Source: Duncaniella sp.
GTDB taxonomy: Bacteria; Bacteroidota; Bacteroidia; Bacteroidales; Muribaculaceae
Reading direction: 5' to 3'
Assembly: GCA_029060405.1 (NCBI GenBank)
Contig: JAIDUB010000110.1
Location: 1 to 64,000, forward strand
Length of the DNA: 64,000 nt
This document shows, one piece after another, positions 1 through 64,000 of the stretch. Both the position numbers and the translations under genes were made by a program. Each line of letters starts with the position of its first letter. The first letter of the stretch is position 1. The notes beneath the pieces were generated by a model, which saw only the letters and a program-made list of their open reading frames with translations, had not been told where the DNA came from and did no database searches.

Positions 1-75
1 GGGCGTTTAGCTCAGCTGGTTCAGAGCATCTGCCTTACAAGCAGAGGGTCGGGGGTTCGAATCCCTCAACGCCCA
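1..75 (+). tRNA. tRNA-Val (anticodon TAC)
   Basis: Cloverleaf: acceptor GGGCGTT/AACGCCC, anticodon stem TCTGC-CTTACAA-GCAGA, T-loop GGTTCGAATCC. Confidence 0.96.
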
Positions 76-109
76 CTCAGCAATTACCTAAGTCTCGAAG
101 CAATGAAAC

Positions 110-184
110 GGGCGTTTAGCTCAGCTGGTTCAGAGCATCTGCCTTACAAGCAGAGGGTCGGGGGTTCGAATCCCTCAGCGCCCA
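110..184 (+). tRNA. tRNA-Val (anticodon TAC), second tandem copy
   Basis: Near-identical copy of 1..75; acceptor GGGCGTT/AGCGCCC with one G.U pair. Confidence 0.96.
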
Positions 185-191
185 CAACAAG

Positions 192-224
192 TCACCGACA
201 CAATCCCGTGCCGGTGATTTTTTT
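192..224 (+). terminator. Rho-independent-like terminator after the tRNA-Val pair
   Basis: TCACCG...CGGTGA stem followed by a run of Ts. Confidence 0.7.
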
Positions 225-280
225 GGCGTAACCCGGTCGCCCACCCCGGGTGGCGAGCACCCGGGGCTATAAAGATCACC

Positions 281-772
281 ACCCCTCCGGCGTATATCAC
301 AAGCGGTTAAGAATCAATCCGGTAGGGACGCTCACTTGGGAGCGTCCGGCGCCGTAATCGGCTTGCCGCTTCGCTACGCGAAGAATGGTGCGCGACGAGG
401 GTGGCCGATGATGTGCGACGATGGCGGGGGATGGTGCGCGGCAAGGGCGAGGAGTGGATGAGAGCCGAAGGCACGAGGTTGTTTCACGGGTGCAAGCCCG
501 TGGAGAGCAGAACGAATGCATACCTCATCGTGGGCTGCGGAGCTGCGATGTCGTAAGGGCGGTCAAACAACATCTCAGCTCCGCAGCTCAATTTGTAAGT
601 GGCGCTTGTCCGCGGGCTTCACCCGCGGTTTGCTACAACGACGGACTTCCAGCCCTCAATTTGAAGCGGTTGACCACTACGAAATTACCATTTTGCTCTG
701 CCGGACGCTCCCGAGTGAGCGTCCCTACCGGATTGATTATTAGGCCGTTTAATGATTTCACCCCGGAGGGGT
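281..772. repeat. Hairpin-rich intergenic element with long imperfect terminal inverted repeats
   Basis: Left arm 281-350 (ACCCCTCCGG..AATCAATCCGGTAGGGACGCTCACTTGGGAGCGTCCGGC) is the reverse complement, with mismatches, of 700-772; several internal hairpins. Confidence 0.75.
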
Positions 773-838
773 CGACATCTGACTATTCTCATTTTTCCAT
801 TCTACAAAGGCGTGGGGTAGTTAAATATAGTTTACCGA

Positions 839-870
839 TTTGCCGGAACGGGCGGGATTTTGTAATTTTG
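839..870 (+). promoter_or_regulatory. Bacteroidetes-type promoter upstream of nhaC-like gene
   Basis: TTTG (839-842), 20 nt, TAATTTTG (863-870). Confidence 0.55.
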
Positions 871-934
871 CAGTCTATTTCGCGATAAAGACAGAATTTC
901 CAATATTTTTTACCTAAGGTACAAACTTCATACA

Positions 935-2413
935 TTGAAAATATTCACGCCTTTCGCGCCATGGAGGCGCCCTTCCCTCTTTATTTCCGTTCTCCCCATA
1001 GCCACTCTGCTGGGAACCTTACTGATAATACTCTGCTTTGCAGGAGCTGACGCAATCTCGCAGTACAGCACCGAGGCTCTGCTGGGCAGTGCGATACTGT
1101 CGGTATCGCTGGCCGCCATGACCGGATGCCTCAGCCGCCGCGGCATGACGGTGGGATTCCGCCGCAGCGCCCGTCAGGTTCTCCCCGCAGTGCCCATGCT
1201 CATATTTATCGCTACCGTGTCGACCACATGGATGCTCTCGGGCGTAGTACCTACGCTTATCGACTATGGCATAAGCATTATAAACCCCACCCTGTTTCTG
1301 ATGACCACCTGCGTGGTGTGTGCCGTAATATCGGTGCTCACAGGCAGTTCATGGAGCACGATCGCCACTATAGGTGTGGCATTCATGGGCATAGGCACGG
1401 TGATGGGCTTCAGCGCGGGATGGATAGCGGGAGCCATTATCTCGGGCGCGTATTTCGGCGACAAGGTATCGGCGCTGAGCGACACCACCGTGGTGGCGTC
1501 AAGCACATGCGGTGTGGACCTTTTCGATCACATACGTTATCTGATGATCACGGCGATTCCGTCGATGGGAATAGCGCTGATTGTGTTCACGATGGTAGGC
1601 GTGTTCACCAACGCCACTCCCGACGCCACATCGGCCGATATTCTCCATCACCTTGAGGCGACATTTGAGATTTCACCCAAGATATTGATAATTCCCGTAG
1701 TCACCGCTGCCATGATAATGCTGCGCGTGCCCACGCTGCTGACGCTCGCCCTGAGTTCGGCCATGGGACTCGCGGGCATCTTCATATTCCAGCCGCAGCT
1801 TGTGGCGCAGCTCATGAGCGAAACCGCCGACGCAAGCTACCTGAATCTCACGGGCAATATATTATGGAGCGAGACATCCATGTCGACGGGCTACGAACTG
1901 CTCGACAACTTGGTTACCACCGGAGGCATCACCGGCATGCTGCCTACGGTAGCGCTGGTGCTTTGCGCCATGACTTTCGGCACGGCCATGATAGGTACAG
2001 GAATGCTTGAGCGCATAACGCAGGCATTCACAAGCCGCCTGCGCCGCCGCGCATCGATAGTGGGAGCTACGGTGGGTAGCGGCCTGTTTCTCAACAGCTG
2101 TACCGCCGACCAATACCTGTCAATCATCATAGGCGGCAACATGTACCGCAACTTGTATCGCCGCTACGGCATGGAGCCGCGGCTGCTGAGCCGTACGCTC
2201 GAGGATTCGGTATCGGTGACATCGGTGCTGATACCGTGGAATTCCTGCGGTGTCACTCAGTCGATGGTGCTGGGAGTGCCCACGCTCGTCTACCTCCCCT
2301 ACTGCGTGTTCAATTACCTCTCTCCCGTCATGTCGCTCGCCGTGGCGATCACCGGCTTCAAGATCCACAGCGCCGTGACCTCGGCCATGCGCCACGCAGT
2401 AGCCCGCGCCTGA
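935..2413 (+). CDS. NhaC-family Na+/H+ antiporter
   Basis: 492 aa polytopic protein; GSSWSTIATIGVAFMGIG and GAYFGDKVSALSDTT motifs typical of NhaC; TTG start. Confidence 0.92.
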   Translation: MKIFTPFAPWRRPSLFISVLPIATLLGTLLIILCFAGADAISQYSTEALLGSAILSVSLAAMTGCLSRRGMTVGFRRSARQVLPAVPMLIFIATVSTTWMLSGVVPTLIDYGISIINPTLFLMTTCVVCAVISVLTGSSWSTIATIGVAFMGIGTVMGFSAGWIAGAIISGAYFGDKVSALSDTTVVASSTCGVDLFDHIRYLMITAIPSMGIALIVFTMVGVFTNATPDATSADILHHLEATFEISPKILIIPVVTAAMIMLRVPTLLTLALSSAMGLAGIFIFQPQLVAQLMSETADASYLNLTGNILWSETSMSTGYELLDNLVTTGGITGMLPTVALVLCAMTFGTAMIGTGMLERITQAFTSRLRRRASIVGATVGSGLFLNSCTADQYLSIIIGGNMYRNLYRRYGMEPRLLSRTLEDSVSVTSVLIPWNSCGVTQSMVLGVPTLVYLPYCVFNYLSPVMSLAVAITGFKIHSAVTSAMRHAVARA

Positions 2414-2440
2414 GCCTGACATGATGAGACATATCAACAC

Positions 2441-2479
2441 AAAACGGGGCGGACTTCTCGCGGAGTCCGCCCCGTTTTA
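2441..2479. terminator. Bidirectional terminator between convergent genes
   Basis: AAAACGGGGCGGACTtctcgcgGAGTCCGCCCCGTTTT near-perfect palindrome. Confidence 0.85.
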
Positions 2480-2498
2480 TCGGGTGTTACAAGGATTT

Positions 2499-3539
2499 TC
2501 AATCAGCGGTCATCTCGCCTACCATAGGCACGGTGAGATAATTCTTGATGTCGGCTGCCGAGAGGCCTGAGCCGAGAAGATACATCATCTTTGTCACGGC
2601 AGCCTCGATGGTGATGTCGTAGCCCGAGATCACGCCGGCCTTGGTGAGCATGTCGCCGGTGTAGTAGCGCTTCGACTCGTCTCCGCCGTTGAGGCACTGG
2701 GTCACGTTGTAGAGTATCAGTCCGCGGCTTGCGGCATCGGCCACAGCGTCGAGGAACCACTGCTCGGTGGGCGCATTGCCGGCGCCGAAGGTGCGGAGTA
2801 TCACAGCCTTGATGCCCGGAGTGGCAAGCTGAGCCTTAACGACGTCCTCGGTGATACCGGGATAGAGCCAGAGCACGAGGATATTGGGATCCATCGAGTA
2901 GAAAGGCTCGAGAGGCAGGGCGGTGTCGTGACGCATCAGGTAAGGCTTGGCGTAATTGATATGGAGGTCGATAGTGCCGAGCACGGGGTAGTTGAAGCTC
3001 TTGAAGGCGTGGAAACCTGTTGAGGTGAACTTGGTGGAGCGGCATCCGCGCACGATGTAGTCCTGAAAAGCGATGACCACTTCCTGAATCATCGGGTCGC
3101 CGTTCTCGTCCTTGGCGGCTGCCACTTCGAGGGCCGAGATGAGGTTTTCGGTACCGTCCTCACGGGTGTCGCCGATAGGAAGCTGCGAACCGGTGATGAC
3201 CACAGGCTTGCGGAGGTTGCGGAGCATGAAGCTCAGCGCCGAAGCTGTATAGGCCATGGTGTCGGTGCCGTGGAGCACTACGAAGCCGTCAAATTCATCG
3301 TAGCGGTCGGCGATATCCTTCACTATCTGATTCCAGTAGGTGGGATTCATGTTTGACGAATCGATAGGCTGCGGGAACTGGACGCTTTCGATATCGTAAC
3401 CGAGATTACCTACCTTGGGCACATTGTCCATGAGGTGTGAGAAGTCAAAGGGCTGGAGACCGTCGGGGGTCTCGACCATACCGATTGTACCACCGGTATA
3501 GATTATAAGTATTCGGGGGCGATTAGTTGTAGTTGCCAT
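2499..3539 (-). CDS. ansA: Type I L-asparaginase
   Basis: 346 aa; TGGTIGM, LHGTDTMAYTASALSFML, GSQLPIG motifs. Confidence 0.95.
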   Translation of the reverse strand: MATTTNRPRILIIYTGGTIGMVETPDGLQPFDFSHLMDNVPKVGNLGYDIESVQFPQPIDSSNMNPTYWNQIVKDIADRYDEFDGFVVLHGTDTMAYTASALSFMLRNLRKPVVITGSQLPIGDTREDGTENLISALEVAAAKDENGDPMIQEVVIAFQDYIVRGCRSTKFTSTGFHAFKSFNYPVLGTIDLHINYAKPYLMRHDTALPLEPFYSMDPNILVLWLYPGITEDVVKAQLATPGIKAVILRTFGAGNAPTEQWFLDAVADAASRGLILYNVTQCLNGGDESKRYYTGDMLTKAGVISGYDITIEAAVTKMMYLLGSGLSAADIKNYLTVPMVGEMTAD

Positions 3540-3567
3540 AATTTGTTTGTTTTATGAGTTATTATTT

Positions 3568-3623
3568 ATGAATCATGAATTATGAATCATGAATCATGAA
3601 TTATGAATCATGAATCATGAATC
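3568..3623. repeat. Heptanucleotide tandem repeat (ATGAATC/T) x8
   Basis: Eight consecutive 7-mers ATGAAT[C/T] read directly. Confidence 0.95.
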
Positions 3624-3631
3624 TAAGAAAT

Positions 3632-4912
3632 TTATTCGTAGTAGTTCTTGCTCATGCCGAATACGAAGTGGTTGGCGCGGAGCACTACAAACAGGAGCAC
3701 TATGGCCGATGCTATACCTACGAATATGAAGGGGAACATGGTCGAGGTGGTGTTGAAGATCTTCTGACCGGCACCGATTATTACGGGAACGAGCGAGATA
3801 GCCACATAGTTGGCCACCTGCAGATAGGCGAGCGAGAGGGTCGACTTGCTGTCGGAGGTAACCACTTCGGTAGCCTTGGTGTAGAAGATAGGCTGGGCGA
3901 TACCGTTGCCGAGACCGCAAAGGGCGGCAGCGATGATATAGATCACGGTTGAACCGGGCACGAAGATGAAGAGGGCGAAACTGCCTACAATCATTGCGGT
4001 GGCAGCGATAAAGGTAGTCTTACGGAACATCTTCATCACGGGAGTAAGAGCCAGACCTACCACAAACATGGCGAAGTAGAATACCGAGGTCATGGTAGAG
4101 GCCGATTCGGCATCGATCCACTTGAAGTTAGGAAGATAGTAGGATGGAATACAGGTTGCGAACACGAAGAAGAAGTAAGCGAGAAGCAACCAGATAGTGC
4201 GTCCTACGTAGAATCCACCCTTTACAGTCTGACCCTTGGTAGAGAAACCGTCGGCATCCACTGCGGGGATAGTGGCAGGAGTCTGGGTCTTTGCAGCAGC
4301 CTCGGCAGCGGCTTCGGGAGCGGGCTGATCGTAGTCGCTCTGCGGAATCTTACGCAGGAAGGGAATAAGGATCAGCGAAAGAAGCGGGAGCAGATACACG
4401 AGGAAGGGAAGGTGCCAGCTCTTGGCGGCGAGGAAGCCTACCACGAAAGTAGCGAGCACGAGAGCTACGTTACCGATAGCCGAAATAATACCCATCTGTT
4501 TCATACGGTATTTGCCGGTGAAAACGTCGGCGATAAGACCGGTCGAGAACGGGAGGATAAGACCGCAGCCGGCACCGAGAAGGCAGCTGAGAAGGATCAG
4601 CATATTCAATGAACTCGAGAAGATCGAGAGCGCGCCGGCGGCAATATAGAGCACCGTACCGGCTGTGATTACAGCAATCTTGTGTTTCGACTCCGAAAGT
4701 TTTCCTGACAGGAGCACGAAGGGGATAATCACGAGGTTGGGCAACACGGTGAGAAGCTGGATCTTGAAATCGGTTGCATCGTGAAATATCTCATGAAGCT
4801 GACCCTCGATAGGGGTAACGGCCAGACCCGGAAGATCGACTGCGAGTGAAAGTGACCATATTGCGAGGACTACCATCATCGAGATGGTGCCTTTTCCTGT
4901 TTGAACTTGCAT
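3632..4912 (-). CDS. MFS transporter
   Basis: 12-TM-like protein; likely start at internal M (MQVQTGKGTISMM, 4912) rather than ORF start 4966. Confidence 0.88.
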   Translation of the reverse strand: MQVQTGKGTISMMVVLAIWSLSLAVDLPGLAVTPIEGQLHEIFHDATDFKIQLLTVLPNLVIIPFVLLSGKLSESKHKIAVITAGTVLYIAAGALSIFSSSLNMLILLSCLLGAGCGLILPFSTGLIADVFTGKYRMKQMGIISAIGNVALVLATFVVGFLAAKSWHLPFLVYLLPLLSLILIPFLRKIPQSDYDQPAPEAAAEAAAKTQTPATIPAVDADGFSTKGQTVKGGFYVGRTIWLLLAYFFFVFATCIPSYYLPNFKWIDAESASTMTSVFYFAMFVVGLALTPVMKMFRKTTFIAATAMIVGSFALFIFVPGSTVIYIIAAALCGLGNGIAQPIFYTKATEVVTSDSKSTLSLAYLQVANYVAISLVPVIIGAGQKIFNTTSTMFPFIFVGIASAIVLLFVVLRANHFVFGMSKNYYE

Positions 4913-5018
4913 ATTGTTGAAATTTTTGTGAGGTTGATGTTTATTCCGGGAATCGGTGGTGAGCACCGATTCCCGAAACGGATATATTTAATTATTATGA
5001 AAGTTAAGACCTTTGTTA

Positions 5019-5984
5019 TCAGTCGGTCACAGTCACGCGGTCACCGTTAAACACACCGAGGTCGAGTTTCTTCATCACTGCTTTTACAGCGGCCTGAGCC
5101 TTGACGGAGTTTCCTGCTTCGTCCAATGGAGGAGCAAACGCCGCGATACCCATCACGCCGGGCATCACGCCAAGCACACCGCCGCCTACACCGCTCTTGG
5201 CAGGGATACCTGAGGTATAGAGCCAGTCACCTGTATTCTGATAGAAACCTACGCTCGAGATGAGTGTGGTGATTTTCGGTGCAAGTTCTTTATCAAACAC
5301 CTGTTCTTTGGTTACGGGATTAAGACCACCGTTGGCAATAGTGCCTGCGCAGATGGCGAGCTGTTCGGCCGTGATACCTACCGAGCACTGGCGGGTATAG
5401 AGGTCGAGACTCATGGGCACGTCGTCGTAGATACGGTTATAGTTCTTGAGCAGCCAAGCGATAGCGCGGTTGTTGAAGTTGGTTTCACTCTCGGAGCGGT
5501 AAAGCTCGTCGAGCACCTGAGCCTCGCTGCCGCAGAGGGCTGCTATATTGTTGATGATAGCTTCCCATTTGCCCCACGAATCACCCTTGGGCTCTACCAT
5601 GGAGCATGCGGTGATGGCACCGGCATTTACGAGCGGCGTGGAGGGATGATCGTTTTCGAGAAGGATTGCGAAAATCGAGTTGAAAGGAAGACCGGTAGCG
5701 TCGGCACCTATCTGCTTGAGCACTGCATCTGCACCGTGCTGCTTCAGCACAAGGATGGCGGTGAGCACTTTCGATACTGATTCGATACCGAATTTGTAGG
5801 AGGTATCGCCCACTGAATAAGTGGTTCCGTCGAGAAGCGTCACGCTGATACCGAACAGATTCGGGTCAATGTTGGCGAGGAACGGAATGTAGTCAGCATT
5901 GTGACCTCCGGTAATGCCTTTACTCTCGGCATAGGCTTCATCTACAGCGGCTTTGATCTGCGCTTTGGTGATTGTCTTGTCCAT
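5019..5984 (-). CDS. glsA: Glutaminase A
   Basis: 321 aa; ADYIPFLA, FGIESVSKV, NPLVNAGAI-like motifs of the serine-dependent glutaminase family. Confidence 0.96.
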   Translation of the reverse strand: MDKTITKAQIKAAVDEAYAESKGITGGHNADYIPFLANIDPNLFGISVTLLDGTTYSVGDTSYKFGIESVSKVLTAILVLKQHGADAVLKQIGADATGLPFNSIFAILLENDHPSTPLVNAGAITACSMVEPKGDSWGKWEAIINNIAALCGSEAQVLDELYRSESETNFNNRAIAWLLKNYNRIYDDVPMSLDLYTRQCSVGITAEQLAICAGTIANGGLNPVTKEQVFDKELAPKITTLISSVGFYQNTGDWLYTSGIPAKSGVGGGVLGVMPGVMGIAAFAPPLDEAGNSVKAQAAVKAVMKKLDLGVFNGDRVTVTD

Positions 5985-6229
5985 ACGTAATAATTTGTTT
6001 GTTTGTATTTTGTTGTTGGGTTACATTCTGTAAGTACAACGGCGGAGGAATTAAAATGTTCACAAATAACACGTTGAAATTAACGGATGAATGTAAAAAT
6101 CGTGCATATGGCCATCAGAACGGGGTTTTACAAAAAAATTGTCACTGCAAAAAATCAAAATGCACGCAACGATTGTATATATTATATAATGTTTCACGAA
6201 ATCAGTAACAAACAAATCTATTAACTCTT

Positions 6230-7504
6230 ATGAACAAGCATCTCCTGATGGTTGCACTTCTGGCAACCGGCGGTATCCTCGGGGCATCGGCCCAGCGCGA
6301 CAACCGCCTTCACGAGACCGGTGTGGTATCGGTGGTCAATAACGATACTGCCGATGTGGCTCATGTAGAAAAAACGTTTAAATCAGTGGCTCCCGTTTCG
6401 CCTAAGGAAAACGGTCTGCCACGTTTTGCAATCGTGGGTAAAGACCGGCAGTTTTATGTAGGTATCGGCGCCCAGTTCTTGGGCGAGGCCGTATATGACT
6501 TCGGCAACAATGTGGGCTCCCCCACTCTGTTCACCCCGTCGGCTTTCACGCCTGCGACTCCCGGCAACGGCTCGGGACTCGGATTCGGCTGGCAGACATC
6601 ATCAATCTACGCCAACTTCGTGGCTATGCCGGGAAGCGACAATCAGGTAGGCCTGTTCTTCAAAGCCAATTTCCTTGGAAATAACAATAGTTTTAATGTA
6701 TATCACTTCTATGCCAAATACCGTGGCCTTACCGTAGGTTACACCACGAGCCTGTTCAGCGACGGCGCCGCCGAGCCTATGACCATAGATTTCGAGGGGC
6801 CTAACGGCTATCCTTACACCACGCTGTTTACCGCCTACTGGACTCAGAATTTCAACAAGAACTGGAGCGGCGCCATAGGTATCGATGCCCCCGCCACCTC
6901 GCTTACCACCAATGAATATACCTCGGCAGTCAAGGCACGCACGCCCTCGATACCTCTTTACGTGCAGTATGCGTGGGCCGGAGGTAACTCCCACGTGCGC
7001 CTGTCGGGCATCGTGCGCCCCATGCAATATCGCGATACGCGCAACGGCCGCAACCACGGGCTTGCCGGAATGGGCGTGCAGCTTTCAGGCATGTCGGCGG
7101 TAGCCGGACCTCTCTCCGTGCAGTTCAACGCCGCTTACGGACGTGGCATCGGTTCTTATATTCAGGATGATGAAGGCCTCGGGCTCGACGCCGTGGCAGT
7201 GGGTAACGACGGTGACATGAAAATGGTAAAGACACTCGGGGTGACAGGCGGTCTTAACTGTGCCATAACTTCCCGCCTCAGCTCCAATGTGGTCTACAGC
7301 CACGTCACCAACTGGCTTCCTGACGGAGCCGACGTAGCTGCGGGTAAATATAAGGCCGGTGACTATGTAGCAGCCAACCTTATTTATAACGTCAACAAAT
7401 TCGTATCGGCCGGAGTGGAATATGACTACGGATTGCGCAAGTCAGTCGACGGCTCTAAAATCCACGTAAACCGCATTCAGGCTCAGATCGCCGTGACATT
7501 CTAA
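6230..7504 (+). CDS. Outer-membrane beta-barrel protein, DcaP-like porin
   Basis: Signal peptide ending ASAQ, alternating beta-strand pattern, C-terminal aromatic (AVTF); 424 aa. Confidence 0.72.
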   Translation: MNKHLLMVALLATGGILGASAQRDNRLHETGVVSVVNNDTADVAHVEKTFKSVAPVSPKENGLPRFAIVGKDRQFYVGIGAQFLGEAVYDFGNNVGSPTLFTPSAFTPATPGNGSGLGFGWQTSSIYANFVAMPGSDNQVGLFFKANFLGNNNSFNVYHFYAKYRGLTVGYTTSLFSDGAAEPMTIDFEGPNGYPYTTLFTAYWTQNFNKNWSGAIGIDAPATSLTTNEYTSAVKARTPSIPLYVQYAWAGGNSHVRLSGIVRPMQYRDTRNGRNHGLAGMGVQLSGMSAVAGPLSVQFNAAYGRGIGSYIQDDEGLGLDAVAVGNDGDMKMVKTLGVTGGLNCAITSRLSSNVVYSHVTNWLPDGADVAAGKYKAGDYVAANLIYNVNKFVSAGVEYDYGLRKSVDGSKIHVNRIQAQIAVTF

Positions 7505-7556
7505 ACCGGCCACAACTATACCATTATCCCAAATTAAAACACTGTATAACAACTTA

Positions 7557-7739
7557 GTAGGGACGCGATTCATCGCGTCCGCAGCGAAAACAGGAATTGA
7601 ATAAATGTAATTTCCGACAGAACATAATTCGCAGTGACAACATGTGGTGAATTTTGATGACGCATATTCAATCCATGTTGTCAAGGCGGACGCGATATAA
7701 TCGGCTTGCCGCTTTGCTCGCAAAGAATCGCGTCCCTAC
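7557..7739. repeat. Intergenic element with terminal inverted repeat GTAGGGACGCGATTC
   Basis: GTAGGGACGCGATTC at 7557-7571, inverted at 7725-7739; shares AATCGGCTTGCCGCTT with the 281..772 element. Confidence 0.8.
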
Positions 7740-7763
7740 CACCCAGCGACTCAAGATATTACA

Positions 7764-7800
7764 CCGAAAGCGGCAGCCGGGGATACGGTTGCCGCTTTCG
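7764..7800. terminator. Stem-loop downstream of the DUF4493 operon
   Basis: GAAAGCGGCAgCCg...CGgtTGCCGCTTTC; no strong T-run. Confidence 0.5.
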
Positions 7801-7825
7801 ATGTATTACGTAGGGTAATGTGTTA

Positions 7826-10036
7826 TCAGTATACAAGCTCAATGTCGTCGAGCCACAGGGTCGAGCCTTCGCCGCCCAGGAAGTAGTCGCCGGCTTTGGA
7901 AGCTGAGGCCACAACTACGATGTGAGTGAACTGCACGTCGGGATTCACGTCGTGGAGCGTAATGGTGTATTGCTTGAATTCGCTCGTCGACTCTGTGAAG
8001 ACAACTTCACCGTAGGCTTTCACGTTGGTTCCATTCTTGTCAAAGAGCTTTCGCGATTCTTTCTTGGTGCGGACCACAACAGGATAGTCGGGATATGCAG
8101 CGTCAGAGGAGTCGTTTCTGACGAGCGCCACATAGATGATACCTTTGTCGGTGCCTCCTGAGGGGAATTCATCGAGTACTTCCTGAGGAGCACCGATAGA
8201 GCTTCCTGCTGCTTTCTTGTAGACCGATTCCTGAATGGTACCGGGTCGATAGCTAGCCCATACCGTAAGAGCTTTGGGAGCGAAATTCCACTCACGACCC
8301 CAGCCGAGCACACCGTCGGTGCCTTGGGTCTCAAGGTATTTACCCACAAAGACGTTACCTGCGGCAAACTTGCCTATTGACCCTACTCCGACAAACTGAG
8401 ATTTCAGCTTAATCGACGAACTGCCTGAGTGGAAGAATGAATTGTCCTTTTCGGTCACGTTCTTACTCATGGTAGCAGAGCCGTGGTTACCGCTATCCCA
8501 GAACATCGAAGCCTCGTTGGCGCAAATCAGCAGGGGTGATGTGCCACTGAATTCCTCGAAGCCCGAGTTGGGAAGCTGGGGATAGGCAACGGTGGTGAAT
8601 GTCACTGTCTCGGGCGAGACATAATCGTCGGCATACGGGCGACTTTCATATGTAGTTCCGGGCTTGAGATCAGAAACCTCGGCATAGATGCGCGATCCGG
8701 ATACGGTAGCGGGCACACGGGTCCAGTCCTCATAAGCTCGCGAGCCGGTGACCTGACGAATCTCAAAGCCATATTCCGACGCTTCTTTCAGTTTTTGAGC
8801 CTCAAGTGTAGCCGACGTATATGAAATATTCGATTCCTGAACGGGCGAAGGAGCGACAGGCGCATTCGTCACGGTGATGGTGAATGTAGCGGTAGAGGTC
8901 TTGCCCAAAGCGTCCTCGGCCATGATATCAAATGTATGGTCACCCTCGGGGAGCGCGTTTGTCAGCTCGTCCTCGAGATTTATGCGGAGACCTGACATAT
9001 CGGTATCCTCGTCGTAGAAATACATCCAGTCGATACCGGCGTCGTTAAGAGCCTGCTTCGGTGCGCCCTCGATATGGAGAAGATCCACACGGCCGTCGCC
9101 GCCTACTATACCGGCTATGACAGATGACGACAGTTCCACATCGGCAAGAGCGGCTGCTGCGGTGATATACATCGACTTGCGGTCGATCTTGCCCTCCTCG
9201 CCGCGGAAGTTGCCTTCTTTATCGAAACCGAGCATACCCACGATATTGGGAGGAAGCACAACTTCAATCTGCGATTCGTCGCCCACGGGCTCTTCTTCGA
9301 CTTCAATTTCAAGATAAGCACCGCCCACGGTTATGTCCTGCCCCACGAATTTAACATTGAGGCGATATTCGGTGGCGGGCTTGATATTCTCGATCTTGCC
9401 CGACTTGGTGAACGCTGACCCGTCGGCCTCAGTGCCGGTGAGAGTCCATGTCAGGCCTTTGGTGCGTGAATTTATCATAAACCGACCCTTGGCGTCGGGA
9501 TTGGACTCGTCAAACACGAGCGAGTGGCTGCCGTCGGTAATTCCGTCGTCGAGACCCACGGTCATGACGGGCGACGTCAGCATATTCATAGCATCTTCGG
9601 TGTAGGTCACCGATGCGAGAGTATTGGCCACGCGGCATTTGAGAGTCACATCGGTATTGGTGCCCGACGCGATATCAAACCCGTTGAAACCGCTCTTGTA
9701 GAAAGTCTTGTCCCAAGATGCGGGCACGGAGTCACCTACCCACGCTTCGGCGGTGTAATGTCCCGAGAGAAGGCGCAGTGTGGCGGGAACTTTCGAAGCG
9801 CCCTTGTATTCATAAAGGAGACCTTTGGAATTGGAAATCCATATCACGGCGCTTTCAGCCAACGCCTGTTCCTGCTCGGCTGAGAGAGCACGGCTCACTA
9901 CCTCAACTTCAGAGTTTACCGTAGTCGAAAGGCGCAGAGTACCTTCGCCTCCGTCCATCAGGTGCTCGTCGCGGCAACCGGTGAGAGCGATTGCCATGAG
10001 CACTGATGCGGCTATATATTTATATGTTGATTTCAT
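7826..10036 (-). CDS. DUF4493-type lipoprotein with C-terminal PCMD-like carbohydrate-metabolism domain
   Basis: Lipobox LTGC; GTLRLS..E..SRA N-terminal pattern; C-term NSGFEE..FWDSGN..LWLDDIELVY. Confidence 0.8.
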   Translation of the reverse strand: MKSTYKYIAASVLMAIALTGCRDEHLMDGGEGTLRLSTTVNSEVEVVSRALSAEQEQALAESAVIWISNSKGLLYEYKGASKVPATLRLLSGHYTAEAWVGDSVPASWDKTFYKSGFNGFDIASGTNTDVTLKCRVANTLASVTYTEDAMNMLTSPVMTVGLDDGITDGSHSLVFDESNPDAKGRFMINSRTKGLTWTLTGTEADGSAFTKSGKIENIKPATEYRLNVKFVGQDITVGGAYLEIEVEEEPVGDESQIEVVLPPNIVGMLGFDKEGNFRGEEGKIDRKSMYITAAAALADVELSSSVIAGIVGGDGRVDLLHIEGAPKQALNDAGIDWMYFYDEDTDMSGLRINLEDELTNALPEGDHTFDIMAEDALGKTSTATFTITVTNAPVAPSPVQESNISYTSATLEAQKLKEASEYGFEIRQVTGSRAYEDWTRVPATVSGSRIYAEVSDLKPGTTYESRPYADDYVSPETVTFTTVAYPQLPNSGFEEFSGTSPLLICANEASMFWDSGNHGSATMSKNVTEKDNSFFHSGSSSIKLKSQFVGVGSIGKFAAGNVFVGKYLETQGTDGVLGWGREWNFAPKALTVWASYRPGTIQESVYKKAAGSSIGAPQEVLDEFPSGGTDKGIIYVALVRNDSSDAAYPDYPVVVRTKKESRKLFDKNGTNVKAYGEVVFTESTSEFKQYTITLHDVNPDVQFTHIVVVASASKAGDYFLGGEGSTLWLDDIELVY

Positions 10037-10041
10037 GATTT

Positions 10042-11349
10042 TCAGACATTGAGGATGAGTTTCTTAGTTACGGTAGTGGTGCCGTCGGTGACGGTGAGTG
10101 TGAAGGTATGTTCGCCCTCAAAGGCTACGAGCAGCTTCACCAGTTCCGAGATGTCGAAAGGCACGTCGGTCTTGCCTTTGACGTCACTGTTGCCCGGAAG
10201 TCCTATGCTGGAAAGATTTTCATAATCTTCTTTGCTTAGTTCGGCCAGATCGAAATCCGTAGGTACTCCCACTTCGTCGAGTGATGCCATAAAATCGGAG
10301 TTGTCGGAAGCTATTTCCACGCGGAGATGCTCGATACCGTTGTCGGCATGAATGTTGACTATATAGAATGCACCGTCAACCACTTTGTTATTCCCGCCAT
10401 CGAGGTTAAGGTCCTCACACTTCTTGTCAGGAGTGATGGTGATAGTGCCCTCCGCGGGATCGTCGGGGCCGGGCTGATCAGGGCCGGGACCGGGGGTGAC
10501 GGGTTCATCGGGCCACTCCTCGTCGCCGGGACGCTGGGTAGTGCCCTGCTGGTTATCGTCGCCCGCGGGAGCGTTGCCGCCCACGGTCTCATGCTCCATC
10601 TCAGCGTCGATTCTGATGCCCGAGGCCTCGATGCTACCGAATTCGTCAGGAAGCGTTGCGCTGCCGTTTTTCACGGAGAATGTTATTATGTAGTGCTGTC
10701 CGGCCTTAACATCAGTGAATGTCTTGAGGGCATTGACTGCATTGCCCTTGACCGTGGCGCTGAACTCGGCGACGAGAGTGGTGCTCCCGTCGACAGCGGC
10801 GAAATATCCGGCGCGGGTCTCAGTGGCTGAATAGTCGAGTTCCCCGTGATCATTGGCTATCACGCGCACCTTGGCGTCGTCGCCCATATACGAGGCAAGT
10901 TCCTTGGTGTATTTCACGGTGACCTTTATATTGCTGAACTTGCAGGTCACGGTGCCTATCTCGGTGATCTTGCCGACTTCAATCGAGAAATCGGCCTGAC
11001 CCACATAGTAGGGAGCATCCCATTCGGCTTCCTTGACGTTATGGCTGCGGACGCTGACCGTGTAGTCACCTTCAGCAAGCGACACCACCTCGGGCATGGA
11101 GCCGTAGGTATAGGAGCGTTTCACGGCGCCGGATTTTTTATCGAGAACCTCTACTATAAAAGCGTCGGTCGACACACCTGCACGCGACACGAGGGCTTCA
11201 TCATCATCAACGTCAACAGTCATCGACGCGAGCGATACGGCGCCCTCCGTATCAGAGTCATATCCGGGATTCCAGTTGTCGTCGTGACACGAGGCAAGCC
11301 CCACACAGGCGGCAACTGAAAGAAATAGTGACAATATCTTGGTTTTCAT
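10042..11349 (-). CDS. DUF4493-type lipoprotein
   Basis: Lipobox LASC; N-terminal domain resembles neighbours at 7826 and 11375. Confidence 0.75.
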   Translation of the reverse strand: MKTKILSLFLSVAACVGLASCHDDNWNPGYDSDTEGAVSLASMTVDVDDDEALVSRAGVSTDAFIVEVLDKKSGAVKRSYTYGSMPEVVSLAEGDYTVSVRSHNVKEAEWDAPYYVGQADFSIEVGKITEIGTVTCKFSNIKVTVKYTKELASYMGDDAKVRVIANDHGELDYSATETRAGYFAAVDGSTTLVAEFSATVKGNAVNALKTFTDVKAGQHYIITFSVKNGSATLPDEFGSIEASGIRIDAEMEHETVGGNAPAGDDNQQGTTQRPGDEEWPDEPVTPGPGPDQPGPDDPAEGTITITPDKKCEDLNLDGGNNKVVDGAFYIVNIHADNGIEHLRVEIASDNSDFMASLDEVGVPTDFDLAELSKEDYENLSSIGLPGNSDVKGKTDVPFDISELVKLLVAFEGEHTFTLTVTDGTTTVTKKLILNV

Positions 11350-11374
11350 CTTTTTAATCAGTATTACTATGGTA

Positions 11375-14050
11375 TTAATAGATTAATCTAACGTCGTCGA
11401 TGTAAAGCTCGGAGCCTACGTATTCACCACCTGAGGTATTGTTACCGCCGGGAGTGTTCCAGTAATAGGTATTATTACTGTTGAGCGCCGGATTTTTTTC
11501 CTTATCGGGCTCGGTTGAGCGGAAAATGACGCTTATGAACGCCGCCTTTTTCGCTCCTTTCTCGTAGGTTATAGGAATCGTCACCTGAGTGTAGGGCATC
11601 CGCTTGGATGTGTCGATCCAGCGGTCAGCGCTGTTTTCGGTGAGCAATTTGACTTCGCTCTTTGAGATTTCTTCTCCCATTTTACCGTTTTCGCCGGCGG
11701 CATAAAGATGGATTTCAGCCGTGCCGTGGTCGCCATTGCCTGCAACTGCCGGATCGTAATGATACCAGAACGTCAGAGCCGACGGGCGCGAAGTGAATTT
11801 TACGCCGTATTTCGCGCCGTTGTTGTACTCCCCGAGATAAAGTTCACCCTGCGTGCGGTTCTGGCAAGTATTGAAGCCGGCATTGGAGCTTGTACCTGCG
11901 GCAGCGTTATTACCGCTACCCCAGCCGACAGTACGGATAAGGGCGGCATTAGTTCCGGAGTGCTGGCGGTTGTTGTGTAGGGATTTATTGCCTGTAGTGT
12001 GGCCGTCAAAGTGACGGGTGGTACCGATCAAGCCACCGTCGGCAGCCGACTGAGTGCTTCGGCCGTTGGCGGGAATTGTACCCGAGGTAGCCTTGAAAGA
12101 TGCACCTCCGATGATGGCGGCCGAACCGGTGCCTGTGCCGTGGGTCGATGTGGTGAGATCATTCATCGTGGCCCAGCCTCCAAGTCCAAACGTCCAAAGG
12201 AATTGTACACAATTATTATTACTGTTGCTGCCGTCCATACGGTGTCCATCCCACAAAACGGTTTTGAATCCGACCGAATGTTCGCCGGCGTCGTTTTCTT
12301 CACAATCGGGCAGATGATCCTCGATCTCGGTGGTGAACTTGACCGATGCGGAGTGGGTCGTGCTCTTAGCCTCGACGGTGTATTCAACACCGGCACGGAG
12401 TCCGGTCAGCACGATATCGGCGCCCTCGACCTCATAGTTGTCATAGCTGCGGCCGTCGATCATGATATCCACTCGCTTGGCCACGGCTGCATCATCGGCA
12501 GCGTCACACTGCACTGTAACTGTGGCTTTGTGGGCAAACACATCGTTTTCCGACACAAGGAGGTTAAACGGAGGTGTGGTCACTTCCAGATCAATGTCGC
12601 TGCGGCCCGAACCGAATGTGGCACGCAGCGTCTGGGTCGATTGTATGGCAGAGGGAGAGGTGAGCTTGGCGGTATAGAATCCAGCCTTGCCTGCCACCGG
12701 TTTGGCCTCGGCAAGAACGAGATCATCCCACGCGCCCAGAAGGTTACGCACCTGGAATGTCACGTCGGCAAGATCGTTTGCACCATTGTATTCCACCTCG
12801 GCATTGATGGTCTTGTTTCCTATCTCGGCGGTAGCGGAGTGAATCTCCACCTTGCCCGCGCCGGAAACTACCGAGAACTCCATCACGGGTGAGAGTTTGC
12901 CGAAACGGTCCTTGACCTGCAGGGAGAAATTGTGGGTGGATTCTTCCTGACCGGGACCCACGCCTAAATGAGTGAACACATCTGTAAAATCAATCACACC
13001 CATCACGTCGGGACGGTTCCATACACCGCGCGCCTTCAGTCCCAGATTGGTCAGCAGCGCCACGGTAGCGGCATCGGCCTTGGCCAGATCAATCTGCTCG
13101 GGCCAGCCTTCGCCGTAAAGCGTGGGTGAAGTGGTATTGAGGTAGACCGACTCGATTTTACCGCGGGCTATGATGTTAGCCTTGATCTGGCCGGGAGCGG
13201 GAGAATTCTCGATGAGGGGGAAAGACTGACCGGTAGTCCAGCCTTCAGCTGTCAGCTCAGGCTCGGGAGCGTCGATGAGGTCGTCGCTGAGGTCTATCTC
13301 GACATCCTCGGTGTCGATCGTATCGTCAAATGTCACCTTGAGCGTGGCATCGGCACCGGCGTCACCGCCGTTGATGTCGATCGTAACCACGTGTTCGGTC
13401 TTGGCCTTGGCCTCGAAGCGGGCGGCCTCGATAGTGGCGTTCTTTCCGTTGGGCTTGGTGAAGGTCAGATTGATGTTGACCATACCCGGAGTGACATATA
13501 CCGGGCTGACCTCGTCGGAGGCCATAGTGACATATTTGCCCTTGGGAGTGTGGATCTGCACCGAATATGCAGCCATATAATCCTTGAACGCATCAGTGTA
13601 GCGTACAAAGACGCGCGAATTTTTCAGCGCTGCGCTCAAAGCCACCGACGTGGTGTGGTCAAATTTCACCGAAATCGCCTGTGAACCGTGGAAGTGAGGC
13701 TTGGCATATCCCTCGGCATCATTCTCGTGGCCGTAATAAGCCTCGAGGGTATAATCTCCTACTTTAAAATCCTGTGTCTCGTCAAAATCGTTGACTGATT
13801 CCCATTCCTGAGAAAATGATCCGTCGTCGGATGTCAGCTTCAGCTTCAGGTCCGACACCGAAACGGATACGTCACCGGTGGCGCGGCTTCCGGGAACCTT
13901 GGCGGCAGAGATGATGTCGCTGTCGACTATCACCGTAGGAGAGATGCGTCCCATTCCGGCCCCGATGGATGAAGATTCTTCGCTACAGGATGTCACTCCG
14001 ATGGCCGCGGCCATAGTCATGACAAGTCCCGTCAAGATGTTTTTCTTCAT
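11375..14050 (-). CDS. DUF4493-type lipoprotein with C-terminal PCMD-like domain
   Basis: Lipobox VTSC; C-term ALTFWYHYDP..YIDDVRLIY. Confidence 0.8.
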   Translation of the reverse strand: MKKNILTGLVMTMAAAIGVTSCSEESSSIGAGMGRISPTVIVDSDIISAAKVPGSRATGDVSVSVSDLKLKLTSDDGSFSQEWESVNDFDETQDFKVGDYTLEAYYGHENDAEGYAKPHFHGSQAISVKFDHTTSVALSAALKNSRVFVRYTDAFKDYMAAYSVQIHTPKGKYVTMASDEVSPVYVTPGMVNINLTFTKPNGKNATIEAARFEAKAKTEHVVTIDINGGDAGADATLKVTFDDTIDTEDVEIDLSDDLIDAPEPELTAEGWTTGQSFPLIENSPAPGQIKANIIARGKIESVYLNTTSPTLYGEGWPEQIDLAKADAATVALLTNLGLKARGVWNRPDVMGVIDFTDVFTHLGVGPGQEESTHNFSLQVKDRFGKLSPVMEFSVVSGAGKVEIHSATAEIGNKTINAEVEYNGANDLADVTFQVRNLLGAWDDLVLAEAKPVAGKAGFYTAKLTSPSAIQSTQTLRATFGSGRSDIDLEVTTPPFNLLVSENDVFAHKATVTVQCDAADDAAVAKRVDIMIDGRSYDNYEVEGADIVLTGLRAGVEYTVEAKSTTHSASVKFTTEIEDHLPDCEENDAGEHSVGFKTVLWDGHRMDGSNSNNNCVQFLWTFGLGGWATMNDLTTSTHGTGTGSAAIIGGASFKATSGTIPANGRSTQSAADGGLIGTTRHFDGHTTGNKSLHNNRQHSGTNAALIRTVGWGSGNNAAAGTSSNAGFNTCQNRTQGELYLGEYNNGAKYGVKFTSRPSALTFWYHYDPAVAGNGDHGTAEIHLYAAGENGKMGEEISKSEVKLLTENSADRWIDTSKRMPYTQVTIPITYEKGAKKAAFISVIFRSTEPDKEKNPALNSNNTYYWNTPGGNNTSGGEYVGSELYIDDVRLIY

Positions 14051-14129
14051 AAAAAAATTACTAATGGTTTTATGTCGTTGGTTACTATATTTGCTATTGG
14101 AATGGCTCTAATAAGGCAAAATTACGGCA

Positions 14130-14137
14130 CAAAGTTA
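14130..14137 (-). promoter_or_regulatory. -7 element for the DUF4493 operon
   Basis: TAACTTTG on minus strand, 80 bp upstream of the 14050 start. Confidence 0.5.
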
Positions 14138-14412
14138 CTAAAAATATCCTTTAATCGTATCATTTATAAGTATAAAAAGGAATTTTCGGCGAGTTTTTTA
14201 TGACAAATCACCATTTTCGGATAAGTCAGCGATACTATCGCTTAAACAAAAAATAGTTTTTGGCACAATACCTGCAAAAGAATGTGTGCGATTTAATGTC
14301 GCCGCATTTCAGCATGAACACGAAAGCCGGTTGCCTGTGCCTCCGGCAATTTAATATGGAGATCATTAAATTCCCCCTTAGCTATTTAATTCAATTAATA
14401 AATGTTAACGCT

Positions 14413-14444
14413 CTTGGCGATATTCACATATATCAGTAACTTTG
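14413..14444 (+). promoter_or_regulatory. Promoter of rplY
   Basis: CTTG-N20-TAACTTTG. Confidence 0.55.
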
Positions 14445-14525
14445 CACCGCTTTTTAGCATCCCCGTGTGATGGGAAATTAGAAAGCTCTAATTTTTAGTA
14501 ACACAACCCAAAACAATCATTCACA

Positions 14526-15101
14526 ATGAAGACTTACCAACTTTCAGCCCAGCCCCGCACCGATCTCGGCAAGAAGGCTGCCAAGAATCTCCGCAAGCAG
14601 AATCTCATCCCCGTAGTGCTCAACGGCGCCAACGACGCAGAACACCTCATGGTTAAAGCCGATGACGTACGCAAGCTCATCTATACCCCCGATATCTTCG
14701 CTATCGAGCTCGATGTCAATGGCGTAAAGCGCATGGCAGTGCTCAAGGACCTTCAGTTCCACCCCGTTAAGGACAATGTGCTTCACATGGACCTTCTCGA
14801 AGTGAACGACAAGAAGCCCGTAACCATCGAAGTACCCGTGAAGCTCGAAGGCCACGCTGAAGGTGTGAAGGCCGGTGGTAAGCTCAACCTCTCGATGAAG
14901 AAGATCCGCGTGCGCGCCATCTATACCGAAATTCCCGAACGCGTCGTGATCAACGTTGACCACCTCGGTTTGGGCAAGACCCTCCAGATCGGCGACCTCC
15001 ACTTCGACGGTCTCGAGCTGATGAACGCAAAGAACGCCGTTGTCTGCGCCGTACAGCTCACCCGTGCAGCCCGTGGTGCACAGGCCAACGCCGACAAGTA
15101 A
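14526..15101 (+). CDS. rplY: 50S ribosomal protein L25/general stress protein Ctc
   Basis: 191 aa; L25 N-domain ([22 protein letters not shown]) and C-terminal TL5 domain. Confidence 0.96.
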
Positions 15102-15121
15102 TCATCTCACTTATCCTGCTG

Positions 15122-15739
15122 ATGAAATATCTCATTGTGGGGCTCGGCAATATCGGCGACGAATATGCCATGACCCGACACAATATAGGATTCCGCACAT
15201 TGGATGCCTTTGCCGAGGCATCCAATGTTGTATTTTCCACCGAGCGATATGGCGACGTGGCTCACTGCCGGGTGAAAAACAAGCTCCTCACCTTGCTCAA
15301 GCCGTCGACCTACATGAATCTCTCGGGCAACGCCGTGCGCTACTGGAAAGACAAGGAGGGTATCGATCTTGACCACATCCTTGTGATAGTCGACGATCTC
15401 GCACTGCCCTTCGGAGCAATTCGCATCAAGCCCTCGGGAAGCGATGCTGGCCACAACGGGCTGAAGAATATCGCCCAAATGCTCGGCTCGCAGGCCTACC
15501 CGCGCCTGCGCATGGGCATAGGCAACGATTTCCCCCGCGGCACGCAGATCGACTACGTGCTCGGGCGCTTCACTCCCGAGCAGGAACGCATGCTCCCCGA
15601 CTGCCTCAAAGCGGCCTGCGATGCGATACGCTGCTTCGTGCTCGAAGGCATACAGCGCGCCATGAACCGATACAACAAACTCGCTCCCGCCGCTCCCGCT
15701 CAGGAGAATAAGACCGACGCCGATGGAAATAAGAGTTGA
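15122..15739 (+). CDS. pth: Peptidyl-tRNA hydrolase
   Basis: [44 protein letters not shown]. Confidence 0.97.
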
Positions 15740-16154
15740 CAAGTGGCTCTGGGCCGTGCGCGTGTTCAAGACCCGCACAGTGGCTACCGACGCATGCAAG
15801 AAAGGCCGCGTGATGATCGACGGTGTAGCCGTGAAGCCCTCGCGAGCAGTAAAGCCGGGCGATGTGGTGCAGGTGAAGAAATCGCCTGTCACCTATTCGT
15901 TCAAGGTTCTCGCCGTGACTCAAAACCGCCTCGGAGCCAAACTGGTGCCCGAGTACATGGAAAATGTGACTCCGCGCAGCCAGCTCGACCTGCTCGACGT
16001 GGTGAAAATCTCAGGCTTCATCGACCGCCGCAAAGGCCTCGGCCGCCCCACCAAGCGCGAAGGCCGCGAACTTCAGGAATTTACGGAGCAGTATATGACC
16101 GATGAATCGTGGGACTTTGACGACGATGAATTTGATTGGGACTCAGACGAATGA
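15723..16154 (+). CDS. S4-domain RNA-binding protein (Hsp15/HslR-like)
   Basis: [34 protein letters not shown]; overlaps pth by 17 nt. Confidence 0.92.
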
Positions 16155-17087
16155 CCTGCGTTTAAGTTTTCCCGACTGCGTATATTCGGGCGATGAATCG
16201 TAGATAATATCCTTAGGGCGCATGTAGCCGGGAAGAGTTTCACTAATCCTGTCGAGCACCGCCACCGGAAGCTCGTCATCTCCCGTCACCACCACCATTA
16301 CCGCCTCCTCGCCCCAGAGCGTGGAGGCGCGTTTTGTAATATAAAACTCCCGGCCCTCCATCACTTCGGCAAGGCTCCGCTCTATCTCCTCGGGGTGAAG
16401 CTTGATACCTCCCGAATTAATCACATTGTCCATCCTGCCGAGCCACCGGAACTCAGCAGGCGACAGCACTTCGCACACATCGCGCGTGTCAAGCACTCCC
16501 ACGTTCATGGCTCCGGTATCGATGCGCAGGCACCCGTCGGCATTGAGCGAAACGGAAATTCCCGGCATGACGGTATAGACGTCGTGTCCCATCGGCCGCA
16601 GGGCTATGTGGCTGCAGGTCTCGGTCATGCCGTAGGTGGCGAATACCGATGCCCCGCAACCGGCGAGGCGCGTTTCGTCGGCAGGCGACACCGGCGCGCC
16701 GCCCACTATCACGTCGCGTATCTCCACCCCGCGTTTCAGAGCGTCGAGTAAATCGGGAATCTGCGCCGGGACTATAGCGAGGAGGTCGACGGGGTCGCCC
16801 GAGTAATCGCGCAGCGGAGTGCGCGACCGGGGCAGCTCTACAAGTCGCGCGCCCGACACCGCCTGCCTCACGGCCATCATCTTTCCCGCGATATAGTCAG
16901 CCGACAGTGGGGTAGCCAGCACACTCCCTCCGTCGATACCGAAACGGCGGCAAGTGGCTCGCGCCGAGAGCTCCATATCGGTTTTCAGCAGGCGTATAAC
17001 TTTAGGCTCACCCGTCGAACCCGACGTGTGAGCCTCTATGTAAGGACTTGCATCAGTCCATTGCCGGTAAAAATCAGCAAATGTCAT
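16143..17087 (-). CDS. menE: AMP-binding enzyme, probable o-succinylbenzoate-CoA ligase
   Basis: HTSGSTGEPK, TYGMTETCSH, LGRMDNVINSGG motifs; short 314 aa Bacteroidetes-type MenE. Confidence 0.82.
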   Translation of the reverse strand: MTFADFYRQWTDASPYIEAHTSGSTGEPKVIRLLKTDMELSARATCRRFGIDGGSVLATPLSADYIAGKMMAVRQAVSGARLVELPRSRTPLRDYSGDPVDLLAIVPAQIPDLLDALKRGVEIRDVIVGGAPVSPADETRLAGCGASVFATYGMTETCSHIALRPMGHDVYTVMPGISVSLNADGCLRIDTGAMNVGVLDTRDVCEVLSPAEFRWLGRMDNVINSGGIKLHPEEIERSLAEVMEGREFYITKRASTLWGEEAVMVVVTGDDELPVAVLDRISETLPGYMRPKDIIYDSSPEYTQSGKLKRRSFV

Positions 17088-17461
17088 CAGCGGGCGGCGA
17101 TCACTTCCACCTCTACGAGCACCTGTTTGGGGAGTTCGCGCACAGCTACTGCCGAGCGGGCGGGATAAGGTTCGGCAAACTCAGCGCCATACACCTCATT
17201 CATCTCGCCGAAAAGGCTCATGTCGGCGAGGAATACCGTGGTTTTCACCACATTTTCAATAGTCAGCCCGGCCTCTGCAAGGATAGCCTTGACATTTGCG
17301 ATAGCCTGAGCGGTCTGAGCCTTGATACCTTCGGGAATCTCGCCTGTAGCGGGATTGATAGGAATCTGACCTGAGCAGTAAACCATATTGCCTAAGTCGA
17401 TGGCCTGTGAATAGGGGCCGATTGCTGCGGGAGCAGCCTTGGTAGCGATTACTTTTTTCAT
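17087..17461 (-). CDS. ridA: RidA family enamine/imine deaminase
   Basis: [27 protein letters not shown]; 124 aa. Confidence 0.96.
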
Positions 17462-18849
17462 TTTTCGGGAATATTTGATGGAATGAATGATATATCTTTT
17501 ATGGCGATACCGTCGCCCACGCTCTTTATCGCATCGTCGATTTTGGCAATCACCTTGTCAATCTCGGCGAAATGAGTGTTGAACTGCGGAATGAAATCAG
17601 TCGAGCCCTTATGTCGCAAGGTTTCCAGCACGCCCGCAATGGTATAATTGTCAAGGCCCATGGCCGGGATAAGAGGCTGCTGCGACTGCTCGTCGGGCAG
17701 ATATTCGCGGGTGACGAGTCCTGACCTGATGAGTTCGTCGGCCACGAGTTCGGTAAGGCGCGGCGGTATCTCATACCGCGCTGAAATCTGGTCGACGGTG
17801 AGCGGCTTCTGCTTGGTCTCGAAGCGGTGCACTATCACCGTGAGCACCGAGAGCGACACCCGGCGGCGATAGTCGAGCGACACGGTGTCGATTTCCTCCT
17901 CGAAACTGAAACGGAAGAAATTCTGGGAAGAGTAGCATATAAGCGCGCCCGTGAGCGTGATCAGCCATGAAAACTGGAGCCAGAGCAGCATGAGCGGCAA
18001 AAACGAGAACGTGCCGTAGATAGCGTTGTATTTCGACACATAAAGCTGTCCGCTTGCAAAAAGCCACTGAAGCACCTGAAATGACGTACCGGCAAGCACT
18101 CCGGCGATAAACGCATTGGTAAATTTCACCTTTGTATTGGGAATCAGCATATAGGCCGCCGTGAAAAACAGCCATGCCAGCACGTATGACGCCACATCGA
18201 GCAGCACAGCCGTCACGGGCGATATGAAATGCGCCGGAAGTATCTTCTGAATCGTGGTCGACACGAGTATCTGCAAGCCGCCCGAACATATCATGAGTAT
18301 GGGCAGGATGATACATATGGCCGTGTAGTCGGTAAGTTTGCGGAAAATCGACCTCCCCTCCCTGATATTCCATATGGAATTGAAGGAATCCTCCACGCTC
18401 ATAAGAAGCGAAATTATCGTCCACAGTAGCACCACTATACCCACGCCCACGAAAACCCCCTCCGAGGCTTGGGCAAGAGCTCCGTCGATAAACCGCAATC
18501 CCACCTCGAGTGCATATTGCTGCGACGGGAAGAGATGAAAAAGCTGCGACTTGATGATATTCTGAAACCCGAATCCCCGCCCTATTGCGAAAAGCAGCGC
18601 GAGCGCCGGAACGATAGCCAGCATCGTCTGATAGGTGAGCGAACAGGCCTGAGTCTGAAGATCTTTATTGAAAAACGATCGCACCGTGAGGTTAAGAGTC
18701 TTTATGACGTTGACCTTCCACCCCGAGCGGGTATCGCGCCACACTCCTGCCGACACATACTCCCACGTGCGCTGCCCCCACGCTGTCACGCGGTCGACTA
18801 ATCCTGACTTTTCGTGCGTAGGTTGAGTAGATTGAGACTGTGAGGACAT
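17458..18849 (-). CDS. YihY/virulence factor BrkB family membrane protein
   Basis: [24 protein letters not shown] and [22 protein letters not shown] motifs. Confidence 0.92.
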
Positions 18850-18987
18850 ATTTAAAAAAGTTTTATTTAGAATAACAAATATAATGGAAAAATGTCGGAT
18901 ACACTACAGATTCCGGCCAAAAAATATAGCGGCATCACCATTATAGACCTGAAATTATTAAAATGTGTGAAAAATAGCCGTCATCTA

Positions 18988-19018
18988 TTGCGGGAATAAA
19001 AAAAACGGCTTAACTTTG
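18988..19018 (+). promoter_or_regulatory. Promoter of tRNA-Glu
   Basis: TTG-N20-TAACTTTG, 10 nt before the tRNA. Confidence 0.6.
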
Positions 19019-19028
19019 CAGTGCAAAT

Positions 19029-19101
19029 GGCGATTTAGTGTAGTGGCCTAGCACGCCACCCTCTCACGGTGGAGACCAGGGTTCGATTCCCTGATTCGCT
19101 A
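19029..19101 (+). tRNA. tRNA-Glu (anticodon CTC)
   Basis: Anticodon stem CCACC-CTCTCAC-GGTGG, T-arm CAGGG-TTCGATT-CCCTG; acceptor GGCGATT/ATTCGCT with mismatches. Confidence 0.88.
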
Positions 19102-19107
19102 CAACGC

Positions 19108-19144
19108 CAAAAAGGTCATCCGGTTTCGGATGACCTTTTTTTGT
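19108..19144 (+). terminator. Terminator after tRNA-Glu
   Basis: AAAAAGGTCATCCGgtttCGGATGACCTTTTTTT. Confidence 0.92.
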
Positions 19145-19251
19145 TGCCACTGCGGCCGTTTTTTGTCACCACTGCGGTCAGGGGCTTTTTGATATAAAAT
19201 AAATGTCATAAATTTGCATTACCGAATAATCTCCATGACAAACAAAAAAAT

Positions 19252-21405
19252 ATGAATTTTATCCGACTTATAGTTATTTTGGCGTGTGCGCTTAATGTCG
19301 TTACTGCAAATGCTGCAATCGATTGGCATGAGGTAGTACCGGGAGTATGGAAAGGGATCGTAGGCACGCCCGAGGATTATTCGCTGCTTTCGGTCGCGGA
19401 CTGTAAGCCTAATCTTGACGGATTCTCACGGCTGCCGCAGGTAGGACTGCCCGCGCTTGCTGATAAAATTACTGGCACTGTATCTGACGGCAAGACTTCA
19501 CTGAGCATTCCTCTTGTAAAAAATGAACAGATATACGGTTTCGGACTGAATTTTCAGAACGTGCACCAGCGTGGTAAAATACTTAATCTCCATGTCGACC
19601 ACTTCGGAGGCAAGGACACGGGACGCAATCATGCACCTGTGCCGTTTTATGTGTCGAGTGCGGGATACGGCATATTCGTAAATTCCGCCCGATATCTGAC
19701 CGTATATGCAGGCTCGGGAGCAAGAAAGGACAGCCCTGACGCTCCGGTTGCCAAAGACCGCAACACCGACCGCAGCTGGACATCCCGTCCCTACTCTGAC
19801 GCCGTGTCGGTGCTCGTCCCCGCTCCCGGCGCAGAGATATATCTCATAGCCGGGCCTACACCGATGGATGTAGTGAGACGTTACAACCTCCTGTGCGGAG
19901 GCGGGCCGCTCCCCCCGCGCTGGGGACTCGGATTCACTCAGCGCACCCCGACAAAATATAGTGCAGACAAAGTAAAGAACGAGGCCGACGAGTTTGAGCG
20001 CATGGGCTATCCACTCGACTTCATCGGTCTGGAGCCCGGATGGCAGAGCAAGGCTTATCCATGCACTTTCGAGTGGGACTCGACCCGTTTCGCCGACCCG
20101 CAGGCATTTGTGGCGGATATGCTCGCCCGCAAGGTGCGTGTAAACCTATGGACCAATCCCTACGTCTCGCCCGACTCAAAGATATATAATGAGATGTATC
20201 CCCTCAGCGGTTCGCACACCGTATGGTGCGGCATTGTGCCGGACTTAGCCGATGAGAACGCGCGCCGCCTCTGGCAGGACAAGCTCGACAGGGAGCATAT
20301 CGGCATCGGAGTCAGCGGATATAAGATCGACGAAGTGGACGGATATGACTTCTACCTGTGGCCCGATGTGGCGACATTCCCCTCGGGAGTTTCGGCCGAA
20401 CAGATGCGGCAGACTTACGGCCTGTGGGTGCAGAAAGTCACAGACGATGCGTTCAGGAAACGCAACACACGCACCTTCGGACTGGTGCGTGCCTCAAACG
20501 CCGGAGGCAATTCATATCCCTACGTGCTATATAATGACAATTACAACCACGAGGATTTTATAACCGCACTCATCAACTCAGGTTTCTGCGGTGTGCTATG
20601 GACACCCGAGGTGCGCGGTTCAAAGTCAAGCGAGGAGTGGCTGCGACGCATCCAGTCGGTGGTATTCTCGCCGATGGCGATGATTAACGCTTGGTCGAGC
20701 GGCACGAAACCATGGTCGTTTCCGGATGTTGCCGAGCAGGTCAAGGAGTATTCCCTGCTGCGCATGAGGATGATGCCCTACTGGTACAGTGAATTTGCCC
20801 GCTATCACTTTGACGGCATCCCCCCGTTCCGTGCCATGAACCTTGAGCCGGGATTCAATCCCGAGACTGCAGCCTCGACAGTTATGAAATCCACCAGTCT
20901 CGATGACGATCCCTATCTTGAGGCGGTAAGCAAGGAGATCAAAGATCAGTACATGGCGGGCGAATATCTGCTTGTAGCACCGATGTTTGCCGGTCAGACC
21001 TCACGCAAGGTCGTTCTCCCCGCCGGTGACTGGTATGACTTCTACACAGGTGAATATGTCGGTAACGCCCGAACTCTCGAAGTAACACCCGGGCTTGACC
21101 GAATACCGGTCTACGTCAAGGACGGCGCCATAATCCCTATGACCGACCCGCTGCTCCACGCTCCCACCAAGGGTGAAAAGTATAATCTCGAAATCCGTCA
21201 CTATGGTAAAAAGGACGGTCACTACCGTCTGTATGATGATGACGGCGAAACTTTCGATTATGAAAAAGGTGACTATGCGTGGCGCGATATCAAGGTAGAG
21301 CGTCAGAAAAACGGCATGCTCAAAGGCTCCATATCCAAGGTTGAAAAGAATAAGCCGAACAATATAGGTAAAGTCACATGGAGATTCATGACTGAAAACA
21401 AGTAA
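19252..21405 (+). CDS. Glycoside hydrolase family 31 protein (alpha-glucosidase/alpha-xylosidase-like)
   Basis: 717 aa; PPRWGLGFTQRTP, GYKIDEVDGYD nucleophile region, WTPEVRGS..EEWLRRIQ. Confidence 0.9.
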   Translation: MNFIRLIVILACALNVVTANAAIDWHEVVPGVWKGIVGTPEDYSLLSVADCKPNLDGFSRLPQVGLPALADKITGTVSDGKTSLSIPLVKNEQIYGFGLNFQNVHQRGKILNLHVDHFGGKDTGRNHAPVPFYVSSAGYGIFVNSARYLTVYAGSGARKDSPDAPVAKDRNTDRSWTSRPYSDAVSVLVPAPGAEIYLIAGPTPMDVVRRYNLLCGGGPLPPRWGLGFTQRTPTKYSADKVKNEADEFERMGYPLDFIGLEPGWQSKAYPCTFEWDSTRFADPQAFVADMLARKVRVNLWTNPYVSPDSKIYNEMYPLSGSHTVWCGIVPDLADENARRLWQDKLDREHIGIGVSGYKIDEVDGYDFYLWPDVATFPSGVSAEQMRQTYGLWVQKVTDDAFRKRNTRTFGLVRASNAGGNSYPYVLYNDNYNHEDFITALINSGFCGVLWTPEVRGSKSSEEWLRRIQSVVFSPMAMINAWSSGTKPWSFPDVAEQVKEYSLLRMRMMPYWYSEFARYHFDGIPPFRAMNLEPGFNPETAASTVMKSTSLDDDPYLEAVSKEIKDQYMAGEYLLVAPMFAGQTSRKVVLPAGDWYDFYTGEYVGNARTLEVTPGLDRIPVYVKDGAIIPMTDPLLHAPTKGEKYNLEIRHYGKKDGHYRLYDDDGETFDYEKGDYAWRDIKVERQKNGMLKGSISKVEKNKPNNIGKVTWRFMTENK

Positions 21406-21418
21406 TAATGACATATTG

Positions 21419-21590
21419 ATGAAGTAACTTTTCATTGCGTCGGCCCTGCTGCTGCCGTTGATGATGACGGCACAGTCATATAGAGGCAATTTTGGCCATA
21501 ATCCACTCGAACGTGACACGCATCGCGTGTTGCAGTACACACCCACGGCCGACGGATATATAATGTCGGAAAACGGCAAGAACCTCTATC
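21419..21590 (+). pseudogene. Decayed 5' fragment of a secreted protein gene (DUF4450-like N-terminus suspected)
   Basis: ATG AAG TAA then in-frame LFIASALLLPLMMTAQSYRGNFGHNPLERDTHRVLQYTPTADGYIMSENGKNLY; stop at codon 3, resemblance ends after NLY. Confidence 0.55.
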
Positions 21591-21739
21591 CCCCTGATTT
21601 TCTACTGACCCGCTTTTTGGTCGCCAATGCGGCCGGGGGCGCCACTCCCCGCCCCTGCATTATTTTTTCCGCTCCAAATTTTTCATTTTAAATATATATC
21701 CATACCTTTGGGGAATGAACCTGATAAACATTCTCAACC

Positions 21740-22255
21740 ATGAAACTTTTCAAAATCCTCTTTCCGGCAATAATAGCCCTCACAACGGCTATTGCCCCCT
21801 TATCTATTGCTGCACAAAACATCACGGCAGGAGAACTTTCAGCCAAGGTCAATGATCTTTCCACCGAGCAAATCGTATCAATGGCACATACACTCCTCGA
21901 CACTCCGCTCGCCGGGAACGAAGAGACTGTAAAAGCGTATAACACAATTATACTGATGTGGCTCACCAATACTCATGAAATTACCATTTCAATGAATGTA
22001 ATTCCGGAATTGAGCACTAATGCCAATATCATGATGGCCTATTTATCTGCCGAAATAATCAACATGAACAAGCTCGGTCTCAAAAAGAATGACAAGACCA
22101 CTTTCATAGAGTCGATGAAAGATGTACTGAAATATTATCTTGTCAACAAGGAGGCTATCGGCCGAATTCCTGAATTGAACAAGCTTAGCCGCACCGCGTC
22201 AGGCGAACTCGACAAGAAGCTCGGCAAAATGTACGACGCCTCAATGCGCCGATAA
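21740..22255 (+). CDS. Exported protein of unknown function
   Basis: 171 aa; signal peptide ..APLSIAAQ; upstream TACCTTTG. Confidence 0.7.
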   Translation: MKLFKILFPAIIALTTAIAPLSIAAQNITAGELSAKVNDLSTEQIVSMAHTLLDTPLAGNEETVKAYNTIILMWLTNTHEITISMNVIPELSTNANIMMAYLSAEIINMNKLGLKKNDKTTFIESMKDVLKYYLVNKEAIGRIPELNKLSRTASGELDKKLGKMYDASMRR

Positions 22256-22264
22256 AAAATAATC

Positions 22265-23197
22265 TCAGCCTTCGCCCTGCGCCTTGCCCTCACCGGCGGG
22301 CGCAGTCTCATATAGTGCAAGCGATGCGCGGAGCGACTCCACTATCATGGCTTTCAGCTCGGGAGGCGATACTACCTCGATGTTGGGGCCCATCGACAGG
22401 AGCTCCTGAACAAAGTCGGGCGTGAGCTTGATGTGATAGTAAAAAATCGAGTAGCGGTCGTGGATCACCTCGCTCTGGGAGGGATGGAGCGGCAGCGCGC
22501 GCAGATATTTGGCCTGTCGGGCATCGGCTTTTATGGCCACCCGGTGAGCCTGCCCCTTGGTGAACACTATTCCGAATGCCTCGCTCACGAATTCCTCGGC
22601 ATCAAAGTCGGCCGGAATAGTGAATGTACCCTCATCGAGGGTGACATCGCTCATGCGGTCGAGCGCATAGGTCTTTATGGTGTCATCCTTCACATTCAGT
22701 CCGGTCACATACCAGCGCTGACGGAATATCTTCAGGAAATAAGGCTCGATGACTACGCCGCGGGTAGGGTTGACGCGGGTGTAGGGATGATAGGTAAACC
22801 GCAGGGGATGATTGCTGCGCAGAGCCTCGGTCACGGTTGCGAGATGCTCGCGCGCCGAGGGGACATCCTCGAGAAACACGCGGCTCGAAATATCGCGCAC
22901 TCCGCTGAGCACGTCGCTTATCGTGGCGGAGTTAAGCATCCAGTCGGTCACGCTCCCGTCGTGGGCGCCCGCCCCGCGTATGGAGTACTCGTAAGTGGCG
23001 GGGTTACACTCGATAGTGACATTAAACAGCTCCTCGATAGCCTGACGGTAGGTATAGAATGTGCGCCGCGGCAGTGGCGACCCGTCGGAGAATCGCGACC
23101 GCATCCACAGTTCGTTGAGCCGCTCGCGGGTTATGGACCCGTAGCGCACTATCGTATCTATAAGCCAGATGTATCTTCCCAAAAGGTTACGTGACAT
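22265..23197 (-). CDS. WYL-domain transcriptional regulator
   Basis: HPLRFTYHPYTR..EPYFLKIFRQRWYVTGLN; likely ATG start at 23197. Confidence 0.9.
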   Translation of the reverse strand: MSRNLLGRYIWLIDTIVRYGSITRERLNELWMRSRFSDGSPLPRRTFYTYRQAIEELFNVTIECNPATYEYSIRGAGAHDGSVTDWMLNSATISDVLSGVRDISSRVFLEDVPSAREHLATVTEALRSNHPLRFTYHPYTRVNPTRGVVIEPYFLKIFRQRWYVTGLNVKDDTIKTYALDRMSDVTLDEGTFTIPADFDAEEFVSEAFGIVFTKGQAHRVAIKADARQAKYLRALPLHPSQSEVIHDRYSIFYYHIKLTPDFVQELLSMGPNIEVVSPPELKAMIVESLRASLALYETAPAGEGKAQGEG

Positions 23198-23403
23198 GAC
23201 AATTTGCCGTTTTATTTTTCCCAAATTTACAGTTTTTCCTTGACAAATGTATAAAAAATTATAATTTTTTGTATTTTCACGACCAAAAAGGCAGAATCAA
23301 CGAAAAATCATCCATATTTATATTAACTTTGCACAATATTGCACCATCTGTACCATTTTTTTACCGTAACCGAATCAACAAACCATAACTACATATCTGA
23401 CCA

Positions 23404-26400
23404 ATGAACAAATCTATCATTATCACCGCTCTGGCTGCCCTGATGGGAATCTCAGCCACGGTAGAGGCGCGCACTCCTGTGGATTTACGCCGGAAAGCAG
23501 CCGAGGACGCGGCTTTCAAGTGGGCACCGAAACATGAGGCCGACAACAACTGGAAGGTAATCTCAAGCCGGCCGTCAAAATCGGTCGCCAAGGCTTTGGA
23601 GACCGTAACCACCCCCGACGTCAGCTGGAACGGCGCCGACGACTACACCTATATCGAAATGCCCGACGGCGAAATCTGGTATGCGGCCACCACTATCCGC
23701 AAGGAGGCGGTGAGCCAGTCAGAATATTATACCGAGTATGCCTATACGGGTATAGAGATCAAGATTTACGACACGGATTTCAATCAGACGGCCTACATCA
23801 ACTCCCCCATCAACGTACCTGATGGTTTCGAGCGCTGTACAAGCATACAGGTTGCCGCCAATGTCACCCAAAAGTTCTTTAACTTCGACAATAACTACGA
23901 AGTCATGGTAATGTGCACCTTCAAGCCTGCCGACGGTTACGGTGCAATACCTTTCACCGACGTATTCTCGCTCAACGGTCCCGACACCCCCGCCGAGAAG
24001 ATCGCAACCCTTCCGGGCTACTACACCTCGGCCGTCAACGCTTCTACAAGCAAGTGGAGCGAGGATTACTACATGGTATTCTTCTCGGGCGAGACATATA
24101 CCGACACCGAGATGCTCTATACCTTCGACGTATATACCAAGGCTTCATACAGCAAGCCCGAGGCTACTGTAATCAAGAGCTTCACCATCGACATGATGAA
24201 GATCATGGCCGACGGTGAAAATGAGACTCTCCCCGTAATCCTCAACGCCCACGACGGCGAGGCATACGTGGCCGTGTCGCAGTATGAAAAGACATTCTTC
24301 GAAGATCCCTTCGACTGGTACAACGACAATCTCACCCCCGACAACAATTACATCATCGATCTCTACAAGACTTCAGGCTGGAGCCCGAAAGAGCTCAATC
24401 TCGTATCGACCACCAAGATCGCATGCGAGAGCCCTGCCGAACCCTACATGATGCGTTCATACTGTCTGGGACGTTTCCGTCTCGACGGCGACATTTCGTT
24501 TGACTTCGGCACCGGCGACGATCCCGCGTTCATCCTCACCATCAACGACGCCGATATGCGCGACAACTCCGAGTCATACTTCGCAGTATATAACGTAGCC
24601 GGCAATGTAATGACTACTTTCGGCGAGAATTCCGACGCTCTCATGCTCCTTTCCGACGTGCCCGGTTATCCGCAGCAGTATTGCTTCGTGCAGCCCGACG
24701 CAAGCGGCAACTATCAGTTCAACATGGTCAACTATCCCGAACTTGACCTTGCCGCCTCGCTGCCTATCGCTATTACCGAGGACAACCAGCTCTACGGCCT
24801 GTCGTTCACGCTCGACCGTGTGCCCGGTCAGGGCAGCTACGGTTATGCCGTGGCAGCACAGCAGGGCGACGAGACCGCCGATGGCGATACGTTCCACCCC
24901 GTGCTGTGGTTTGACCGCAACGGTGTGTTCAGCCACATCGACCGCGTCATGGGAGGCAAGGATGTGGCCATGATGAGCCCCTACATAATGGCCAACGGTC
25001 TGACCCCCTACGTATTCAATACCGATGTAAAACGTGAATACATGGCATTCGTGCTGCGCAGCACTAACCACGGCGCGGAAAAATCCGTTTATGACCTTAT
25101 AGTGGTCAACGAAGACGGCGAAAACAATCTTTGCTACCAATTCCCCGTCGACGCCACCGGTATCAACGCCGCGCTCGTCAATACCGCCACCAACCCCGCA
25201 ATCTGGGTCACCTACCGCATCGCCGGCTCCGATGAGTTCACATCTGATTTCATCAAGCTCCCCCTCAACAAATGGGAAGGCGAAGGCACCGCTGAAAATC
25301 CATATATCATCCACACCGCCGGTGATTTCGGCCTTATCAAGAATAACCTCGCAGCCCACTACCTCGTGGCCGACGACATTGACTTCGACGGCACTACATT
25401 AGAAGGCTTCAGCGGAATATTCACCGGCTCGCTCGACGGCGCGGGACACACACTGAGCAATTTCACTTTGTCAGGCTCACCCGTATTCTCTACCGTAGGA
25501 CAAGTTGACGCCGACAAAGCTGTGATCAAGAATCTCACATTCTCCCACGTCACAGTCGACAACGCTCCCGCAGTACTGGCCGGCAGTGTCTACACCACCT
25601 CGATTGAAAATGTATATGTATATGACCTCAACGCCAATATTACAGGCGACATGGAATTCGGCGGTCTGGTCAACGGCGCGCGTTTCAGCACCGAAATAAA
25701 GGGTTGCGCCGTGATGGGTACCATCAATGCGCCTGAAGCTGCCGGAGTTGGCGGCGTGGCTTATCTGCTCTCCAATTCCGCCATCGAAGCATCGGTATTT
25801 GACGGCGAGATCACTGCAGGCAGCGAAGCCGGCGGTATTGTAGCAGAGATAGCCGACGACAAGTCAACCGTCACCGACTGCCATGTGAAAGCATCAATTA
25901 CAGCCAAGCACACCATAGGCGGTATCGCAGCAACATCCGGCCGCGGACTTATCAGTGACTGCCTTGTAGAAGGCGCGATCACAGCCACCGAGGCACACAA
26001 CGCCTACTCTTACTACAACGACGGCTTTGTAAAGGAAATCAACACCGGCGGTATCGTAGGCAGCCTCCAGCGCCCCACTGCCGATTTCGAGACAGGTGAA
26101 ACCAATGCAGGTGTAGCCGTAACCAAAAACGTTGTGGCTCTCGAGTCAATCACCATCCCCGAAAGCGACGAGCTCTACGCCACCGCCCACCGCATCGTAG
26201 GCCGCACTTCCATCAACGATGATCCCGCCATAGTAAGCGAGAAATATAATCCCGCCACCGGCGACTGGGATACTACATGGGGCGACCGCCTTGCCGAGGA
26301 AGGCATCACCGACAACTATGCCCTCGCTCCCCTCGCAGTGGTGGATCCGGCTCTCGAAGCGGGACTCAATACCGTAGAAGGCGAATCACTTGAAGCCGGT

Positions 26401-26985
26401 AAGGCCGACACTGAGTTCTTCGAAGGACTCGGATTCAAGTTCAACGGCTACTCGGCATCCGAGCCTTGGGTATCAGGCGCATCACTCCCCGCGCTCTATT
26501 TCGAGAACACGGTAGGCGCATCGATCTCTTTTGACCCCGCCGCTATCAGCATCGTGGAAGGTCAGAAAGAATATGTTATGCTCATGCTTGAAAAAGTGGA
26601 ATTCGACGCACTCACTATCGAGTCAACCGACGAATCAGGCTGCTACATCACTCCCGTAGAGCTCGACGAGGACGGCAATGTAGTGTGTGAGGTCGTATGT
26701 CTCAAGACAGGCTCTTACGTAATCACCGCCACCAACGGCACAGTGTCAGGCACCCTCACCGTAACCGGCACCTCGGGCATAGCATCGGTAGCCGGTGACA
26801 CGAAAGCCGCCATATCATATGACGGTTCGGCAGTGAACGCACCCGCATGCGATATCACCGTATACTCCGTGACCGGAATTGAAGTAGCCCGCGGCCGCAA
26901 CCACGTGTCCACCACAAGCCTTCAGCCCGGCATATACGTAGCCACCGCATCCGGCGCAGAAGCATTGAAATTCGTGGTCAGATAA
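23404..26985 (+). CDS. Large secreted protein with GLUG-like repeats and C-terminal T9SS-type sorting domain
   Basis: Signal peptide; FSGIFTGSLDGAGHTLSNF repeats; C-term DITVYSVTGIEVARGRN..LQPGIYVATASGAEALKFVVR. Confidence 0.75.
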   Translation: MNKSIIITALAALMGISATVEARTPVDLRRKAAEDAAFKWAPKHEADNNWKVISSRPSKSVAKALETVTTPDVSWNGADDYTYIEMPDGEIWYAATTIRKEAVSQSEYYTEYAYTGIEIKIYDTDFNQTAYINSPINVPDGFERCTSIQVAANVTQKFFNFDNNYEVMVMCTFKPADGYGAIPFTDVFSLNGPDTPAEKIATLPGYYTSAVNASTSKWSEDYYMVFFSGETYTDTEMLYTFDVYTKASYSKPEATVIKSFTIDMMKIMADGENETLPVILNAHDGEAYVAVSQYEKTFFEDPFDWYNDNLTPDNNYIIDLYKTSGWSPKELNLVSTTKIACESPAEPYMMRSYCLGRFRLDGDISFDFGTGDDPAFILTINDADMRDNSESYFAVYNVAGNVMTTFGENSDALMLLSDVPGYPQQYCFVQPDASGNYQFNMVNYPELDLAASLPIAITEDNQLYGLSFTLDRVPGQGSYGYAVAAQQGDETADGDTFHPVLWFDRNGVFSHIDRVMGGKDVAMMSPYIMANGLTPYVFNTDVKREYMAFVLRSTNHGAEKSVYDLIVVNEDGENNLCYQFPVDATGINAALVNTATNPAIWVTYRIAGSDEFTSDFIKLPLNKWEGEGTAENPYIIHTAGDFGLIKNNLAAHYLVADDIDFDGTTLEGFSGIFTGSLDGAGHTLSNFTLSGSPVFSTVGQVDADKAVIKNLTFSHVTVDNAPAVLAGSVYTTSIENVYVYDLNANITGDMEFGGLVNGARFSTEIKGCAVMGTINAPEAAGVGGVAYLLSNSAIEASVFDGEITAGSEAGGIVAEIADDKSTVTDCHVKASITAKHTIGGIAATSGRGLISDCLVEGAITATEAHNAYSYYNDGFVKEINTGGIVGSLQRPTADFETGETNAGVAVTKNVVALESITIPESDELYATAHRIVGRTSINDDPAIVSEKYNPATGDWDTTWGDRLAEEGITDNYALAPLAVVDPALEAGLNTVEGESLEAGKADTEFFEGLGFKFNGYSASEPWVSGASLPALYFENTVGASISFDPAAISIVEGQKEYVMLMLEKVEFDALTIESTDESGCYITPVELDEDGNVVCEVVCLKTGSYVITATNGTVSGTLTVTGTSGIASVAGDTKAAISYDGSAVNAPACDITVYSVTGIEVARGRNHVSTTSLQPGIYVATASGAEALKFVVR

Positions 26986-27007
26986 AGCACTGTCATCATC
27001 ATGTCAA

Positions 27008-27042
27008 CAAGCGAGGACGGCCCCGGCCGCCCTCGCTTTTCA
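27008..27042 (+). terminator. Terminator after the 1193-aa secreted protein
   Basis: AGCGAGGacGGCCccGGCCgcCCTCGCTTTT. Confidence 0.8.
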
Positions 27043-27094
27043 TTTCATGAAGTCAAAAAAATTATCAAAATTTTCTTATGCGTCTTTTATATTA

Positions 27095-27133
27095 GGACAC
27101 TTTTTGCTATTTTTGTCCCAAAAACACGGACAC
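27095..27133. promoter_or_regulatory. GGACA/TGTCC repeats around the promoter of the first AAA/DUF4143 gene
   Basis: GGACAC at 27095 and 27128, inverted TGTCC at 27114, TATTTTTG between. Confidence 0.5.
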
Positions 27134-27134
27134 T

Positions 27135-28436
27135 ATGAATAAAACCTACCTGAAAAGCCAGATAGCCATGCGTCAAGCCGAATTTCCCACCGATCTTATG
27201 ACGCGGGAAAATCCGCTCCCCGTCCACAGTGGCAGAATAGTCACTATTCCGGGAGTAAGACGCTGTGGCAAGACCTCGCGCATGGAAGCGATTGCAAATG
27301 AACTTCTTGCAAATGGAGTGGGCCGAGAGCGATTCCTGTGGGTGAGTTTCGATGACGAGCGGATGGTAAAGATGCAGTCGGAAGAACTTGACCAAATCAT
27401 CGAAGCATACCGGGAAATGTATCCCGATATTGAATTGGATTCGGTATATATGTTTTTTGATGAGATACAGCTGATTGACGGCTGGGAATATTTCGTGATG
27501 CGCATTTTCAAGCATTATTCAAAGAATATTTTCATCAGCGGCAGCAATGCCACCATGCTTGGCAGTGAACTGAAGACGGCTTTACGGGGTTGGCCTCATG
27601 AAGAAGAAACTCTGCCTCTCTCATTTAAAGAATATTGCAATTTCAAAGGCTTAGATACTGCCGGCTGGCAGGAATCTCAGTTAGCAAAAATCCGCAATGC
27701 ATTCGTTGAGTACAACAATGGAGGAGGCTATCCGGAAGTTGTCCTGACAGAAAATCCATTGGAAAAAGTCAAGATATTGCAGACCTATTTTGACACCATG
27801 CTGCTGAAAGACCTCGCTGAACATTACAAGGTCTCTAATATCGAGGTACTCAGGTATTTTCTCAAACGCATCATGACCAATCTAACCAAGCCGACATCAG
27901 TCCGTGCCATACACGGAGACATCAAGTCACGCGGACTGAAAGTCAGCAAGGATGTCCTGTATGATTGGGCCACATATGCCTGCAATATATTCATGTTTCT
28001 CCGTGTGCCAAATTACAGTAAGTCCCTGCAGAAAATCGAGAGTTCACAGCCCAAGTATTACTGTATTGACAATGGATTGCGTGACGCGGTATTGCTACCG
28101 CAAAGCGATGACAACGGTAAAAAACTTGAAAACACAATATTTTTGCAACTATATCGTAACCGTACACCTGTCGACAGAATTTTCTATTATCAGGGTAACG
28201 GTGAATGTGATTTCGTTGTGCAGCGCGGGATGGACATCAACCGGCTTATTCAGGTCTCATGGGACCTCGGCAACCCGGTGACCCGCAACCGGGAAATAAA
28301 TGGACTGCTGGAAGCGTCGGAAGTGACCGGATGCACCGACCTGTATATCATAACCGCATTTTCAGAAGAGACAATAACGGCTGACGGGAAGACAATATAT
28401 GTCTTGCCGGCGTGGAAGTGGCTGCTCGGAAAATGA
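27135..28436 (+). CDS. AAA ATPase with DUF4143 domain
   Basis: VTIPGVRRCGKTSRM Walker A; YMFFDEIQLIDGWE; DUF4143 C-terminus. Confidence 0.92.
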   Translation: MNKTYLKSQIAMRQAEFPTDLMTRENPLPVHSGRIVTIPGVRRCGKTSRMEAIANELLANGVGRERFLWVSFDDERMVKMQSEELDQIIEAYREMYPDIELDSVYMFFDEIQLIDGWEYFVMRIFKHYSKNIFISGSNATMLGSELKTALRGWPHEEETLPLSFKEYCNFKGLDTAGWQESQLAKIRNAFVEYNNGGGYPEVVLTENPLEKVKILQTYFDTMLLKDLAEHYKVSNIEVLRYFLKRIMTNLTKPTSVRAIHGDIKSRGLKVSKDVLYDWATYACNIFMFLRVPNYSKSLQKIESSQPKYYCIDNGLRDAVLLPQSDDNGKKLENTIFLQLYRNRTPVDRIFYYQGNGECDFVVQRGMDINRLIQVSWDLGNPVTRNREINGLLEASEVTGCTDLYIITAFSEETITADGKTIYVLPAWKWLLGK

Positions 28437-28546
28437 CCTGAAGAATATTCATAATACCATCACGCTTCCATTCTTATTTACACTTTTGAATCTGATTACA
28501 ACTATATCTTGTAAATTTAACGGATAGTAAGTAATTTTGCGGTGAA

Positions 28547-29389
28547 ATGTCAAGTGTACCGTCAACAATGCGAATAGATGTGGACGCGGTGCTTCGCAGT
28601 CGCGTGCCATCGCTGTATCGTTTCATACCCGGGCCGGTGGTGCGCTGGCTCGAGCGCACTATATGCCAGAATCGCCTCAACGAACTGCTGAGCCACAACG
28701 CGGCAGCCGACGGCGTCGACTTCGCCCGCGGCGTAATCTCCGATATGGGCGTGACCTACAGCGTGGTAGGTAAGTTGCCTGAGTCGTCGCGCGTAATCAT
28801 CACGTCCAATCATCCCCTCGGGGGGCTCGACGGACTGGTGCTGGCCGACTTCGTGGGAACCGCCTACGGTAGAAAAGACATAGGGTTTGTGGTCAACGAC
28901 CTGCTGGCGGCCGTGGAGCCCCTGCGCAGCATATTTCTGGCCGTGAACAAGCACGGCAAGCAGTCGCGCGAAGCCGTGGAGCGTCTCGACCGCGCCATGG
29001 AGTCAGACATGCCCATCGTGATGTTTCCCGCCGGGCTGGTATCGCGACGCAACTCCCGCGGCGAGATACGCGACCTTCAGTGGCAGAAAATGGTGGTCAA
29101 CAAGGCCATCGAGACACGACGCGATATAGTACCGCTGCATTTTAGCGGTGAAAATTCAGCTTTTTTTTATAACTTTGCACGATGGAGGGCGAAACTCGGC
29201 CTCAAATTCAATATCGAGATGATCTATCTCCCGCGCGAACTCGTAAGAAGCGAGGGAAAGCATTTCACAATCACCGTGGGCGAGCCCGTCAGCTACAGCT
29301 CTCTGCGCGGTGGAAAAGAATCGGCTGACACGGCCGCGCAACTTTGCCGGCAGGTGTATGGTCTTGTTAATCAGGAATGGAATCTATGA
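28547..29389 (+). CDS. 1-acylglycerol-3-phosphate acyltransferase-like protein (probable glycine-lipid O-acyltransferase)
   Basis: ITSNHPLGGLDG catalytic motif; partner of downstream GNAT. Confidence 0.8.
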   Translation: MSSVPSTMRIDVDAVLRSRVPSLYRFIPGPVVRWLERTICQNRLNELLSHNAAADGVDFARGVISDMGVTYSVVGKLPESSRVIITSNHPLGGLDGLVLADFVGTAYGRKDIGFVVNDLLAAVEPLRSIFLAVNKHGKQSREAVERLDRAMESDMPIVMFPAGLVSRRNSRGEIRDLQWQKMVVNKAIETRRDIVPLHFSGENSAFFYNFARWRAKLGLKFNIEMIYLPRELVRSEGKHFTITVGEPVSYSSLRGGKESADTAAQLCRQVYGLVNQEWNL

Positions 29390-30339
29390 ACCAAGAAATT
29401 ATCGCACCCGTAGATGTAGCAGAAATCGAGGCCGAGCTGAGCCGCGATACTTTTCTGCGGGTTTCCAATAAAGGAGGAACACATCTGCATGTGGTCGACG
29501 GCCGCAAGGCTCCGGCCACCATGCGCGAGATAGGCCGTCTGCGTGAAATAGCGTTCCGCGCCGCCGGCGGCGGGACGGGCAAGGACTGTGATATCGACGA
29601 GTTTGATCTCATGGATCCGCCTTGCATGCAGCTGATAGTGTGGGATCCGGTTGAAAAGCTCATCCTCGGCGGCTACCGCTATATATGCGGCCGCGACATA
29701 CGCCCCGACAGCAACGGACGTCCGCGCATCGCCACAAGTCATCTTTTCAACTTCTCGCCCGAATTTCTTGAGCGCTATCTCCCCTATACGATCGAGCTCG
29801 GCCGTTCGTTTGTGCGCCGCGAATATCAGTCGACCCGTGCCGGTGTCAAGGCGCTCTATGTGCTCGACAACCTATGGGACGGACTGGGCGCGCTCACCGT
29901 GCTCAATCCCGAGATACGCTATCTCTTCGGCAAGGTGACCATGTATCCCGACTACCACTCGGGCTGCCGCAACATGATACTATATTTCCTACACAAGCAT
30001 TTTCCCGACAGCGAAAATCTGGTTCACCCCATCAAGAGCCTCGACACGAGCCTTGACGTGGAGGAGATGAAGCGGCTTTTCACGGGCTCGTCGTTCAAAG
30101 AGGATTACCGCACGCTCAAGCAGGCCGTGCATCAGTACGGGCTCAACATTCCCCCGCTGGTAAACGCCTACATGAATCTGTCGCCCACGATGAGAATGTT
30201 TGGCACTGCGATCAACGATGAGTTTGGCGACGTGGAGGAAAGCGGCATATTCCTCGCAATCCCTGAGATAACCGAGGAAAAGAAGCAGCGTCACATCGAG
30301 ACATTCGACGTATCGGCCTCAATTTTCAAAATCACTTAA
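29377..30339 (+). CDS. GNAT/hemolysin-like N-acyltransferase (probable glycine N-acyltransferase)
   Basis: OlsB-like pattern ILGGYRYICG..FLERYLPYTIELGRSFVRREYQ; overlaps upstream acyltransferase by 13 nt. Confidence 0.8.
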   Translation: MESMNQEIIAPVDVAEIEAELSRDTFLRVSNKGGTHLHVVDGRKAPATMREIGRLREIAFRAAGGGTGKDCDIDEFDLMDPPCMQLIVWDPVEKLILGGYRYICGRDIRPDSNGRPRIATSHLFNFSPEFLERYLPYTIELGRSFVRREYQSTRAGVKALYVLDNLWDGLGALTVLNPEIRYLFGKVTMYPDYHSGCRNMILYFLHKHFPDSENLVHPIKSLDTSLDVEEMKRLFTGSSFKEDYRTLKQAVHQYGLNIPPLVNAYMNLSPTMRMFGTAINDEFGDVEESGIFLAIPEITEEKKQRHIETFDVSASIFKIT

Positions 30340-30351
30340 TCTCTCATAATC

Positions 30352-31389
30352 ATGGCATCCAACCGCATTCTTGTGACCGGAGGAACCGGTTACATAGGCT
30401 CACATACGGTAGTCGAACTCATCAACGCCGGGTATCAGGTGGTGATTATCGACAACCTTTCCAACTCAAGCCGCGACGTGCTCGACGGTATCGAGCGCAT
30501 CACGGGCGTGCGCCCTGACTTCATGGAGGGCGACTGTACCGATATCGCCACGCTCCGCCGTCTTTTCGCCGACTATCCCGGCATAGCGGGCATAATAAAC
30601 TTCGCCGCCTCCAAGGCCGTGGGCGAGAGTGTGAAAAAACCGGTGCTTTACTACCGCAACAATCTCAACACGCTGCTCAACCTGCTCGACCTCATGGGTG
30701 AGAACGGCGTGAAAGGCATCGTGTTCTCATCGTCGTGCACAGTCTACGGCGAGCCCGATGTAAACCCCGTCACCGAGCAATCGCCCATCAAGAAAGCCAC
30801 CTCGCCCTACGGCAATACCAAGCAGATTTCCGAGGAAATCATCACCGACGTCATCGCCTCCGGCGCTCCGTTCAAGAGCATAATCCTCCGCTATTTCAAT
30901 CCCGTGGGAGCGCATCCGTCGGCCGAGATAGGCGAACTGCCCAACGGCGTGCCGCAGAATCTCATCCCCTATCTCACCCAGACCGCCATGGGTATCCGCG
31001 AGAAACTGAGCGTGTTTGGCGATGACTACAATACCCCCGACGGCTCGTGCATACGCGATTATATTAATGTGGTGGATCTTGCCAAAGCCCACGTGATAGC
31101 AGTGCGCCGCATGCTCGACGATTCATCAGAAGCGCCCGTAGAGATTTTCAACCTCGGCACCGGCCGCGGAGTATCGGTGCTGGAGCTCATCAATACTTTC
31201 GAGTCAGCCACCGGCGTGAAAGTGCCCCACGTGATTACCGGACGCCGCGAGGGTGACATTGAAAAGGTTTGGGCAGACCCCACATATGCCAACACCGTGC
31301 TCGGCTGGAAAGCCGAGACTCCGCTTGCCGAGACTCTCTCTTCGGCTTGGAACTGGCAGAAACGACTGCGCGAGCGCGGAATAATGTAA
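30352..31389 (+). CDS. galE: UDP-glucose 4-epimerase
   Basis: ILVTGGTGYIGSHTVVELINAGYQVVIIDNLSNS; SSSCTVYGEP. Confidence 0.97.
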   Translation: MASNRILVTGGTGYIGSHTVVELINAGYQVVIIDNLSNSSRDVLDGIERITGVRPDFMEGDCTDIATLRRLFADYPGIAGIINFAASKAVGESVKKPVLYYRNNLNTLLNLLDLMGENGVKGIVFSSSCTVYGEPDVNPVTEQSPIKKATSPYGNTKQISEEIITDVIASGAPFKSIILRYFNPVGAHPSAEIGELPNGVPQNLIPYLTQTAMGIREKLSVFGDDYNTPDGSCIRDYINVVDLAKAHVIAVRRMLDDSSEAPVEIFNLGTGRGVSVLELINTFESATGVKVPHVITGRREGDIEKVWADPTYANTVLGWKAETPLAETLSSAWNWQKRLRERGIM

Positions 31390-31402
31390 TTTTGCGATTA
31401 TT

Positions 31403-32068
31403 ATGAAAATAGGTATAATCGTGGCGATGGAAAAGGAGCTCAACCTGCTACTCCATCTGCTTGAAAACAAGACTGAACTCACCGTGGGCGACACTACGCT
31501 CCACCTCGGCACAATAGGCAGCAACGAAATTGCCATAGCGCGCTGCGGCATAGGCAAGGTAAATGCCGCCGTGGGTGCCATGACGCTCATCGACTCGTTT
31601 CATCCCTCGCTGGTAATCAACACCGGAGTGGCCGGTGGCGTGGGTGCCGACGCCGGCGTGCTCGACGTGGTGGTGGCCGATGCCGTGGCTTATCACGACT
31701 TCTGGTGTCTTGGCGAGGAATGGGGTCATGTGCCCGGTTGTCCGCGCCTGTTCCGCACCGCCTCGCTTCACGTTGATTTCCAAGACCCCACCGTAAAGAC
31801 CGGACTCATAGCATCGGGCGACCTCTTTGTGTCGAAACCCGAGGAAGTGGAGCACATCCGCTCGATATATCCCGACGTGCAGGCCGTGGACATGGAATCG
31901 GCCGCGATAGCACAGGTATGCTATCTGAAAAATGTGCCTTTCTACTGCCTGCGAGTGATAAGCGACACCCCCGGCGGCGATGACAACATCAGCCAGTATG
32001 AATATTTCTGGGAAGACGCTCCCCGCCATTCGTTTAACGTACTTCACCGCATCCTGCTCAGCATCTGA
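31403..32068 (+). CDS. mtnN: 5'-methylthioadenosine/S-adenosylhomocysteine nucleosidase
   Basis: KIGIIVAMEKELNLL; INTGVAGG; VDMESAAIAQVCY. Confidence 0.95.
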   Translation: MKIGIIVAMEKELNLLLHLLENKTELTVGDTTLHLGTIGSNEIAIARCGIGKVNAAVGAMTLIDSFHPSLVINTGVAGGVGADAGVLDVVVADAVAYHDFWCLGEEWGHVPGCPRLFRTASLHVDFQDPTVKTGLIASGDLFVSKPEEVEHIRSIYPDVQAVDMESAAIAQVCYLKNVPFYCLRVISDTPGGDDNISQYEYFWEDAPRHSFNVLHRILLSI

Positions 32069-32085
32069 GCCCCGCCGGAGGTTCC

Positions 32086-32739
32086 ATGAAGGATATCAAA
32101 GGCATCAGGGGAAAATATTACATCGCCCGGCTCATCGACGAGGGCGAGCATGAGCGGCAGGACTTCAAGTATGCCATAACCGACGCGCGCAAGATCGCGC
32201 GGTCGCTCTCGGCATTCGCCAATCACTCGGGCGGAAGGCTCCTGATAGGAGTGAAGGACAACGGCTCGGTTGCCGGCGTGCGCAACGAGGAAGACATATA
32301 CCTTGTGGAGCAAGCCGCCGAGCGCTATTGTATCCCGCCCCTGACCATCAGGGTCGACGCTTTCATTGCCGAGGGCGGCGCACGTGTGATGCGCGTGGAA
32401 ATCGATCCCGCCGCAGAGCGGCCTGTGATGGTCGACGAGGGTGGTGGCAACCACAAGGCATATTACCGCGTGGCCGATGAAAACATCGTCGCTCACCCGC
32501 TTATGGTGCGCGCATGGCGCGAAAGAGCGCTGTCGACCGGCATGCTCATCAGCCCCGACGGAACCGAGAGGCAGCTTCTCGACTTTCTCGCCGAGAGCGA
32601 CATGACGGTGGAGGACTTCATGCTGCGCGCCCACATATCGCGGGCTCGCGCCGAAGAAGTTGTGGTCAATATGCACTGCGCGGCACTGGTCGATTTCAGT
32701 TTCGACGGTGACAGATTTGTGTTAACCCTTACGAAATAA
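32086..32739 (+). CDS. AlbA_2/Schlafen-type ATP-binding domain protein
   Basis: EHERQDFKYAITDARKIARSLSAFANHSGGRLLIGVKDNGSVAGV. Confidence 0.87.
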   Translation: MKDIKGIRGKYYIARLIDEGEHERQDFKYAITDARKIARSLSAFANHSGGRLLIGVKDNGSVAGVRNEEDIYLVEQAAERYCIPPLTIRVDAFIAEGGARVMRVEIDPAAERPVMVDEGGGNHKAYYRVADENIVAHPLMVRAWRERALSTGMLISPDGTERQLLDFLAESDMTVEDFMLRAHISRARAEEVVVNMHCAALVDFSFDGDRFVLTLTK

Positions 32740-32745
32740 CTGTAT

Positions 32746-33621
32746 ATGTGGGTAGTTCTCGCTATTGTGTCGGCGCTGTGTCTGGGCGTCTACGACGTGA
32801 TGAAGAAACTGTCGGTCGACGGCAACAACGTGCTTGGCGTGTTGTTTCTCAACACTCTTTTCGGCTCGCTGCTCATGCTCCCGGTAATAATTTCGGGTGT
32901 CATCGAGGGCAATTACGGATTGGGCAACACCCTCGCCGGTCACGGAGCCATACTTATAAAATCGATGATAGTGCTGTCGTCGTGGCTCTTAGGCTACGCC
33001 TCCATCAAGCATCTGCCCCTTACCATAGCCGGGCCGGTCAACGCCTCGCGTCCGGTGATGGTGCTGGTGGGCGCGCTTGTCATATTCGGCGAGCGGCTTA
33101 ACGTGTGGCAGTGGGCAGGCGTGATACTCGGGTTTGCGTCACTGTATTTCATATCGCGCGTGGGCAGCCGCGAGGGCGTGTCGTTCAAGGGCAACAAATG
33201 GGTGTGGATGGCCATAGGAGCCACGGTGATGGGAGCCGTCAGCGCCCTCTACGACAAATATCTGCTCACCCGCTTCAAGCCGCTTGAGGTGCAGGCATGG
33301 TATTCGCTCTACCAGTTTTTCATAATGGGCGTCACACTCTGGATCATAGGCCGCATGACAGCCGAGAAAAAACCGCTTCAGTGGCGATGGGCCATCCCTC
33401 TTATCTCGGTATTCCTCACCATAGCTGACCTCGCCTACTTCTACAGTCTCTCGATTCCTTCATCAATGATTGCGATCGTATCGATGATAAGGCGCGGCAG
33501 CGTGATAGTGCCGTTCTTCTACGGAGTATTTGCCCTCCATGAGAAAAATGTGCGCATGAAACTTGTCGACCTTACGATTCTGCTGGTGGGCCTTACATTT
33601 CTTGTCGTCGGCAGCTTGTAA
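32746..33621 (+). CDS. EamA/DMT family transporter
   Basis: 291 aa, about 10 TM; PLTIAGPVNASRPVMVLVGALVIFGERLNVWQWAGVILGFASL. Confidence 0.88.
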   Translation: MWVVLAIVSALCLGVYDVMKKLSVDGNNVLGVLFLNTLFGSLLMLPVIISGVIEGNYGLGNTLAGHGAILIKSMIVLSSWLLGYASIKHLPLTIAGPVNASRPVMVLVGALVIFGERLNVWQWAGVILGFASLYFISRVGSREGVSFKGNKWVWMAIGATVMGAVSALYDKYLLTRFKPLEVQAWYSLYQFFIMGVTLWIIGRMTAEKKPLQWRWAIPLISVFLTIADLAYFYSLSIPSSMIAIVSMIRRGSVIVPFFYGVFALHEKNVRMKLVDLTILLVGLTFLVVGSL

Positions 33622-33669
33622 ACTATCTGAAAAAACGCTACCTTTGCGTCCGATCCATTATTATCACGC

Positions 33670-35601
33670 ATGAACAGTCTGTTACGAAATATCGCCGCGG
33701 CAATAGCCGCTCTCATAGCCACCGGTGCATGGGCCGATGTGAAGGAATTGCCCGTCACCACCATCAACGGCAAGCTCTATCATTATTACAAGGTAGAAGG
33801 CAAGGAAAGCATCTACTCGGTGGTGCACAAGCTTAAGGTGCCCAAGGACGAGCTTCTGCGCTACAACCCCGCCGCCACCGAAGGACTCAAAAGCGGCATG
33901 ACGCTCTACTATCCCTTTGACGACAGCGAAGTATCAGAAAAAACAGAAGCAGCTGATGCCCCCGAGACACCGGCAACCCCTGAAGTACCGGCAAAGCCTG
34001 AAGCATCGGCAGCTCAGTTAACACCGGAAAAATCCGATCCCTCTGATAACTCTGATAACTCTGATCTCCCCGACACCCATCTCGTTCAGCGCGGCGAGAC
34101 CATCTACGGACTCGCGCGCCGCTACGGAGTCACCGAAGCCGACCTTATGAAATGGAATCCTTCGCTTACCGACGGTCTTAAAGCCGACAGCCGCATCATA
34201 GTGCGCGCTCCGCAGCCCGACACATCCGCCCCGGCGGCCGAAGCCGCACCCGCCACCGCCGTGCTTGAGCCGGTGGTGACACCTGCGCTCGCCGAAGGTT
34301 ACCTCGTGAAAGAAAAAGAAACTTTCTACTCCATAGCCCGCGACCACGGTATCACCGTGCCCGAGCTTGAAGCCGCCAATCCTGAAGTATCGCTGCTTAA
34401 AGCCGGAATGATACTCAACATTCCCCGCCCCGGCGACGCTGCTGTCGTGGAGCCTGAGCCTCAACCTGAAGAAAATACCGCAACTGAAGTCGCGGTCCCG
34501 GCCGCCGTGCAAGCCGACGATGTCACGGAAACACCCGTGGACGACTCCGTTAACATCGCCTTGATTCTGCCGTTCATGACCGGACAAGAGCCCGTGAGCA
34601 AGCAGGCGATGCGATTCACGGAGTTTTACAAAGGCTTCCTCATTGCCGTCGATTCCCTGCGCAATTCAGGCAAGCCCATCAACATTCTCGCCCTCGACAG
34701 CCACGGATCGACCGACACCGTGAAGCACCTGCTCACGCGCCCCGAACTCAAGGATATGGACGTGGTGATAGCGCCCGACAATGCCGCCCAACTCGCCTAC
34801 ATAGCCCGCTGGGGTCTGGAAAACAACGTGAAAGTCTACAATGCATTCGTGATCAAGGACGATACTTATGTGGGCAATCCCATGATGCTGCAGAGCAACA
34901 TCCCGAGCGAAATGATGCTCGACAAGGCTGCCGACGGGCTCATCGCCTCCCTCGGCTCGTTCACACCCGTGATCATATCCCGCACCGGAGCCGAAGCCGA
35001 CAAGGCTGATTTCCTCAAGGAACTCGAAGCCAAGCTCAATGACAAGGGCATAACCCCCGTAACAATAGAATTTGACAACCGGCTTTCAGCCTCCGATCTC
35101 TCCGCTCTCGATGCCACGGGCGACTACATGTTCATTCCCGTCACCGGAAAGCAGGCCGATGTCAACAAGATACTTCCCGGCCTCATCGAATGGCACCGCA
35201 GCGCGCCCGCAGCCCGGGTTAAGGTATGGGGTTATCCGGAGTGGATCGCATTCCGCGGCGAGACCCTTCAGAACATGCACGCCCTCTCCACCACCATCTA
35301 CTCACGCTTCGCCCCCGACGAGGACCATTACCGCAACAAGAAATTCGACGCCGCTTTCAAGCGGTGGTTTGGCTCGGAGATGGAAAACGCCACCCCGCGT
35401 CAGGGTCTGCTCGGATTTGACACGGGCATGTATCTCCTCAGGCTCGGCCTGCTCGACAAGCCCGCTCCCTCGGGTGTGCGCTACTCGGGTATACAGACCG
35501 ACTATGATTTCCATCAAGTACCCGACGGTGGATGGGTCAACAATTCGCTCATGCTGGTCACATATCTGCCCGGAGGTGAAATCAGCAAAACCTCAAAATG
35601 A
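33670..35601 (+). CDS. LysM-domain protein with periplasmic-binding-protein-like C-terminal domain
   Basis: Three LysM units (YYKVEGKESIYSV, HLVQRGETIYGLARRYGV, YLVKEKETFYSIARDHGI). Confidence 0.9.
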   Translation: MNSLLRNIAAAIAALIATGAWADVKELPVTTINGKLYHYYKVEGKESIYSVVHKLKVPKDELLRYNPAATEGLKSGMTLYYPFDDSEVSEKTEAADAPETPATPEVPAKPEASAAQLTPEKSDPSDNSDNSDLPDTHLVQRGETIYGLARRYGVTEADLMKWNPSLTDGLKADSRIIVRAPQPDTSAPAAEAAPATAVLEPVVTPALAEGYLVKEKETFYSIARDHGITVPELEAANPEVSLLKAGMILNIPRPGDAAVVEPEPQPEENTATEVAVPAAVQADDVTETPVDDSVNIALILPFMTGQEPVSKQAMRFTEFYKGFLIAVDSLRNSGKPINILALDSHGSTDTVKHLLTRPELKDMDVVIAPDNAAQLAYIARWGLENNVKVYNAFVIKDDTYVGNPMMLQSNIPSEMMLDKAADGLIASLGSFTPVIISRTGAEADKADFLKELEAKLNDKGITPVTIEFDNRLSASDLSALDATGDYMFIPVTGKQADVNKILPGLIEWHRSAPAARVKVWGYPEWIAFRGETLQNMHALSTTIYSRFAPDEDHYRNKKFDAAFKRWFGSEMENATPRQGLLGFDTGMYLLRLGLLDKPAPSGVRYSGIQTDYDFHQVPDGGWVNNSLMLVTYLPGGEISKTSK

Positions 35602-36299
35602 TGAAGCCGCTGTTACGATTGATATTTATACTGCTGCTTACAGCGGCTGCACCCGCGGCCGTCAAAGCGCAATATATCTACTCCCCCAACCTCGCGTTCG
35701 GTGCGAAGGCCGGCGCGACAATATCACGCATGACATTCTCGCCCGAGGTGCCTCAGAAATTTCTCCCCGGTTTCATGGCCGGAGTCACGGTGAGGTATAC
35801 CGAGGAGAATCACTTCGGCCTGATAGGCGAAATCAACATAGAGCAGCGCGGCTGGGAAGAGGACTTCGAGGAACATAGCTCACAGTTCAGCTACCGACGC
35901 ACCCTCACCTATATTCAGATTCCCCTGCTCACGCATATCTACTTCGGGAGCCGCAAGTGCAAGTTTTTCATCAATCTCGGCCCCGAGTTCGGCTACATGC
36001 TCTCCGATAAGATCGACGCCGATTTCAATTACGCCGACATAGCGTCGATTCCCGACTTTCCCCGCGGCTACCGCACCAACGAGCAACTCGCCATGAAAGT
36101 ATCCAACCGGTTTGACTACGGCATATCGGGCGGCCTTGGCGTGGAGCTTATAGCTCGCAAGCGCAATTCATTTATGCTCGAAGGCCGTTTTTACTACGGA
36201 CTGGGCAACATATATCCCTCGTCGAAACGCGACTTCTTCTCGGCCTCGCGCGGAATGTCGATTGAAGTGACGCTGGGCTACATGTTTCGCGTAAAATAA
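35598..36299 (+). CDS. Outer membrane beta-barrel protein (PorT family-like)
   Basis: Signal peptide; AFGAKAGATISRM..YIQIPLLTHIYFG..FFINLGPEFGYML. Confidence 0.85.
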   Translation: MMKPLLRLIFILLLTAAAPAAVKAQYIYSPNLAFGAKAGATISRMTFSPEVPQKFLPGFMAGVTVRYTEENHFGLIGEINIEQRGWEEDFEEHSSQFSYRRTLTYIQIPLLTHIYFGSRKCKFFINLGPEFGYMLSDKIDADFNYADIASIPDFPRGYRTNEQLAMKVSNRFDYGISGGLGVELIARKRNSFMLEGRFYYGLGNIYPSSKRDFFSASRGMSIEVTLGYMFRVK

Positions 36300-36323
36300 C
36301 ACAACCTGACATATCTTCTCACC

Positions 36324-36596
36324 ATGGAACTCTGGATCAATATCGTGGGCTTCGCAGCAGCCCTCAGCATGATAGGCGGCTATCTGCCTCAGGCCATTCA
36401 CACCATACGCACCCGCGACACCGACGGAATAGCACTCCCCACATTCCTTCTGCTCGGACTCGGCAGCGTGCTTTTCGTGGTGCAGGGCATCATGATCGAC
36501 AACTGGCCTCTGATAATCACCAACGCCATCACCACCGTATCGTCGTTCATAGTATTCTGTATCAAGATGAAAAACGACCATTTCTCGGGGAAATGA
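36324..36596 (+). CDS. SemiSWEET/PQ-loop sugar transporter
   Basis: 90 aa, 3 TM; GYLPQAIHTIRTRDTDGIALPTF. Confidence 0.88.
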   Translation: MELWINIVGFAAALSMIGGYLPQAIHTIRTRDTDGIALPTFLLLGLGSVLFVVQGIMIDNWPLIITNAITTVSSFIVFCIKMKNDHFSGK

Positions 36597-36709
36597 CACC
36601 GGTTTCGCCCGGTCGTATTTGTTAAAAAGTGTTTCACCGCGAATGAAAACGGTGATTAAATTTTAACTATCCGAGAAAAATTGGCTATCTTTGTGGAAAT
36701 TTGGAAAGA

Positions 36710-37006
36710 ATGGACCAAAATACTCTGAGAGAAAGCGCCAACCGCATCAAGGTCAAAACCCGCATGCTCATGACTCTTTTTGCCACCGAGAAGGAGCAGC
36801 ACCGTCAGGCTCGCGAGCGTATTGCCGCCCTCGAAGAGGAGTTGAGGCAGCAACAGCGCCGCAACGCAGGTCTCGAGCAGGAAATCATGACCCTGAAGAT
36901 GGCTTCGGTGCTTTCGCCCGACCATCGCGATGTCGAGGCCACACGTGCTCATCTTTCCGGTTTAGTGCGAGAAATCGATAAGTGCATCACCCTGTTAAGC
37001 CACTGA
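36710..37006 (+). CDS. Coiled-coil protein upstream of ZapA (ZapB-like)
   Basis: Heptad-rich HRQARERIAALEEELRQQQRRNAGLEQEIMTLK; upstream TATCTTTG. Confidence 0.75.
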   Translation: MDQNTLRESANRIKVKTRMLMTLFATEKEQHRQARERIAALEEELRQQQRRNAGLEQEIMTLKMASVLSPDHRDVEATRAHLSGLVREIDKCITLLSH

Positions 37007-37010
37007 TGCA

Positions 37011-37310
37011 ATGAAGGATAAACTCAGAATAAAGATACGCATCGCCAATCTTCCGGATATACCCGTATCCGTATCCCCCGAGGAGGAAGAATACGCCAGA
37101 GAGGCCCAGAAAAACATCAACCTGCTCTGGGACCGATGGAGCGAGCGTTTCTCTGAAAATAAACCCGGTGAGATTCTGGGAATGATAGCATTCCGCTTCG
37201 CCCAGATGTATTTCACCGCATTGGGGGGCATGAAAGATATGGCGGCCTCGGTCGACGATCTTGAAAAAGCCTTGGACAACGCTCTGCTTGAAGCGGGTTC
37301 CGAAAGCTGA
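37011..37310 (+). CDS. zapA: Cell division protein ZapA
   Basis: 99 aa; RIKIRIANLPDIPVSVSPEEEEYAREAQKNIN; position between zapB-like gene and rny. Confidence 0.85.
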   Translation: MKDKLRIKIRIANLPDIPVSVSPEEEEYAREAQKNINLLWDRWSERFSENKPGEILGMIAFRFAQMYFTALGGMKDMAASVDDLEKALDNALLEAGSES

Positions 37311-37324
37311 AGAGTCAGCCGGCC

Positions 37325-37450
37325 GCCGGGCAAGCAATTATCCGCATCCGCTGTCACAGTCAGGGTGCACCGCAAGCGATTACACCGCACTTTCTCATGA
37401 TACACCTCGGCTACGCGCCGGGCGGTATCGGGAAATTGCGGCTTTTTATT
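37325..37450 (+). ncRNA. Candidate 6S-like RNA
   Basis: zapA-rny intergenic position; extended imperfect hairpin (AAGC-AATT/AATTgcGGCTT, CCG-CAT-CCGC/GCGG-TAT-CGG) ending GGCTTTTTATTT. Confidence 0.5.
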
Positions 37451-37508
37451 TGTTAACCATCTAATATTCATCCATATAAACTAACAAAACTTACCAGATC
37501 TCAATAAT

Positions 37509-39050
37509 ATGGAATTTGCAATTTATATCATCGTAGCCTTAGTGTGCATCGCCATAGGTTACTTCATCGGCCAGGCCATCCAGAAGTCGATGGCCACATC
37601 CAAGGCCCACTCCATCATCGAAAGCGCCGAGCGCGAGGCCGACAGCATCCTGAAAGACAAGATTCTCGAAGCCAAGACCGAGAGCATGCGCATACAGAAT
37701 GAAGCCGAGCGCGCCGCCAACCAGCGCATGCAGCGTGTACAGAACGAGGAAAACAAAGTGAAGCAGCGCCAGCAGCAGCTCAACCAGCAGCAGAGCGAAA
37801 ACGCCCGCGCCCGCAACGAAATCGATGCCGCACGCCAGCAGCTCGACAATCAGGCCGCACGCCTCGAGCAGGAGCACAACGAACTCGAGCGCATGACCCG
37901 TCAGGCACGCGAGACTCTCGAGCACATCTCGGGTCTCTCGAGCGAGGAAGCTAAGGAAAAACTCATCGATTCGCTCAAGGACGAAGCCAAGACTCAGGCT
38001 GCTTCCTATATCAACGACATTATGGACGAGGCCAAGATGACCGCCAACAAGGAAGCCAAGCGCATCGTGGTCCAGTCGATACAGCGCCTCGCCACCGAAA
38101 CCGCCATCGAAAACTCCGTGACCGTGTTCCACATCGACAGCGATGAAATCAAAGGTCGCATCATAGGCCGCGAGGGTCGCAACATACGCGCGCTCGAAGC
38201 AGCCACCGGTATTGAAATCATCGTCGACGACACCCCCGAGGCGATAGTGCTCTCAGGCTTCGACCCCGTGCGCCGCGAAATCGCCCGCCTCGCCCTTCAC
38301 CAGCTCGTGGCCGACGGCCGCATACATCCCGCCCGTATCGAGGAAGTGGTAGCCAAGGTGCGCAAGCAGATCGAGGAAGAAATCGTGGAGACCGGCAAGC
38401 GCACCGCAATCGACCTCGGTATCCACGGCCTGCACCCCGATCTCATTCGCCTCGTAGGTAAAATGAAATATCGCTCGAGCTACGGCCAGAACCTGCTGCA
38501 GCACTCGCGCGAAACTGCCAACCTCTGCGCCATCATGGCCTCGGAACTCGGCCTCAATCCCAAGAAAGCGCGTCGCGCCGGTCTGCTCCACGATATAGGC
38601 AAGGTGCCTGATGAAGAGCCCGAGCTGCCCCACGCTCTCCTCGGTATGAAACTTGCCGAGAAATACAAGGAGAAACCCGATATATGCAACGCCATAGGCG
38701 CCCACCACGATGAAATAGAGCAGACTTCGCTCCTTGCTCCCATCGTGCAGGTATGCGACGCTATCTCCGGCGCCCGTCCCGGTGCCCGCCGCGAAATCGT
38801 CGAGGCTTACATCAAGCGTCTCAACGACCTCGAGCAGCTCGCCCTCTCCTACCCCGGCGTAATCAAGACCTACGCCATACAGGCCGGACGCGAACTCCGC
38901 GTGATCGTAGGCGCCGACAAGATCGACGACAACGAGACCGAAAAACTCTCTACCGAAATAGCCCGTCGCATTCAGGATGAAATGACCTACCCCGGTCAGG
39001 TGAAGATCACGGTAATCCGCGAGACCCGCTCCGTAAGCTTCGCAAAATAA
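37509..39050 (+). CDS. rny: Ribonuclease Y
   Basis: N-terminal TM, coiled coil, KH ([15 protein letters not shown]), HD (LLHDIGKV). Confidence 0.98.
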
Positions 39051-39059
39051 CAGCAGCCC

Positions 39060-40382
39060 ATGGACAATATCGACGAAATCAACAGCATGCCCGATCCGTC
39101 GGCCGACGATGTGCGCAACGACATCGCCCCCGGCGTGTCCGGAGCAGGCTGCCGGTGCCGGCGATGTGACGAGCCCGATGCTCCACGTGGCAATCTCCAC
39201 TCGTTCAACTGGCTTGAGGATATCCCCGACGCCGACCCCGAATGGGACATTATCGAGGTGCAATTCAAGAATACCCGTAAAGGTTTCTATCACAACTCGG
39301 CTCACCTTCCGCTCGAGACCGGCGACATGGTGGCGGTGGAGGCTTCGCCCGGACACGACATAGGCATGGTGACTCTCATGGGACCGCTCGTGAAAATCCA
39401 CATGCGCAAGGCCAACGTAAAGCCCGATTCGCCCGACATTCGCAAGGTGTTCCGCAAGGCGCGTCCCGCCGACATCGACAAATATGAAGAAGCCAAAGCC
39501 CGCGAAAACGACACGATGATACAGTCGCGCAAAATCGCCGAACAGCTTAATCTCAACATGAAGATAGGCGACGTGGAGTATCAGGGCGACGGCAACAAGG
39601 CAATATTCTATTATATCGCCGACGAGCGCGTGGACTTCCGCCAGCTCATCAAGGTGCTCGCCGACACATTCAAGGTGCGCATCGAGATGAAGCAGATCGG
39701 TGCCCGGCAGGAAGCCGGACGCATAGGCGGAATAGGCTCATGCGGACGCCCGCTCTGCTGCGCAAGCTGGATGACCAACTTCATTTCGGTAGGCACCGCT
39801 GCCGCCCGCTATCAGGATATATCGCTCAATCCCCAGAAACTCGCCGGGCAATGCGCCAAGCTGAAGTGCTGCCTCAATTTCGAGGTCGACACCTATGTGG
39901 AATCGGCCCGTCAGTTGCCGCCGCGCGATGTAAGGCTCGAGACCGCCGACGCCACATATTTCCACTTCAAGACCGATATATTCAAGAAGGAAATCACATA
40001 TTCCACCGACAAGAATATGGCGGCCAACCTCGTGACGCTCGACGCCCAGCGAGTATTTGAGATAATCGAGATGAACCGAAACGGCGAGAAGCCCCTCACG
40101 CTCCATCGCGAGGGAGAGGAAAAGCCCGCCAAGAAATCGGAATTTGTGGAGCTCGTGGGTCAGGACAACATCAACCGCTTTGACAAGAAGAAAAAGAAAA
40201 AGAAAAAATCGGGCAACCAACCCAAAGCCGAAAAGCCCGACCGGTCTGACAAGTCTGACAAGTCCGACAGGTCTGACAGGCCCGAGAAATCCGATAAGCA
40301 GCGACCTCGCCCGCCGCGCCGCAAGAAAAACGGCGAAGGCAAGCCTGCGCAACCCGATAAAAAGCCCGATAAAGAGCAATGA
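39060..40382 (+). CDS. ricT: PSP1-domain protein RicT (YaaT family)
   Basis: GGIGSCGRPLCCASW, LAGQCAKLKCCLNFE motifs; Lys/Asp/Ser-rich tail. Confidence 0.92.
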   Translation: MDNIDEINSMPDPSADDVRNDIAPGVSGAGCRCRRCDEPDAPRGNLHSFNWLEDIPDADPEWDIIEVQFKNTRKGFYHNSAHLPLETGDMVAVEASPGHDIGMVTLMGPLVKIHMRKANVKPDSPDIRKVFRKARPADIDKYEEAKARENDTMIQSRKIAEQLNLNMKIGDVEYQGDGNKAIFYYIADERVDFRQLIKVLADTFKVRIEMKQIGARQEAGRIGGIGSCGRPLCCASWMTNFISVGTAAARYQDISLNPQKLAGQCAKLKCCLNFEVDTYVESARQLPPRDVRLETADATYFHFKTDIFKKEITYSTDKNMAANLVTLDAQRVFEIIEMNRNGEKPLTLHREGEEKPAKKSEFVELVGQDNINRFDKKKKKKKKSGNQPKAEKPDRSDKSDKSDRSDRPEKSDKQRPRPPRRKKNGEGKPAQPDKKPDKEQ

Positions 40383-40831
40383 AACGCCTTCTCTCCCTGC
40401 TGCTCACTGCAACCACCATAATCCTCGCCGGATGCGACACATCGGGCGAGGATACACTTTTCACCAACCTTCCCGACGAGGGCTGGGCGTATACTGACGC
40501 CCTTTCGTTTTCCCCGCGTCCCGGAAAGGGTGCATTGAACATAGCCGTGCGCCACGACGCCTCATATCCCTATTCCAATCTATGGCTTGAAGTGGCGGTA
40601 GTGAGCGCTGATAAGAATATTTCCACCGACACCGTCAACCTCCCGCTCTGCGACCCCTACGGCCGCTGGCTCGGCAAAGGATTCGGCGGAAGCTACCAGA
40701 TTGAAGCGGAGGTCACGCCTTCAGTCACAATCGACACGCTGACCACCCTGCGCGTCCGCCACATAATGCGCTGCGACACCATCCGCGGCATCGATCAGGT
40801 AGGCATCAGCCACCGCCTGACTGGAGTGTGA
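40379..40831 (+). CDS. gldH: Gliding-motility lipoprotein GldH
   Basis: Lipobox LAGC; YPYSNLWLEV; DPYGRWLGKGFGGSYQ. Confidence 0.88.
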   Translation: MKRLLSLLLTATTIILAGCDTSGEDTLFTNLPDEGWAYTDALSFSPRPGKGALNIAVRHDASYPYSNLWLEVAVVSADKNISTDTVNLPLCDPYGRWLGKGFGGSYQIEAEVTPSVTIDTLTTLRVRHIMRCDTIRGIDQVGISHRLTGV

Positions 40832-40835
40832 ACTC

Positions 40836-41265
40836 ATGAGCAAAATCATTTCAGCCATCAACACGATCCTGCTTATAGCTCAGGCAGTCATAGCCGTAAC
40901 AATTATCAAATCCTGTGACACAATTCCTGTCCACTGGAATATCACCGGCGAAATCGACTCCTACGGCAGTCCCTGCAACATCATTTTTTTTGCCGATACT
41001 GGCTGCCGCATCATGGGGCTTGATAATATTCGCAATCCGGCATCCGCAATACATCAATCTCCCGCCATCAGTGAAAAATAAAAGCCTGGCTATCGCCATA
41101 TCCCGGCAGTTCCTTTCGATGTGCTCACTATGGATCATGGCCATGACAACCTACATATGCATATGCGTGACGATAAATACAAGTATGGTCTGGGGACTTG
41201 TCTTATTCATAGCCTCGCTCATAGCCATTATCATATATTACGGCACCATACTGTATCGCACCTGA
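40836..41265 (+). pseudogene. DUF1648-type membrane protein, frame broken at a T8 tract
   Basis: MSKIISA..DTIPVHWNITGEIDSYGS..NIIFF (frame 1) continues as LPILAAASWGLIIFAIRHPQYINLP..YRT in the +1 frame at 40984-40991. Confidence 0.75.
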
Positions 41266-41342
41266 ACCACCACATACATCCCCGGCATCGCCAGAAGCGA
41301 AACCTGCCGATGCCGAGGGCGTATCGCTATCAGTCGTTTTAA

Positions 41343-41825
41343 TTATTTTGCTTGAAATATCTTGCTGACTATCTTCCAGTCATCGCCGTCCTTCACGAGA
41401 GCAAACATATCGGAAAACTCTGCGTCGCCAAACACTGACTCAATGCGTATCATAGCCACGTCTCCGGCCACGCTACACTCGGCCACTTTGTAGGAAGCTG
41501 GCTGCTTGCCTGTGGCATCGTAGTAATCAAAAAGCGCCTGAATAGGCAGGCATATCAGTTTGCCGTCCTCGGCATGAGATATAGTGGCGCCATCGGCGAA
41601 AGCGGATCGTGCTACCTTGCTGTCGCCTTCCACGGCAGCGTTGACATACATATCCATAGCCTTACAGATTCCTGCAAGGTCTTCGGGAGAAACATTTTCA
41701 ATCATATTTTCTTCAGCTTCAGATTGTTCGTTACATTCTGCAGTGCAGTCGGCACTTCTCTTTCCACAACATCCCGAAAGAGTCATCACAGCCGCAATGA
41801 GCACGGAAATAACAATTTTATTCAT
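41343..41825 (-). CDS. NTF2-like/putative lumazine-binding lipoprotein
   Basis: Lipobox LSGC; AMDMYVNAAVEGDSKVARSAFADGATI..VKDGDDWKIVSKIF. Confidence 0.8.
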   Translation of the reverse strand: MNKIVISVLIAAVMTLSGCCGKRSADCTAECNEQSEAEENMIENVSPEDLAGICKAMDMYVNAAVEGDSKVARSAFADGATISHAEDGKLICLPIQALFDYYDATGKQPASYKVAECSVAGDVAMIRIESVFGDAEFSDMFALVKDGDDWKIVSKIFQAK

Positions 41826-42205
41826 GCTTTAATGGTATTGGAATTCTGGTTATAGGCTTTTGCCACGCATTTCCACTCTCCGTCGAGTTTCAGCAGCAGT
41901 AGGAAATCGGTAAAGTCGATGCGACCACCCCATTTTTCTTCAAGCACGCGCACCACGGCCACGGTCTCCTCCACGGCAAGCACGTCGATACGGGCCTTGA
42001 AATTCTCACCGGCGGCAACGGTGTCGACATTGTGATAAAACTGCTCGATCGGACCATGCTCAAGCACCCCGTCGAGAATACCGAACAATACTGCATCGTC
42101 GGTAAACAGCGTGCGGGCATATTTGCTGTCGCCCTCGGCCACGCTCTTCACAAATTTCTCAGCAGCCTTCGCCACAGCCTCATATTCCTTGATTTCGTCT
42201 CTCAT
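41822..42205 (-). CDS. NTF2-like/putative lumazine-binding protein
   Basis: AEKFVKSVAEGDSKYARTLFTDDAVLFG; 4-nt overlap with next gene. Confidence 0.82.
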   Translation of the reverse strand: MRDEIKEYEAVAKAAEKFVKSVAEGDSKYARTLFTDDAVLFGILDGVLEHGPIEQFYHNVDTVAAGENFKARIDVLAVEETVAVVRVLEEKWGGRIDFTDFLLLLKLDGEWKCVAKAYNQNSNTIKA

Positions 42206-42268
42206 ATATTTATGTATTAATGATTTATTTTCCTCTGCAAAGTTATAATGATATTACCCATAAATCAA

Positions 42269-42311
42269 GTACCGAAAATTTATTCGTGTACTGAAAATTT
42301 TTTCGGTATAC
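42269..42311. promoter_or_regulatory. Operator-like repeat in the hxlR/NTF2 divergent promoter
   Basis: GTACCGAAAATTTATTCGTGTACTGAAAATTTTTTCGGTATAC: TACCGAAAA/TTTTCGGTA inverted plus direct repeat. Confidence 0.65.
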
Positions 42312-42360
42312 TCATTTTCAACGATATTGACTAACTTTGCAGTATAAAAAAATTTACGGT

Positions 42361-42720
42361 ATGGCTTACGAAAGAAAAATACCCGTGGATCTCGACTGCC
42401 CCCTGCGGCTGACGATGAGCCTGATAGAATCAAAATGGAAATCATGCCTCCTCGACGAGTTGCGTAGCGGCAATGAGATGCGACCGAGCGAGTTACACAA
42501 ATGTCTGCCCGAAGCAGCCCCTCGCGTCCTCGACATTCAGCTCAAAGAGATGGTGGAGGACGGACTGGTGGAAAAGACCATCTTTCCCGAGTTGCCTCCG
42601 CGCTCTGTCTACCGCATCACGCCGCTCGGAGCATCACTGCTTCCCATCATAGACTCGATGCTGCAATGGGGCACCGACCACATCGACCTCTTCGAGCGCA
42701 AATATGGCAGGCGTCAATAA
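42361..42720 (+). CDS. HxlR-family transcriptional regulator
   Basis: CPLRLTMSLIESKWKSCLLDELRSGNEMRPSELHKCLPEAAPRVLDIQLKEMVEDGLVEK. Confidence 0.92.
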   Translation: MAYERKIPVDLDCPLRLTMSLIESKWKSCLLDELRSGNEMRPSELHKCLPEAAPRVLDIQLKEMVEDGLVEKTIFPELPPRSVYRITPLGASLLPIIDSMLQWGTDHIDLFERKYGRRQ

Positions 42721-42733
42721 TTTTCGCCGTTTT

Positions 42734-42765
42734 CTTGCATTTGGCGCGGGGTTGTTGTAACTTTG
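42734..42765 (+). promoter_or_regulatory. Promoter of pyrE
   Basis: CTTG-N20-TAACTTTG (42758-42765). Confidence 0.5.
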
Positions 42766-42821
42766 TACTTTAAATCATCAATGACCATAATTTATTTAAT
42801 ACCTCCATTATCATATCACAC

Positions 42822-43469
42822 ATGAAACAGCTTGACATTATTCTTGCAGAAAAACTACTTAAGATCAGCGCGATTAAACTTCAGCCGGAGAATCCTTTCA
42901 CTTGGGCTTCAGGCTGGAACTCACCCATTTATACTGACAACCGCAAGACTCTCTCGTTTCCCGACGTGAGAAACTTCATCAAGGTGGAGCTGTGTCGTGT
43001 GATACTTGAAAACTTCCCCGAATTCGACGCCATCGCCGGCGTGGCCACCGGTGCCATCGCTCAGGGCGCGCTCGTGGCCAACTCGCTCGGCGCCCCCTAC
43101 GTATACGTGCGCTCCACACCCAAGGATCACGGTCTGGAAAACCTCATCGAAGGCAACCTCATGCCCGGCCAGAAAGTAGTCGTGATCGAAGATCTCATCT
43201 CCACCGGTGGCAGCTCGCTCAAAGCCGTTGAAGCTATCCGCAACGCCGGATGCGAAGTGATGGGTATGGCAGCTATCTTCTCATATCAGTTCCCCGTCGC
43301 CACCCGCAACTTCAAGGAAGCCGGAGTGAAACTCATCACCCTCTCCAACTATACCGCCCTCGTCACCGCCGCTCTCGAGACCGGCTTCATACGCGAGCAC
43401 GACGTTGAAACCCTGCGCAAGTGGCGCGAGAATCCCGCTGAATGGACCCCCTCTAAAGCTATCGACTGA
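42822..43469 (+). CDS. pyrE: Orotate phosphoribosyltransferase
   Basis: 215 aa; PFTWASGWNSPIYTDNRK; VVVIEDLISTGGSS. Confidence 0.96.
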   Translation: MKQLDIILAEKLLKISAIKLQPENPFTWASGWNSPIYTDNRKTLSFPDVRNFIKVELCRVILENFPEFDAIAGVATGAIAQGALVANSLGAPYVYVRSTPKDHGLENLIEGNLMPGQKVVVIEDLISTGGSSLKAVEAIRNAGCEVMGMAAIFSYQFPVATRNFKEAGVKLITLSNYTALVTAALETGFIREHDVETLRKWRENPAEWTPSKAID

Positions 43470-43485
43470 TAAGTAAGGCATAATC

Positions 43486-43905
43486 ATGGCTAAATATACA
43501 GGAAAATCCGTCGCCCTTCCCCGCGATATCGACTTCATCTACAGCCGTATCTCTGACCTATCGGGCTATGAGGCAATGCTCGACGAGCTGCCCGCCGACC
43601 AGCGCGAGCGCATCCACGGCATCACGTTCGGTACTGACACGGTATCGTTTGACGCACCCGGCGTAGGCCGCCTAAGCTTCAAGCTTGCCGAAGCCGTGCC
43701 CCCCACCCACGTGTCATTCAAGGCCGAGCAGTCACCCATACCCCTCAACCTGTGCGTTGACCTTAAGGCCGAAGGCACCGACAAGACACACATAACCCCG
43801 TCGATCGACATAGAGCTACCGGCAATGCTGCGCTCATTTGTCGGCCCAAAACTTCAGGAAGCAGCCGACAAATTCGGCGAAGTCTTTTCCACCCTGATAA
43901 AATGA
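43486..43905 (+). CDS. SRPBCC-fold protein
   Basis: 139 aa; polyketide-cyclase-like pattern; conserved next to pyrE (recollection). Confidence 0.7.
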   Translation: MAKYTGKSVALPRDIDFIYSRISDLSGYEAMLDELPADQRERIHGITFGTDTVSFDAPGVGRLSFKLAEAVPPTHVSFKAEQSPIPLNLCVDLKAEGTDKTHITPSIDIELPAMLRSFVGPKLQEAADKFGEVFSTLIK

Positions 43906-44405
43906 AACCGCTCAACCTCATAAAAATGGCCGTCGTTGCAGCGACGGCCATTTTCACTTTACCGGCATGCGACTCGCTCAACGACGAGCGAATCCCCTAC
44001 GCACCCGTACGCCTCACATTCACCACCGAAGGCATGTGGAACATCTACGGCGTGGCTGGAGCCACCTCGTCGAAACGCTATATAAAGTCAGAGCATATCC
44101 CGGCCAACTTCCCCTACACTGCTCTCGACGAAACAGGATATGGCGGACTGCTCGTGGTGAGCGACATAATGGGCGACACGCAGGTATATGACCTCGCGTG
44201 CCCTGTGGAAGTGCGCCCGAGCGTTCGCATATATATTCCGGCCGAGGAAGTACACGCACGCTGTCCGCAATGCGGAAGCACATATGAAGTATTCTCCAAC
44301 TACGGCGTACCCCTCAGCGGTCCCGCCGCCCAACATGGCTACGCCCTCCAGCGCTACCACGTAGTCTACGGCGGCGCCACCGAATATCTCGTCATAACCC
44401 GCTGA
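43902..44405 (+). CDS. Lipoprotein with Rieske-like C-terminal motif lacking His ligands
   Basis: Lipobox LPAC; YDLACPVE..CPQCGSTYEVFSNYGVPLSGPAAQHGYALQRYHV. Confidence 0.55.
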   Translation: MKPLNLIKMAVVAATAIFTLPACDSLNDERIPYAPVRLTFTTEGMWNIYGVAGATSSKRYIKSEHIPANFPYTALDETGYGGLLVVSDIMGDTQVYDLACPVEVRPSVRIYIPAEEVHARCPQCGSTYEVFSNYGVPLSGPAAQHGYALQRYHVVYGGATEYLVITR

Positions 44406-44418
44406 GACGAAATAAAAC

Positions 44419-44433
44419 GAGGCTGTGTCAAAA
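44419..44433. repeat. Solo copy of terminal-repeat sequence GAGGCTGTGTCAAAA
   Basis: Identical to the right end (inverted) of the 57945..58241 element. Confidence 0.65.
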
Positions 44434-44527
44434 AAAATACTCTTTCAAAATGGAGCCGGAGGCACTTATATCCACCTCATAGCCGGTTGATTTATCTCTG
44501 ATATGCTTTGCCTCGACGATTATAAGA

Positions 44528-44565
44528 AAAAAATCGCATGTAAATCATTGATTCACATGCGATTA
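44528..44565 (-). terminator. Terminator of tRNA-Pro
   Basis: Minus strand AATCGCATGTGAATCaatGATTTACATGCGATTTTTTT. Confidence 0.88.
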
Positions 44566-44571
44566 ATTGTG

Positions 44572-44646
44572 TCGGGGTGGCGGGATTCGAACTCGCGACC
44601 CCCTGCTCCCAAAGCAGGTGCGCTAACCGGGCTGCGCTACGCCCCG
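44572..44646 (-). tRNA. tRNA-Pro (anticodon TGG)
   Basis: Minus strand CGGGGCGTAGCGCAGCCCGGTTAGCGCACCTGCTTTGGGAGCAGGGGGTCGCGAGTTCGAATCCCGCCACCCCGA. Confidence 0.95.
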
Positions 44647-44772
44647 AATACTCTGCAAAGGTAAGGTATTTTTTCGGCTTCTGCAAATCTTTTTTATATC
44701 GCTTGGCGGTTGAACCGTTGCGCCATCACATGCGTTATACTGAAAAATGTCACATTCTCAACTTTTATCATT

Positions 44773-45810
44773 ATGAAACTGAAACTCCTCGCCGGACTGA
44801 TGGCCGTTGCCGCCGTTGCCGGAACTCCTGAAAGCAACGCTTGCTCACGTATATTATACAAGGGTACCGACAGCCTCATGATTGTAGGTCGCTCGCTCGA
44901 CTGGCGTACTCCTATTCCCACCAATGTCTACGTTTATCCCGCCGGAATTGCCAAGAAAGGTCATAATCTGCCGGGGGCGGTTACGTGGACGTCGAAGTAT
45001 GGCGCAGTGTATGCTGTGGGATATGACGGCGGTGTTACCGAGGGTATGAATGAAAAGGGTCTTGTGGTAAACGGCCTGTTCTGCAAAGGCTCGATTTACT
45101 CCAACGATACGAATGATAATCGTCCGCCCATGTCGCTGGCTATGTTCCCCGCATGGCTTCTCGATATGAATGCCACTACCGATGAGGCGGTGGCGGTGCT
45201 CCGCAAGCATGATTTCACAATTTCGGGCGCTACATTCGACGGTGGCACCGTTTCGGCTCTCCACTTCGGCATCACCGATGCTTCGGGCAAATCGGCTGTA
45301 GTGGAATTTGTAGACGGTAACCTCAACATATATGAAGGCGACGATATAATCGCCATGACCAATGATCCCACGTTCCCGGCCATGAACGCCATCAACGATT
45401 ACTGGGAGAAGAAGGGGGGCACTCACACTCTGCCAGGCACCGTTTCGAGCCCTGACCGCTTCGTGCGCGGCGTGTTCTTTGACAAAAACGTATCCAAGAC
45501 GGGCGATGCCGATTTAGGACTTTCGATCATACGCTCGATTCTGTTCAATGTATCGGTTCCTTATACCTATACCGTTCAGGGCGAGGGCAATGTATCGTCG
45601 ACTCAGTGGCGCTCGTTTGCCAATCTCCGCGATCTCCGCTATTATTTCGATGTGGTGACCAATCCCGGTATCTTCTATGTTGACCTCAACGAAATCAATC
45701 TCAAGCCGGGCGCTCCCATACTCAAAATCGACACGTCGAAATCAGGCGACTTCGTAGGCAACTGCACGGGCAAATTATTCCCTGTCGTGGGATTCACTCC
45801 CATGTATTAA
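44773..45810 (+). CDS. Secreted choloylglycine hydrolase/penicillin V acylase family Ntn hydrolase
   Basis: Signal peptide then CSRILYKG..GRSLDW; GLVVNGLF; MTNDPTF; SPDRFVRG. Confidence 0.93.
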   Translation: MKLKLLAGLMAVAAVAGTPESNACSRILYKGTDSLMIVGRSLDWRTPIPTNVYVYPAGIAKKGHNLPGAVTWTSKYGAVYAVGYDGGVTEGMNEKGLVVNGLFCKGSIYSNDTNDNRPPMSLAMFPAWLLDMNATTDEAVAVLRKHDFTISGATFDGGTVSALHFGITDASGKSAVVEFVDGNLNIYEGDDIIAMTNDPTFPAMNAINDYWEKKGGTHTLPGTVSSPDRFVRGVFFDKNVSKTGDADLGLSIIRSILFNVSVPYTYTVQGEGNVSSTQWRSFANLRDLRYYFDVVTNPGIFYVDLNEINLKPGAPILKIDTSKSGDFVGNCTGKLFPVVGFTPMY

Positions 45811-46272
45811 TCTCGCCGACGGGTGAGTGAGCAACACTACCGCCGATGCGGTAGCAGCGGCTTCGGTCACGGTGACTGATGCTCTAATACCATCCGTGGC
45901 ATTATCAACTGAAATTTCATCTCCATCACGGGCGGCCATGACTGTAATGTCGAGGCCGCCCCAATGTTTATCAAGGTCGGCAATGACTTCGTCGATACGG
46001 CCGGATGTGAACGGATAGCATCTCGCGCCTGTGGCCTGCGCGAGTGTCGCTCCCGCGGGGTCAATTATCGCAACCTTGTGCCCTGCCGCTCTCAGTGCCG
46101 CAACTACCTGAGCCTGCCAGCCTAATCCCTCTGCCGCCACGAGCACGCGGCGCATGGGGAATGAAAGCGCGCTGCCCTGCTGCGACTGTTGACGGCGCGG
46201 GCGCGACGCAACTCCCGCCGCCATGCGGCTGCGGTGTTCCTCCATCTTTTTTTCGAGATAATTATCGGCCAT
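45775..46272 (-). CDS. NAD(P)-binding short-chain-dehydrogenase-like protein
   Basis: MRRVLVAAEGLGWQAQVVAALRAAGHKVAIIDPAG; likely start MADNYLEKKMEEHR at 46272. Confidence 0.72.
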   Translation of the reverse strand: MADNYLEKKMEEHRSRMAAGVASRPRRQQSQQGSALSFPMRRVLVAAEGLGWQAQVVAALRAAGHKVAIIDPAGATLAQATGARCYPFTSGRIDEVIADLDKHWGGLDITVMAARDGDEISVDNATDGIRASVTVTEAAATASAVVLLTHPSARLIHGSESHDRE

Positions 46273-46279
46273 GATCCTA

Positions 46280-47767
46280 TCAGTAACTCGGGCGCTCGCG
46301 ACGGGCCGCGTCGATGCGCAGAAGTATAAAAAGCAGGAATGTAAAGCCCCAGAGCGATGAACCGCCATAGCTGAAAAACGGCAGCGGTATGCCTATCACG
46401 GGACACAGTCCTATCACCATACCTATATTGATGCCAAGGTGCATTATGAAATATGACGCGACACAATAGGCATAGACGCGCCCGAATATTCCGGGCTGAC
46501 GCTCGGCTATCGAGATGATGCGCAATATCAGGATGAGAAAAAGAGCAAGCACCGCAGTGGCCCCCACAAACCCTTCTTCCTCGCCTATCGTGCAGAATAT
46601 AAAGTCGGTATGCTGCTCGGGCACATATTTCAGCTTTGTCTGGGTGCCGTTGAGAAAGCCTTTTCCGGTAAGGCCGCCCGAACCTATGGCTATCTTCGAC
46701 TGATTGACATTATAGCCCATGCCCTTGGGATCGTCCATGATACCGAGCGTCACCATGATTCGCTCTTTCTGATATGACTTGAGCGATTTGTTGAACACAT
46801 AATCGATCGACAGCAGAAACCCGAGGCTCAGCACGGCGGCAAGAGCCGTGACAAGTATGCGCATGGAATATCCGTGAAGCATTATATAAATGCAGTAAAG
46901 CACGCCGCCTCCTATCGCACACAGAAAATACACATTGCCCGGCACCGGCACACCGCAAAGAGCAAGCACCGGCACCACCACACCCGTGCCTGCATATACA
47001 AGGAAAAGATTGCGTGCCTCGCGCGGACAGCGGGCATAGAGGGCGAGCATCAGCACGAGTATCGCCATGATCATCGAGTAAACGATCACTCGCCCTGTAG
47101 TGATGCCGAGTGTCTCCGTTCCCGAATATTTCAGCGCCACCACAAAGAATGTCACCGCACATGCACCCGCCAGCAATATCAGTCCGCTCATGCCTTCACG
47201 GTAGAGCACGAAAAAGAGCGACAGATACACCAGCGCCGATCCTGTCTCCTTCTGCAGGATAATGAGTACAAACGGCAGCAGGATTATCGTGAGAGCCTTG
47301 ACGTAATTGTTGCGCGAGGCATTGAGATTGAAATTGTAGCTGCTGAAGAGCTTTGCAAGCGCGAGCGCCGTGGCAAATTTTCCAAACTCGGCCGGCTGCA
47401 GACTCATCGGCCCGAGCACGAGCCACGACCGCGAGCCTTTGATGTCGGGCGCGATTCCTATGGTGACTATCAGCAGCAATATCACCGCTCCGTAGATCAC
47501 ATAGGCATAGTTTTCATAAAATCTCACGTCGATGAGTATAAGAAACAGACCGAGCACGAGCGACAGGCCTATCCAGCGCAACTGCTTGCCCGAGAACTGC
47601 GAGAAATCCCATATCGACGCGTCGTCAAACTTGTAGCTGGCCGCATAGATGCTGAACGCACCCGCTATCACGAGCACGAGATAGAGTATCACCGTGAACC
47701 AGTCGATGTCGCGGAACACCGAGCGAGATTCGCCGGGAGCGGAATTGCCGAGTGGTGAGTTGAACAT
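46280..47767 (-). CDS. rodA: Rod shape-determining protein RodA (SEDS)
   Basis: IAIGSGGLTGKGFLNGTQTKLKYVPEQHTDFIFCTIGEEEGF. Confidence 0.97.
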   Translation of the reverse strand: MFNSPLGNSAPGESRSVFRDIDWFTVILYLVLVIAGAFSIYAASYKFDDASIWDFSQFSGKQLRWIGLSLVLGLFLILIDVRFYENYAYVIYGAVILLLIVTIGIAPDIKGSRSWLVLGPMSLQPAEFGKFATALALAKLFSSYNFNLNASRNNYVKALTIILLPFVLIILQKETGSALVYLSLFFVLYREGMSGLILLAGACAVTFFVVALKYSGTETLGITTGRVIVYSMIMAILVLMLALYARCPREARNLFLVYAGTGVVVPVLALCGVPVPGNVYFLCAIGGGVLYCIYIMLHGYSMRILVTALAAVLSLGFLLSIDYVFNKSLKSYQKERIMVTLGIMDDPKGMGYNVNQSKIAIGSGGLTGKGFLNGTQTKLKYVPEQHTDFIFCTIGEEEGFVGATAVLALFLILILRIISIAERQPGIFGRVYAYCVASYFIMHLGINIGMVIGLCPVIGIPLPFFSYGGSSLWGFTFLLFILLRIDAARRERPSY

Positions 47768-47775
47768 ATCCGTTA

Positions 47776-49662
47776 TCAGTGTTTTTTAGTTCCCGAAAAC
47801 TGTATGGTGTTGGATTGCAGCATTCGTTCCTCAAGATACTTGCGATCCTCGGCGATATGACCGTTGAGATACTTCTCAATCACGAGCGAACCGATAGGCA
47901 CACCGAAGGCCGCGCCGAAACCGGCATTTTCCACATATACGGCCACGGCTATCTTCGGGTCATCGTATGGCGCGAATCCCATAAACGCCGAGTGGTCGCG
48001 GCCGTGAGAATTCTGGGCCGTACCGGTCTTGCCCGCCACTTCTATGCCGGGAAGATTGGCAAGGCGGCACGTACCGCCGGTGACGGCCATACGCATTCCC
48101 TCCGCTATGTCGGGATAAAACCGCGCGTCGATCGACGGATAGCGGCGCTCGGTATATTGCGGATCGATTACCGTATCCTGAATCTCTTTTACCACATGGG
48201 GAGTGATGAACCATCCGCGGTTGGCGATCGTGGCCGACAGATTGGCGATCTGGAGCGGAGTGGCAAGAATCTCGCCCTGACCTATTGATACTGATATAAT
48301 GGTATTGGCGCTCCAATGCCCCTTACCATATACATCATTATAAGTCTTGGAGTTGGGAATGAATGCGCGGCTTTCGCCGGGAAGGTCTACTCCGAGGCGG
48401 TAGCCGTAACCCATCGACACGAGGTGGTTTTTCCATGTCTCGAATGCCTCGGCATGGGAGCCGTAGCGGCTCTTGCGGTCGATCATAGCCTTGAATCCCC
48501 AGCAGAAATAGGCGTTGCACGAGGTCTGCAGCGCCGGCTTGAGCGGCAGAGGCGAACCGTGGGCGTGGCAGCCGAGGCGCAGGCGTCCCGATATGAAGCC
48601 GTGGCTGCAGGGGTAAGCAGTCGACGGGCTGATGATGCCCTCTTGAAGCAGGATAAGGCCGTTGGCAGGCTTAAATGTAGATCCGGGGGGATATCCGGCC
48701 TGAATGGCGCGGTCGAAAAGCGGTCGGTCGAGATCCTTGGTGAGGGCGATGTAATTGGCGCCGCGCTGACGGCCCACGAGCAGCGACGGCTTGAACGACG
48801 GAGCGGAAACCAGACAGAGGATTTCGCCCGTCTTAGGCTCGATGGCCACCACGGCACCTTTCTTGTTGACCATAAGCGACTCGGCATATTGCTGCAGCTC
48901 GATATCGATGCTCAGCTTGAGATTCTTTCCCGATATTGCGGGGCGGTCGTGGGCTCCGTCGTCATAGCGGCCCTGAATCTTGCCGTAGGCATCGCGTATC
49001 AGCACCTCGGCGCCCTTGATACCGCGCAGAAATTCCTCATAGCTGCGCTCCACGCCCATATCGCCCGTATAGTCGCCGCGGGAGTAGTAATCGTCGCGCT
49101 CAATATCCTTGGGCGACACCTCGCGGATATTGCCGAGCACATTGGCCGCGCAGTCATAGTTGTACTCGCGGAGTATACGCTTCTGGATATAGAATCCCGG
49201 GAAGCGGTAGAGTTTCTCCTGCAACCGGCCGTATTCCTCGGCCGAGAGATGGGTGATGAGCGACTGCGGCGAATAAGACGAATAGCCCGGATTCAGGCGC
49301 TTGTCCTTCATGTCGGCGAAGCGCTTGCGCAGCTGCTCGGGAGTGATGTTGATGGTATTGCAGAAGTCGATGGTATCGAAACTCTTTACGTCGCGCGGTA
49401 TAAGCATCACGTCATAGGCCGGCTGATTGTAGACCACGAGACGCCCCTCACGGTCATAAATGATACCACGCGAGGGATAGACGGCTTTACGCAGGAAAGC
49501 GTTGGAGTCGGCATACTCCTTGTAGCGGGAGTCGGTGACCTGAAGGCAAAACAGGCGTATGATATATATTATTACGATAGCCACCACTATACCGCCTATG
49601 ATATAGCGGCGGGGCTCGAGATTATAATCTTTTCTCACTTCGGGGTGTAAGTAGGCTGTCAA
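47776..49662 (-). CDS. mrdA: Penicillin-binding protein 2
   Basis: GYPPGSTFKP, GKTGTAQNSHG, SIGQGE motifs. Confidence 0.97.
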   Translation of the reverse strand: MTAYLHPEVRKDYNLEPRRYIIGGIVVAIVIIYIIRLFCLQVTDSRYKEYADSNAFLRKAVYPSRGIIYDREGRLVVYNQPAYDVMLIPRDVKSFDTIDFCNTINITPEQLRKRFADMKDKRLNPGYSSYSPQSLITHLSAEEYGRLQEKLYRFPGFYIQKRILREYNYDCAANVLGNIREVSPKDIERDDYYSRGDYTGDMGVERSYEEFLRGIKGAEVLIRDAYGKIQGRYDDGAHDRPAISGKNLKLSIDIELQQYAESLMVNKKGAVVAIEPKTGEILCLVSAPSFKPSLLVGRQRGANYIALTKDLDRPLFDRAIQAGYPPGSTFKPANGLILLQEGIISPSTAYPCSHGFISGRLRLGCHAHGSPLPLKPALQTSCNAYFCWGFKAMIDRKSRYGSHAEAFETWKNHLVSMGYGYRLGVDLPGESRAFIPNSKTYNDVYGKGHWSANTIISVSIGQGEILATPLQIANLSATIANRGWFITPHVVKEIQDTVIDPQYTERRYPSIDARFYPDIAEGMRMAVTGGTCRLANLPGIEVAGKTGTAQNSHGRDHSAFMGFAPYDDPKIAVAVYVENAGFGAAFGVPIGSLVIEKYLNGHIAEDRKYLEERMLQSNTIQFSGTKKH

Positions 49663-50143
49663 TGCCCACCATCACGAGCATGGACAGAGCCGTGCTGCAG
49701 ATGATGCGCAGGATGAGACGGAGAGGATTGAAGAAAGTGAATGCTTCGATAGTGAAGATCATCATGCAGTAGAGCAGCGTAAGCGTCAGCAGGTATTTCA
49801 GATAAGTACCCGTGCCGAGCGAGTGCATCGAGGGAACAGGATCGGGCAGATCCTCCTCGCGGTTGACATACAGGCGGAGAACCGGCCGGCGAAGCGCCGC
49901 AAGTACGGTACACGCCAGTGCGTTCATGCCATACGTATCGGAAAACACGTCGACCGTAAGGCCGAGAAAGAAACCCACGGTCATCACGGCGTTGGCCGAC
50001 ATAGTGACCGGCAGACGGCCTATGAGGTAAATGAATACCATAGGCACCGCCACGTTGAACAGACAGATATTGTTGAACACCATCACCTGTGCAAGCACCA
50101 GCACGATGGCGAGAACTATGAAGCGAAGAGCGGTCTTGGTCAT
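49622..50143 (-). CDS. mreD: Rod shape-determining protein MreD
   Basis: Position between mreC and mrdA; small multi-TM protein. Confidence 0.9.
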   Translation of the reverse strand: MTKTALRFIVLAIVLVLAQVMVFNNICLFNVAVPMVFIYLIGRLPVTMSANAVMTVGFFLGLTVDVFSDTYGMNALACTVLAALRRPVLRLYVNREEDLPDPVPSMHSLGTGTYLKYLLTLTLLYCMMIFTIEAFTFFNPLRLILRIICSTALSMLVMVGIDSLLTPRSEKRL

Positions 50144-50154
50144 TTTCGGGCAGG

Positions 50155-51012
50155 TTATCTTGACGGTGTGGGATCAATATCCTTCTCCACGATGCGGAGC
50201 TCGTTGCTGAGCGAGTCGACGATCACCCGCACGGTGGAAAGGGTGGTGAAGTCAGTGAAAAGATTCACGCGCAGGGCAAAGAAATTATCGTCGTCGCGGT
50301 CACGGCGTCCCTCGATGACGGTGCCCACCGGCACGCCCTCGGGGAACATGGATGAATAGCCGCTGGTAACTATCGTGTCGCCGTGATTGAACACGGCATG
50401 CGACGGAAGTTCCTCCAGAAGGGCCTCGCCGGGATTACGGCCGTCCCACGTCAGCGACCCCACATGCTCCTGCCCCTTCACCTTGCACGATATACGCAGG
50501 TAAGGATTAAGGAGCGAGATAAGACGCGCCGAGTGGTCGCCCACGATATTCACCACACCCACTATACCGTTCTGGTCCATCACGCCCATCTCAGGGCGGA
50601 TGCCGTCGAGCGCGCCCTTGTTGATGGTGATATAGTTGTGGGGATGAGTGGTGGAATTATTTATCACATGAGCCATGATGAAGCTGTAGCGCGACAGCGA
50701 GGGATCCACGGTCATAGTGTCGAGCATAATCTGCTCGTCGCGCTGCCTGAGCATCTCCTTGAGGCGATATATCTCCAGCTCGAGATCGGAATTGCGGCGC
50801 TGAAGGTCGTCGTTTATATCGCGCAGGGCGAAATATCCGGTCACTTCACGCTCCGCGTCATACACGGCCGCGCTTACCGCCGAAGCCGACGAAAGATATA
50901 CATGATGCTGATACGGATTGGTCGTGAACAGCATCACGCACGCGGCTGCCACATATATGGCAAAGAGCAGCCAAGAGCTGTATTTCTGGAGAAATTTAAG
51001 GAGTTCGCTCAC
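50155..51012 (-). CDS. mreC: Rod shape-determining protein MreC
   Basis: N-terminal TM, coiled coil, GVMDQNGIVGVVNIVGDHSARLISLLNP. Confidence 0.95.
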   Translation of the reverse strand: MSELLKFLQKYSSWLLFAIYVAAACVMLFTTNPYQHHVYLSSASAVSAAVYDAEREVTGYFALRDINDDLQRRNSDLELEIYRLKEMLRQRDEQIMLDTMTVDPSLSRYSFIMAHVINNSTTHPHNYITINKGALDGIRPEMGVMDQNGIVGVVNIVGDHSARLISLLNPYLRISCKVKGQEHVGSLTWDGRNPGEALLEELPSHAVFNHGDTIVTSGYSSMFPEGVPVGTVIEGRRDRDDDNFFALRVNLFTDFTTLSTVRVIVDSLSNELRIVEKDIDPTPSR

Positions 51013-51031
51013 TTTAAATCTTTACAATGAC

Positions 51032-51062
51032 GGCAGAGACCCCTTGATGACGGTCTCTGCCT
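51032..51062. other. Perfect hairpin between mreB and mreC
   Basis: GGCAGAGACC-ccttgatgac-GGTCTCTGCC. Confidence 0.7.
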
Positions 51063-51100
51063 GTTATGGTGATATGTGCTCTGCAGCCTGACAGCAGGTA

Positions 51101-52123
51101 TCAGCGTATCAGGAACGAGAAGTGCTCGATATTTTTCAGAGCCACACCCGTACCCTTGGCCACTGCCAGCAGAGGATCCTCGGCCACGTGGAACTTGATA
51201 CCGATCTTGTCGCTCAGGCGCTTGTCGAGACCGCGGAGCAATGCGCCGCCGCCGGCAAGGTAAATACCGTTCATCACTATATCGGAATAGAGTTCGGGGG
51301 GAGTCTCGTCGAGTGCCTGAAGCACGGCGGCCTCGATGCGCGAAATGGATTTCTCGATGCAGTGGGAGATTTCCTGATAGCTCACGGGCACCTCCATGGG
51401 AAGGGCGGTCATCTTGTTGGGACCGCGCACTATGAAGTCTTCGGGCGGATTCTCGAGCTCGGTGAGTGCCGAGCCTACATTGATCTTGATAGCCTCGGCG
51501 GTGCGCTCGCCAACCTTTACATTGTGCACGCGGCTCATGTGCTCCATGATATCTTCGGTGAGGTCATCGCCGGCCACCTGAATACTCTTGTTGGACACGA
51601 TACCGCCCAGCGATATCACGGCGATCTCAGTAGTTCCACCGCCTATATCCACTATCATGTTGCCCTGAGGCGCAAGCACGTCGATACCTATACCGAGAGC
51701 GGCAGCCATAGGCTCATAGATCATGTACACGTCGCGACCGCCGGCTACCTCAGTAGAGTCGCGCACGGCACGGATCTCCACTTCGGTGGAACCTGAAGGT
51801 ATGCCCACCACCATCTTGAGCGAGGTCTGGAACCAGTTGCTCTTGGCGCTGGCCTTCTTGATAAGGCCGCGTATCATCATCTCGGCAGCGTGGAAGTCGG
51901 CTATCACACCCTTGCGCAGCGGGCGCACGGTCTCGATGTTGGGGTTTTCTTTACCCTGCATCAGCTTGGCCTCGCGGCCTACAGCTGCAATTTTCTTGGG
52001 GTCGCGCTTGTCGATAGCCACTATCGATGGCTCGTCGACTACGATTTTGTCGTTGTGGATAATGATCGTATTGGCAGTACCGAGGTCAATAGCGATCTCT
52101 TTGGTGAATGAAAAAAATCCCAT
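51101..52123 (-). CDS. mreB: Rod shape-determining protein MreB
   Basis: IAIDLGTANTIIIHNDKIVVDEPSIVAID; VDIGGGTTEIAVISLGGIV. Confidence 0.98.
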   Translation of the reverse strand: MGFFSFTKEIAIDLGTANTIIIHNDKIVVDEPSIVAIDKRDPKKIAAVGREAKLMQGKENPNIETVRPLRKGVIADFHAAEMMIRGLIKKASAKSNWFQTSLKMVVGIPSGSTEVEIRAVRDSTEVAGGRDVYMIYEPMAAALGIGIDVLAPQGNMIVDIGGGTTEIAVISLGGIVSNKSIQVAGDDLTEDIMEHMSRVHNVKVGERTAEAIKINVGSALTELENPPEDFIVRGPNKMTALPMEVPVSYQEISHCIEKSISRIEAAVLQALDETPPELYSDIVMNGIYLAGGGALLRGLDKRLSDKIGIKFHVAEDPLLAVAKGTGVALKNIEHFSFLIR

Positions 52124-52148
52124 TTATTCTGAAGTATTGAGGAGTGAA

Positions 52149-53684
52149 TTAATGCTTGAAATGACGGAAACCGGTAGTAACCATGGCGAGGCCCAGACGG
52201 TTGGCGGCATCGATGCTCTCATTGTCGCGGATGGAGCCTCCTGGGTGTATCACAGCCTTGATTCCGGCCTCGGCTGCAATCTCCACACAGTCAGGGAAGG
52301 GGAAGAATGCATCGGATGCCATCACCGCACCGTTGAGATCGAAGCCGAATGAGCGGGCCTTTTCGATAGCCTGCTTCAGGGCGTCGACACGCGAGGTCTG
52401 ACCCACGCCGCTTGCTATGAGCTGGCCGCCGCGGGCAAGCACTATGGCATTGCTCTTGGAGTTTTTCACTATGCGGTTGGCAAAGAGCAGGTCGGCCACC
52501 TGAGCTTCGGTGGGCACGAGAGTGGTGACTGTGGTAAGCTCGTCGGGGGTCTCTATCTTCAGGTCGCGGTCCTGAACGAGAGCGCCGTTGAGTATCGAGC
52601 GGAACTGACGCTTGGTGTCGAGCGGAGCTTTCTGCAGAAGGATGATGCGGTTTTTCTTCGATTTCAGTATCTCGAGAGCGTCGTGGCTGTAGTCGGGCGC
52701 AATGATTACCTCGAAGAAAATCTTGTTGATTTCCTCGGCGGCAGCGGCGTCGACGAGACGGTTGGTGACGAGCACGCCGCCAAATGCGCTCACGGGGTCA
52801 CCGGCGAGAGCGTCGGCCCAAGCCTGAGCCACAGTCTCGCGGCTTGCGAGGCCGCAGGCATTGTTGTGCTTGAGGATGGCGAAAGTGGTGGTGTGGAACT
52901 CCGAGATCAGCGACACGGCAGCGTCGATGTCGAGAAGATTGTTGTAGGAAATCTCCTTGCCGTGAAGTTGCTCGAAAAGAGCGTTGAAATCGCCGTAGAA
53001 AGTACCGCGCTGGTGGGGATTCTCGCCGTATCGCATTTTCTTGGCCGAGTTGATGGCCACGCGCAGGTCGGCGGGCACGGGATCTTCGTCGAGCGAAGCG
53101 AAATAGTTGAATATCGCTGTGTCGTAGCCCGACGATACGGCAAACGCACGGGCGGCGAAGCGGCGGCGGTCATCGAGAGTCGAAGCGGCACCGTTGGCCT
53201 TGAGCATGTCGCGGAGCATGGCATATTCAGCCTTTGAGGGTACGATAACCACATCGGCGAAATTCTTGGCGGCCGCGCGTATGAGCGAGATGCCGCCTAT
53301 ATCTATTTTCTCGATGATATCGGCCTGTGAAGCACCCGAGGCCACTGTCGCCTCAAAGGGATAAAGGTCGACGATCACGAGGTCGATTTCGGGTATTTCA
53401 TATTCAGCGATCTGAGCGCGGTCGCCTTCATTGTCGCGACGGTTGAGAATACCGCCGAACACCTTGGGATGGAGAGTCTTTACACGGCCGCCCAGAATCG
53501 AAGGATAACCTGTGAGGTCCTCCACTGCCTCGCATTCATAACCGAGGCTTTCTATAAAGGAGCGTGTACCGCCGGTGGAAAGAAATTTTACGCCGCCGGC
53601 ATTGAGCAGGCTGAGAATTTCATCCAGTCCGTCCTTATGATATACTGAAATAAGAGCTGTCTTGATGGGTCTTGTTACTGACAT
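52149..53684 (-). CDS. purH: Bifunctional AICAR formyltransferase/IMP cyclohydrolase
   Basis: TALISVYHKDGLDEI; RYGENPHQ; HPGGSIRD. Confidence 0.97.
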   Translation of the reverse strand: MSVTRPIKTALISVYHKDGLDEILSLLNAGGVKFLSTGGTRSFIESLGYECEAVEDLTGYPSILGGRVKTLHPKVFGGILNRRDNEGDRAQIAEYEIPEIDLVIVDLYPFEATVASGASQADIIEKIDIGGISLIRAAAKNFADVVIVPSKAEYAMLRDMLKANGAASTLDDRRRFAARAFAVSSGYDTAIFNYFASLDEDPVPADLRVAINSAKKMRYGENPHQRGTFYGDFNALFEQLHGKEISYNNLLDIDAAVSLISEFHTTTFAILKHNNACGLASRETVAQAWADALAGDPVSAFGGVLVTNRLVDAAAAEEINKIFFEVIIAPDYSHDALEILKSKKNRIILLQKAPLDTKRQFRSILNGALVQDRDLKIETPDELTTVTTLVPTEAQVADLLFANRIVKNSKSNAIVLARGGQLIASGVGQTSRVDALKQAIEKARSFGFDLNGAVMASDAFFPFPDCVEIAAEAGIKAVIHPGGSIRDNESIDAANRLGLAMVTTGFRHFKH

Positions 53685-53819
53685 CGGAAGGTTCTGATTA
53701 GATGTTTAATTATTAGAGCACAAAATTACGAAAAAAATATCAGCGACCCACGCACTAATTATCAAAAATATCTTCGCAAAATAAAAAATTTCTTTACTTT
53801 TCCCCGTCGCCGCCTAAAG

Positions 53820-55169
53820 TCACAGCAATCCGGTCATATCAGGGCGGAACACACCTAACTGTGTTTCATTATTCCGCAGATACATCACCATATATACGGG
53901 CATATATATCAGCTTCCCCACGACCTCCACATTGCCGTTGCAAAGTATCACAGCCTCAGCAAGATCATATGGGGAATCTGCCATAAGATTATTAAGAGCT
54001 GAATGCCTCTGATAATCTTTTCCCGACTTTACCTCAACAGGCACCACTTCGCCGTCGATATTGACCACAAAATCAATCTCACCTCGTTTCTTATTATTGT
54101 AATAATACGGAGTGATTCCGTGCGTGAGCAATTCTTCGGCAATAACATTCTCGTAAATCGCCCCAAAATTTATTGAGGAATCGCCCATAATGAGCTTCAG
54201 TTGTATTCCATCGGCATACTGGGCGGCAAGCAGGCCTACATCATTGCTGAAAAGCTTGAAAAGATTGCGGGTCTCGGCTAATTTCAGCGGAGCCTTAGGT
54301 TCTTCGACATTATATACAGGGATGGCAACTCCGGCATCCTTAAGCCAAAGAAAACTGTCCTCATACCGACTCATTTTAGCATGCTCATTGAGATTTTTCA
54401 ATATGAACCGTTTGTTTTTGGCATCGAGTTCCGACGGTATGAGGTCAAATATCTCCTTGATTTTCAACTTGTCTCGTTCAGCATATTGGGATATATCCAT
54501 TCTGTATAGCGCAACAATATCCTGCTGCACGGTGAGCACATTGGAGAGATTGTTTGTCGACAGATACTCGCTTACAACCGCAGGCATTCCTCCTACGACG
54601 GTATACAGTCTGAACAACTGCAACATTTTTTCATGAATGATTGAATCCACCGGCTTGCGTTCCTCCCAGCATCGCCGGAGTTCACCTATCACCGCTTCCG
54701 AGACCTTCATGTTTATAATAAACTCCTCGAAATCAAGTGGAAAAACCTCCTTAATACCCATAAAACCCACTGGCTGTGAATTTATGCCCTTCAACTCCAC
54801 GCCAAGTAGAGAACCGCTCAAGATGTAGCGGAAACGCCCATCCTCGACCAGAAATTTAACAGCCGTCACGATATTTTCGCATCGCTGCACCTCATCAAAA
54901 AAAACGAGAGTCTGGCCCGGAATCAAGTCAGAGGATGTAATAGCTGATAATCGCAGCAATACCTCATCTGCCGAATATACATTTTTAAAGACTTCAACCG
55001 CCTCAGGATGCTCTATGAAATTTATTTCCACGAAACTCCTGAAAGTCTTGCCCAACTGTCGCGCCGCATATGTCTTGCCGGTCTGCCGGGCACCGGTAAG
55101 CAACAATACCCTGTCAGTATTCTTGTAAAAGTCAGAGATATATTGAGTGAGTTTTCGATATAGAGCCAT
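53820..55169 (-). CDS. AAA ATPase with DUF4143/PD-(D/E)XK domain
   Basis: LLTGARQTGKTYAARQL; LVFFDEVQRCENIV; GEIDFVVNIDGEVVPVEVKSGKDY. Confidence 0.93.
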   Translation of the reverse strand: MALYRKLTQYISDFYKNTDRVLLLTGARQTGKTYAARQLGKTFRSFVEINFIEHPEAVEVFKNVYSADEVLLRLSAITSSDLIPGQTLVFFDEVQRCENIVTAVKFLVEDGRFRYILSGSLLGVELKGINSQPVGFMGIKEVFPLDFEEFIINMKVSEAVIGELRRCWEERKPVDSIIHEKMLQLFRLYTVVGGMPAVVSEYLSTNNLSNVLTVQQDIVALYRMDISQYAERDKLKIKEIFDLIPSELDAKNKRFILKNLNEHAKMSRYEDSFLWLKDAGVAIPVYNVEEPKAPLKLAETRNLFKLFSNDVGLLAAQYADGIQLKLIMGDSSINFGAIYENVIAEELLTHGITPYYYNNKKRGEIDFVVNIDGEVVPVEVKSGKDYQRHSALNNLMADSPYDLAEAVILCNGNVEVVGKLIYMPVYMVMYLRNNETQLGVFRPDMTGLL

Positions 55170-55225
55170 TGGGATTACACGCTTTTATTGCAACTTGCTG
55201 TATATTTGATTTTTAAATATATTTA

Positions 55226-55336
55226 TGCCGCTTTTCCAATATATTTTTCGGAAAATCTGCCGCTTTTCCAATGCAAAATTAGCAAAATTTGCCGCTTTTC
55301 CAACATGTTTTCCTCAATTTTTGCCGCTTTTCCAAT
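55226..55336. repeat. Four direct repeats TGCCGCTTTTCCAA(T) at exact 32-bp period
   Basis: Repeat starts at 55226, 55258, 55290, 55322. Confidence 0.95.
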
Positions 55337-55436
55337 GAAACAACAAAAAAATGGCGCCTGCACGGTCGCTGATTTAACGGAAATCAACGCCATGAGGGCG
55401 CCATTCTGAATTTTTACAGGATTAGATTTACTGTTC

Positions 55437-56435
55437 TCACAATTTGTAATAATCCAGTACGGATTTAGCGACCAAGCGGCGGTTATTTTTATCTGATAGC
55501 AGTCCCTGATATGTAAGGATTTTGTCGAGAATCTCGATATGCTTGCCGCGGTAGTGTTCCCCGTTATCCCAATTTTTGATACATTTCAGTATGTCGTCCT
55601 TATGCGCTATGATCGTCTCGGTATATAGTTCGGAATAGGCTTTGAATTCCTCAGTGTTGACCTCAAATGCCGCCGGGTCAAAGAGGATTGTGGCGTATTC
55701 AATCACATCGGCCTTTTTATAGAAGTCCTCATATTCCTCATAATAGTCTTTCGGATAATATCCTTGCTTATAAAACTGCGGGCCACGGACCAGTCCTATC
55801 AGATGACTGATCGACTGCTTGATACCTTCGATGTAGATTTTTTCTTTGTCGTCGAGCGATTTCAGAATCGGTGTGCCATTCTCCACTTCCATATTAAGGT
55901 AATCACATAGAGCTAAGCTATGCAATCCATTTTCTCCCTCATAAAGAGATTTATAACTTTTGCCTAATTCGAGACTTATTCCGACCCTATCGGCATACTC
56001 CGATAGTTTTGACTCCAGAAACAGTATTTTCTTATCGTCGGTTGAAATAAGAGCGACGTCAACACACGACGGGCGGCTTGGATTAATCACCCGATTTCTC
56101 ACTTCAAAGAAGCATCTGTAATATCGCTCACCGTTGATGGTCAGATATTTTGACTTATCAGTGTTACCAAAAAGCGGATAAAACGTGAGCAAGCTGAGAA
56201 GAGCCGAGGAAATCACGGAGTTGACTTTGCGCAGCTCATCGCCTTGTCCCTGCGTGGCAATATTGAATGCCTTGTAAAAAACATCGCGGTCATTTTCGGG
56301 GATCGAAAACAGATCGGCAAATTCACGTGCATATAGAGTCTCATAATCCTTCTCGTCAAAGAAAAGCGGTTTTCCACTTTTGGAGGAATAAGTTTTTTCC
56401 AGTCCTTTTTTTAATTTGTCGGCTAATGTAGTCAT
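55437..56435 (-). CDS. Uncharacterised protein with PD-(D/E)XK nuclease-like motif
   Basis: SCVDVALISTDDKKILFLESKLSEYAD (D..ExK). Confidence 0.6.
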   Translation of the reverse strand: MTTLADKLKKGLEKTYSSKSGKPLFFDEKDYETLYAREFADLFSIPENDRDVFYKAFNIATQGQGDELRKVNSVISSALLSLLTFYPLFGNTDKSKYLTINGERYYRCFFEVRNRVINPSRPSCVDVALISTDDKKILFLESKLSEYADRVGISLELGKSYKSLYEGENGLHSLALCDYLNMEVENGTPILKSLDDKEKIYIEGIKQSISHLIGLVRGPQFYKQGYYPKDYYEEYEDFYKKADVIEYATILFDPAAFEVNTEEFKAYSELYTETIIAHKDDILKCIKNWDNGEHYRGKHIEILDKILTYQGLLSDKNNRRLVAKSVLDYYKL

Positions 56436-56474
56436 AATTAATAGATATAAAGTTAGTAATACGTTATCAATATG

Positions 56475-57143
56475 TTAATTGCGGCTGATCGCCTCTTCAA
56501 TGCTCAGCTTGACCCAGCAAACAGCGTATGGGAGAAATCGGAATCCGCGGGCCTTATCATACTTGCGCGCTGCATGGATAAGCCCGATATTACCCTCGGA
56601 TATAAGTTTGTCTAAAGGGTGCTCGGATGAAACATATCTTTTGGCTATCAACTCCACAAATCGGCGATACGATACTGTCAGCTTCTCTATGGCTTCATCA
56701 CAATCGTCCTCCGATTGCTGTATCTTCTTCACCAATGCCATTTCCTCTTCAAGAGAAATTAATTCGCCGGGAAGATACCGGAGTGGCAGCTCATCGGTAT
56801 TCACAATCAGCGCCTTTTTCCCATGTTCATGTGAGACAGCGATTTCATTATCCATCGACTTTTCATTATTGCCCGAAGTGAACGCGACAAGTAAATCAGA
56901 ATCCTCAATCAAAGACCTGTTCCTGCTCAGCCGCGCCTCGGCATCATTCCCGATAACTTCATATGTTGAAACCGGTATGGAAAACTTCCCGGCATATGTT
57001 TTGGCATACTCATTCAGAAGCGTTTCCCCGCCGGTGATGCGGATTTCCGTTAATTGAGTATTCCGGAAATTTCTGCGAAACAACACTTCCCAATCCTGAT
57101 AGGTAACGGTAGGGTTCACAACCCCGATTATAGCAACTTTCAT
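56475..57143 (-). CDS. SLOG (DUF2493/YspA-like) domain fused to sigma-70 region 2
   Basis: N-term MKVAIIGV..EIRITGGETLLNEYAK..SRNRSLIEDSDLLVAF; C-term LISLEEEMALVKKIQQ..PLDKLISEGNIGLIHAARKYDKARGFRFLPYAVCWVKLSIEEAISRN; ATG start at 57143. Confidence 0.7.
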   Translation of the reverse strand: MKVAIIGVVNPTVTYQDWEVLFRRNFRNTQLTEIRITGGETLLNEYAKTYAGKFSIPVSTYEVIGNDAEARLSRNRSLIEDSDLLVAFTSGNNEKSMDNEIAVSHEHGKKALIVNTDELPLRYLPGELISLEEEMALVKKIQQSEDDCDEAIEKLTVSYRRFVELIAKRYVSSEHPLDKLISEGNIGLIHAARKYDKARGFRFLPYAVCWVKLSIEEAISRN

Positions 57144-57381
57144 AGGCAAAAAAATTAATGGTTATTATATATATTATACGATGAGAAATTTTGGGATTTG
57201 TTCTTTTTTGTTAAAATTTCAGCCTTCAAGCATCGATATTTCTGACCAATTTGTCTCATCAATCTAATTTTCAATTAATTCCGCGTTAATTATTTTTAAC
57301 TTTACATATTTTAACAATCGTATTTTCAAGCCATTTTCCACCCCTGATCGCGGCTTCACCACCCTGCATGTTTATCATAAA

Positions 57382-57726
57382 AAAGAAGAGGCGCAGGAAT
57401 CTGTGTCAGTCACCGTCCTACACCTTGAGGCTTCTCGCATTGCCCTATCTAAGTCGGACGGCAACGCAGAAGCCCACGCCAGTATATGCAACTATTGCTC
57501 CCGACGCTATTCGCATGAGGGAATAACGAGCCGGAAGCAGGATATTACATACCTACGGGCATCTATCGTTGCCCGACCCTTGACTTAGATAGAAATTTTG
57601 CGAGAATTTCAAGGTGTCAAGAATCAGCGCGGATAAACGCTATTAATAAAAATGGCGGAATGCGCAGTAAGCATTCCTCAGGAGGAAATCAACCGCACCT
57701 CTGCGCGGAATCAAAATTCGTCCTGT
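57382..57726 (-). ncRNA. Candidate structured RNA of unknown family
   Basis: Promoter at 57732-57762 (minus), long-range complementary arms 57421-57466/57567-57616, local hairpins, U-run at the 3' end. Confidence 0.65.
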
Positions 57727-57731
57727 ATTCG

Positions 57732-57762
57732 CAAAAGTACTACTTATTAACAACATAACAAA
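57732..57762 (-). promoter_or_regulatory. Consensus Bacteroidetes promoter of the candidate RNA
   Basis: Minus strand TTTG-N19-TACTTTTG. Confidence 0.7.
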
Positions 57763-57944
57763 AAGTCAGAGAAATAATCGCCCGTTTTTCTGCAAAAATG
57801 CGGAGGAATCAGATGATATTTATAATCCCGATAGAGTACCAAATATGTATATACCCCCGGCCTCTAAAGACTAAAAAAAAGGAATGAGTATACAGTTGCC
57901 GGAGGCACATTATTGTCAGAACTACTGCAAAAAATGAGTCAAAA

Positions 57945-58241
57945 GAGGATGTATCAAAAATCAAATAGCGCCCGTGGGCGCTGACTTACTCGTAACCGGC
58001 GCCGCCGTAGCTCAGCGAAGGCGTCGCCGGTTATCTGATACTTAAGCATAGGCGTCCGGAAGGCCGCCGATTGAATAACTTGTTGATTCCCATTGTATTC
58101 GGCGGCCTATCGGGCGCCTATTGTATCATTTTCATTTACCCGGGGCGCCTCCGCATAGCTGCGGCGACCCGGGTTACGAAGAACTCGGCGGCCTGCGGAC
58201 GCCGACTCACATTTTGAATTAGCAAATTTTGACACAGCCTC
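57945..58241. mobile_element. MITE-like element with TIRs GAGG[A/C]TGT[A/G]TCAAAA and three large internal hairpins
   Basis: GAGGATGTATCAAAA at 57945 inverted as TTTTGACACAGCCTC ending 58241; no ORF inside. Confidence 0.72.
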
Positions 58242-58331
58242 CTATGTATATGCAAATCACACCTTTGTAAATTTTGATATACGCCAAAAATTGGTGGTAT
58301 TCCTAACGTCTACATGGAGATTCTTTATATT

Positions 58332-58371
58332 AAAAAAAGCAGCTGCCGCGCGGGGTGGCAACTGCTTTCGA
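58332..58371 (-). terminator. Terminator of the lpx operon
   Basis: Minus strand AGCAGTTGCC...GGCAGCTGCTTTTTTT. Confidence 0.85.
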
Positions 58372-58391
58372 GTATATAACGTGATGATGGA

Positions 58392-59168
58392 TTACACGTA
58401 GCCGCGGATGATGCCGCGCTTGGAGTTGCGGACAAACATGATGATTTCGTCGCGCTCCTTGGTGGCGGGAAGTTCGGCTTCGATGCGCTCTACAGCGTCG
58501 GAGAAATTGAGCCCCGAGAGGTAGAGGTAGCGGTAGATATCCTGAATCTCGCAGATGGTTTCGTTGGAGAAGCCGCGGCGACGCAGGCCGATTGAGTTGA
58601 TACCCACATAGGAGATGGGCTCGCGGGCAGCCTTGACGTAGGGAGGAATATCCTTGTTGATAAGCGCTCCGCCCTGAATCATTACGTGAGGGCCGATGTG
58701 GCAGAACTGATGCACGAGCGTGCCGCCGCCTATCACGGCGAAATTGTCCACAACGACTTCGCCGGCAAGCTGGGTAGCGTTGGATATGATCACATTGTCG
58801 CCCACCACACAGTCATGAGCCACGTGGCAGTAAGCCATGATGAGGCAGTTGCTGCCTACTACGGTCTTGCCTTTGGAGGCGGTACCGCGGTTGACGGTCA
58901 CGCACTCGCGTATCACGGTGTTGTCGCCGATGATGGCAAGCGTATCCTCGCCGCGGAATTTGAGATCCTGAGGCACTCCCGAGATTACGGCACCGGGGAA
59001 GATGGTGCAGTTTTTACCGATGCGCGCGCCCTCCATTATGGTGACGTTTGAACCGATGCGGGTGCCTTCGCCTATCTCAACGTTCTGCTCAATGGTGACA
59101 AACGGATCGATTACCACACTGGGAGCGATCTTGGCGGCGGGATGGATATATGATAAGGGCTGTTTCAT
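58392..59168 (-). CDS. lpxA: Acyl-ACP--UDP-N-acetylglucosamine O-acyltransferase
   Basis: Hexapeptide repeats; YCHVAHDCVVGDNVIISNATQLAGEV. Confidence 0.97.
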   Translation of the reverse strand: MKQPLSYIHPAAKIAPSVVIDPFVTIEQNVEIGEGTRIGSNVTIMEGARIGKNCTIFPGAVISGVPQDLKFRGEDTLAIIGDNTVIRECVTVNRGTASKGKTVVGSNCLIMAYCHVAHDCVVGDNVIISNATQLAGEVVVDNFAVIGGGTLVHQFCHIGPHVMIQGGALINKDIPPYVKAAREPISYVGINSIGLRRRGFSNETICEIQDIYRYLYLSGLNFSDAVERIEAELPATKERDEIIMFVRNSKRGIIRGYV

Positions 59169-59188
59169 TTCGTAACTGTGTTTTTATA

Positions 59189-60571
59189 TTACTTATTTTT
59201 GATAATCTGGGCCATGAACTCACACTCACTCACGATCTTGTCGCCCACGAAGGCATATCCCTTCATCTGGGCCATGCCGCGACGGAGTTCGGTCATGAAT
59301 GAGACATGGAAAAGCAGAGTGTCGCCGGGCACCACTTTATTGCGGAATTTCACGTTGTCGATTTTCATGAAATATGTGGAGTAGCGCTCGGGCTCGTCTA
59401 CGGCCGATAGCACGAGCAGACCGCCGGTCTGCGCCATGGCTTCGATCTGAAGCACGCCGGGCATCACGGGTTCCTGCGGGAAGTGGCCGGGGAAGAAAGG
59501 CTCGTTGGCAGTTACGTTTTTCACACCCACGATATAGTTGGTGCCTTTTTCAATAATCTTGTCGACAAGCTGGAACGGATAGCGGTGAGGGAGAAGCTCG
59601 CGGATTCGGTTGTTGTCCATCACAGGCACTGCATTTGGGTTATATACCGGAGCGAGCACGTCGTGCTGCTTGATCTCGCGGCGCACTTTCTTGGCGAAAG
59701 TGGTGTTGATGGAGTGGCCGGGGCGAGTGGCTACCACATGACCCTTGATGGGACGGCCTATCAGGGCGAGGTCGCCTATCACGTCGAGCAGCTTGTGGCG
59801 GGCGGGCTCGTTTTCGGTCTCGAGGGGACGGTTGTTGATATAACCGAATTCATGCACCTGCTTGCGGGGCACACCCATAAGGTCGGCCAGACGGTCAAGC
59901 TCGGCCTGTTCCATGGGAGCGTCGTAGATCACGATGGCATTGTCAAGGTCACCGCCCTTGATGAGATTGTTTTTCACCAGCGGCTCGATCTCGCGCACGA
60001 ACACGAAAGTGCGTGCGGCAGCCACCTCCTTGTCGAAGTCGGCCAGAGCGCCGAGCGATGCATACTGGTTGTTGAGCACGCATGAGGGGAAGTCGATTTT
60101 CACGTCGATCGAGAAATCCTCGGCGGGATATACCACAATCGACGATCCGGTATTTTCGTCGCGCACTTCCATGCGTGACTTCACTACATAGTATTTCTTG
60201 TCATCGGCCTGCTCCTCGACACCCACTTCGGCGATAGCCTCGGTGTAGATTCTGGCGCTGCCGTCGAGTATAGGCATTTCGGGAGCGTTAAGCTCTATGA
60301 GGCAGTTGTCAATTCCTGCCGAGTAGAGAGCGGCCATGGCGTGCTCGATGGTCGAGATGCGCACATCGCCCTTTGCGATTACCGTGCCTCGCTGCGTGTC
60401 AACCACATTTTCGGCGAGGGCGTCGATCACGGGCTGACCTTCGAGGTCTACCCGCTTGAATTTATATCCGTGGTTTTCAGGTGCGGGAAGGAAACGAGCC
60501 TCGATCTCAAGACCGGTGTGAAGTCCCTTTCCTTTTACGCTGAAGGGAGCTTTGATTGTAAGCTGATTCAT
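59189..60571 (-). CDS. lpxC/fabZ: Bifunctional UDP-3-O-acyl-GlcNAc deacetylase/3-hydroxyacyl-ACP dehydratase
   Basis: LpxC (STIEHAMAALYSAGIDN) fused to FabZ (LLPHRYPFQLVDKI..FPGHFPQEPVMPGVLQIEAMAQ). Confidence 0.97.
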   Translation of the reverse strand: MNQLTIKAPFSVKGKGLHTGLEIEARFLPAPENHGYKFKRVDLEGQPVIDALAENVVDTQRGTVIAKGDVRISTIEHAMAALYSAGIDNCLIELNAPEMPILDGSARIYTEAIAEVGVEEQADDKKYYVVKSRMEVRDENTGSSIVVYPAEDFSIDVKIDFPSCVLNNQYASLGALADFDKEVAAARTFVFVREIEPLVKNNLIKGGDLDNAIVIYDAPMEQAELDRLADLMGVPRKQVHEFGYINNRPLETENEPARHKLLDVIGDLALIGRPIKGHVVATRPGHSINTTFAKKVRREIKQHDVLAPVYNPNAVPVMDNNRIRELLPHRYPFQLVDKIIEKGTNYIVGVKNVTANEPFFPGHFPQEPVMPGVLQIEAMAQTGGLLVLSAVDEPERYSTYFMKIDNVKFRNKVVPGDTLLFHVSFMTELRRGMAQMKGYAFVGDKIVSECEFMAQIIKNK

Positions 60572-60595
60572 TATGGATGATTATATAAGGAGTGA

Positions 60596-61621
60596 TTATT
60601 TCATTGCTTTCTCGAGAGCCGCCACGCGGTCATATAGCGTGCCGAGTTTCTTGACATACACAAGATTGCGGGCGTATTCCGACATTTCCACCGCAGGCGA
60701 GCCCATCAGACGGTCGCCGGGACGGGTGGAGCGGCTGATACCGCTCTGCGCTCCTATCTGGGTGCCGTCGGCGATTGAGGAGTGTCCCACTATACCTACC
60801 TGACCGCCTATCATGCAGCGGCTTCCTATCTTGGTGGAACCGGCCACACCTGTCTGAGCCGCCATTACGGTGTCGGCGCCCACGGCGCAGTTATGTGCTA
60901 TCTGAATGAGATTGTCGAGCTTTGCGCCCTTGCCTATGTAGGTCGCGCCCATCATGGCCCGGTCGATGGTGGTGTTGGCTCCTACCTCCACATCATCGTC
61001 TATGGCCACTATACCGGTCTGCGGTATTTTCTCATAGGAGCCGTCGGGCAGAGGTGCGAATCCGAATCCGTCGGCGCCTATCACCACACCCGAGTGGATG
61101 ATGCAGCGGGCACCAATGCGGCAACCCTTGTAGATTTTCACGCCGGGATAGATTATGGTATCGGCACCCACGGTCACGCCGTCGCCTATATACACCTGAG
61201 GATAAATCTTGGCGCCGCGCTCTATCACCGCTCCGGGCGAGATGTAGCTGAACGCGCCTACGTAAGTATCGGTCTCGTCGACCTTGGCATCGGCAGCTAT
61301 GTAGCAGGGCTGCTCGATACCGGTGCGTGACACGGCGGTCATCTTCTCCACCATCGTAAGCAGCATGGCCACGGTGGCATACGGGTCATCGACACGTATG
61401 AGGGTAGCTTTCACGGGATGTTCCGGCTCGAAATCGCGCTTCACAAGCACCACGCTCGATTCGGTATCGTAAATAAAATGCGTATATTTGGGATTGGCAA
61501 GAAAGGAGAGCGCGCCGGGGTGCCCCTCCTCGATCTTGGCAAAAGTGCTCACTTTCACATCGCCGTCACCATCCACGGTGCCGTTGACCATTGAGGCTAA
61601 TTGTGCGGCTGTAAGTTCCAT
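60596..61621 (-). CDS. lpxD: UDP-3-O-acylglucosamine N-acyltransferase
   Basis: GVVIGADGFGFAP; IAHNCAVGADTVMAAQTGVAGSTKIG. Confidence 0.97.
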   Translation of the reverse strand: MELTAAQLASMVNGTVDGDGDVKVSTFAKIEEGHPGALSFLANPKYTHFIYDTESSVVLVKRDFEPEHPVKATLIRVDDPYATVAMLLTMVEKMTAVSRTGIEQPCYIAADAKVDETDTYVGAFSYISPGAVIERGAKIYPQVYIGDGVTVGADTIIYPGVKIYKGCRIGARCIIHSGVVIGADGFGFAPLPDGSYEKIPQTGIVAIDDDVEVGANTTIDRAMMGATYIGKGAKLDNLIQIAHNCAVGADTVMAAQTGVAGSTKIGSRCMIGGQVGIVGHSSIADGTQIGAQSGISRSTRPGDRLMGSPAVEMSEYARNLVYVKKLGTLYDRVAALEKAMK

Positions 61622-61708
61622 AGCGGTATATTCTTACTTGAAATTTTCTGCAAAATTGCAAAAAAAAATCCATATATAAAAATAATGTTAAACCGCCGGA
61701 CATAAACA

Positions 61709-61748
61709 AACCGCTACCCACCTGATATTCAAGCGGGTAGCGTTGTTA
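61709..61748. terminator. Stem-loop upstream of lpxD
   Basis: CGCTACCCacctgatattcaagcGGGTAGCG. Confidence 0.6.
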
Positions 61749-62028
61749 CAATTTATTACCTCAACATCAGAAAAGCGTGCTGCTGAGGCGGTTGAGGGCG
61801 GCCACCTTGTCGCAGGCGCGTATGAGGAATTGACACATAGACATAGAAGATCTATAGAAGCAAGTTTTATTCCATTTGTACTTACATTTATCGCTATGTC
61901 TATGTCCGGTCAGTTTTAGCCCTCCGGCAAAGACTGCTTCTACCACTTCATCGCCGGGGCATTCATGAATACAGCCCCATTTTCCTCAATATTTCCGGCT
62001 TATATTACAATTCACATAACTGATCGTA

Positions 62029-63471
62029 TCAGAATCGGCCTTCGTCCACTGCCTGCTGCATGGCGTCGACTCGGCGCATTATCCAATCTTTCAGCTCTGC
62101 TACATTGAGGCGGTTATCAAACGCCGAGCGGGGCTTTTTAATCCATTGCGGATTGTCGAATGTTTCCGGCCAACGAAGGCCGTCGAGACGTGCACCTGGT
62201 TCGATTAACGATGAATATGAATCGATCCACTCCAGTAATTCGGGATATATGGTTGACTTGAAATATTCAAACCGCTCTTTATACAATGGCAGGAATTTTG
62301 GACTGCAGCTGATGCAATACAGCAGTGAATTGAGCCACACGGTTTTATTTATAGGAGCTTCTGTCGCATCGGGCTTGCCACCATAGGAAAGTATATTGAA
62401 TGAAATGTCAAAGTCCCATGCCGGCCCTATTTTATACTTGAAATCTTCGCCCGGTGCTTCCTTATAAAGATAGCAGCTCTTGGGGAAGCCTATCTCGTTG
62501 TTACGGGCAAAGTTATAAAGTAGAATATAATCGACAGCCGAATTCATATCAAAATATTTTTCAACTTCACCCTCTCCCGGTGCAAGTTGGCGACCGGCTT
62601 CAAACGCATCACCTGCTTGCTCGGCAACGGCTTCAGCTTTGTTGAAATCGGTTTCCCAAGTTGCAAGTCGCTCATCGGGTGAAGGTCCGTCGGGGTAATC
62701 CACGGCGAGTTCATCGAAATCGGGATCCTTTATCATCACGGGCAATTTGTGTATGGCGGAACGGAACTTATAAGGCTCGTCATACTCATTACTCATTTCT
62801 ATGAGCACGCCTGCAGACTCGTCGATATCAACCGACGTCTTGTTAATACCGATCTTATCGGTAAGCAGATACATGCCGGCAAACTTGCCATTGACCCACA
62901 CCTGACATGGCATAAAGTCGACGGCACTTGATATGCCCAACTTCTGCGCTACCCACAGAGCGGTGGCATTGCGCATAAGCGACTGGTCGCTATAGTCGGC
63001 CAGAAGCACATAACTCTTGGCTTTATCGAAGCCGCATATGGAAGTTTTCTTGTCGAATTTCAGCCTCATAGGCTTCTTGGGCAAAGACCATGTGGAGTTA
63101 CCACGGCCTTTTACATTAAGAAGTAATCCTTCCGACGATTCAGTATATCCCGAGCCGTCGACATCGAGCTGCGCCCGGATATATGTTTCCTTATCAGTCA
63201 CCCATTCGGCGTCGGGATTGTCAGGAAAGGTAAAGTGAAGCACCGGAACATCTACGCTTCTTACCGAGATCGAATCTATCGCAGAAAGAGAAAGTGATTC
63301 ATTGCCGAATTTCACAATCGTGTCGGTATTGTTTACTTCGTGGAGAAGTTCTGCTGAGCCATCTGCACTCAACTGATTGAACCTGCCATCATTTCGATAA
63401 ACGTAAATTTTGTGAGCCGCAACATCTAAAAGTGCGACTAAAGTAAGCAACAGTATATACAGTCTTTTCAT
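62029..63471 (-). CDS. CotH kinase family secreted protein
   Basis: NVKGRGNSTWSLPKKPMRLKFDKK; YVLLADYSDQSLMRN; KIGPAWDFDISF. Confidence 0.92.
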   Translation of the reverse strand: MKRLYILLLTLVALLDVAAHKIYVYRNDGRFNQLSADGSAELLHEVNNTDTIVKFGNESLSLSAIDSISVRSVDVPVLHFTFPDNPDAEWVTDKETYIRAQLDVDGSGYTESSEGLLLNVKGRGNSTWSLPKKPMRLKFDKKTSICGFDKAKSYVLLADYSDQSLMRNATALWVAQKLGISSAVDFMPCQVWVNGKFAGMYLLTDKIGINKTSVDIDESAGVLIEMSNEYDEPYKFRSAIHKLPVMIKDPDFDELAVDYPDGPSPDERLATWETDFNKAEAVAEQAGDAFEAGRQLAPGEGEVEKYFDMNSAVDYILLYNFARNNEIGFPKSCYLYKEAPGEDFKYKIGPAWDFDISFNILSYGGKPDATEAPINKTVWLNSLLYCISCSPKFLPLYKERFEYFKSTIYPELLEWIDSYSSLIEPGARLDGLRWPETFDNPQWIKKPRSAFDNRLNVAELKDWIMRRVDAMQQAVDEGRF

Positions 63472-63944
63472 CTGATTGCAAATTTAAATGCCGAGCTGGA
63501 GTCAACGGTTATGATCGCAACTCCTGCCGGGAGTGAATTTTTAGGAATGAACAAGTTATCTGTCATTTGATACGTCATAATCACGCGGCCTGCGGTATCA
63601 GCCACATCAATGCGATGCCGGCCTTCGGCATTTACTTCGATTCCTGAAAGAGTGAAGGTAAACACTGGAGCCTGCTTAACATCAATCTCCTCAACCTCGG
63701 AAGAGTCTAATTTGATATATGAAAGACGGCTCACGCTGTCAAGCGAATATATCGTTGAATCATCAAGGGATGCAACAGTCATTTCCGAGTCGCCAAAGGT
63801 CACTTTCAATCCATTGCTTACATTAATCTTTGCAATCTCACCCGATTTAAAATGAATCACCATATGGGTTTCAGCATGGCCTCGCATACCTACGACAGCC
63901 AAGATCATTACTGCTGCCACGATGCGGATAAAGGATTTATACAT
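63468..63944 (-). CDS. Secreted protein with T9SS-type C-terminal segment, partner of CotH gene
   Basis: Signal peptide ..MRGHAE; C-term DTAGRVIMTYQMTDNLFIPKNSLPAGVAIITVDSSSAFKFAIR; 4-nt overlap with CotH. Confidence 0.65.
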   Translation of the reverse strand: MYKSFIRIVAAVMILAVVGMRGHAETHMVIHFKSGEIAKINVSNGLKVTFGDSEMTVASLDDSTIYSLDSVSRLSYIKLDSSEVEEIDVKQAPVFTFTLSGIEVNAEGRHRIDVADTAGRVIMTYQMTDNLFIPKNSLPAGVAIITVDSSSAFKFAIR

Positions 63945-64000
63945 AGCTGTTTTTCAAAATATAAAAATATGTGCAAATTTAAAGCAATTAATTGATTTCA

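Follow-up and report, generated by a model that had tools for sequence, protein, structure and literature searches.

A structured RNA with its own promoter lies upstream of a sigma-70 region 2 gene

The minus strand of the 64,000-nt Duncaniella sp. stretch analyzed here (the window, at its full length) carries an RNA locus at 57382-57762, followed by a gene whose product contains a sigma-70 region 2 domain. Outside the helices of the conserved core, its features are the following.

57732-57765 (minus strand): Bacteroidetes-type promoter, with a TTTG-type -33 element and the -7 element TACTTTTG
57657-57708 (minus strand): locus-specific 5′ hairpins CCGCGCAGAGGTGCGG and GGAATGC..GCATTCC, common to loci L008 and L009 only
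57395-57401 (minus strand): tail GATTCCT, poorly conserved here; in other copies its partner is the loop of a short hairpin immediately ahead of the gene
57379-57390 (minus strand): U-rich tract directly 3′ of a terminator-type stem
56475-57149 (minus strand): gene for a SLOG-like/sigma-70 region 2 protein, presumably the controlled gene

The -33 element falls within 57754-57765 and the -7 element at 57732-57739, and from this promoter a structured block reaches down to the U-rich end. The RNA has a folding energy of -144.4 kcal/mol, compared with -105.6 ± 5.55 kcal/mol for dinucleotide shuffles (z = -7.0), and none of 100 such shuffles folded as well. A sequence-only reading of this DNA had proposed a structured RNA of about 345 nt here, with its own promoter and a U-rich 3′ end. 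Folding energy and the strong covariation described below indicate that the RNA is genuine, and both flanking signals are in place. That reading had also doubted the 61-aa ORF on the plus strand, which indeed lacks support, since the region evolves as paired RNA. As it had found for their motifs, tmRNA and RNase P give no match, and searches of the window and five related loci against Rfam 15 returned no relevant match at the gathering threshold to any family, described riboswitch classes included; the few matches at relaxed E-values all lie far under their gathering scores.

The 5′ part of the RNA is local. Other copies mostly have a different 5′ hairpin domain, and some have almost none: an extra domain GCAGACCG...CGGTCTGGGG...GCGGGATG is found in most copies (e.g. 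L001-L036), and L162 is almost without one. The hairpins GAATGC/GCATTC and CCTC/GAGG of the sequence-only reading exist at the window locus, within a 5′ part common to L008 and L009 only. The outer GCGCAG/CTGCGC pairing it proposed is likewise shared by these two orthologues only; what is conserved is the pairing of CTGCGC with GCGTGGG. At the 3′ end of the window RNA the U tract is broken up and the gene starts ~240 nt beyond the core, so that a second promoter before the gene is possible.

The sigma-70 assignment comes from Pfam (Sigma70_r2, E = 3.5e-12); Pfam gave no match to the SLOG part of the product, a name taken from the sequence-only reading. Residues 83-222 also match PADLOC MzaA (E = 1.7e-12), and a defence-related role may be hinted at. 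Farther downstream of the RNA, 53820-55169 (minus strand) encodes an AAA_14/DUF4143 ATPase that matches the PADLOC candidate defence model PDC-S01 at 1.8e-189. The gap that separates the RNA from the next gene (58392-59168) is AT-rich except for a cluster of GC-rich inverted repeats (GGCGCCGCCG..., CGGCGGCC...) at 58000-58215; the Rfam matches of the cluster are weak and far under the gathering score.

The RNA belongs to a multicopy family centered on Muribaculaceae

What had been described as an orphan is one member of a multicopy family. A DNA similarity search found 7 matches in the same genome, and a covariance model of the 3′ part found 14 copies. The family is present in 138 of 199 sampled Muribaculaceae genomes, covering 25 of 30 genera. 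Across Bacteroidales, matches are scattered (24 of 199 genomes), and in a phylum sample of 199 genomes from outside Bacteroidales there were none, under stricter filters that may lose weak matches. A pattern scan of named genomes yielded 118 loci, mostly from Muribaculaceae (Duncaniella, Muribaculum, Paramuribaculum, Heminiphilus), with some labelled Prevotella. Cultured strains with copies include Duncaniella muris DSM 103720 and Heminiphilus faecis AM35. The pattern scan demanded GGCAATGCGAGAAGCCTC, and this stretch is therefore necessarily invariant in L037-L154; the pattern left the codeword (see below) open, and the loci from similarity searches (L001-L036, L175-L244) are independent of it. 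At L117, the Prevotella sp. P5-50 locus, positions 2945-3019 (minus strand) correspond to an L13-Bacteroidia ribosomal protein leader (RF03127).

Rfam 15 and the open-access papers covered by our literature search hold no description of a similar RNA from Muribaculaceae or Bacteroidales, and the RNA appears to represent an as yet undescribed Bacteroidales family with a large set of presumably controlled genes. We rejected a mobile element of phages or plasmids as its vehicle: the exact pattern has no match in viral contigs, and blastn none in plasmids.

Family members are leaders of functionally unrelated genes

Measured from the end of the 260-nt core, the start codon (ATG) on the same strand lies at a median distance of 53 nt (interquartile range 49-64), and the RNA is therefore a 5′ leader rather than a free-standing sRNA. 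On the other side, TAnnTTTG is found upstream of 167 of 183 copies (91%), compared with 13% in shuffled upstream DNA. A short hairpin sits between core and gene. Where the core tail departs from GATTCCT, it is a better pairing partner for its own downstream loop (5.14) than for swapped loops (4.49 ± 0.09), as in GACTCCC/GGGAGTC (L155) and GATTCCC/GGGAATC (L156).

The downstream genes are diverse, and many of them encode surface proteins. Among the Pfam matches listed for them are BspA-type LRR, Peptidase_C10, PEGA, Big_2, DUF4595, AbiGi and others, and their functions have no common theme. The sequence-only reading had pointed to linkage with the SLOG-sigma gene; this is not general, being found in 4 of 191 copies (L001, L008, L009, L206), with a sigma-70 region 2 gene following the leader at the window, L008, L009 and L206. 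Individual associations of leader and gene are kept in orthologues across genera. In two genomes, the leaders L002 and L048 share 99% backbone identity and the same a word, with different b words and different genes.

These positions bear on two other readings of the family. Its promoter, terminator-like end and large stable fold would all suit an independent trans-acting sRNA, in which promoter and U-rich end define a free transcript and the place before a gene is incidental. We consider this improbable given the tight clustering of core-to-ATG distances, the pairing of the core tail with the hairpin between core and gene, and the retention of leader-gene associations in orthologues across genera. 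Nor is there a codeword-matched target nearby: DNA sites matching the codewords within several kb amount to 21 paired hits against 21.1 expected. The second reading, a MITE-like mobile repeat, bounded by hairpins and structurally active as DNA, would account for copies that are numerous, scattered and often at contig ends. It is very hard to reconcile with a promoter and start codon at fixed positions, with the same gene bearing the leader in different genera, and with the conservation of features that matter in single-stranded RNA (the U tract, tail-loop pairing and G-U pairs in constant helices), and we give it very little credence.

Covariation supports two mutually exclusive folds

The conserved core comprises the following elements, in which a and b denote two variable words (codewords) and a′ and b′ their partners.

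57626-57641 (minus strand): P0, an AGCG/CGCT hairpin that opens the core
57579-57621 (minus strand): hairpin H1, CTTGAC (a) GAAATT CTCGCAA AATTTC (b) GTCAAG, with conserved base and inner helices
57611-57615 (minus strand): codeword a, ACCTT, 5 nt, pairing with a′
57585-57591 (minus strand): codeword b, TATCTAA, 7 nt, pairing with b′
57461-57572 (minus strand): central domain, a candidate sensor closed by P1c; its internal loops are conserved in sequence and one hairpin is variable
57567-57572 and 57461-57466 (minus strand): P1c, GCAACG/CGTTGC
57409-57465 (minus strand): hairpin H2, GTTGCCGTCC GAC (b′) GGC AATGCGAGAA GCC TC (a′) GTA GGACGGTGAC, with an apical loop complementary to that of H1
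57446-57452 (minus strand): b′, TTAGATA
57422-57426 (minus strand): a′, AAGGT
57391-57479 (minus strand): terminator-type stem around H2, GCGTGGG (57473-57479)/CCTGCGC (57391-57397)

Each of the four core pairs of P0 is formed in at least 129 of ~134 copies, and the 5′ strand of this hairpin has an alternative partner in the 3′ ACGC of the terminator region. The H1 base helix is 98.9% paired, with both-side changes at 2 pairs, and its inner helix 99.2%. H2 is 99.7% paired with compensatory changes, and other families have the same helix in another sequence (GTTGCTCGTTC/GGACGAGTAAC). Across 191 copies, the terminator-type stem (core positions 165-171/247-253) is ~99% paired per pair, counting Watson-Crick and G-U, and includes G-U and compensatory variants; variants of one or the other kind occur in each of the H1 base, the H1 inner helix, the H2 base and this stem. 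The 9 nt after its CGC hold a mean of 7.1 T in the family, with 7 or 8 T in 135 of 170 copies. RNAalifold recovered both the stem and H2 unprompted; a generic terminator scan missed the stem, since the entire H2 hairpin takes the place of its loop. The apical loops of H1 and H2 have changed jointly, as read by eye, in L254 (CTAGCA/TGCTAG) and L257 (CTGGCA/TGCCAG), and other families present the same architecture in new sequences. P1c is 99.3% paired and near-invariant in the family, with compensatory changes in the distant copies L158, L161, L252, L258, L260 and L263 that were read by eye, outside any statistical test.

These helices assemble into two folds. In the two-hairpin fold, scored over 90 non-redundant cores with codewords, kissing loops and terminator stem, 98.8% of cells are paired and the covariation score is 0.334, compared with 0.115 for shuffles and at most 0.054 for slid partners. 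Covariation, the check that the sequence-only reading had proposed, is in this way borne out. In the alternative, a long rod, 97.2% of cells are paired and the score is 0.395 versus 0.107 for shuffles, with nearly all of the signal in the codewords, which both folds share. Computed energies are -101.6 kcal/mol for the rod and -92.5 kcal/mol for the two hairpins, ~9 apart with the kissing contribution excluded. The H2 base and P1c are mutually exclusive because both use the same GTTGC, and the covariation supports two exclusive folds, in which the rod would preclude H2 and the terminator stem. The arms 57567-57616 and 57421-57466 in the sequence-only reading do pair, as the codeword rod of the wider family, which is only one of these two folds. 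The observation made there is confirmed, and its interpretation is partly supported.

We propose that the RNA is a cis-acting transcription attenuator, i.e. a terminator/antiterminator switch with its own promoter ahead of a gene, and put the probability of this reading at about 0.6. Three findings point to it: a 5′ UTR position at constant spacing, a stem followed by a U tract, and a covarying alternative fold that excludes the terminator. The P1c part of the last comes from the distant copies, P1c being nearly invariant in Muribaculaceae. In a first state, H1 and H2 would form and contact each other through a kissing interaction of their apical loops, and GCGUGGG/CCUACGC would close as a stem over H2 just before the U tract. 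We infer that RNA polymerase would stop at this stem in vivo, releasing a leader RNA of ~345 nt. In the second state, the central domain would be shut by P1c and the upstream strand would zip onto the downstream strand through a/a′ and b/b′ to give the rod, so that H2 and the terminator stem would be lost and transcription would run on into the gene. This direction of control is presumed, and the conserved central domain is a candidate sensor on which a signal would act. The codeword pairs, in turn, would set a fixed bias between the two states and confine pairing to the RNA's own partner strand.

Codewords vary in sequence at near-constant pairing energy

The partners lie far apart, ~190 nt for a and a′ and ~140 nt for b and b′, and are paired in 99.1% and 96.0% of cells, respectively. 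All four Watson-Crick pair types occur at most codeword positions, and b has both-side changes at every pair. G-U accounts for 1.9% of pairs in a and 4.1% in b, compared with 16% in the H1 base. Codeword a is 5 nt long in all parsed Muribaculaceae copies except two parsing outliers. When two copies have variable hairpins that are 92-97% identical, their codewords agree about as often as by chance (identity 0.367 versus 0.390 expected).

Pairing energy, by contrast with sequence, varies little. Among perfectly paired copies, codeword a contains exactly two G/C in 110 of 128, the standard deviation of its GC count is 0.37 (1.07 expected) and that of its ΔG 0.89 (2.15 expected); for b, the ΔG value is 1.13 (1.88 expected). 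Helix energies spread ~0.4 times (a) and ~0.6 times (b) as widely as identical base frequencies would predict. The vocabulary is also restricted: 181 copies use 57 different a words where 136 would be expected, and 150 copies use 53 b words where 131 would be. When copies sharing both words are removed and GC is held fixed, 45 a words remain versus 75 expected and 52 b words versus 94; sharing a single word makes almost no difference to the backbone similarity of copies (hairpin 0.53 versus 0.52). We therefore rejected energy or ancestry as a sufficient source of the small vocabulary. To our knowledge, this codeword property has no counterpart.

Words are kept between orthologous loci of at least ~95% protein identity and have often changed in more distant orthologues, and close paralogues within one genome (L022, L190, L093) have unrelated words. 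The stability among close orthologues led us to discard our initial reading of very fast code evolution. Much of the pattern of identical backbones with different codes appears to reflect backbones shared between loci whose codes are locus-specific. Within genomes, avoidance of the same words gave no signal (3 of 96 same-word pairs versus 2.3 expected), and copies of the codewords in the 5′ domain, hairpin, gene and flanks showed no enrichment surviving 36 tests. The sequence a′ is scarcer than expected in the 1000 nt downstream of its own copy (122 versus 163.9, P ≤ 0.0005); because word a is likewise somewhat depleted in the upstream control, we take this only as a hint of avoided mispairing. 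At L043 (3120-3388), L147 (11-263) and L082, the words of the two halves are mismatched, e.g. ACTCT/TATCTAT versus GAATC/TTTAGAT in L043, as if the halves derived from different copies.

For the proposed attenuator, constant codeword energy would suit a switch kept in a poised state, and variable codeword sequence would suit a requirement for self-specificity when many copies have identical kissing loops, which may be the purpose of the words. The same data can be read as a single-state RNA: a paranemic complex of H1 and H2, docked alongside each other and held by the kissing loop and by a/a′ and b/b′, would form a protein-binding site or a leader that modifies RNA polymerase. The two hairpins do share an architecture of base helix, variable 5/7-nt internal loop, short inner helix and complementary apical loop; their inner helices are conserved although the rod would leave them unpaired, a is fixed at 5 nt, and G-U is rare in the codewords. 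Here, all pairs and lengths are conserved, and the sequence is compatible with coexistence of the elements as well as with their alternation. Designed RNA paranemic crossover (PX) motifs offer a likeness, as two hairpins could join through opposed 5/7-nt internal loops without threading. The PX motifs in the literature examined are designed, however, whereas the present motif is deduced from sequence alone, and we know of no natural paranemic RNA. Docking also leaves unexplained the stem directly before the U tract, as well as the covariation in distant copies of P1c, a helix incompatible with H2, and we regard the single-state reading as unlikely. If H1 and H2 did dock in this way, the codewords and both hairpins could coexist, and the codewords would then not be a mark of antitermination.

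IS110 bridge RNAs also place variable segments opposite each other in the internal loops of two stem-loops. Together with the few G-U pairs and the reuse of words across genera, this likeness could suggest that the words are guides, in an RNA serving a recombination or targeting system. In this family the words are complementary to each other within the RNA, matching sites within several kb are as frequent as expected (the 21 hits given above), the 25 listed of 37 Pfam families matched by 79 downstream genes include no recombinase, and the searched viral contigs and plasmids lack the RNA. A guide function is accordingly highly improbable.

The restricted codebook may, in turn, imply a decoder. 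As a tentative extension, which we hold to be possible and on balance doubtful, the family could form a codeword-addressed RNA system with a two-word address (5 nt + 7 nt) drawn from a shared, energy-normalized codebook. Copies would fold only with themselves, possibly as a natural paranemic crossover, or a decoder acting in trans would read the address and so reach chosen subsets of surface and accessory genes.

Relation to known RNAs and implications

The proposed attenuator resembles attenuating riboswitches and other leaders in its 5′ position, conserved central domain, exclusive folds, and stem and U tract before the gene. It differs in that its targets are functionally unrelated and its switching helices hold hypervariable iso-energetic words, which we know of in no riboswitch class. 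T-box leader RNAs similarly combine a conserved leader, a short locus-specific recognition sequence and attenuation; in contrast, this family has no Rfam T-box match and no amino-acid gene theme, and the partners of its variable words lie in the RNA itself. ColE1 RNAI/RNAII and other kissing-loop antisense controls share loop-loop recognition and sequence turnover between units. Here, however, both partners lie in one RNA, and the loops are constant while the flanking internal-loop words vary.

As an attenuator, the RNA is a known type of control in a new form, and one RNA class would control many unrelated surface, protease and accessory genes. Its codewords are free to change in sequence at a fixed pairing energy and recur whatever the backbone. 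This makes two ideas testable, namely avoidance of mispairing among RNA copies in one cell and the reading of an RNA address. In addition, the family is a candidate for a naturally occurring paranemic RNA motif.
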